This document shows, piece by piece, positions 1 through 33,067 of a DNA stretch of 33,067 nucleotides. Within the stretch, counting starts at the first letter, position 1. Each line of letters opens with the position of its first letter. The DNA is taken from assembly GCA_030680995.1 (NCBI GenBank), contig JAUXUM010000240.1:1-33067 (forward strand), given 5' to 3'. The translations under genes were made by a program, and so were the position numbers. The stretch comes from Devosia sp. (GTDB lineage Bacteria > Pseudomonadota > Alphaproteobacteria > Rhizobiales > Devosiaceae). The notes beneath the pieces are model-generated. The model searched no databases and had not been told where the DNA came from. It worked only from the letters and a program-made list of their open reading frames with translations.

Positions 1-3000
1 TCTGGTCGCCCGGTTTGACCAGCACTTCGGCGACGACGCCGCCGGCTTCGGCGTGGATGGCCGTTTCCATCTTCATGGCTTCGATCGAGCAGAGCACGTC
101 GCCGGCGACGACGTGCTGGCCGGCTTTGACCGCCAGCGTCGAGATGACGCCCGGCATCGGCGCGCCGACCTGCCTGGGATCGTCCAGCGCCGCCTTGGGC
201 CGGGCCACGATCTCCCCGGCCTTCAGCCGGTCGGGCACGGTGATGGTGCGCGGCTGGCCGTTGAGATCGAAAAAGACGCGGACCTGGCCCTTCTCGTTGG
301 TCTCGGCGCGGCCGAGATATTGCAGTACCAGCGTCTTGCCCTTCTCGATGTCGATCAAGAGTTCCTCGCCCTGCTCGAGCCCGTAGAAATAGACCGGGGT
401 CGGCAGCACCTCGGTGGGGCCGTATTTGTCCTGGGTCCTGGCGAAATCGGAAAACACCTTGGGATACATGAGATAGGAGGCGAGCCGCCTGTCGTCGATC
501 TCCTCGCCGGTTTCCTTGGCGATTTTCGCCCGCTCGGCCTCGAGATCGACGTCCTCGAGGTAGGAGCCCGGCCGTTCGGTGATCGGCTTTTTCCCCTTGA
601 GCACCTTCTTCTGCAGCGCCTCGGGGAAGCCGCCCGGTGGCTGCCCGAGATCGCCGGCGAAAAAGCCGACGACCGAATCGGGGAAGGCGATCTCGCGCTT
701 CGGATCTTCGACGTCCGCGCGTGTGAGCCCAGACGACACCATGGCCAGCGCCATGTCGCCCACCACCTTGGACGAGGGCGTGACCTTGACGATGTCGCCG
801 AACATCCGGTTGACGTCGGCGTAGGTCTGGGCGACCTCGTGCCAGCGCGTCTCCAGCCCCATTGAGCGGGCCTGTTCCTTCAGATTGGTGAACTGGCCGC
901 CGGGCATCTCGTGGAGATAGACCTCCGAGGCGCCGGAGCGCAGATCGCTCTCGAAGGCGCGATACTGGGTGCGCACCGCCTCCCAGTAGAACGAGATCTC
1001 CCGGATCGACTTGCCGTCGAGGTGGGGGTCTCGTGGTCCGTCCCTGAGCGCGGCGACGAGCGAACCCAGCGTCGGCTGGCTGGTGGTGCCCGAAAGCGCG
1101 TCCATCGCCGCGTCCACCGCATCGACGCCGGCATCCACCGCCGCGAGGATGGTCGCGGCCGCGGCGCCCGAAGTATCGTGGGTGTGGAGGTGGATCGGCA
1201 GCCCCACCTCCTGCTTCAGCGTCTCGATGAGCTTTCTCGCCGCGGCGGGCTTCAGCAGCCCCGCCATGTCCTTGATGCCCAGCACATGGGCGCCGGCCGC
1301 TTCGAGTTCTTTTGCCAGCCCGATGTAGTATTTGAGATCGTATTTGGCCCGGTTGGGGTCGAGGAGATCGCCGGTATAGCAGATGGCGCCTTCGGCGACC
1401 TTGCCAGCCTCGATCACCGCATCGATGGAGACGCGCATGTTCTCGACCCAGTTGAGGCAATCGAAGATGCGGAATACGTCGACCCCGCCTTTGGCCGCCT
1501 GCTGCACGAAGAAGCGCACCACATTGTCGGGATAGTTGGTGTAGCCGACCCCGTTGCTGCCGCGCAGCAGCATCTGGGTGAGGATGTTGGGCGCGCCTTC
1601 GCGCACCGCCGCTAGCCGTTCCCACGGGTCCTCGTTGAGGAAGCGCATGGCGACATCGAAGGTGGCGCCGCCCCAGCACTCGAGCGAGAACAGGTTGGGC
1701 AGCCCGCGTGAATAGGACTGCGCGATGCGGGTAATGTCGTAGCTGCGCATGCGGGTCGCCAGCAGCGACTGGTGCGCGTCGCGCATCGTCGTGTCGGTGA
1801 ACAGCACCTGCTTCTGGTTCTTCATCCAGCGCGCGAGGCCTCTGGGTCCGTCGCGCTCGAGCACCTGGCGCGAACCCTCGACGATCACCAGCGGTTCGTA
1901 TTCCGGCACCATCGGCGCCGCCGCGGCGGCGGGCGGTCGCGGACGATCGCGCGCTTCGGGATGGCCATTGACGGTGACATCGGCGATGTAGGTCAGAAGC
2001 TTGGTCGCCCGGTCCTTGCGCCGGCGGATGTCGAAGAGTTCCGGTGTCGTGTCGATGAACCGCGTGGTGTAGCGGTTGGTGACGAAATCGGGGTGGGTGA
2101 TGATGTTTTCGAGGAACGCCAGGTTCGTGGAAACCCCGCGAATGCGGAACTCGCGCAACGCCCGGTGCATGCGGGCGATCGCCTCCTCCGGCGTCGGCGC
2201 CCAGCAGGTGATCTTTTCGAGCAGGGGATCGTAGAAGCGGGTGATGATGGCGCCCGCATAGGCAGTGCCGCCGTCGAGCCGCACCCCGAACCCGGTCGCT
2301 TCGCGATAGGCGGTGATGCGGCCATAGTCGGGAATGAAGTTCTCTTCCGGATCCTCGGTGGTGATGCGGCACTGGATGGCATTGCCGTTGAGCCTGATCT
2401 CTTCCTGCGGCGGCACACCGGACGCGGGCGTACCGATGACCTCGCCCTCGAGCAGCCGGATCTGCGCCTTGACGATGTCGATGCCGGTCACCTGCTCGGT
2501 GACTGTATGCTCCACCTGGATGCGGGGGTTCACTTCAATGAAGTAGAACTTGTCGGTGTCGGCATCCATCAGGAATTCAACCGTGCCGGCGCCGCGATAA
2601 TTGGCCGCGCGGCCGAGCTTGAGAGCGGCGTCGGTGAGTTGCTTGCGCACCTGCTCCGAGAGATAGGGGGCGGGCGCGCGCTCCACGACTTTCTGGTTGC
2701 GCCGCTGCACCGAGCAATCCCGCTCGTAGAGGTGCACGAGATTGCCGTGATCGTCGCCGATCAACTGCACCTCGACATGGCGGGCCCGCTCGATCAGCTT
2801 TTCGAGATACATCTCGTCCTTGCCGAAAGCGGCCTTGGCCTCGCGCTTGCCCTCGGAGACCTCGTGCTTGAGGTCGCTCTCGTTGATGATGCGGCGCATG
2901 CCGCGGCCACCCCCGCCCCAACTCGCCTTGAGCATCAGCGGATAGCCGATCTCGGCGGCCATCCTGGCGACTTCGTCCAGATCATCCGGGAGGGCTTCGG

Positions 3001-3406
3001 TCGCCGGCACCACCGGCACGCCCGAGGCGATGGCCATGTTGCGGGCGGCGACTTTGTTGCCGAGGTCGCGCATGGTCTGCGCCCGGGGGCCGATGAAAGT
3101 AATGCCCGCGTCTTCGCAGGCATCGGCAAATTCGGGACTTTCGGAGAGGAGGCCATAGCCGGGATGGATGGCGTCGGCGCCCGAGATGCGGGCGATGCGG
3201 ATATACTCGTCGATTTGCAGATAGGCTTCGACCGGCCCCTTGCCCTTGCCGATCAGATAGGCCTCGTCGGCCTTGAACCGGTGCAGCGCCAGCTTGTCCT
3301 CTTCGGCATAGCAGGCGACGGTCTTCATCCCCAGTTCGTTGGCGGCGCGAAACACCCGAATGGCGATCTCACTGCGGTTGGCGACGAGGATTTTCTTGAT
3401 CGGCAT
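1..3406 (-). CDS. pyc: Pyruvate carboxylase (3' end outside window)
   Basis: Biotin enzyme making oxaloacetate from pyruvate, bicarbonate and ATP (anaplerosis, cytosol). The minus frame is open from the ATG at 3404-3406 (MPIKKILVANRSEIAIR, the family N-terminus) to the window edge, 1135 residues. Visible in order: an ATP-grasp biotin carboxylase half with the glycine-rich loop GGGGRGMRRI near residue 165; the carboxyltransferase domain with ECWGGATFDVAMRFL near residue 580; GIKDMAGL with the lysine that is carboxylated in this family at 712; the metal motif HLHTHDTSG just after; and a biotinyl domain with AMKMET, biotinyl lysine at residue 1112 (codon 71-73). The lysine spacing fits a Rhizobium-type enzyme of about 1150 residues, so only about a dozen C-terminal residues are lost. 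No frameshift seen; no strong ribosome site before the ATG. Confidence 0.97.
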   Translation of the reverse strand, partial: MPIKKILVANRSEIAIRVFRAANELGMKTVACYAEEDKLALHRFKADEAYLIGKGKGPVEAYLQIDEYIRIARISGADAIHPGYGLLSESPEFADACEDAGITFIGPRAQTMRDLGNKVAARNMAIASGVPVVPATEALPDDLDEVARMAAEIGYPLMLKASWGGGGRGMRRIINESDLKHEVSEGKREAKAAFGKDEMYLEKLIERARHVEVQLIGDDHGNLVHLYERDCSVQRRNQKVVERAPAPYLSEQVRKQLTDAALKLGRAANYRGAGTVEFLMDADTDKFYFIEVNPRIQVEHTVTEQVTGIDIVKAQIRLLEGEVIGTPASGVPPQEEIRLNGNAIQCRITTEDPEENFIPDYGRITAYREATGFGVRLDGGTAYAGAIITRFYDPLLEKITCWAPTPEEAIARMHRALREFRIRGVSTNLAFLENIITHPDFVTNRYTTRFIDTTPELFDIRRRKDRATKLLTYIADVTVNGHPEARDRPRPPAAAAAPMVPEYEPLVIVEGSRQVLERDGPRGLARWMKNQKQVLFTDTTMRDAHQSLLATRMRSYDITRIAQSYSRGLPNLFSLECWGGATFDVAMRFLNEDPWERLAAVREGAPNILTQMLLRGSNGVGYTNYPDNVVRFFVQQAAKGGVDVFRIFDCLNWVENMRVSIDAVIEAGKVAEGAICYTGDLLDPNRAKYDLKYYIGLAKELEAAGAHVLGIKDMAGLLKPAAARKLIETLKQEVGLPIHLHTHDTSGAAAATILAAVDAGVDAVDAAMDALSGTTSQPTLGSLVAALRDGPRDPHLDGKSIREISFYWEAVRTQYRAFESDLRSGASEVYLHEMPGGQFTNLKEQARSMGLETRWHEVAQTYADVNRMFGDIVKVTPSSKVVGDMALAMVSSGLTRADVEDPKREIAFPDSVVGFFAGDLGQPPGGFPEALQKKVLKGKKPITERPGSYLEDVDLEAERAKIAKETGEEIDDRRLASYLMYPKVFSDFARTQDKYGPTEVLPTPVYFYGLEQGEELLIDIEKGKTLVLQYLGRAETNEKGQVRVFFDLNGQPRTITVPDRLKAGEIVARPKAALDDPRQVGAPMPGVISTLAVKAGQHVVAGDVLCSIEAMKMETAIHAEAGGVVAEVLVKPGDQ

Positions 3407-3436
3407 CGTTGTAACCCGAGCGAGGAGGGGAACGTA

Positions 3437-3452
3437 GGGGCCAAAAGGCCCC
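3437..3452 (-). terminator. Weak hairpin between the DUF442 gene and pyc
   Basis: GGGGCC (3437-3442) and GGCCCC (3447-3452) form a 6-bp stem with an AAAA loop. It lies just downstream of the minus-strand DUF442 gene and just upstream of pyc. There is no U-tract on the minus strand, so it may be a poor terminator, a processing site or chance. Confidence 0.25.
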
Positions 3453-3480
3453 GGCCTGGGCAGGCGAAGTCGGTGCGTGG

Positions 3481-3897
3481 CTATTTCTGCCCCAGATGTC
3501 CCGCGAGATGGGACACGTCGTAACCCGCATTGGCCGCTGCCGAGATGATTTCGGACGCCGGCATCCTGCCCGCCTGGGACAGCGCCCAGAGCGTGGTCGA
3601 GCGGGTGCCCGACCGGCAATAGGCGAATACGGGACCGGCGCTCCCCTCGAGCACCGCTTTGGTTTTCTCGACCATATCGGGAGAAACCCCTTCGCGGCCG
3701 AGCGGAATGTCATGGTAGGCGAGCCCGGCCGCTTCGGCGGCCTCCCGGATCGCCTCGCCGGCCGGCTGGTCCGGCGCTTCGCCGTCCGGGCGGTTGTTGA
3801 TGATGGCAGCAAAGCCGGCGGCCTTGATCGCCGCAACATCCCCGGGCCCGATCTGCGGTGAAACGCTCATCCGATCGTTGATCCGCTTCACTTCCAA
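3481..3897 (-). CDS. DUF442 / TIGR01244-type rhodanese-like sulfurtransferase or phosphatase
   Basis: A 138-residue single-domain protein of the DUF442 (beta-lactamase hydrolase-like, Blh) family. Family hallmarks: NNRPDGEAPDQP at residues 34-45 and the active loop YCRSGTRS with the presumed nucleophile Cys94. The loop is Cys-x4-Arg, closer to rhodaneses than to the Cys-x5-Arg of tyrosine phosphatases. Relatives take part in sulfide and persulfide metabolism or are merely called phosphatases; the substrate here is not determined. No signal peptide, so likely cytosolic. The start is TTG at 3895-3897, supported by GGGGAG about six bases upstream; an in-frame GTG two codons later is the alternative. 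It stands between pyc and the proXWV operon with its own gaps on both sides, and neither neighbour suggests a sulfur pathway. Confidence 0.85.
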   Translation of the reverse strand: MEVKRINDRMSVSPQIGPGDVAAIKAAGFAAIINNRPDGEAPDQPAGEAIREAAEAAGLAYHDIPLGREGVSPDMVEKTKAVLEGSAGPVFAYCRSGTRSTTLWALSQAGRMPASEIISAAANAGYDVSHLAGHLGQK

Positions 3898-3988
3898 AAT
3901 CGTCTCCCCAGTGGATAGGCCGGCGTCGCGTCCCGGGGGCCTTTATATCCATGGGGCTGCTGGAGACGCAACCTCGACGAAAGAAGGT

Positions 3989-4004
3989 GCCGCCGTCAGG
4001 CGGC
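3989..4004 (-). terminator. Candidate terminator at the end of proV
   Basis: GCCGCC (3989-3994) pairs with GGCGGC (3999-4004) around a 4-base loop. On the minus strand the stem overlaps the proV stop codon and is followed by a pyrimidine-rich run (ACCTTCTTTC). It fits an end point for proXWV, but the stem is only 6 bp and the T-tract is interrupted. Confidence 0.35.
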
Positions 4005-5045
4005 GGCTGCGGGCGTGTGGCGGGCCAGCGCCCGGATCACCTGCTTGGCGGTGATCCGTCCGATCTGCGTGCCGTGCTCGTCCACCACGCCCACCCACTC
4101 ATGCTCGGCAAAGAGCGGAAGCACATCCTCGCAACGCGCATCCGTGGGCACCGACAGGTCGCAGGGCTCGGTCGCGCCGCACTCCATGATCGAACGCACA
4201 CGGATGGCGCGCGCCTTGTTCACGTCGCGCACGAACTCCTCGATATGCTCGGTGGCCGGCCGCAGCACGATGTCCTCCGGCCTGCCCTCCTGTTGCACCG
4301 CCCCGTCCTTGAGCACAGCGACGCGGTCCCCGATCTTGAGCGCCTCGTCGAAATCGTGGGTGATGAACAGGATCGTCTTGTTGAGCGACTTCTGCAACTG
4401 AATCAGCTGATCCTGCATACCCGAGCGGATCAACGGATCAAGCGCCGAAAACGCCTCGTCCATCAGCACGATGTCTGTGTCCATCGCCAGCGCCCGCGCC
4501 AGGCCGACACGCTGCTGCTGGCCGCCCGAAAGCTGGCGCGGCTGAGAATTTTCGTAGCCCGAGAGCCCGACGATCTCGATCCACTTGCCCGCCTCGTGCA
4601 GCCGTTCCTTCTTTGCGACGCCGCGCACCTCGAGCCCGTAGGCGACGTTGTCGATGACCGAGCGGTGCGGCAGCAGCCCGAACTTCTGGAACACCATGGC
4701 CACCTGGGTGCGCCGGTAGGTGCGCAGCTGATCGAGGCTCATTCCGAGCACATCGGTACCGTTGACAATGATTTCGCCGGCCGTCGGCTCGATCAGCCGG
4801 TTGACATGGCGGACAAGCGTCGACTTACCAGAGCCCGAGAGCCCCATCACCACGAAGATCTGCCCCCGGGCGATGTCGAGAGAGACATCGTCGAGCCCCA
4901 CCACATGGTTGGTCTCGGCCTGTACCTCGCTCTTGGACTTGCCGGCGCGCAGCAGCGCAAGCGCCGTCTGCGGGTCCTTGCCAAAGATCTTGGTAACTCC
5001 GCGCATGGCGATGGCGAGGTCCGTGGTCGCACTCATATCGTTCAT
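3996..5045 (-). CDS. proV: Glycine betaine/proline ABC importer, ATP-binding subunit
   Basis: ATPase subunit (349 residues) of a ProU/OpuA-type quaternary-amine importer, acting on the cytoplasmic side of the inner membrane. Motifs: Walker A GLSGSGKST (68-76), ABC signature LSGGQQQR (172-179), Walker B IVLMDEAF (192-199) and the family phrase MVFQKFGLLPHRSV. A CBS-like regulatory segment follows (about 275-345: IRVRSIMECGATEP to GRITAKQVIRAL); in this family CBS modules can sense ionic strength or a nucleotide. The ATG at 5043-5045 directly abuts the stop of proW (5046-5048), so translation is probably coupled. An in-frame ATG three codons later is a possible alternative. It is the last gene of proX-proW-proV. 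Confidence 0.96.
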   Translation of the reverse strand: MNDMSATTDLAIAMRGVTKIFGKDPQTALALLRAGKSKSEVQAETNHVVGLDDVSLDIARGQIFVVMGLSGSGKSTLVRHVNRLIEPTAGEIIVNGTDVLGMSLDQLRTYRRTQVAMVFQKFGLLPHRSVIDNVAYGLEVRGVAKKERLHEAGKWIEIVGLSGYENSQPRQLSGGQQQRVGLARALAMDTDIVLMDEAFSALDPLIRSGMQDQLIQLQKSLNKTILFITHDFDEALKIGDRVAVLKDGAVQQEGRPEDIVLRPATEHIEEFVRDVNKARAIRVRSIMECGATEPCDLSVPTDARCEDVLPLFAEHEWVGVVDEHGTQIGRITAKQVIRALARHTPAAAA

Positions 5046-5915
5046 CTAGCGGGCCTCCTGCATGCCGATCCGGGCCTGCAGCTGCTTGCCGAATGCCTGG
5101 ATGACGCGGTCGAAGATGATGGCGAGAACGACGATGCCCAGACCGGCGAACAGCCCCCGACTGACCTCCAGCCGGCCGATGCCCTGCAGCACCTGGTAGC
5201 CGAGCCCCCCGGCCCCGATCATCGAGGCGATGACGACCATGGCCAGCGCCATCATCGTGGTCTGGTTGATGCCGGCCAGGATCGTCGGCAACGCCAGCGG
5301 AATCTGCACGCCCAGCAGGCGCTGGCGCGGATTGGTGCCGAAAGCCCGGCTGGCCTCCATCACCGCCGGATCGACCGTGCGCAGCCCGAGATCGGTCAAC
5401 CGCACCAGCGGCGGGGCCGCATAGACGATGGTGGCGATCAACGCCGGAATCTTGCCGGGTCCGAAGATCATCACCGTGGGGATAAGATAGACGAAGCTGG
5501 GCAGCGTCTGCATGAGGTCGAGCACGGGCGTGATCACCTGCCGGACCCTGAGCGACCGCGACATCCAGACGCCTACCGGAATGGAGACCAGGATCGCCGT
5601 CAGCGTCGCCGCGATCATCAGGGCCGTGGTGGTCATCGCGTCCTTCCAGAGATCCATGACCCCAAGGAACAGCAGCGACACCAGCACCACCGCCGGCAAT
5701 TGCCAGCGGCGCGTGGCGAGCCACGCGATACCTGTCAGTATCACGATGATCAACCACCAGGGCGTCGCGACCAGAAGGTCTTCGATGGCCTTGAGCAGCA
5801 TCAGAAGCGGATAGGCGGCGGCTTCGAACTCGTCGCCCCAATTGCGCACCACCCAGGTGAGGCCGTTGTCGACAGCCCGGCGCAGCGGCTTTGTATCAAT
5901 GATTTCGGGAAACAG
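5046..5915 (-). CDS. proW: Glycine betaine/proline ABC importer, permease (probable CTG start)
   Basis: Membrane subunit of the ProXWV importer. The hydrophobic core holds several transmembrane helices and the binding-protein-dependent transport motif that docks on ProV (EASRAFGTNPRQRLLGVQIPLALP). The first GTG start (5850-5852) begins at VVRNWGDEF and would cut off a family-like N-terminus. The frame stays open upstream and reads FPEIIDTKPLRRAVDNGLTW, as expected before the first helix. A CTG at 5913-5915 begins this segment and is preceded by a perfect AGGAGG (5921-5926) with a 5-base gap, so I call CTG as start (289 residues). The upstream stop at 5952-5954 limits the choice. proV follows without a gap; proX lies 104 bp upstream behind a strong hairpin. 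Confidence 0.9.
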   Translation of the reverse strand: MFPEIIDTKPLRRAVDNGLTWVVRNWGDEFEAAAYPLLMLLKAIEDLLVATPWWLIIVILTGIAWLATRRWQLPAVVLVSLLFLGVMDLWKDAMTTTALMIAATLTAILVSIPVGVWMSRSLRVRQVITPVLDLMQTLPSFVYLIPTVMIFGPGKIPALIATIVYAAPPLVRLTDLGLRTVDPAVMEASRAFGTNPRQRLLGVQIPLALPTILAGINQTTMMALAMVVIASMIGAGGLGYQVLQGIGRLEVSRGLFAGLGIVVLAIIFDRVIQAFGKQLQARIGMQEAR

Positions 5916-5963
5916 ATCGGCCTCCTGACTCAGTTGCGCCGGAGGCGGCGCTCAATGGCCAAG

Positions 5964-5987
5964 GCGGCCGGGCGAGCGCCCGGCCGC
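5964..5987 (-). promoter_or_regulatory. Strong intercistronic hairpin between proX and proW
   Basis: A perfect 10-bp inverted repeat, GCGGCCGGGC (5964-5973) and GCCCGGCCGC (5978-5987), with a 4-base loop. It lies after the proX stop and before the proW start. With no U-tract it looks more like an mRNA-stabilising or partly attenuating stem, of the sort often found after the binding-protein gene of ABC operons, than a full terminator. Confidence 0.6.
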
Positions 5988-6019
5988 ATCGTTCGATTCA
6001 AGTCGCGTCGGCGTCGGCG

Positions 6020-7033
6020 TCAGCCGAGGCTGGCCCGTACCCGCTCGGCAACGTCTTCGGGCACCCATTGCGTCCAAACGTCCTCCTGCGTCCTGAGGAA
6101 ATTCTCCGCCGTGGTGGCCGCATCGGCTTGGTTCTCGTCACCCCAGCTGAGGAGCGAGCTGACGTCCTGCGAGGTCAAGGTGACCTTGCCGAGATATTCC
6201 ACGACGATAGGCGCCTCGTCGCCGACCCAGGACGCGGCGGCGATGATCACCGGCGGCGTGGGGAACGCGCTCTTGCCCTTGGGCTGGCAGTCAGGGTCGG
6301 TATTGCAGTGCCAGATCTCGGGATCGTGCGGCGGCATTTCGAGCTGCACCATGTCGTACTTTCCCATGATCGCCGTCGGTCCCCAATAGTAGAAAACAAT
6401 GGGCTCCTCGCGGGTAAAGGCACGGACGATGGAGGCGTCAAGGTTGCCGCCCGAACCTGGGGAGAAGAGGTTGAAGCTATCCTCGAGCTCGTAGGCCTCG
6501 AACAGTGCCGCGTTGTTGATCTCGCAACCCCAGCCCGGCGGGCAGGAATAGAACCGGCCTTGGCTGGAATCTTCCGGGTCGGCGAACAGTTCGGCGTATT
6601 CAGGCAGGTCCTCGACCCGCTTCAGGCCAGGATTGGCGTCGGCGGTGTAGCGCGGAACCCACCAGCCCTCGATAGCGCCGTCGGGAAAAGCGAGACCCAC
6701 TTCCTCGACCGAGCCGTTCTCCAGCCCTTCCTCCCAGGCGTCCTGAATGGTGCCGGTCCACATCTCTGGCGCAATCGCGGGTTTGCCGCGATTGATCATC
6801 GACGCCGAGGTCGGAACGGTGTCACCGGTCACGATCTCGACGTTGCAGCCAAATCCCTGCTCCAGCACGATGGCATGGATATGGGCCAAGGCAGCCGCGG
6901 AGGGCCAAGTCATCTCGGCGATGTCGATAGTGCGGTCGGTTCCGCAGGCACTTTCCTGCGCCTGAACAGGCAGGCCTGCCGTGGCACCCATGAGAAGGGT
7001 CGCGGCCAGCGCGCCTTTCCAGTGATCCTTCAT
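6020..7033 (-). CDS. proX: Glycine betaine/proline ABC importer, periplasmic binding protein
   Basis: Periplasmic binding protein (337 residues) of the OpuAC/ProX family. It starts with a signal peptide, MKDHWKGALAATLL to VQA, with cleavage likely before QESACG. Aromatic motifs that in this family build the cage for trimethylammonium groups are visible: DIAEMTWPSAAA, APEMWTG, EGWWVPRY, PPGWGCEI and FYYWGP. Extra cysteines (SACG, GFGCN, YSCPPGWGC, WHCNTDPDC) suggest disulfides. The start is the ATG at 7031-7033, preceded by AGGAG; a longer open frame up to 7075 runs into the promoter and is not used. It is the first gene of proX-proW-proV. Exact substrate (glycine betaine, proline betaine, choline) cannot be told from sequence. 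Confidence 0.94.
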   Translation of the reverse strand: MKDHWKGALAATLLMGATAGLPVQAQESACGTDRTIDIAEMTWPSAAALAHIHAIVLEQGFGCNVEIVTGDTVPTSASMINRGKPAIAPEMWTGTIQDAWEEGLENGSVEEVGLAFPDGAIEGWWVPRYTADANPGLKRVEDLPEYAELFADPEDSSQGRFYSCPPGWGCEINNAALFEAYELEDSFNLFSPGSGGNLDASIVRAFTREEPIVFYYWGPTAIMGKYDMVQLEMPPHDPEIWHCNTDPDCQPKGKSAFPTPPVIIAAASWVGDEAPIVVEYLGKVTLTSQDVSSLLSWGDENQADAATTAENFLRTQEDVWTQWVPEDVAERVRASLG

Positions 7034-7070
7034 CGCTTCTGTCTCCTGTATCCGTTCAGCATCGTCGCGC

Positions 7071-7099
7071 ACCATAGGGACACGTCACAGTCGAGTCAA
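7071..7099 (-). promoter_or_regulatory. Sigma70-type promoter of proXWV
   Basis: On the minus strand, -35 TTGACT (7094-7099, 5 of 6 consensus) and -10 TATGGT (7071-7076, 4 of 6) are separated by exactly 17 bp. Transcription should start near 7064, giving a leader of about 30 bases before the proX ATG. The upstream DNA is markedly AT-rich, which also fits a promoter. Confidence 0.7.
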
Positions 7100-7290
7100 A
7101 CGCTTGAGGCAGTATGAAAGTAACAAATATCGATATACTTGTGATAACAATAAGAATACATCAGGTCATAATGCTTAGATTCAATTAACTTGCATTGAGC
7201 GCAGAACACCGTCCCGACACAAATATGCATACATAGTTTTCTTCGAGGGGCGATATCATTGTAAGTATGGCGAAATAACGCCGGCGCCGA
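7100..7290. other. AT-rich intergenic region upstream of the proX promoter
   Basis: About 190 bp with visibly lower GC than the rest of the window, between the stop of the second ProX-like gene and the proX promoter. It has a perfect palindrome ATATCGATAT (7127-7136) about 28 bp upstream of the -35 box, and a TCAAT/ATTGA inverted repeat farther up. These could be sites for an osmotic or betaine regulator, but I recognise none. No convincing gene and no U-tract terminator for the gene at 7291 are visible. Confidence 0.4.
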
Positions 7291-8370
7291 CTACTGCGGA
7301 CTCTGGGTGTCCTGCGGCTGTTCGATGGGCAGCCCGGCCCAGGGCCGCCACACAGAGCCTCGGGAAGCGATAAAACTGTCAACCACGCTCTCGACCGTTT
7401 CGCCAGTCTGCGACAGCTGCTGCAACATGGCGTTCATTTCGGCGAAGGGCATCTTGGCGCGCTGGAAATAGGCGGCCACCTGCGGTGCGTCGAGATAGAC
7501 CCACTCGCCGAGCGCAATGACCACCGGATCGGGCGCGAAGCCGGTCGGCGCCGGCGCGGCGCAGGACTTCCGGCCCATGCACTGGAACGCATCCTTGTTG
7601 TAGGCGCCCAAATCGACAGATTTGAAGGCGAATTGGGCGAGGATGGCGTTGGGCTGCCAGTAGTAGAACAGAATGGGCTCCTTGCGGCTCACCGCCTCCG
7701 CGATCAGCGTATCGAGCTCGAACCGGTTTGCCGGCTCGATGATCTCGAACAGCGTATCCAGGCCGTTGGCGCGCAGGAGGTTGCGGTTGATCACCGAACA
7801 GCCCCAGTCGGCCGGACAAGAGACGAAGCGCGGTTCGTGGCCCGGCACCAGTTCGGCCGCACGCTGCTTCAACCCCTCGATGGTGGCGATCCCGGGCCAG
7901 GCGGCGACGGCGAAATCGGGGACGAACCAACCCTCGAACACCGGCTCGAGATAGCTGGTCCCCGCCTGCCGCACCTTTTGTGAGTTGATCGCGGCGTTCC
8001 AGATTTCGGCGATGCGCGAGATCCACATTTCGGGTGCGATTGCTGGCTGGCCGGTCGCGCCCATCGACGAACCCGTGGCGGCGAGGTCGCCTTCCTGAAT
8101 GCGCACGTCGCAACCAAAGATCTGGGCGAGGATGCGGGAGTGGATCTCCGCCAGCAGCGCCGCCGTGGGCCATTGCATGCGCGCTATGGTCATTTGCTGC
8201 GTACCGCAGGGGGGTGGCGGCGCCGGCGAGCCTTCCTGCTCAGGCATCGTCTCGCCGCTCGATGGCCCCCGAGGCGCCTCCAGCACCTCGATCGAGGACT
8301 CCTGTGCCGCCGCCGCTTGCGCGCCGAGGCACAACAAGAGCACGAGCAGGAATCGGAAGAGGAACAACAT
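7291..8370 (-). CDS. Orphan ProX-like glycine betaine/choline-binding protein
   Basis: Second OpuAC/ProX-family binding protein, a distant paralogue of the neighbouring ProX. It keeps the aromatic ligand motifs (RMQWPTAAL, APEMWIS, EGWFVPDF, PADWGCS, FYYWQP) and matching cysteines (PPPCG, IFGCD, VSCPADWGC, FQCMGRKSC). Trp is replaced by Phe in EGWFVPDF, so specificity may differ. The N-terminus is a signal peptide, MLFLFRFLLVLLLCLGAQAAAA, followed by a Pro/Glu-rich linker. I place the start at ATG 8368-8370 (359 residues). An in-frame GTG at 8395-8397 would add nine residues without positive charge; neither start has a strong ribosome site. No permease or ATPase goes with it, so it may feed ProWV or act as a sensor partner. 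Confidence 0.88.
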   Translation of the reverse strand: MLFLFRFLLVLLLCLGAQAAAAQESSIEVLEAPRGPSSGETMPEQEGSPAPPPPCGTQQMTIARMQWPTAALLAEIHSRILAQIFGCDVRIQEGDLAATGSSMGATGQPAIAPEMWISRIAEIWNAAINSQKVRQAGTSYLEPVFEGWFVPDFAVAAWPGIATIEGLKQRAAELVPGHEPRFVSCPADWGCSVINRNLLRANGLDTLFEIIEPANRFELDTLIAEAVSRKEPILFYYWQPNAILAQFAFKSVDLGAYNKDAFQCMGRKSCAAPAPTGFAPDPVVIALGEWVYLDAPQVAAYFQRAKMPFAEMNAMLQQLSQTGETVESVVDSFIASRGSVWRPWAGLPIEQPQDTQSPQ

Positions 8371-8402
8371 CGAAGCGGGTTCCGGGGCAGCAGACACTGG
8401 AC

Positions 8403-8430
8403 CTTATAGAGCGCCGGCCCCGTTAAGCAA
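8403..8430 (-). promoter_or_regulatory. Possible promoter of the orphan ProX-like gene
   Basis: On the minus strand, -10 TATAAG (8403-8408, 5 of 6) lies 16 bp from a weak -35 TTGCTT (8425-8430, 3 of 6). Placement about 33 bp before the ATG is reasonable, but the -35 is poor. Confidence 0.3.
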
Positions 8431-8443
8431 CAAAGCCGAACTT

Positions 8444-8459
8444 TTGACCAGCCGATCAA
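8444..8459. promoter_or_regulatory. Candidate operator in the livK / proX-like divergent region
   Basis: TTGACC (8444-8449), four bases, then GATCAA (8454-8459): an inverted repeat with one mismatch. The same half-sites and spacing recur upstream of livG at 13756-13771. A single further half-site GGTCAA stands at 8554-8559, in the livK leader. The site lies between divergent genes, so it could control either or both; the match at the liv operon favours livK. Confidence 0.45.
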
Positions 8460-8597
8460 AACCGGATGACTCATGCTTGAAAAATATGCAATATCCCGCT
8501 TAGTGGGGCACTGATTGTGTCCCCGTTCGTTGTTGCGCTGCCAAAAGATGTCCGGTCAAACGGTGCTGGGGCGGAGCAACCATTGCAGAGGGAAATC

Positions 8598-9815
8598 ATG
8601 AACAATCTGAAGAAAATTCTGGGCTTGGCCGTAGCGGCCTCGGTGCTCGGCGCCGCCGTTCCGGCCCTGGCCGAAGACGTGAAACTTGGCATTTTGGGCG
8701 ATCTTACCGGCCCCATTGAAAGCTTGGCGCCCCCGATCGTCGCCGGCGCACAATTGGCCTTCGACCACGTCAATGCCCAGGGCGGCATCCTCGGCGGCGG
8801 CAAGATCATCTCGATCACCGGCGACAGCGCCTGCGATCCCTCGGTTGCCGGCCCGGCAGCGGACAAGCTCGTGAACACCGATCAGGTTACCGCTATTGTC
8901 GGCGCCTTCTGTACCGGCGCCACCATCGGCGCGGCAACCGCTGCCGGCATCCCGGGCGGCGTGGTCCAGATCTCTCCCTCGGCCAGCGCCCCGGCCCTGA
9001 CGACCCTCAAAGACAGCGATCTCGTCTTCCGCACGACACCCTCGGACGCATTCCAGGGCGTGAAGATGGCTGAGCTGCTGCTCTCCAAGGGCATCAAGGA
9101 TGTGGCGATGACCTATGTGAACAACGACTACGGCAAGGGTCTCGCCGACATCTTCGCGGCGACCTTCACCGCCGGCGGCGGCAATGTAACCGTCAATGTC
9201 GCTCACGAAGACGGCAAGGCGGACTATCGTGCCGAGCTCGGCCAGCTCGCTGGCGGCGGTTCGCAGAACCTCGTGATCCTTGCCTACGCCTCGGGCTCGG
9301 GCAAGACCATCCTTCAGCAGGCCGTCGAGGGCGGCGAGTTCGATGCAACCGCCTATATCGGCGGCGACGGCATGGTTGGCAACGATCTGCTCAGCGGCAT
9401 CCCTGCGGAAGCCGTGAACGGCAAGATCATCGCCACCCGCGCGGGCGCCTACACCGGCGAATCGGCGGAGATCTACAAGAAGCTGGCGACCGACGCCGGC
9501 CAGGATCCGGCGGCGACCTACGCGCCGCAGGCTTACGACGCCGCCTTCCTGCTGGCCCTCGCCGTGCAGAAGAACGGCTCGGCCGCCCGCGAAGGCCTCT
9601 CGGCCGCATTGCGCGAAGTCGCTTCGGCTCCCGGCGAGAAGATCCTGCCGGGCGAATGGGCCAAGGCGCTCGAGCTGCTCGTAGCCGGCACCGACATCGA
9701 CTATGAGGGCGCTGGTGGCCCCGCCGATTTCGACGCCGCCGGCGATGTTGACGGCGTCATCGTCGAACTGGCCGTCGAAAACGGCGCTTTCGTCGAGAAG
9801 GGCCCGATCCAGTAA
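8598..9815 (+). CDS. livK: Branched-chain amino-acid ABC importer, periplasmic binding protein
   Basis: Type I periplasmic binding protein (405 residues) of the Leu/Ile/Val family. Signal peptide MNNLKKILGLAVAASVLGAAVPALA, then EDVKLGILGDLTGPIESLAPPIVAGAQLAFDHVNAQGGI, the usual start of the ligand-binding fold; DSACDPSVAGPAADKLV and the later APQAYDAAFLL are also typical. The ATG at 8598-8600 is chosen because the signal peptide begins there and AGAGGG precedes it; the frame is open back to 8517. It is the only plus-strand gene of the liv system and converges on livM through a shared terminator. The family also takes up amides, urea and other amino acids, so substrate is uncertain. Candidate operator half-sites lie upstream. 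Confidence 0.93.
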   Translation: MNNLKKILGLAVAASVLGAAVPALAEDVKLGILGDLTGPIESLAPPIVAGAQLAFDHVNAQGGILGGGKIISITGDSACDPSVAGPAADKLVNTDQVTAIVGAFCTGATIGAATAAGIPGGVVQISPSASAPALTTLKDSDLVFRTTPSDAFQGVKMAELLLSKGIKDVAMTYVNNDYGKGLADIFAATFTAGGGNVTVNVAHEDGKADYRAELGQLAGGGSQNLVILAYASGSGKTILQQAVEGGEFDATAYIGGDGMVGNDLLSGIPAEAVNGKIIATRAGAYTGESAEIYKKLATDAGQDPAATYAPQAYDAAFLLALAVQKNGSAAREGLSAALREVASAPGEKILPGEWAKALELLVAGTDIDYEGAGGPADFDAAGDVDGVIVELAVENGAFVEKGPIQ

Positions 9816-9838
9816 TCGGCGTCTGCATCGAAATCTCG

Positions 9839-9875
9839 AAAGGCCCGGGAGCAATCCCGGGCCTTTTCTTTTCCT
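9839..9875. terminator. Bidirectional rho-independent terminator between livK and livM
   Basis: A perfect 12-bp stem (9839-9850 with 9855-9866) with a GCAA loop, then TCTTTTCC on the plus strand. It follows the livK stop by about 23 bases. On the minus strand the stem is followed by TTTCGAGATTTC, so it can also end the convergent liv operon. Confidence 0.85.
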
Positions 9876-9896
9876 GGCCGCGAGAAAGTGGCGAAC

Positions 9897-11180
9897 CTAA
9901 GCTTCCCGCTTCACCACCTCGGGGATCAGCCCCCTGGGAGCGAAGCGCAGGGCGACGGTGATCACCAGCCCGAGGACAAGGACGCGCATCTGCGAGGCGC
10001 GCGACTGGATTTCCGGGATCGCGCCCCAGCCCCATTCGCTGGTCCGGACGCTGATGCTGTTGAAGACGAACTGCGCCACCGGGTCGGAAATCATCCACGT
10101 GATATAGATGAGCAGCGCGCCGAAGATGGCGCCCCAATTGTTGCCGGCGCCGCCCACGATCACCATCACCCAGATGAGGAAAGTGTGGTTGATGGGCTGA
10201 TAGGCGCCCGGGTCGTAGATCTGGCTGAAGGAGACCAGGATCGCGCCGCCGATCCCCATCATCACCGAGCCGAGAATGAAGATCTCGAGCTGCCGCGCCG
10301 TGACGTTCTTGCCCATCGAAGCGGCGGCGATGTGATTGTCGCGGATCGCCCGCATCATCCGGCCCCAAGGCCCGCCATAGGCACGCTGTACCAGGAAGAA
10401 GATGAGGGCGAGGATGACGATGACGATGGCCAGGTACCCCAGCCGGGCGACGATGAAGGAATTGGCGATGCTGATCCCCTGCGCCTGCAGGTCCTGCGGC
10501 ACCGGCGTGGGCCATGGGATCGGCGAAACGGTCAGCGTTCCGCGGGTCAGCCAGTCCATGTTCTTGAGCAGGGCGCGGATGATCTCGGAAATGCCGATCG
10601 TGGCGATGGCGAGGTAATCGGTACGGAGCCCGAGACAAATGCGCCCCACGATATAGGCGATGCCCGCCGCCAGCAGCCCGCCGAAGGCCCAGCCGAGCAC
10701 CGGATGCAGGCCGAGCCCGCCCACCCAGCCCGCATTGGCTTCGATGTATTTGACCGCCGGGTCGATCTGACTGCGGTAGACCATATAGGCCGCCGACCAG
10801 GCAATGATGAGCAACACCGTCTTCCAGCCGCCCTTGATGCCGACGCGATGCGCATTGCGCGCGCCGACGACCAACAGCGCCCCGGCCGCGAAGGCGAGCA
10901 CGGCACGCGCCAGCATCAACGGGCCTTCCGAACTCCAGAAACTGCCGTTGACAGGGTAGGAAATGAAGGTGACGGCAAAGCCGCCCACCATCAGGAACCC
11001 CATGATCCCGAAGTTGAAAAGCCCACCATAACCCCACTGGATGTTTAGCCCCAGCGCAATCAGCGCATAGGCAAAGCTCTGCACCAGCAGCAGCGAAGTG
11101 TTCGCCGCACCCATTGTCCAGCCGACAGCCAGGAAGAGGATGAACAGCCCGACGAACAGGATGAGGGCGCGCTGCGTCAC
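9897..11180 (-). CDS. livM: Branched-chain amino-acid ABC importer, permease LivM
   Basis: Inner-membrane permease, 427 residues, many hydrophobic helices. LivM features: ALGLNIQWGYGGLFNFGIMGFLMVGGF, GRICLGLRTDYLAIATIGISEIIRALL and GRMMRAIRDNHIAAASMGKNV, the cytoplasmic loop that contacts the LivG/LivF ATPases. The start is GTG 11178-11180, which shares GTGA with the livH stop (11177-11179) and is preceded by AGGGGG; longer starts in the same frame would lie inside livH. Last gene of livGFHM, ending at the shared terminator. The two permeases LivH and LivM would form the channel for the livK product. Confidence 0.93.
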   Translation of the reverse strand: MTQRALILFVGLFILFLAVGWTMGAANTSLLLVQSFAYALIALGLNIQWGYGGLFNFGIMGFLMVGGFAVTFISYPVNGSFWSSEGPLMLARAVLAFAAGALLVVGARNAHRVGIKGGWKTVLLIIAWSAAYMVYRSQIDPAVKYIEANAGWVGGLGLHPVLGWAFGGLLAAGIAYIVGRICLGLRTDYLAIATIGISEIIRALLKNMDWLTRGTLTVSPIPWPTPVPQDLQAQGISIANSFIVARLGYLAIVIVILALIFFLVQRAYGGPWGRMMRAIRDNHIAAASMGKNVTARQLEIFILGSVMMGIGGAILVSFSQIYDPGAYQPINHTFLIWVMVIVGGAGNNWGAIFGALLIYITWMISDPVAQFVFNSISVRTSEWGWGAIPEIQSRASQMRVLVLGLVITVALRFAPRGLIPEVVKREA

Positions 11181-12175
11181 GTCGAGGCCCCCTTGAAGAT
11201 GCCGGTCGGCCGCCATAGCAGCACGATAACGAGGATCACGAAGGCGACGGTGAGCTTGTACTCGGTCGGCACGACGGCAAGGTCCGTCGGCAGCGCGAAG
11301 GGCACGAAGTCCTTGAACGGACGCAGCAATATCGCCCAGTTGAAGATCGCGAGCGTCTCGGCAAAGCCGATCAGGAAACCACCGGCGATGGCGCCGTAGG
11401 CTTGGCCGAGCCCGCCCACGATCGCGGCCGCGAAGATCGGCAGGACGATGTTGAAGGCAAGATCGGGTTTCAGCGATACGTCCAGTGCCAGCATGGTTCC
11501 CGCCATGCAGGCGAGCGCTCCGGCGATGATCCAGGTGACGCGCACCACGAGCTTGGTGTTGATGCCCGAAACCTGCGCGAGATCGGCGTTATCGGCCATG
11601 GCGCGCATGGCTTTGCCAAGCCGCGTGCGGGTAAGAAAGAAATGTAGCGCCAGCACCACGATCACCGTGCAGACCACCATCAGCAGTTGCGGCTGGGTGA
11701 AATTGATGGTGCGGGTGACATCGGGCAGCGGCACCGGGATGCGGATTAGCTGCTTGATCTCGGTCGCGAAGAAAGAATAGCTGCCCGAGCCGAAGAACAG
11801 GCGGATCAGCCCCTGAATGATCAGCGTCACCCCGATCGAGGCGATCAGGAGCGTCACCGGCTTGGCCCCGCGCTTGCGCAGCGGCGCATAGAAGCCCTTG
11901 TCGATACCCAGCGCGATGATCGCGGCAATCACCATGGCGATCGGCAACACCAGGAACCCCGTCGGCACCGGCGCGACAATCCCCAGGGCGGCGCAGGCTG
12001 CAGCGAGCAGGAAGGCGATGAAACCTCCCATCGTCATCATGTCGCCATGGGCGAAATGCGCAAAGCGCAGGATGCCGAAGATCAGCGTCACCCCGATGGC
12101 GCCGACCGCGTAGATCGACCCCAGCACGACCCCGGAAATGAGGACGTTGTTGAAAAAGAAGATGAATTCGTTCAT
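11177..12175 (-). CDS. livH: Branched-chain amino-acid ABC importer, permease LivH
   Basis: Inner-membrane permease, 332 residues, about eight hydrophobic segments. Typical LivH stretches: SGVVLGSIYAVGAIGVTLIFGILRFAHFAHGDMM near the N-terminus, TRLGKAMRAMADNADLAQVSGIN (ATPase-contact loop) and IVGGLGQAYGAIAGGFLIGFAETL. The ATG at 12173-12175 overlaps the livF stop as ATGA, and GAGG stands 7 bases upstream. A longer frame open to 12544 is only read-through into livF. Overlaps with both neighbours imply one translationally coupled mRNA. Confidence 0.94.
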   Translation of the reverse strand: MNEFIFFFNNVLISGVVLGSIYAVGAIGVTLIFGILRFAHFAHGDMMTMGGFIAFLLAAACAALGIVAPVPTGFLVLPIAMVIAAIIALGIDKGFYAPLRKRGAKPVTLLIASIGVTLIIQGLIRLFFGSGSYSFFATEIKQLIRIPVPLPDVTRTINFTQPQLLMVVCTVIVVLALHFFLTRTRLGKAMRAMADNADLAQVSGINTKLVVRVTWIIAGALACMAGTMLALDVSLKPDLAFNIVLPIFAAAIVGGLGQAYGAIAGGFLIGFAETLAIFNWAILLRPFKDFVPFALPTDLAVVPTEYKLTVAFVILVIVLLWRPTGIFKGAST

Positions 12176-12888
12176 CGCTTTGCCTCGCCCCCGAGAAAGC
12201 TCCTGGCGACGTCCGGGTCGGCGATCAGCTCGGCCCCGGTGCCGGTGAAGCGGTTCTGCCCGTTGGCGAGCACGAAACCCTTCGAGGCCAGCGCCAGCGC
12301 CTGGCGGGCATTCTGCTCGACCATGAGGATGCCGACGCCGGCCTTGTTCACCTTGACGATCTGCTCGAAGATCTCGAGCACGTAACGCGGGCTGAGGCCG
12401 GCGGAAGGCTCGTCGAGCATTAGGAGCCGCGGCTGGCTCATCAGCGCCCGGCCCATCGCCACCATCTGACGCTGCCCGCCCGACAGTTCGCCAGCCTTCT
12501 GGTGCCGTTTTTCCAGGAGTGGCGGAAACATGTCGTAGACCCAATCCAATGTCGTCGAGAAATCGTCCTTCCGGGTGAAGGCGCCCATCTCGAGGTTCTC
12601 TTCGACGCTCATCGAGGTGAAGACGTTCTTTTCCTGCGGCACGAAGGAAAGCCCCTTCGGCACCAGCTTGTCGGGCAGCGAATTGGTGATCTCCTCGCCG
12701 GCAAACCTGATCGAGCCGGAGCTCACTTTGATAAGTCCGAAGATTGCCTTCAGAGTGGTCGACTTGCCGGCTCCGTTGGGCCCGACGATGACCCCGATAT
12801 CGGATTGTTCGATGGCGATGTTGACGCCGTTGAGGATGGGGGCGCCGCCATATCCCCCGACGACATCCTCGATCTCGATGAGACTCAC
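12172..12888 (-). CDS. livF: Branched-chain amino-acid ABC importer, ATPase LivF
   Basis: Cytoplasmic ATPase subunit, 238 residues. Walker A GPNGAGKST at 36-44, signature LSGGQRQMVAMGRALM, Walker B RLLMLDEPSAGLSP, and the LivF phrase GLSFVPQEKNVFTSMSVEENL. The start is GTG 12886-12888, which overlaps the livG stop as GTGA and is preceded by GGAGG eight bases upstream; the frame open to 13008 has no use. It pairs with LivG to power LivH/LivM. Confidence 0.94.
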   Translation of the reverse strand: MSLIEIEDVVGGYGGAPILNGVNIAIEQSDIGVIVGPNGAGKSTTLKAIFGLIKVSSGSIRFAGEEITNSLPDKLVPKGLSFVPQEKNVFTSMSVEENLEMGAFTRKDDFSTTLDWVYDMFPPLLEKRHQKAGELSGGQRQMVAMGRALMSQPRLLMLDEPSAGLSPRYVLEIFEQIVKVNKAGVGILMVEQNARQALALASKGFVLANGQNRFTGTGAELIADPDVARSFLGGEAKR

Positions 12889-13670
12889 TCGGCGGCCTCC
12901 ACCGGCGAGCCGAAATAGGCCTCGATGATTTCCGGATTGGCGCGAATCTCGGCCATCGACCCTTCGGCGATCACCTCCCCCTGCGCCATGACGATCACCG
13001 GGTCGCACAGCCGGCCGATCAAGTCCATGTCGTGCTCGATGACGAAGAAGGTATAGCCGAGTTCCCGGTTCATCCGCTCGATATTGGCGGCGAGGTCCTG
13101 CAACAGGGTGCGGTTGACCCCCGCCGCCACCTCGTCGAGCAGCACCACGTGGGCGTCCACCATCATGGTGCGGCCCAACTCCAGGAGCTTTTTCTGGCCG
13201 CCCGAGAGATTTCCGGCGAGCTCGTTCTTGACGTGCCCGAGCTTCAGGAAGTCGATGACGTCCAAGGCCTTCTGGCGCACCGCGCGGTCGGTCGATTTGA
13301 CTTTGGCCGGCATCATCCAGGTGGTGAGGAGGCTCTCGCCGGGCTGCTCCGGGGGCACCATCATCAGGTTCTCGAGCGCGGTCATGTTGGAGAACTCATG
13401 CGCGATCTGGAACGTGCGCAGCATGCCGCGATGGAACAGCTGATGCGGGCGCAAGCCGGTCACATCGGCGCCGTCGAAGAAGATCCTGCCGCTATCGGGC
13501 GCGATATTCCCGGCAACCAGATTGAAGAGCGTGGACTTTCCGGCTCCGTTCGGGCCGATCAGCCCGGTGATCGAGCCGCGCTCGACCTTAAGCGAGCAAT
13601 TGTTGACGGCCAGGAGGCCGCCAAAGTGTTTTGAGACGTTTTGCACGTCGATGACTGCGTCGAAGGACAC
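12885..13670 (-). CDS. livG: Branched-chain amino-acid ABC importer, ATPase LivG
   Basis: Cytoplasmic ATPase subunit, 261 residues, first gene of livG-livF-livH-livM. Walker A GPNGAGKST at 39-47, LivG-specific GLRPHQLFHRGMLRTFQIAHEFSNMTALENLM, signature LSGGQKKLLELGRTMM and Walker B VVLLDEVAAGVN. In the last motif Val replaces the usual Pro (DEPAAGLN); the catalytic Glu is kept. The start is GTG 13668-13670, or TTG one codon earlier; GGGACGGGG precedes both. The upstream 80 bp has no clear -10/-35 pair but holds the three-half-site candidate operator at 13748-13771. Confidence 0.93.
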   Translation of the reverse strand: MSFDAVIDVQNVSKHFGGLLAVNNCSLKVERGSITGLIGPNGAGKSTLFNLVAGNIAPDSGRIFFDGADVTGLRPHQLFHRGMLRTFQIAHEFSNMTALENLMMVPPEQPGESLLTTWMMPAKVKSTDRAVRQKALDVIDFLKLGHVKNELAGNLSGGQKKLLELGRTMMVDAHVVLLDEVAAGVNRTLLQDLAANIERMNRELGYTFFVIEHDMDLIGRLCDPVIVMAQGEVIAEGSMAEIRANPEIIEAYFGSPVEAAE

Positions 13671-13747
13671 CAACCCCGTCCCGATGTTTTTGCGATAGTT
13701 TTGGGCATTCGCCCGATTTGCGGCATCTGTTCACAAGCGCGGCTGAG

Positions 13748-13771
13748 GGTCAACCTTGACCAGACGGTCAA
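13748..13771. promoter_or_regulatory. Three-half-site candidate operator upstream of livG
   Basis: GGTCAA (13748-13753), TTGACC (13756-13761) and GGTCAA (13766-13771) lie in alternating orientation with 2- and 4-base gaps, so two inverted repeats overlap. The second, TTGACC-N4-GGTCAA, is a perfect palindrome and recurs with one mismatch near livK. The site starts about 78 bp before the livG start and includes the mgsA stop codon. The geometry is typical of a dimeric TetR- or GntR-type repressor; the regulator is not in the window. Confidence 0.55.
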
Positions 13772-14130
13772 ATCGCCACCAGCACCGCATCGGCAGTCTG
13801 CTGGTTCGGCGCGAAGAGGATATCGTAGAGCGTCGCCAGCCGGATCAGCGCTTTGATGTCGACGTCGTGGGGTTGCGCCGCCAGCGGATCAACGAAGAAG
13901 ACCAGCGCGTCGAGCCGCCCCTCGGCGATCATCGCGCCAAGTTGCGCGTCCCCACCGAGCGGACCGCTCTTGAGGCGTGTGACCGCGAGCCCCGTGCCCT
14001 CCACGACACGGCCGCCGGTGGTGCCGGTGCCCCAGAGCTCGTGCAGGCCCAACTTGTCGCGATTGGCCAGGGCCCAGGCGACCAACTCATCTTTCTTTTC
14101 GTCGTGCGCGACGAGGCCGATGCGGGCCAT
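13768..14130 (-). CDS. mgsA: Methylglyoxal synthase
   Basis: Cytosolic lyase turning dihydroxyacetone phosphate into methylglyoxal and phosphate, a bypass of lower glycolysis used under phosphate shortage or carbon overload. The 120-residue protein aligns with E. coli MgsA at a constant offset of 10: LVAHD with His9, GTTGG phosphate loop, SGPLGGD with Asp61 (catalytic Asp71 in E. coli), FFVDPL with Asp81, and PHDVD with His88 and Asp91 (His98 and Asp101). It ends earlier than the 152-residue E. coli protein. The ATG at 14128-14130 has GGAGGG six bases upstream. The frame is open to 14541 but the upstream part is not MgsA. Next gene downstream is livG, 97 bp away. Confidence 0.93.
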
Positions 14131-14628
14131 TGCCGTCCCTCCGTTGCCGCCTTTCAACCACCCTCGGGCCTTGAGCGCAACCGCCTCGGCCAGCAGCAGG
14201 TCCAGCGCCTCCTCCGGGATGGCCCGGCCCGGCCCGCGGGCTCGGCGACCGGCGGCTGCAAGGAGCCAAGGAAGCTCTCGATTTCGGCCTCGATCGGCAA
14301 GGCGTCGGAACTCCGCCCAGTCCTTGTCGACGGCGGCGTTGCCGCGGCTGAGACAGGATTGCGCGGCGGTCCTGACCCCGGCCTGCAGAGCGCGGACGCC
14401 CTTTTCCGCTGGCCGTTGTGCGGGGGCGGTCGCCGCCAGCGACTCCCCCGTACCCCGGCGCCTTCTGGTCCGCCGGGGCCCAATAGATGGTCGGTCGCGG
14501 AGCGGCGGCCGGCCCAAGGCTTGGCCGAGAACAGGCGGCAAGGCTTCAAGCGCCGGTTAGGCCTATCGCTCCACGCGATCGGCTCCGTACGGCGCCTGCG
14601 AACAGGCATGCCCTGGCCATGCGCACGA
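14131..14628. other. Unassigned 0.5-kb region between mgsA and a chemoreceptor gene
   Basis: No intact gene recognised. The mgsA frame stays open through it up to 14541, giving an Arg/Ala/Pro-rich extension, and a second minus frame is open 14154-14666. About 14131-14300 has protein-like segments in two frames ([16 protein letters not shown] in one, [21 protein letters not shown] in the other), which would fit a small frameshifted gene just before mgsA; I do not recognise it. 14308-14400 encodes a chemoreceptor tail (separate entry). The GC-rich run near 14220-14240 is where the frames would switch, so a sequencing or real frameshift is possible. Confidence 0.5.
14308..14400 (-). pseudogene. 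Detached chemoreceptor C-terminal tail
   Basis: This stretch encodes GVRALQAG then [16 protein letters not shown] and DKDWAEF. It matches the end of the third chemoreceptor (18952-21468), [21 protein letters not shown] then EEEWAEF, and the DNA is similar too. In that receptor WAEF is followed by a stop; here the frame runs on towards mgsA. It lies about 230 bp beyond the stop of the first receptor, which lacks such a tail. I read it as the displaced end of that receptor or of a lost copy. Confidence 0.6.
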
Positions 14629-16599
14629 TCACGCCGCTGCGCGCACCGGCTTCGGATCGCCTTCATCGGTCAGCGTGAATTCGGCGACGATGCCGTCGAC
14701 CTCGCTCGCCTGCATCTCGGTCTGCTCGATCGCAGCATTGATCTCCTCGACCAGCGCCGCATTGTGCTGGGTCATCTCGTCGAGCTGACGGACCGCCGCG
14801 TTGACCTCCTCGATCGAGGCCGCCTGCGCCCGGCTTTCCTTCGCGATGCCCGACATCAGGGTGTTGCTGTTGCGGGCCGAGTTCAGCATGGCACCCAGCT
14901 TTGCCGCCGCGTCGGCGACCAGCTTGGAACCTTTTCCCACTTCGGCGGCGCTCTTTTCGATCAGCACCTTGACCTCGGAAGAGGCCTGGGCGGCGGACTG
15001 CGCCAACCGGCGCACCTCGACCGCCACCACAGCGAAGCCCTTGCCTGCCTCTCCGGCCCGGGCAGCTTCCACCGACGCATTGAGGGCGAGAAGGTTGGTC
15101 TGGAAGGCGATGTCGTCGATCAGCCCGATAATGTTGGAGATCTGGCTCGACGAGGTGGCGATCCGCTCCATCGCTTCGGTGGCCTGCGACATCACCGCGC
15201 CACCCTCCTCAGCAGTGCTGGTGACCTCTTCGGCGACCACGCGCGCATCTTCGGCCCGTTCGGCATTGGCCAGAACGGTGTCGGCAAGCTGCACCATGGC
15301 GGCCGACGTTTCCTCGATGGTGGCGGCCTGCCGCGTGGTGCGCTCGGAAAGATCGTTGGCGCCCGAGAGAATTTCCCCGGTGGCGGTCTTGAGCGAGCGC
15401 GAGGTGCTGCGCAGTTGGGCGACGATCTCGGTCAGCCGCTCGGCGACCGCATTGGTATCGTCCCGCAACTGCCCGAGCGCTCCGTCGTAGTCGCCGGACA
15501 TGCGGTGGGTGAGATCGGTATTGGCCAGTGCCGAGAGGGCATAACCGGCCTCCGAGACGATGCGATCGACCGTTTCGACCAGCGCGTTGACGCCCTCGGC
15601 CAAGCGGTTGAGCTCATGATCGGCGAATTCCGCGCTCACCCGGCGCGAGAAATCGCCGGCGGCCGCCGCATCCACCACTTCGCCGAAGGCGCGTTGCAGC
15701 GCCTGCATCATTTCCGCCCGCTCGATCCGGCGCTGGTGGGAAGCAGCAACCTCCTCCTCGCCCAGTTCGACGATGCGGGCCGAGTTCTGCCGGAACACTT
15801 CCACGTCGCGCGCCATGGCGCCGATCTCGTTGCGGAACCCGGTATAGGGAACGGCGGTGTCGAGCTTGCCCGCCGCGATCTGCTGCATGGCCGCGGACAG
15901 CCTGGGGATCGGTCGCGTTATGGCCCGCGAGATCAGCACCGCCAGCCCGCCGGTAATCAGCAGGGCCGCCGCACCCACGATCGTCAGCATATTGAGGCTG
16001 TCGGTGGCCAGCGCGTCGATCTTGGCCCTGGGGATGCCGACATGGAGAAGGCCGACGACGTCGCCGGCGACGCCAAGGATCGGCTGATAGGTGGTGTAGT
16101 AGTCGACGCCGAGGATGTTGGCCTCGCCCGAATAGGTGCCGCCGGCGCGCACCACAGGATAGGCGGGGTCATCCTTGGCCAGCGGCGTGTCGATGGCGCG
16201 CTCGCCTGTCTCAAGCAGGATGGTCGTGCTCTTGCGCAGGAAATCCTCGGTTTCGGGCTCCCAGGCGAACAGCGTCGCCGTCTCTCCGGTCACCCGCCCA
16301 ACAGTGTCGATGAGATCGTGATTGCGGAACTTCGGCATGTTCCTCGCCTGGATGCGCTCGATCTGGCCGTCTTCGCCCCAGAACACGTCGCTGCTCGGCA
16401 GATTGACCTCGAGGATAGCCGCCGCAATCCGCACGCTGGTCGCCAGTTGGGCTGCAACCATATTGCCTGTATTGGCGGTCAGCGTCATCGAGACCGTCAC
16501 CAGAACGGCGGCGATCGCCACCGCGATGCTGATCACGACCATCGCCGCGATCGTGAAAGTCAGCTTAACGCTGCCAAAGAGGCGGGTAAAAAGAGCCAT
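14629..16599 (-). CDS. Methyl-accepting chemotaxis protein, single Cache-like sensor
   Basis: Transmembrane chemoreceptor, 656 residues. One helix at about 12-37, a periplasmic Cache-like domain (about 45-195; [43 protein letters not shown]), a second helix at about 203-225, HAMP ([21 protein letters not shown]), a second HAMP-like block, then the coiled-coil signalling domain with tip [20 protein letters not shown] at about 490-510. The ATG at 16597-16599 fits the membrane start; the frame is open to 16722. The C-terminus, [12 protein letters not shown], lacks the WAEF tail of the third receptor. From HAMP onward it closely matches that receptor, so they are tandem paralogues. Ligand unknown; this Cache type often binds small organic acids. 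Confidence 0.93.
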
Positions 16600-16635
16600 T
16601 CTGAAACCCCGTATCTGCTGGTCGGCATTCTGCCG

Positions 16636-16659
16636 ATCGTGCCTCTCCTCGGGCACGAT
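16636..16659 (-). repeat. 8-bp inverted repeat upstream of the first chemoreceptor gene
   Basis: ATCGTGCC (16636-16643) and GGCACGAT (16652-16659) with an 8-base loop, ending about 37 bp before the ATG at 16599. It could be an operator or a leader stem in the mRNA. No -10/-35 pair is obvious. Confidence 0.4.
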
Positions 16660-16697
16660 AAGGGAGCGATCCTTAACCGCCCGTGTAGCCAATGACG

Positions 16698-16721
16698 TGG
16701 CGCCGTAAAATTGCGGCGCCA
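16698..16721 (-). terminator. Hairpin after the second chemoreceptor gene
   Basis: TGGCGCCG (16698-16705) pairs with CGGCGCCA (16714-16721) around an 8-base loop, about 16 bp past the minus-strand stop at 16738. It is not followed by a U-tract, so termination would be weak; it may separate this gene from the next receptor. Confidence 0.4.
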
Positions 16722-16737
16722 ACGCCCTCCCGGCCCG

Positions 16738-18882
16738 TTACGCTGCAATCCGTGCGCCGGCGCCCGCTTGCTCAGCTTCGCCGACCTTGAACAGTTCCAC
16801 GATCTGATCGAGATCGCTCGCCTGCGCCTCGGTCTGCTCGATCGCCGCGGTGGTCTGCTCCACCAGAGCCGCGTTATGTTGCGTCATCTGGTCCATCTGC
16901 CGCACCGCCACGTTGATCTCTTTGATCGAGCAGGCCTGCCCGCGGCACTCCTGCGCGATCGTTTCCATCAGCTGGTTGTTGGCCCGCGCCGCCTCGAGCA
17001 TCGCCGCAAGCCGGCTTGCCGCCTCCGCCACCAGGGTGGAGCCGCCTTGCACCTCGCCGACGCTGCGCTCGATCAGCACCTTGATTTCCTTGCTGGCCTC
17101 GGCCGCCGACTGCGCCAGGCGGCGCACTTCGATCGCCACTACGGCGAAGCCCTTGCCGGCTTCACCGGCCCGCGCGGCTTCGACCGAGGCATTGAGGGCC
17201 AGAAGGTTGGTCTGGAAAGCGATGTCGTCGATCACCCCGATGACGCTGGCGATCTTGTCCGAGGAAGCGGTGATCCGCTCCATCGCCTCGTTCGCCTTGT
17301 GCATCACCGCGCCGCCCGCCTCCGCCGCCTGGGTAACCTCGACAGCCGTCGAACTGGCGGCAGTCGCGCGCTCGGCATTGCTGAGTACGGTGGCGGCAAG
17401 CGCCTCCATGGTGGCGCCGGTCTCTTCGATGGTGGCCACTTGCCTCGCGGTGCGATCGGACAGGTCGTTGGCGCCGGCCAGAAGTTCCTGCGTCGCGGTC
17501 TTCAGCGCCCGGGAGGTGTCGCGGAGCTGCCCGATCACCGGGCCGAAACGCTCGACCGCGCCATTGAGCGCGAGGCGGAGCTTGTCCATCTCGCCGCTGA
17601 ACGGCATGTCGATGCGGGCACTCAGATCGCCGTCCGCCAGTTTCTCGAGGCCTTCGCCGAGCAACGCCACCGCATGTTGTTGTTCCCTGAGCGTGCCAAG
17701 CCGTCCCGCCTCGTTGCGCTGCCGTTCAGCGTCGGCGGCTTGCCGCGCCTCGTCGGCCCTGCGCTGCTCGGCCGTCTTGAGGTTCTCGGCCGCGGTCAGC
17801 CGCTCGACCGTCCTGTCGCGCAGATAGGCGGCGGCGCGGGCGATGGCCGATATCTCGTCCTTGCCGGCGGCATGGGCGACCTTGGTGTCGCCGCCGTCTG
17901 CAAGAGCGCGGATGTCCGCCTCCAGCCGCGAGATGCCGCGCACGATCGAGCGCGCGGGAAGCCAGGAGGAAACGAGCACGGTCAGCACCAGCCCCGCCGA
18001 GATCGACAGCATCGTCCAAAGGCTCGATTCGAAGCCGGCAAGCCGGATACCGAGCAGCCGGCGCATTTCCGCACCGACTGCTTGCCAGCACTCGAACGCC
18101 GCCTGCTGAAACCCCAGATGCGCCGCCTGCACCGGCGCGAGGTCGAGCATCGCGCGCGGGCTCTCCTCACTCAGGGCGGCGCTTGCCGCCTCCATCGCGT
18201 CGCCGAAGCGGTCGGCGGCCAGAAGATAGGCCGCGAGCGGTCTGCCGAGATTGCGCTTGACCGATCCGTCGGCGTTGCCGGCGTCCGCCGCCGCCAGCGC
18301 ATCGGCGGCGGCGGCGACCGTCGCCCGGAAGGCGCCGAGATTTGCGACCAGCGCCACCAGTTCGGGATTGGTGAGCTCAGGCGTAAACCGTGCCGCAGTG
18401 AGCTGCGTGGCCAGCGTCGGGGCGCTGTTGATTGCGGCAGGAAGCTTGAGGACCAGCAGATCCATGACGTAGTAGCTGTCGAGATCGGGGTCGAGGATGA
18501 GGTTGGAGCCGTCGCCGATCCTGGCGATCAGCGTCGCGGCCGCATGTCGGGCCGCCGCGGGGTGTCGTCCGTCGCCAAGTTTGGCGCGCAATTCGGCGTA
18601 GGCTCTGGAATAGACGGTGGTGTTCATCGCCGCATCGAAGGTCGACATCGCCTGCGTGAGCGCTGGACTGTCGGGCAGGGCGGCGGCAGTGGCCGGCTGC
18701 CGCGCCAACGCCACCAGTTCCGGCATCAGCGCCTGGATGTAGCTCGTGCCCGCAGCCTCCTTGGCGCCAAAGGCGATCTCCTTCTGGCTTTGCGCGAAAA
18801 ACAGATAACCAAGCAGCGCGATCGGCAGCAGTGAGCAAAGGACTACGGCAGTCAGACGGTGTCGGATGGCAAAGCTTGGCAC
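16738..18882 (-). CDS. Methyl-accepting chemotaxis protein, helical sensor domain
   Basis: Transmembrane chemoreceptor, 714 residues. Helix 1 at about 8-29; a long Ala-rich, mainly helical periplasmic region (30-280) with the motif [22 protein letters not shown] near residues 132-153; helix 2 at about 287-307; HAMP; then the signalling domain with tip [20 protein letters not shown] at about 550-570. The DxDSYYxMD signature recurs in sensory proteins with helical-bundle input domains, but I cannot name the ligand. It lacks the second HAMP-like block shared by its two neighbours. The start is GTG 18880-18882 with AAGGAG seven bases upstream. It lies 69 bp after the third receptor and may share its mRNA. 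No WAEF tail (ends GAGARIAA). Confidence 0.93.
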
Positions 18883-18951
18883 GGAAGATCTCCTTCTGGA
18901 GCGCGCTCGGAATGGGCCGCGGCGATCGGCTGCGACGTCGGAATCGGCCGT

Positions 18952-21468
18952 CTAGAATTCTGCCCACTCCTCCTCGACCGCGGCATTGCCACGGCTGAGA
19001 TAGGATTTGGCGGCGGTCGTGATCCTGTCCTTGAGGCCGCCGATGCCGCGAGGCGGCGGTACCGCGACGGCCCTGGGCTTGTCCTCGATGGTGAAGATGT
19101 CGACGATGCGGTCGAGTTCGACCGCCTGCGCCTCGGTCTGCTCGATGGCGGCATTGGTTTCTTCCACCAAGGCGGCATTGTGCTGGGTCATCTCGTCCAT
19201 CTGCCGGACCGCTGCATTGACCTCTTCGATCGCCGCCGCCTGTTCCTGGCTGTCCTTGGCGATACCCTCCATCAGCTCGTTGCTGGAGCGGGCCGCGGCG
19301 AGCATCCCGGCGAGCTTTTCCGCCGCTTCGGCGACGAGCCTGGACCCGCCTTTGACTTCCCCGGCGCTTTGTTCGATCAACACCTTGACCTCCGACGACG
19401 CCTCGGCCGCCGACTGCGCCAGCCGGCGCACTTCCACCGCCACCACCGCGAAGCCCTTGCCGGCCTCTCCCGCCCGCGCCGCTTCCACCGAGGCATTGAG
19501 CGCCAGCAGGTTGGTCTGGAAGGCGATGTCGTCGATCAGCCCGATGATGTTGGAGATCTTGCCCGACGAGGTGGTGATCCGCTCCATCGCCTCGGTCGCC
19601 TGATGCATCACTGCGCCGCTCTCCTCGGCGGTCCTGGTAACCGTTCCGGCGACCCCGCTCGCGTCCTTGGCGCGCTGGGCATTCTGCAGCACCGTTGTCG
19701 CCAGCTGTTCCATCGTCGCCGAAGTCTCTTCGATGGTGGCGGCCTGCTTGGTGGTGCGTTCGCTCAGATCGTTGGCGCCCGAAAGGATTTCTCCGGTCGC
19801 CATCTTGAGCGCGCGGGACGTTTCCTTGAGCTGCCCGACGATCTCGCCGAGCTTCTCGGCCACCGCGTTGGTATCCATTTTCAGCCGCTTGAACGCGCCT
19901 TCGTACTGGCCCCGCACCCGCTGCGTGAGATCGGTCTCCGCCAGTGCCGCCAGCACCGAGCCGGTTTCGCTGATGCCGCGATCCACCGTCTCGACGAGAT
20001 TATTGACGCTGCCGGCGAGGGCATTGAGTTCCTTGTCGGGAAACTCCGCCTCGACGCGCCTGGAAAAGTCGCCGTTGATCGCCGCATCCACCACTTCGCC
20101 GAAAGCCTGTTGCAACTGCTGCATCATGGCCGCGCGATCGAGACGCCGCTGTTCGGACGCCGCACGCTCCCCTTCGGTCAATTCCGTGACCTTGAGCGCG
20201 TTTTCCTTGAACACCTGCACGGCCTGGGCCATCTGGCCGACCTCATCGGACCGCTCGGCGCCCTGCACCTCGACGGCGAGGTTGCCCTGTGCCAGCGCAT
20301 CCATTTTTTGGGTAAGGCGTGTGATGGGCTTGGTGATCGCGCGCGAGAACAGCAGGCCGGCGCCCGCCGCAATCGCGAGCAGCACGCCTCCGATACCGAG
20401 CATCATGTCGCGCATGCTGTTGATCGGAGCATAGGCCTCGTCCTGGCCGATGGTGGTGATCACCGCCCAGTTGACGCCGTTGAACTCGAGCGGCATGGCC
20501 GTTGCCAGCATGGTCATGCCGCGATAGTCGGTGGTCATGCCGCTGGCGGGCTGCCCGGCAAGCGCCGCCTCGACGACGGAATTGGAATAGGCAGTCAGCA
20601 AGGTGTCATCCACACCCGAAAACACCGAGTCGGTGCGCAGAAGGTGGTCGGTGCCCACGAAGAAGGATTCGCCGGTCGCACCGAGATTGGCATTATGCTG
20701 CATCATGGCGTTGACCGTGCCGATCGGCATCTGGATCGCCATGACGCCGATCAGCTTGCCGCGCGCGTCGAAAACCGGCGTCGCCATGAAGCTCGCCGGC
20801 ATGCCCCCGCTTGCCGCGTAGACCGAGAGATCCTCGAAGGCGACCTGGCCTGTCTCGGTCAGGGTCATCGCCTTGCGGTAGGCGCGGCCAAGCCCGCTAT
20901 CCGCGTAGGGTCCGCCGCCTTCGCTGAAGTTGGTGGCGAAATCGGATTCCTTGAGCACCGAGTAGACGAGGTTCCCCGCCGTGTCGAACAGGAACATGTC
21001 CTGGTAGCCGCGCGCTTCCAGCTGGCGGCGGAAATTCGGGTGCACCTTGGAATGGGTGAAGTCATAATTGGAGCGCGTCTTGGCGGTGGAGACGTCGAGC
21101 AGCTGGCGCTGGCCGTCGGGATTGGGATTGTTGGTGACATAGGCGTCGGTCAGCGACTGCACCGGATCGGCCGCCGGCTTGAGCGTCGAGAACTGGCCCC
21201 AGTTGATGGTAAAGTCGCGCATGGTGGTGAGCAGCGACTCGGTGGTTGCGCTGTTCACCAGATCGATCTGGATGCCGTCGAGATAGCTCTTGAACTGCTC
21301 GGCGCGCTGCGAGGCCACCGTCTGCATCAGCCGCTGCGACATCTGATCGACCGTGGCCGATCCGATCAGGTAGCTCGCGATACCGACACCCGCGCTCACC
21401 AGCAAGGCGGACCCCACCATGGCGAGCGGCAGCTTCTGCGCGATCTTGAGGCTGGGGAACAATCCCAT
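18952..21468 (-). CDS. Methyl-accepting chemotaxis protein, double Cache sensor, WAEF tail
   Basis: Transmembrane chemoreceptor, 838 residues. Helix 1 at about 14-36, a large periplasmic double-Cache domain (40-355; [60 protein letters not shown]), helix 2 at about 362-385, HAMP ([20 protein letters not shown]), a second HAMP-like block, and the signalling domain with tip at about 643-663. The extreme C-terminus, [16 protein letters not shown], matches the aromatic-x-x-aromatic pattern of receptor tethers that dock CheR/CheB. The start is ATG 21466-21468 with GGAG eight bases before it; a GTG three codons earlier overlaps that site. Double-Cache receptors often sense amino acids; ligand unproven. 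Confidence 0.94.
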
Positions 21469-21553
21469 AGTCGACACTCCATCGGTAGGTCGCGGCGTGC
21501 GGGGAAGATACCGATGAATCGCGGCTGTCCGCCACAGACGCTGCCCGTGACAG

Positions 21554-21581
21554 ACTATAACCGCGTCAGCCTCTCCCCCAA
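21554..21581 (-). promoter_or_regulatory. Possible promoter of the third chemoreceptor gene
   Basis: Minus-strand -10 TATAGT (21554-21559, 5 of 6) with a weak TTGGGG (21576-21581) 16 bp upstream. Transcription would start about 80 bases before the ATG. The -35 is poor, so help from an activator or another sigma factor would be needed. Confidence 0.3.
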
Positions 21582-21627
21582 AAAAGGCCGCTGGGAAACG
21601 ATTTCGGAGAAGACTATTGACGCCGGA

Positions 21628-21643
21628 TTAATTTCTTCTTACG
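21628..21643. promoter_or_regulatory. CtrA-like box upstream of the third chemoreceptor gene
   Basis: TTAA, seven bases, TTACG on the plus strand, against the alphaproteobacterial CtrA consensus TTAA-N7-TTAAC (7 of 9 matches, correct spacing). About 160 bp upstream of the receptor start. Weak alone; see the similar boxes near cheD. Confidence 0.25.
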
Positions 21644-21788
21644 CGCCGAGAACAAACGCCGAGCGCAACTGGCCTGCATTTGGTGGCGCCCAAATACGCG
21701 CCCCGGGACTGACCCGTCCGGCGCCAAGTATTGCTGCACCAACCGGCGTCGCCGCTGGGCAGTGGTTCGTACCAATGCGCCGGTTGAA

Positions 21789-22178
21789 CTAGGAGAGCGC
21801 CCCGATCACCGCCTCGATGCGCTTCTTCATCGTCGACGCATCGAATGGCTTGATGATGTAGTTGTTGACGCCGCAGGAGATGGCTTCCTTGACCTGCTCC
21901 TTGTCGGACCGGCCGGTCGCCATGATGAACGGCATGGACTGCGTCTTGGGGTGCTTGCGGATCACCCGCAGCAGCGTCAGCCCGTCGATATCTTCCATGT
22001 TCCAGTCGGAAATGATCAGATCGACATTGGACTTTTCGAGCTTGCCCAACGCATCGCGGCCGCTCTTGGCCTCGATGATATTGGTGAATCCGAGTTGGGT
22101 GAGAATGTACTTGCAGATGCCCCGCATCGACTGCTGGTCATCCACGATCAGGACACTGATGGCACTTGCCTTCGGCAT
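21789..22178 (-). CDS. cheY: Chemotaxis response regulator CheY
   Basis: Single receiver-domain protein, 129 residues, that carries the phosphoryl signal from CheA to the flagellar motor or acts as a phosphate sink. Conserved residues: acidic pair Asp13-Asp14, phospho-acceptor Asp58 in ISDWNMEDIDGL, Thr88 in MATGRSDKE, Lys110 in YIIKPF. The DWNM context is that of flagellar CheY proteins. The ATG at 22176-22178 gives the canonical N-terminus; the frame is open to 22241. It lies 95 bp after cheB. With a single CheY in the window, the sink/motor division known from rhizobia cannot be judged. Confidence 0.95.
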   Translation of the reverse strand: MPKASAISVLIVDDQQSMRGICKYILTQLGFTNIIEAKSGRDALGKLEKSNVDLIISDWNMEDIDGLTLLRVIRKHPKTQSMPFIMATGRSDKEQVKEAISCGVNNYIIKPFDASTMKKRIEAVIGALS

Positions 22179-22273
22179 TGTTACGCTTCGCCTTCTAGCT
22201 GCCCGAAAAACGGGTCGCGCAGTCCGTGACCCTAGGGACAAACCGTTACCAATGTCTCAATCCGGCTCCGCAC

Positions 22274-23320
22274 TTATGCCGCCGACTTTAGCCGTGTCAG
22301 CGCTGCCGCCAGCCGCGCCGCAATCACCTCCACCGGCGCCTGTTCGACCACCGCACCCTCCTCGAAAGCGACCCGCGGCATACCGTAGACGAGCGCCGAT
22401 GACTGGCTTTGGCCCACCGTGAACGCCCCGGCCTCGCGCATCAATTTGAGGCCGCGCGCGCCGTCGCGCCCCATCCCGGTGAGGATGGCCCCGACCGCCA
22501 TCGGCCCGACCGTTTTGGCAACCGATTCGAACAGCACATCGACGCTGGGCCGGTGGCCCGACGCCGGTTCGTCCTGCGTCAGCCGGCACTTGAGCTGCCC
22601 CGACGAACGCTCGACCCGCAAATGGTGATCGCCCCTCGCCACATAGGCGTGACCAACTTCCAGCGGCATGCGATCGGCTGCCTCGAACACGGCGAGGTCG
22701 GTTACCTCGTTCAGCCGCGCCGCGAAGCGCGAGGTGAAACCTGGCGGCATGTGCTGCGCGATGACGATCGGCGGGCAATCGCTCGGCATGTCCGAGAGCA
22801 CGACCCGGACGGCTTCGACCCCGCCGGTCGAGGCGCCGATCGCGATCAGCGCGCCTGCCGGCGCCGCTGCGGTGCGCACGGGCACGCGCGCAGACGCAAC
22901 CCGCATTGCCCGCGATTGCACATCGCTGTGCGACGCCGCGCGCACTTTCTGCCGCAGGTTCTCGCCGAAAGCTTCCAGGCCGCCCGCAAGATCGGCATTG
23001 GGCTTGGCGACGAAATCGACTGCCCCCAGTTCGAGTGCCAGCAGGGTCTCGCTGGCACCCTTTGTGGTCAGGGTGGAGACCATGACCACCGGCAGCGGAT
23101 GCAGCCGCATCAGCTTGTCGAGGAACTGCAGCCCGTTCATGTTGGGCATCTCGATGTCGAGCGTCACCACGTCCGGGTTGAGCGCCTTGATCTTCTCGCG
23201 CGCCTCGATCGGGTCTTCAGCCGCGCCGACGACGACGATGTCGCCATCATGGCCCAGCGTGCGGGTCAGTACTTCGCGGATAAGGGCGGAATCATCGACG
23301 ACAAGAACCTTGATGCTCAT
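22274..23320 (-). CDS. cheB: Chemoreceptor methylesterase/glutamine deamidase CheB
   Basis: Cytosolic adaptation enzyme, 348 residues, removing methyl groups from receptor glutamates. N-terminal receiver domain with phospho-acceptor Asp55 in VVTLDIEMPNMNG; linker at about 125-155; C-terminal esterase with catalytic Ser164 (IGASTGG), His190 (IAQHMPPGF) and Asp286 (TGMGRDG), the same residue numbers as in E. coli CheB. The ATG at 23318-23320 overlaps the cheR stop as ATGA, so CheR and CheB are translationally coupled. The long frame to 24001 is read-through into cheR. Confidence 0.97.
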   Translation of the reverse strand: MSIKVLVVDDSALIREVLTRTLGHDGDIVVVGAAEDPIEAREKIKALNPDVVTLDIEMPNMNGLQFLDKLMRLHPLPVVMVSTLTTKGASETLLALELGAVDFVAKPNADLAGGLEAFGENLRQKVRAASHSDVQSRAMRVASARVPVRTAAAPAGALIAIGASTGGVEAVRVVLSDMPSDCPPIVIAQHMPPGFTSRFAARLNEVTDLAVFEAADRMPLEVGHAYVARGDHHLRVERSSGQLKCRLTQDEPASGHRPSVDVLFESVAKTVGPMAVGAILTGMGRDGARGLKLMREAGAFTVGQSQSSALVYGMPRVAFEEGAVVEQAPVEVIAARLAAALTRLKSAA

Positions 23321-24171
23321 GCTGCATCCCTCGTCTTCTGCATTGGCCTGGATTGATAGATGGTCTTGCCGACGAGCTTGAAGCTCTCGCCGCCGGAGCC
23401 GAGATTCTCGGAGTGGCCGATATAGAGAAAGCCCTCCGGCGCGAGGATTTTGCCAAGCCGCCCGAAAACTTCCCCCTGCGTCTTCTTGTCGAAGTAGATG
23501 GCGACGTTGCGGCAGAAGATCGCATCGAACGGCCCCTTCATCGGCCAGGCTGCCATCAGGTTGAGCGGCTTGAACGAGACCAGCGCCCGTGCGGCCATCG
23601 GGACGCGGATGGTGCCGTCCCCGGGCCGCTCGAACAGTCGCGCGCGCACCGGAGAGAGCCCGTTGAGCTCGGACTCCGGATAGATTCCGAGCGAAGCCTT
23701 GGCGATGACGTTGGTGTCGATGTCGGTCGCCAGGATCTTGAAGTCCCAGCGCCTGAGTTCGGGCCGTGCCGCAAGCAGGCAAAGCGCGATGGTATAGGGC
23801 TCCTGCCCGGTCGAGCAGCCCGCGGACCAGATGCGCAGCCTCGGCTTGCCATCTCTCGCTCGCGTCTGCTCCACCAGACGTCCGACATAGCCCGCCAAAT
23901 GCTCGAAATGGTGGTCTTCGCGAAAGAAGCGGGTCAGATTGGTGGTCAGCGCGTTGATGAAATTCTGGGCGTCGCGCTCGGATTTGGTGCGTTCGAGACA
24001 ATCGAGATAGGCATCGATCGACGGCAGGTCGAGGGCCCGCACGATCTTTGACAGCCGCGACACCACCAGCGTGCGCTTGGCGTCGGAAAGCGAGATTCCG
24101 GCTTCGGCATAGACACGCGCCTTGACGCGACCGAACTCCCGGTCGCTGAGGGCAATTTCACCCTGATCCAT
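23317..24171 (-). CDS. cheR: Chemoreceptor methyltransferase CheR
   Basis: Cytosolic SAM-dependent methyltransferase, 284 residues, methylating receptor glutamates for adaptation. A helical N-terminal domain, then TNLTRFFRE (77-85), SAM-binding motif IWSAGCSTGQEPYTIAL (114-130), DFKILATDID, and FDAIFCRNVAIYFD. It begins at the ATG 24169-24171, 36 bp after the upstream receptor gene, and overlaps cheB by 4 bp. Whether it binds the WAEF tail of the third receptor cannot be told by eye. Confidence 0.96.
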   Translation of the reverse strand: MDQGEIALSDREFGRVKARVYAEAGISLSDAKRTLVVSRLSKIVRALDLPSIDAYLDCLERTKSERDAQNFINALTTNLTRFFREDHHFEHLAGYVGRLVEQTRARDGKPRLRIWSAGCSTGQEPYTIALCLLAARPELRRWDFKILATDIDTNVIAKASLGIYPESELNGLSPVRARLFERPGDGTIRVPMAARALVSFKPLNLMAAWPMKGPFDAIFCRNVAIYFDKKTQGEVFGRLGKILAPEGFLYIGHSENLGSGGESFKLVGKTIYQSRPMQKTRDAA

Positions 24172-24207
24172 AACTTCGTTCCCCGCTCCCCGATCCGGCC
24201 GAATTCT

Positions 24208-25725
24208 TCAGGCGGTTCTTCTGCGCGGTAGCAGCAGGGCCCGGGCCGCTTCGTCACCGACGGCGCCGACATGGCCGTCGAGACGGGCAATGGCACCGCT
24301 GCTTTCGTCCAGCGCACCGGCGATCATGTCGGTCTCATTGCTTAGATTCTCTAAATGCGCGCCAAGACCGGACAGGATATTTCTGAGCCTGTCCGCTTCG
24401 GTCATGCCGGCGCCGGCCTGGTTGCGGCTGTCGCCGACCAAGGCGCGGATCTCCTTGGCGGTCTTCTGGGTCGATTGCGCCAGCATGCGCACCTCGTCGG
24501 CGACGACGGCGAACCCGGCCCCTTTCTCTCCGGCACGCGCCGCCTCAACGGCGGCATTGAGCGCCAACAGGTTGGTGCGAAAGCTGACATCCTCGATGGC
24601 GGCGACCATCCTGTCGATCTCCACGGTGGTGGTGTCGACACCCTCGGCCGCTGTTTGCGTGCGCTGCGCGGCGAGCGCCGCGTCGGCGGCAAGGGTGATG
24701 GCCTCGCGTTCGAGGACCCTGACGCTCCTGATCTTGTCGCGCCCCCTCTGCACCGCCGCGCCGGCAACGATGAGGCCGGCACGGCTCTGATCCGCAAATT
24801 CGGCCATGGTCGCGACGGTGGCGCGGTATTTGTCGATGGCATCGAGCACGGCCTGCATCTTGCGCTCCAGGAGATCGCGGGCTTCGGCCTCCTCGTCGCG
24901 CTCCCCGGCCAGTGCCTTCATGGCATCGTTCAACTGGCGCATCTGCGGCGCGAGGCCCGAATTGGACTGCAACAACCCCGGCTCCAGCTCCTCGCCCGCC
25001 AGCAGCCGGGAGAACGCCTGGGCGCCGGCATCGAAGCCTTCCATCCCTTCCTGCAGTGCGCGCAGGGCCGCTGAGTTCTCCAGCACTTCAGCCTCGAAGC
25101 GGAAACTGGTCTGCCCGCCCGCCAGCGCGCCGGCAAAGGCATCGAGATCGTCGTCGGCGATGAAATGCCCGGCGGGGGCGAGCTCGAGCACGATCCGGCC
25201 GCCGCCCGCGTCCCGCCGCCTGGCTTGGAAACGCCGGCGCCCCGCCGTGACCAGTCCCTCCTCGGCCACGCCGCCGCCCGCCCGCAGAAAGCCCTCGCCG
25301 AACAGCATGTCGACGGTCTGGCCTTCCTCGGCCCGCGGTTCGATGGCGCGGAGTCCGTGACTGGCGCCCAGGATCTCGCCGTCGGGGGAGAGCAGCAGTG
25401 CCGGCTGCTTCAACCCGACGAAAGCGGATTTAAACTGGTTGGCGCGTTCGAGGCGGCGGCACAGATTGGCGATAATCGCCTCGACGCTCATCCGCTCGTC
25501 TGAGCCGGCGCCGACGGCCTTTCCCAGCACCCCGAGCTTCTCCTCGAACCGGGTGTCGGCCCGGTGTCCGAGGTAGAGACTGCAGGTGAAACCCGCCGCC
25601 GCGAGGAGTGCGCCGATCCCATAGCCGAGCGGCCCCGGTCCGAAAGTGGAGACGCCCGCCCACGCGGCCGCGAAGGCAAAAAGCCAGCACAGATTGGCAA
25701 GCAGCGCTACGCGCGTGCGGCGCAT
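24208..25725 (-). CDS. Unusual membrane chemoreceptor within the che operon
   Basis: Methyl-accepting-type protein, 505 residues, between cheD and cheR. Two close helices at about 6-26 and 33-52 leave almost no periplasmic part, so it probably senses inside the cell. No HAMP seen; instead a PAS-like segment (about 95-195; [22 protein letters not shown]) and a helical region. The signalling tip at about 375-410 reads [20 protein letters not shown], with VSFR where most receptors have IAFQ, and the signalling domain is short. The C-terminus is basic (LLLPRRRTA), without WAEF. Its place in the operon recalls the internal receptor heading rhizobial che operons, though that one is soluble. The ATG at 25723-25725 has a weak ribosome site. 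Confidence 0.88.
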
Positions 25726-25786
25726 GTCGGCATTGTTCCGGAATCGCTGGCGAACGGGACAGTCACGGCACGAGCCTAGCGGCGCA

Positions 25787-25797
25787 ATGGTTAACCA
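25787..25797. promoter_or_regulatory. CtrA-like half-site before the che-operon receptor gene
   Basis: TGGTTAACCA (25788-25797) is a perfect 10-bp palindrome; on the minus strand 25787-25794 reads TTAACCAT, the 8-base half-site form reported for CtrA. It lies about 62 bp upstream of the receptor ATG in a 128-bp gap, consistent with an internal promoter. Confidence 0.35.
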
Positions 25798-25853
25798 AAT
25801 CTATAGGAACTGCTGGCGTCGTAAGATTTCGGTAACTCTGCGGCGTCCCGCGT

Positions 25854-26438
25854 CTAGAACAATTCGATGTCGTCCGCCGGCGGCTTCACCGCACGCGCTG
25901 CGACCGCGATCTCCTCCCGGACAATCGTGGCGCCAACCGCGTTGTCGAGCCGCTTGACAAAGGCACGCCCGGAATGCGGCTTGAACATCACGCGCCGTAC
26001 ATAGGTGCCGCCCAAATCCTCCTTGACCAACTCGTAGCCTTCATTGGCGAGGAATTCTCGGACGAACTCGATGTTCTTGGCGCCGACATCGCTCAGCGCG
26101 GCATTGATCAACCCTCCCCCGAACACCTTGATCTCGAGGTTCGACTTGCGGCCGCTGCCGCGGCTCAAGACCTTGTTGATCAATTGTTCCATGGCGAAAG
26201 CGCCGTAGCGGGCCGACGCGCCGTAGCGGTCGCGCGACGCCCCGGAAGGTTCGGCGAGAAGGAAATGGTTCATCCCTCCGATCTTGGCGGCGATGTCCCG
26301 CACACACGCCGAAATGCACGAGCCGAGCACGGTCGAGAACGTCAGATTGGCCTCCCCGGAAACCAGACAATCGCCTTGATGCACTGTCGTTACGACCCCG
26401 CGGTCGAATTCGGGAGGCAGGGATGATGGCGAAGCCAT
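25854..26438 (-). CDS. cheD: Chemoreceptor glutamine deamidase CheD
   Basis: Cytosolic deamidase, 194 residues, converting receptor glutamines to glutamates and, in some bacteria, binding the CheY phosphatase CheC. Catalytic Cys41 in STVLGSCISACVRD and His58 in GGMNHFLL have the 17-residue spacing of the Thermotoga CheD pair (Cys27, His44). GRKSNLEIKVFGGGLI and LGGTYVRRVMFKPHSGRAFVK are also typical. The ATG at 26436-26438 is chosen; a TTG 11 codons earlier (26471) is possible. First gene of the minus-strand che run cheD-MCP-cheR-cheB-cheY, divergent from the DxxxQ gene. Confidence 0.95.
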   Translation of the reverse strand: MASPSSLPPEFDRGVVTTVHQGDCLVSGEANLTFSTVLGSCISACVRDIAAKIGGMNHFLLAEPSGASRDRYGASARYGAFAMEQLINKVLSRGSGRKSNLEIKVFGGGLINAALSDVGAKNIEFVREFLANEGYELVKEDLGGTYVRRVMFKPHSGRAFVKRLDNAVGATIVREEIAVAARAVKPPADDIELF

Positions 26439-26488
26439 AGGCTGGTTGGACCTTCGTACTTTCTGCCCCAATCCTTACGATCCATTCC

Positions 26489-26504
26489 TTAGTGAAGCGC
26501 TAAC
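26489..26504. promoter_or_regulatory. CtrA-like box in the divergent cheD promoter region
   Basis: TTAG, seven bases, CTAAC (26489-26492 and 26500-26504) against TTAA-N7-TTAAC: 7 of 9 with exact spacing. It is about 50 bp upstream of the cheD start and 100 bp upstream of the divergent gene, where a shared activator would bind. Confidence 0.35.
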
Positions 26505-26601
26505 CACGACGGACAAGCGCGGCGGCATGCTCGATATTGGCAAGGAGCGATTTAGAAATCCGCTGTAGCGTCGAATGTGGATCTTGGGGGTTACCTGCTT
26601 C

Positions 26602-26985
26602 ATGTCGTTACAGAAACTAGCACGCGAGCTGGACGAGACGGCCCGCCAGTCAGCGGCCATGGTCGAAGGCGTCACCCAGGCGCTCGAGGTGCTCGCGGAC
26701 AAGAGCCGCTCCTCGGAAGACACCCGCAAGGAAGCGGTCTCGATCATCGTCTCGGCGTTGCAGTGGCAGGATCGCATCGAGCAGCGTTGCCAGAACATGG
26801 CCCTGGCGGTGCGCCAGTTTGCGCTGCTGCCGCCGACGGCGCCGGAAGCGGTTTATGATGAGATTTGGGCGAGCCTCATTCTCGATGAACTGCGGGTTCC
26901 GGCACTGTCCGGGGTCGCCGCGCACGGTGTCCATGGCGAGGCGGAGCTGTTTTGGGGCCAATCCCAACCCCCCGTCCGGTCCTGA
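26602..26985 (+). CDS. Small DxxxQ protein, candidate CheZ/CheT-like CheY-P phosphatase
   Basis: A 127-residue helical protein with no signal peptide, transcribed divergently from cheD. Residues 1-75 look like a long helix pair; inside is SALQWQDRIEQRCQNM, with Asp57 and Gln61 in the D-x-x-x-Q arrangement used by CheZ-family phosphatases to dephosphorylate CheY, preceded by the usual Gln-rich turn. The C-terminal half is less regular. Sinorhizobium meliloti CheT, a short che-cluster protein with a DxxxQ helix, is the nearest functional precedent I know. The ATG at 26602-26604 is preferred (MSLQKLARELDE); an in-frame ATG at 26575 adds nine unlikely residues. Ribosome site weak (GGGGG 11 bases upstream). 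Coding is well supported; function is inferred from motif and context. Confidence 0.72.
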   Translation: MSLQKLARELDETARQSAAMVEGVTQALEVLADKSRSSEDTRKEAVSIIVSALQWQDRIEQRCQNMALAVRQFALLPPTAPEAVYDEIWASLILDELRVPALSGVAAHGVHGEAELFWGQSQPPVRS

Positions 26986-27010
26986 CGCCAAAGGGCCGCC
27001 GCCGGCGGCC

Positions 27011-27440
27011 TCAGACTGCTGGCGAACCCCGTCGATTTTCGGCGGGGTCTTGGTTTGGGCAGGCGATTTGGCCGATCGGGTTTGAGATCGCGGGGTGCAT
27101 CCTGTCCCAGGCCGCCCTTGGGGTTGGCTTTGGGTCCGGGGCCAGGGTGATTTTCCCGGTGTTCTGAGTGGCAGCCGCGATCAGGCACTGGCAAGCGACA
27201 GCGACGAGGCCCTGGAAGCGGGCGTAGCGGTGGCCGTGCGGTTGCTTGGCGTCGTAGGCGAAGGCCTTGGGATCCGTCATGACGGGCTTGGGCGGCGTCG
27301 GCCGGCGATAGCCGATGACGCCCCCTATCTCCCGATCCTCCAGCCCCTTGGCGATGCCGGCGGTCGCATAGCCCGCATCGAGCCCGACTGCCCCCCACCG
27401 CCAGGCGCATCAGCGCGACCCAGGCGGGCTGACGCGAGAA
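27011..27440 (-). pseudogene. IS1182-like transposase remnant
   Basis: The minus strand encodes, in two frames, pieces of a DDE transposase resembling the IS1182 group: VGLDAGYATAGIAKGLEDR with EIGGVIGYRRPTPPKP (about 27280-27392), running into FAYDAKQ and then YARFQGLVAVACQCLIAAATQ, the family's C-terminal block. The N-terminal two thirds are missing. The part normally lying between FAYDA and the C-terminal block is also missing, so there is an internal deletion. A frame change falls at a run of six G on the minus strand near 27391-27396. No start codon, inverted repeat or target duplication was found, so it cannot move by itself. Confidence 0.6.
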
Positions 27441-27446
27441 TTCAGC

Positions 27447-27992
27447 GCCCATCGCGACCTTGCCGACGCGTTCGGAAAGGCTGCTCGGCGTTGTGACGTC
27501 CTCGTTACCACCGGCGCCGACTCTGCCGGGGAAGAGGACTACGTCGTCTCCGCGCTCGACCAGCACGGGGGCACGCTCGACGTTCTGAAAGTCGCGATGC
27601 GGTCAGGCAAGCCGCTGAAGATCGGGCGGATCGGGAACACACTGTTCGCCGGTCTACCGGGCAATCCGAATGCGACTCTGGCGACGTTCCGCCAGATCGC
27701 GCTGCCGGCAATCCGCTCGGTCGCCGGGTTCCGCGATGTCCAGCCCGACTGGTTGTCCGGGGTCGCCGGCTTCACACCTATGGCGAAACGCCCGGAAGAA
27801 CGGAGTTTGTCCCGGTAAGGACGGCTGGCCGCGACGAGCTTGGGCGGCCCGTACTCGAAATGCCGGGCCCTGGATCATCCGCAAGCCTGTCGGCGCTGGC
27901 CCCTGCCGGACGGCGTCGCATTGCTGCCGCCGAACGCCGTCTCTATCGAAAGCGGTGCACCGCTTCGCCTCCAGCCGTTCTGCGATTGCTGA
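27447..27992 (+). pseudogene. moeA: Frameshifted 3' fragment of moeA (molybdopterin molybdotransferase)
   Basis: The plus strand encodes the C-terminal half of MoeA, which inserts molybdate into molybdopterin, broken by two frameshifts. Frame one (27447-27776): DLADAFGKAARRCDVLVTTG, EEDYVVSALDQHGGTLDVLKVAM, then RSGKPLKIGRIGNTLFAGLPGNP, the MoeA signature. Frame two (27779 to about 27905): YGETPGRTEFVPVRTAGRDE. Frame one again (27909-27992): DGVALLPPNAVSIESGAPL, then TGA. Reading straight through meets TAA at 27816. The 5' half is absent, replaced by the IS remnant. An intact moeA presumably exists elsewhere. Confidence 0.8.
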
Positions 27993-28047
27993 GTGCCTTG
28001 AATGCAGGCCGCTCGGTTTGAGAGCGAACAACCGCCGAAGCAGACGC

Positions 28048-28080
28048 TTGACGAATAGCCATAAATCGATATTCTTCGAT
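28048..28080 (+). promoter_or_regulatory. ars promoter with overlapping ArsR-type operator
   Basis: -35 TTGACG (28048-28053) and -10 TATTCT (28070-28075) are 16 bp apart. An inverted repeat ATCGA (28065-28069) and TCGAT (28076-28080) brackets the -10 box, where an ArsR dimer would block RNA polymerase. Transcription should start near 28082-28083, at the arsR ATG itself. Confidence 0.6.
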
Positions 28081-28082
28081 AT

Positions 28083-28439
28083 ATGGAATCACAGAATGCT
28101 ATTGAAGGCTTCTCCGCCTTGGCGCAGTTGACTCGCCTCGAGGCGTTCCGGCTGATCATCCGGCACCAGCCGGACGGGTTGCCGGCCGGCGAGGTGGCGC
28201 GGCTCCTCGATGTGCCGCAGAACACCATGTCGACGCATCTGGCCATCCTCACCCGCGCGGGGCTGATCTCGGCCGAACGGCATGGCCGCTCGATCATCTA
28301 CCGGGCCGAAATGGACAAGGTGCGCGAGATCACCGCCTTCCTGGTCAACGATTGCTGCGGCGGACGGCCGGAAATCTGCGAGCCGTTGATCGCCGAAATC
28401 ACCCCCTGTTGCGCGCCCACGGACCCGAACCATGTCTGA
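28083..28439 (+). CDS. arsR: Arsenic-responsive repressor ArsR
   Basis: Winged-helix ArsR/SmtB repressor, 118 residues, first gene of the ars operon; it should leave DNA on binding arsenite. Helix-turn-helix at about 35-62 (PAGEVARLLDVPQNTMSTHLAILTRAGL), wing at about 65-75. It lacks the ELCVC metal site of plasmid ArsR; Cys91-Cys92, Cys99 and Cys109-Cys110 near the C-terminus (CCGGRPEIC, TPCC) are the likely As(III) ligands, as in other ArsR proteins with C-terminal sites. No ribosome site precedes the ATG, and the predicted transcription start falls on it, so it may be translated leaderless. It overlaps arsC by 8 bp. Confidence 0.93.
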   Translation: MESQNAIEGFSALAQLTRLEAFRLIIRHQPDGLPAGEVARLLDVPQNTMSTHLAILTRAGLISAERHGRSIIYRAEMDKVREITAFLVNDCCGGRPEICEPLIAEITPCCAPTDPNHV

Positions 28440-28959
28440 TTGCGTCTACAACGTACTATTCCTCTGCACCGGGAACTCGGCGCGTTCGATCCTTGCCGAA
28501 GCCTATCTTAATTCGGCTGGCGCTGGCCGCTTCCGCGCCTATTCGGCCGGGAGCCACCCGAAAGGCGAGGTCAATTCGCTGGCGCTCAAGATCCTGCGGG
28601 ATTCCGGCCTGCCGCATGAGGGTTTCCGTTCCAAGAGCTGGGACGAGTTCGCCATTGCCGGCGCGCCGGAACTGGATTTCGTCTTTACCGTCTGCGACAA
28701 CGCGGCGGGCGAGGCCTGCCCGATCTGGCCCGGTCACCCAATGACCGCCCATTGGGACATGGAGGACCCGGCAGCCGTCGAGGGCAGCCCCATCGAAAAG
28801 CAAGCCGCCTTCGTCACCGCGCTACGCTATATGCGCAACCGCATCAACGCCTTCATCAACCTGCCGCTCGCCTCGATCGATCGCCTGTCGTCAAAGAGCC
28901 GCCTCAAGAGCATCGGCGACCTCGAAGGCAACACCCAGCGCCAATCCGGCGCGGCCTGA
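28432..28959 (+). CDS. arsC: Arsenate reductase, thioredoxin type (low-MW phosphatase fold)
   Basis: Cytosolic enzyme, 175 residues, reducing arsenate to arsenite for export. P-loop CTGNSARS with nucleophile Cys12 and Arg18 (Cys-x5-Arg), then Cys88 and Cys96 in VFTVCDNAAGEACPIWPG, matching the Cys10/Cys82/Cys89 relay of S. aureus ArsC. The last 30 residues (SIDRLSSKSRLKSIGDLEG) extend beyond the usual core. The ATG at 28432 overlaps arsR; its stop shares TGATG with the permease start, so the operon is translationally coupled. Confidence 0.93.
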   Translation: MSDCVYNVLFLCTGNSARSILAEAYLNSAGAGRFRAYSAGSHPKGEVNSLALKILRDSGLPHEGFRSKSWDEFAIAGAPELDFVFTVCDNAAGEACPIWPGHPMTAHWDMEDPAAVEGSPIEKQAAFVTALRYMRNRINAFINLPLASIDRLSSKSRLKSIGDLEGNTQRQSGAA

Positions 28960-30020
28960 TGTCGATCTTCGAACGCTTTCTGACCCTCTGGGTCGCGCTC
29001 TGCATCGTCGCCGGCATTGCCGCCGGACATTTCCTGCCGGGCCTGTTCCAGGCCATTGCGGCGCTGGAGATCGCCAGGGTCAACCTGCCCGTGGCGGCGC
29101 TGATCTGGCTGATGATCATCCCCATGCTCGTCCGCATCGATTTCGCGGCGTTAAGAGACGTCGGCAAGCACTGGCGCGGCATCGGGGTGACCTTGCTGGT
29201 CAACTGGGCGGTCAAGCCCTTCTCGATGGCGCTGCTGGGCTGGCTGTTCATCGGGCACCTGTTCCGTCCGTACCTGCCCACCGACCAGATCGACTCCTAC
29301 ATCGCCGGCCTCATCATCCTCGCCGCCGCCCCATGCACCGCCATGGTGTTCGTGTGGAGCAGCCTGACCAAGGGCGAGCCGCATTTCACCCTCACCCAGG
29401 TGGCGCTCAATGACGCCATCATGATTGTCGCCTTCGCGCCGCTGGTCGGGTTGCTGCTCGGCCTATCGGCGATCACGGTCCCGTGGGACACCCTCGTCAT
29501 CTCGGTCGGTCTCTACATCGTCGTGCCGGTCATCGCCGCACAGCTCATCCGCCGCGCGCTGCTCGCGAGGGGTGGCATCGACGCCGTGAATGCCCTGTTG
29601 CGGGTCCTGCAGCCGGCGTCGACCGCGGCGCTGCTCGTCACCCTCGTCATGCTGTTCGGCTTCCAGGGCGAGCAGATCATCGCCCAGCCGCTGATCATCG
29701 CGCTGCTGGCCGTGCCGATCCTGATCCAGGTCTATTTCAACTCGGGGCTGGCCTATCTGCTCAACCGCCTGTCGGGCGAGGAGCATTGCGTTGCCGGTCC
29801 ATCGGCGCTGATCGGGGCCAGCAATTTCTTCGAGCTGGCAGTGGCGGCAGCGATCAGCCTCTTCGGGTTCAATTCCGGCGCGGCGCTGGCGACCGTGGTG
29901 GGGGTGCTGGTCGAGGTGCCGGTGATGCTCTCGGTGGTCTGGATCGTCAACAGGTCCAAAGGCTGGTACGAGCGCGGCGCGACCGTTGGCAACGCCGCTT
30001 CCACGAAGGCCGCCGAATGA
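28959..30020 (+). CDS. arsB: Arsenite efflux permease, ACR3 family
   Basis: Inner-membrane exporter of As(III), 353 residues, about ten hydrophobic helices. It is ACR3 (BASS superfamily), not the classical ArsB fold, although often named arsB or acr3. Signature residues: Cys126 in LAAAPCTAMVFVWS (helix 4) and Glu292 in ASNFFELAVA (helix 9), both needed for arsenite transport in characterised ACR3 proteins. The ATG at 28959-28961 overlaps the arsC stop. It exports the arsenite made by the reductases on both sides. Confidence 0.95.
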   Translation: MSIFERFLTLWVALCIVAGIAAGHFLPGLFQAIAALEIARVNLPVAALIWLMIIPMLVRIDFAALRDVGKHWRGIGVTLLVNWAVKPFSMALLGWLFIGHLFRPYLPTDQIDSYIAGLIILAAAPCTAMVFVWSSLTKGEPHFTLTQVALNDAIMIVAFAPLVGLLLGLSAITVPWDTLVISVGLYIVVPVIAAQLIRRALLARGGIDAVNALLRVLQPASTAALLVTLVMLFGFQGEQIIAQPLIIALLAVPILIQVYFNSGLAYLLNRLSGEEHCVAGPSALIGASNFFELAVAAAISLFGFNSGAALATVVGVLVEVPVMLSVVWIVNRSKGWYERGATVGNAASTKAAE

Positions 30021-30439
30021 ACGTCACCATCTACCACAATCCCGAGTGCGCCACCTCTCGCAACACCCTGGCGCTGATCCGCAATGCCGGGATCGAGCCG
30101 GCGATCGTCGAATACCTCAAGACGCCGCCGAGCCGGACGCAACTGATCGACATCATCAATCGTGCCGGGCTGAGAGTGCGCGAGGCGGTGCGGCAAAAGG
30201 ATACGCCCTATCTCGATCTGGGTCTCGACGACCCGGACCTCAATGACGGCCAGCTGCTCGATGCCATGCTGGCCCACCCGATCCTCATCAACCGGCCATT
30301 CGTGGTGACGCCGCGTGGCGTGCGTCTCAGCCGTCCCTCCGAAGTGGTGCTCGACATCCTGCCGCTGCCGCAAAAGGGGCCTTTCGCCAAGGAGGACGGT
30401 GAGCTTGTCGTCGGCATGCACGGGCGCCGCGTGCCCTAG
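30017..30439 (+). CDS. arsC: Arsenate reductase, glutaredoxin type (ArsC/Spx fold)
   Basis: A second arsenate reductase, unrelated in fold to the first: a thioredoxin-fold ArsC of 140 residues using glutathione and glutaredoxin. Catalytic Cys11 in YHNPECATSRNTL (Cys12 in E. coli plasmid ArsC), with Arg residues in NRPFVVTPRGVRLSRP completing the oxyanion site. The ATG at 30017 overlaps the permease stop as ATGA. Last gene of the operon; it converges on phnE with a gap of only 22 bp and no terminator visible between them. Confidence 0.94.
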   Translation: MNVTIYHNPECATSRNTLALIRNAGIEPAIVEYLKTPPSRTQLIDIINRAGLRVREAVRQKDTPYLDLGLDDPDLNDGQLLDAMLAHPILINRPFVVTPRGVRLSRPSEVVLDILPLPQKGPFAKEDGELVVGMHGRRVP

Positions 30440-30461
30440 AGGTGCGTACGCCCGTCGCCGC

Positions 30462-31805
30462 CTAGTTTCTGGGCCCGATCAGTCGCGAGCGCAGCGTATT
30501 CGAGATGTTGTCGAAGATGAAGACGACGAGGAGGATCAGGAGCACCATATAGGCGACGTTTTCCCAATCCTTGTTGGTGCGCATGGCTTCGAGGAGCTTG
30601 AGCCCGATGCCGCCGGCCCCGACCGCGCCGACAATGGTGGCGCCCCGGATATTGGCCTCCCAGAAATAGAGCGTCTGCGAAATGAAGACCGGCAGCACCT
30701 GCGGGATGACGCCGTAGCGCTGCACCGCCGCCGCCGGCGCGCCCACCGAACGGACGCCCTCGCGCTGTTTGTCGTCGATATTCTCGATGGCCTCGGAATA
30801 GAGCTTGCCGAAAGTGCCGGTGTCGGTGACGAAGATCGCCGAAATGCCGGCCAGGGGCCCCGGACCGAAGCCGCGGGTAAAGACCAGCGCCCAGATCAGC
30901 ATGTCCACCGAGCGGGTGAAATCGAAGAAGCGTTTGGTGATCCAGTTAAGCGTCCGCGTCCGCGTGACGTTCCGTGCAGCGACGAAGGCCAGCGGGAAAG
31001 CGAGCGCCGCGGCAAAGAGCGTGCCGACGAAGGCCATGACGATGGTCTGCAACAGCTTGTTGAACACGTCGCCGTGCTGCCATTCCGAGTTGGTGAGGAA
31101 CTCGTCGATGGCCAGCGACAGGTTCGATTGCTTGGGGTCGAGCCGCTCGCCCGAGGTCACCGCTCTCACCAGGTCGGGAAGGTTCATGCCCCAGTACGGC
31201 GATCTGGTATCGAAGAAGAAATTCTCCCAGCCGAAGAAGCGGCGGCGGACCAGCACCTGGGTGTTGCGGATCTCGGCGCTGCCGGCAAAGCCGAAATCGA
31301 CGGTGACGCGGCCGTTCTTCTCGCTGAAGGCGGCAGGGGCGCTTTCGGGCAGCAAGGCGCCGGTGCTGTCGAAGGCGACCGGATAGGCGGTGCCGGCCAG
31401 GTAGACCATGACCTGGCGGGTCGAAACCTCGATGCGGTTCGCGGGGCCGCCGAAGATGACTTCCTCGCGGCCGCCGGGCAGTCTCGTCATCCAGTCCGGG
31501 TCCGGGTTCTCACCGAGCGGGGAGAATCGTTCATGCTCGATCTCGATGCTGCCGTCGTCCCGGAAACGGAAGCGCGGCTGCGCCTCCCAGCTCACCCAGT
31601 CGGCCATGTAGATGCCGGCACGCTCCCACTTGCCTTCGGCGATCGTCCGACCGATATCGAAAAAGCTGAAGCAGTAAAAGGCATAGCCGGGCGCCGCCAA
31701 AGCGAGCAGCAAAGCGCCCCAGCGCTTCCACGGGCCCGGCGAGAAGACCTCGGGGTGCGCGGCGCGCAGGGCGCTCCGTTCCTCAGGGGTGAGCGCAATT
31801 GCCAT
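30462..31805 (-). CDS. phnE: Phosphonate ABC importer permease, long form with periplasmic insert
   Basis: Inner-membrane permease, 447 residues against about 260-280 for an ordinary PhnE. Helix 1 at about 28-48 is followed by some 170 mostly soluble residues (50-225; QPRFRFRDDGSIEIEHERFSP, RRRFFGWENFFFD) before the conserved permease core. Core: VFNKLLQTIVMAFVGTLFAAALAFPLAF, the ATPase-docking loop SVGAPAAAVQRYGVIPQVLP, and ATIVGAVGAGGIGLKL. The ATG at 31803-31805 has AGGAGG upstream, 9 bp after the preceding phnE. Tandem phnE genes with one long member are known in rhizobial phn operons. Substrate could be phosphonate, phosphite or a phosphate ester. Confidence 0.92.
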   Translation of the reverse strand: MAIALTPEERSALRAAHPEVFSPGPWKRWGALLLALAAPGYAFYCFSFFDIGRTIAEGKWERAGIYMADWVSWEAQPRFRFRDDGSIEIEHERFSPLGENPDPDWMTRLPGGREEVIFGGPANRIEVSTRQVMVYLAGTAYPVAFDSTGALLPESAPAAFSEKNGRVTVDFGFAGSAEIRNTQVLVRRRFFGWENFFFDTRSPYWGMNLPDLVRAVTSGERLDPKQSNLSLAIDEFLTNSEWQHGDVFNKLLQTIVMAFVGTLFAAALAFPLAFVAARNVTRTRTLNWITKRFFDFTRSVDMLIWALVFTRGFGPGPLAGISAIFVTDTGTFGKLYSEAIENIDDKQREGVRSVGAPAAAVQRYGVIPQVLPVFISQTLYFWEANIRGATIVGAVGAGGIGLKLLEAMRTNKDWENVAYMVLLILLVVFIFDNISNTLRSRLIGPRN

Positions 31806-31814
31806 CCTGACCTC

Positions 31815-32780
31815 CTAGGCGCCGAACTGGAATGAGGCGTTGCCGACGAGCCGGCGCCGCAACAGGGCGGAAAGCTGATCGACCGCGACGATCGTCACGA
31901 ACAGCAGGATGACGATGGCGTAGGTCTTGGCGGCGTGATCGCGGCTGATCGAGAGGCGGAAGACCTCGCCGATGCCGCCGCCGCCGACCGCCCCGATGAT
32001 GGTGGAGGCGCGCACGTTGATCTCGGTGCGCAGAAGGAAATAGGAGACAAAATTGGGCATTACCTGCGGCACCATGCCGAAGCGCACCCGCTCGAACCAG
32101 CTGGCGCCCAGCGAGCGCAGCCCTTCGTCGGGCTTCATGTCGGCGTTCTCCACCACTTCGAAGAACATCTTGCCGAGCGCGCCGATGGTATGGACCGAGA
32201 CCGCGAAGATGGCCGCGATCGGCCCCAGCGACAGCACCGCCGCCAGCATGCCGGCCAGCACGATCTCGGGGAAGGCGCGGCAGAGCTCCATTACCCGCCG
32301 GATGACGAGGCGCGCCGGATTGGCGCCCATCAGATTGGTCGAGGCGAAGAAGCACAGGAAGAAGGCGAAGAACCCGCCGATCAAGGTCGAGAGAAAGGCG
32401 ATATTGAGCGTCACCACCATGGCGTAAAAATATTCGGGTATGTAGAAAGCGCTGCCGAAGAGATAACGCCGGCCTTCCTCGTAGTCGTATTTGAACGAGC
32501 CGTCCGCATAGGGCGAGGGCAGGTCGAACATCGCCCGCACGATCTCGAACGGGTCGTTGGGTACGAAGCTCTTGATGAAGTCGAGCAGATAGGGAAGCCG
32601 GTCGAAGAACTTGCCGGAACTGGCATTGTTGGCGAAGATCAGCGCGCCGATCAGCACCAACACGAGCATCGCGACCGCGATCAGGGAGTAGATGCGGCGC
32701 GTGGCGACGAGCTGCCGGTAATGTTGGTGCACCTGCGCGGTGACGCGCGCGAGTTCCCTGTCGCCTGCAAGATCAGCCAT
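31815..32780 (-). CDS. phnE: Phosphonate ABC importer permease
   Basis: Inner-membrane permease, 321 residues, first of two tandem PhnE subunits. Hydrophobic helices begin at about 30; the core has VVTLNIAFLSTLIGGFFAFFLCFFAS, the docking loop SLGASWFERVRFGMVPQVMP and STIIGAVGGGGIGEVF. I start at ATG 32778-32780, with GGATGG just before it; an ATG three codons earlier and a longer open frame to 32936, which runs into the hairpin and phnD, are less likely. With the long PhnE it would form the channel for PhnD-bound substrate; the ATPase PhnC must lie beyond the right edge. Confidence 0.93.
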   Translation of the reverse strand: MADLAGDRELARVTAQVHQHYRQLVATRRIYSLIAVAMLVLVLIGALIFANNASSGKFFDRLPYLLDFIKSFVPNDPFEIVRAMFDLPSPYADGSFKYDYEEGRRYLFGSAFYIPEYFYAMVVTLNIAFLSTLIGGFFAFFLCFFASTNLMGANPARLVIRRVMELCRAFPEIVLAGMLAAVLSLGPIAAIFAVSVHTIGALGKMFFEVVENADMKPDEGLRSLGASWFERVRFGMVPQVMPNFVSYFLLRTEINVRASTIIGAVGGGGIGEVFRLSISRDHAAKTYAIVILLFVTIVAVDQLSALLRRRLVGNASFQFGA

Positions 32781-32819
32781 GCAATCCATCCGGATGGGCG
32801 GCCGAAGGCCGAACTGGAA

Positions 32820-32848
32820 GAGGCCGGGCGCTTTGCGGGCCCGGCCTC
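32820..32848 (-). promoter_or_regulatory. Strong intercistronic hairpin between phnD and phnE
   Basis: Perfect 10-bp inverted repeat, GAGGCCGGGC (32820-32829) and GCCCGGCCTC (32839-32848), with a 9-base loop and no U-tract. Like the stem after proX, it follows the binding-protein gene and precedes the permease gene, where it could protect phnD mRNA or lower permease expression. Confidence 0.6.
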
Positions 32849-32862
32849 GTTTGAGGTCGCGA

Positions 32863-33067
32863 TCAGCCGCCGATGACGGATTTGCGCGCCGCGACGATGG
32901 TCTCGTAGAACGAGTGGTCGACCTCGACGAAGCCATTGTAGTCGCCAGCCTGCGCAGCCTTGAAGCAGTCGTAGTTGGTCTTCGGCAGGCCCTTGAGGAA
33001 GACCTCGATCTTGTCCTTGGTCTCCTGCGGCAGGGTGGAGCGCACGACGATCGGACCGTTCGGGATC
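32863..33067 (-). CDS. phnD: Phosphonate-binding protein PhnD, C-terminal end (cut by window edge)
   Basis: Only the last 67 or so residues lie in the window. They begin IPNGPIVVRSTLPQETKDKI and go on with KTNYDCFKAAQAGDYNGFVEVDHSFYETIVAARKSVIGG, the usual end of PhnD-type periplasmic binding proteins (the IPxGPIVVR motif and the final helix). The frame is open to the right edge; the signal peptide and most of the ligand site are outside. It comes before the two phnE genes, 82 bp upstream of the first. Confidence 0.88.
   Translation of the reverse strand, partial: IPNGPIVVRSTLPQETKDKIEVFLKGLPKTNYDCFKAAQAGDYNGFVEVDHSFYETIVAARKSVIGG

Follow-up and report, generated by a model that had tools for sequence, protein, structure and literature searches.

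For alphaproteobacteria without CheZ, the question of how chemotactic signals are terminated has found a partial answer in one rhizobium, through a CheY1 sink and the small protein CheT. According to the accessible excerpt of a review, CheT of S. meliloti carries a DXXXQ motif, has a CheZ-like AlphaFold model, dephosphorylates one of two CheYs and forms a complex with CheR, while the A. fabrum genes lie in the order cheB (atu0519), cheY2 (atu0520), cheD (atu0521) and cheT (atu0522) (PMC12654446). The excerpt of another article describes rhizobial CheY1 as a phosphate sink (PMC8429497), hence a missing CheZ alone is no proof of a phosphatase. CheZ itself carries the motif AXXFQ directly before DXXXQ, as given in the part available of PMC7750401. 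Among the matches listed by our literature search, whose scope was mostly papers outside subscription, neither a DxxxQ protein in Devosia nor a DxxxQ module fused to a receptor is described.

Here we report on a gene at 26602-26985 (+) of a Devosia sp. contig, where positions refer to the whole stretch of 33,067 nucleotides that was analysed (the window). As read in the window its product has 127 aa, with a QxxDxxxQ core of Q54, D57 and Q61 (26761-26784, +) as the candidate catalytic Asp/Gln pair. A previous sequence-only reading had seen in it a CheZ/CheT-like CheY-P phosphatase with Asp57 and Gln61 inside the segment ALQWQDRIEQ, and translation of the plus strand agrees with both the length and the position of the pair. 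Scans with Pfam and NCBIfam gave no family above cut-off (the best Pfam match was ParB, E 0.013), and a PDB sequence search returned sub-threshold matches only. On the grounds of conservation, synteny, profile links and the failure to find CheZ or CheC in the genome, we propose for this protein, with a probability of about three in four, the role of a small auxiliary CheY-P phosphatase, which would make it the counterpart of CheT in Devosiaceae.

When taken alone the DxxxQ pair is weak evidence, for among 1110 unrelated reading-frame segments of 110-140 aa it is present in 208 (and the longer QxxDxxxQ in 11), therefore its conservation had to be tested. Q54, D57 and Q61 turned out to be invariant in all 70 full-length Devosiaceae orthologues, so that the conservation of the pair on which the sequence-only reading had made its case depend is borne out, and this invariance lifts the motif above chance. 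Among the 20 positions counted in these 70 sequences, no change was seen at Q54, D57, R58, I59, Q61, R62, W89, L94, E96, L97 and F117. The window copy is part of the set, which possibly holds one species twice through two collections and leaves out L003 and L007, whose genomes are present as L088 and L087. Residue 55 is G in 65 of the 70, which makes W55 of the window atypical. Most nucleotide changes that separate the gene from those of four relatives are at the third position of a codon (66/99, 61/93, 66/96 and 60/93), and dN/dS against seven relatives lies at 0.07-0.16, values that are rough given a dS of 0.95-2.4; the gene is under purifying selection.

Orthologues were found at 65 loci in a scan of named genome contigs, 55 of them titled Devosia and the other ten Pelagibacterium, Maritalea, Hyphomicrobiales or alphaproteobacteria, and in one case a metagenome-assembled genome titled Thermomicrobiaceae. 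The contig of the latter (L026) carries a Devosia-type gene pair, 76% identical, and is probably misbinned. In 199 sampled genomes of the order eight gave a match, seven of which belong to the family of the window, the window genome included. The eighth (L008), from another family, is DnaK as judged by eye and not an orthologue.

The AlphaFold2 model of the protein predicts a helical hairpin (mean pLDDT 75.9, pTM 0.60), the second helix of which bears the invariant Q54-x-x-D57-x-x-x-Q61. Beyond the hairpin come a short helix, where a segment LtLDELR is conserved, and a disordered tail, which in relatives closes with a [DE]x[DE]LF-type motif. The long helix that had been anticipated around D57 and Q61 is recovered in the model, where residues 38-74 are almost continuously helical (38-53 and 55-74). 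Fold searches by Foldseek (best E 0.53) and VIA-align (best Z 8.4) returned generic, unrelated helical hairpins, with no CheZ among the best 50 matches of each; the CheA dimerisation domain is among the matches (Z 7.0, rmsd 2.5, 77 aligned residues), which may reflect only a common arrangement.

Gene neighbourhood provides the first link to CheT. The divergent neighbour of the gene is cheD (25854-26471, -; PF03975, E 1.9e-25), with its likely start at the ATG ending at 26438, and the head-to-head placement noticed earlier proved to be general, with cheD adjacent and divergent at 65 of 65 loci. CheD occurs in 27 of the 199 order genomes. All seven CheD genomes in the family of the window have the DxxxQ gene beside cheD, and among the other 20 there are 12 with a small QxxDxxxQ protein of about 119-141 aa in this place (the open frames of L082 and L091 are longer at the N-terminus), divergent in L096 as in the window and otherwise downstream of cheD. 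For seven more of the 20 no QxxDxxxQ neighbour was recognised within 1.5 kb, and the contig of the last is incomplete. The order cheB-cheY-cheD-X is found in L097 and L099 and continues with fliF in L079, matching cheB-cheY2-cheD-cheT as excerpted for A. fabrum.

The second link comes from profiles. We aligned 11 of these 12 CheT-type proteins, leaving out L091 as a near copy of L094, and found Q, D and Q to be the only invariant columns; when 22 Devosiaceae and CheT-type rows are aligned together, at identities down to 14%, only M1, Q54, D57 and Q61 are invariant. Compared by hhalign, the Devosiaceae and CheT-type profiles score 38.9 with a probability of 88.3 (94.8 with the intermediate L096), above shuffled (at most 20.1), reversed (at most 15.5) and natural-family controls (at most 22.7), the last being 23 other families from the loci with MCPs and CheD among them. 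The sequence-only reading had called for a profile comparison with CheT, and this one gives a positive answer for the syntenic proteins, which make up the comparison set; CheT of S. meliloti and A. fabrum is known here from the excerpted review, and plasmid searches for the named CheT relatives found none. Taken with the invariant pair and with the genome in which no CheZ or CheC was found, the similarity to proteins in the CheT position supports the CheT-like half of that reading.

A third link leads to chemoreceptors. In a combined profile run over 385 genomes of the class, 23 genomes gave a match, and among 24 other class loci (L138-L161) 12 proteins carry Q[FY]QDRxxQ after the receptor tip (L143-L146, L148-L151, L154, L159-L161). 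PF00015 was confirmed in all nine receptor-fused proteins scanned, and these soluble chemoreceptors of other alphaproteobacteria are, judging from sequence, candidate receptor-phosphatase fusions. Proteins of other architectures (L142, L155, L157) and small CheT-like proteins (L138-L141) were left out of the profiles, and five chance-like matches (L147, L152, L153, L156, L158) were dropped. The Devosiaceae profile scores 54.4 against the receptor-fused module (probability 95.9; shuffles and reversals at most 16.7, natural families at most 22.7), a score partly biased because the twelve modules were picked by their similarity to the profile. The CheT-type profile reaches 35.4 with the same module (shuffles at most 21.1, natural families at most 28.0).

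The window copy of the gene departs from its relatives at its 3' end. At all 65 named-collection loci the protein has 116-118 aa and ends in [LF]F, with the stop codon being TAG in 37, TGA in 20 and TAA in eight, whereas the window has TGG at 26953-26955. The ancestral end is thus codon 117 (26952), and because TGG stands at the stop position the window protein runs ten residues further through WGQSQPPVRS to a stop (26953-26985, +), burying its tail EAELF (26938-26952, +) in an internal position. Either the stop was lost in the window allele or the assembly is wrong there; with the stop lost and the unusual W55, the allele could be impaired. Beside the gene, the frame 27011-27280 (-) weakly resembles a transposase (DDE_Tnp_1_6, E 0.066, below cut-off) and may be what is left of an insertion sequence. 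Arsenic-resistance-like frames (ArsR-like, arsenate-reductase-like and Acr3-like) were recognised by eye at 28083-30439 (+).

CheD of the window ends in the same kind of tail, DIELF (25857-25871, -). At the 65 Devosiaceae loci the pattern [DENG]x[DE][LFM]F closes 129 of 4169 ORF segments with a length of 100 aa or more, namely 65 cheD and 64 DxxxQ proteins and no others, and in loci L075-L161, against a background of 1496 stop-ended segments of at least 80 aa, the 46 tail-bearing ORFs are 19 cheD (two of which repeat the window's own) and 27 with QxxDxxxQ. All 12 receptor-fused modules end in [IV][ED][LM]F, ten of them in the stricter form, and since the matched stretches stop at or before profile position 91 of 120, the module tail is independent of how the modules were selected. 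Over the whole window genome the DNA pattern of the tail matches three times, in cheD, in the DxxxQ gene (with TGG) and in one other place (with TGG), with a real stop in cheD alone. A pattern that likewise allows TGG and matches regardless of open frame gave 71 matches in 12 other genomes versus 77 for its backward form; stop-ended matches are confined to cheD and the DxxxQ gene in G127, G090 and G129 and to cheD in G186 and G152, and occur beyond these two genes in G036, G005, G154, G056, G172, G187 and, once, G124. Seven of the 12 CheT-type proteins end exactly at [LF]F and the rest have one to eight further residues or a variant, while five of the six CheD ends seen in genomes without a DxxxQ neighbour read LFD, so the tie between tail and phosphatase is not a strict one. 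The CheDs seen outside the family of the window mostly end in a similar tail. In the AlphaFold models both tails have pLDDT below 50, the CheD model being poor overall (mean 62.8).

We tentatively suggest, while considering it a doubtful proposal, that alphaproteobacterial chemotaxis uses the [DE]x[DE]LF-type tail as a docking motif which has gone unrecognised, and that this motif places the deamidase CheD, free-standing DxxxQ phosphatases and receptor-fused modules on one surface, for which CheR (23317-24171, -; match to Salmonella CheR 1bc5/1af7, E 3e-61) and CheY-P are the candidates. If this were true, CheD and the phosphatase would compete or cooperate there, so that the end of the signal would be coupled directly to receptor adaptation, in place of the CheC-CheD feedback that Bacillus uses, and the receptor-fused modules would be chemoreceptors that carry their own CheY phosphatase. 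A three-residue beta-loop insertion is a mark of pentapeptide-dependent CheR, and the window CheR is without this insertion of Salmonella CheR. The pentapeptide that binds CheR/CheB is, according to the excerpt of PMC7390727, mostly acidic apart from W at position 2 and F at position 5, and the tail is alike but for the W, in whose place there is mostly A, V or I. One chemoreceptor of the window (18952-21477, -) ends in EWAEF, a pentapeptide of the CheR/CheB type, and the other window MCPs looked at do not.

The tail also bears on an alternative in which the protein is a non-catalytic adaptor, its hairpin binding CheR and/or CheD (or the receptor array) by the tail, with QxxDxxxQ serving in dimerisation or partner binding. 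The reported binding of CheT to CheR (PMC12654446, excerpt), the tail common to CheD and receptor-fused modules and its resemblance, apart from W, to the pentapeptide (PMC7390727, excerpt) would all fit such a role; we nevertheless regard it as unlikely, since Q, D and Q are invariant while almost all else in the hairpin varies, as is the case for catalytic residues, the same D-Q spacing is catalytic in CheZ, and the loop insertion that goes with pentapeptide dependence is missing from the window CheR.

Returning to the CheT-type reading, its presumed substrate is the CheY of the cluster (21789-22178, -; PF00072, E 6e-30), with Asp58 in SDWNM as counted by eye. The chemotaxis genes follow each other on the minus strand in the order cheD, MCP, cheR, cheB, cheY and further MCPs, where the MCP gene (24208-25725, -; PF00015, E 1.3e-27) lies between cheR and cheD, a place that it does not occupy in some of the relatives, and cheB (22274-23317, -, approximate start) was placed by orthologues adjoining cheR in tblastn. 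One CheA was found in the window genome. A phosphatase for another receiver, such as CheB-P or another CheY paralogue, finds a parallel in S. meliloti CheT, which acts on only one of two CheYs (PMC12654446, excerpt), and is still in our opinion quite improbable: cheD adjoins the gene at every one of the 65 loci, cheR was found at 63 (the remaining two being short contigs), and most clusters covered by contigs have a well conserved CheY, 83-96% identical by tblastn where present beside cheB in relatives.

The genes cheD and DxxxQ are separated by a palindromic element, TTAGNNAANNGCTAACC (26489-26505), a candidate shared operator. Of 65 homologous intergenic regions 47 hold an exact copy, and there is none elsewhere in 947 kb of loci; the looser TTAG-N7-CTAA lies within 200 bp upstream at 55 of 65 loci and turns up twice more, once at a distance of 240 bp upstream in L072. 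Co-control with the adaptation genes had been suggested from the placement of the gene, and with divergence at all 65 loci and a conserved palindrome the part concerning cheD gains support; we infer joint regulation of the two genes through this element. As a site of a genome-wide regulon the palindrome was rejected, with the window copy being the sole exact match in the genome and matches with one mismatch numbering three, as do those of the backward control.

With regard to CheZ, PF04344 gave no match for the DxxxQ protein at E<=1 and none was found in the genome, and CheC (PF04509) had no match there either, absences that are not absolute because the genome is 96% complete in 257 contigs. 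The statement that Alphaproteobacteria mostly lack recognisable CheZ is partly right, as 109 of 289 sampled genomes of the class have CheZ. In hhalign the Devosiaceae profile scores 16.7 against CheZ (reversed controls 17.1 and 17.2) and 18.9 against full-length CheZ, whose reversed control is higher at 33.5 and calls for caution with mid-range scores of helical profiles; the CheT-type profile gives nothing against CheZ (10.8). Direct homology to CheZ, tried with both full-length and core CheZ alignments, is therefore unproven at control-level scores. Of the three profiles compared, only that of the receptor-fused module links to CheZ, with a score of 36.4 and a probability of 78, DxxxQ being in register; shuffles and reversals stay at or below 16.1 and natural families at or below 28.1 for the module and 23.4 for CheZ, although 36.4 is only narrowly above the worst control seen anywhere (33.5). 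The CheZ half of the sequence-only reading is accordingly left with this indirect link, the direct comparison with alphaproteobacterial CheZ not exceeding its controls. The AXXFQ form of CheZ is replaced by AxxWQ in the window and AxxGQ in most relatives.

That the protein is a genuine CheZ which has diverged strongly and become shorter by losing the N-terminal helix is hardly to be expected, for although AxxxQDxxxQR resembles the AXXFQ-DXXXQ block as excerpted in PMC7750401 and the receptor-fused module provides an indirect connection, the direct profile link does not rise above controls, 65 of 70 orthologues have G instead of the F of AXXFQ, and the tail differs from the DIDALL/F-like end of many alphaproteobacterial CheZ.

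If the protein is indeed a CheT-type phosphatase, two hairpins would pair into a four-helix bundle and insert Asp57 and Gln61 into the active site of phosphorylated CheY (at Asp58), where Gln61 would orient the attacking water as in CheZ. Dephosphorylation of CheY-P would then end signalling in a genome whose search yielded neither CheZ nor CheC, the tail might dock the enzyme on a partner surface that CheD also uses, and the palindrome would coordinate the expression of cheD and the DxxxQ gene. Such an assignment would add Devosiaceae, whose protein is not named by any family model, to the groups with a protein of the CheT kind. The receptor-fused modules also provide a sequence bridge between CheT-type proteins and CheZ. 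In the loci examined the tail is carried only by CheD and QxxDxxxQ proteins, and this common tail offers a testable prediction of how adaptation and signal termination are wired together.

Compared with the known systems, the Devosiaceae protein resembles CheZ (PF04344) in its DxxxQ pair on a long helix, the Q directly before D, the helical hairpin and a flexible end with a conserved C-terminal motif, whereas it has no match to the CheZ model, is about half as long, replaces the F of AXXFQ, ends in a different motif and shows no direct profile link. With CheT, as described in the review excerpt, it has in common that it is a small, predicted helical DxxxQ protein beside cheD in a genome where no CheZ was found, and that its profile resembles that of proteins occupying the same place among the genes; unlike the cheT gene, which lies downstream of cheD, its gene is divergent. 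It is also shorter than the CheT-type proteins aligned, its relatives have a stricter [DE]x[DE]LF-type end, and by score its profile is closer to the receptor-fused module. The module is fused to an MCP signalling domain whereas the Devosiaceae protein is free-standing, and the two share Q[FY]QDRxxQ, the IELF-type tail, in most modules an LtLxEmR-like segment, and the strongest profile match of all (54.4).
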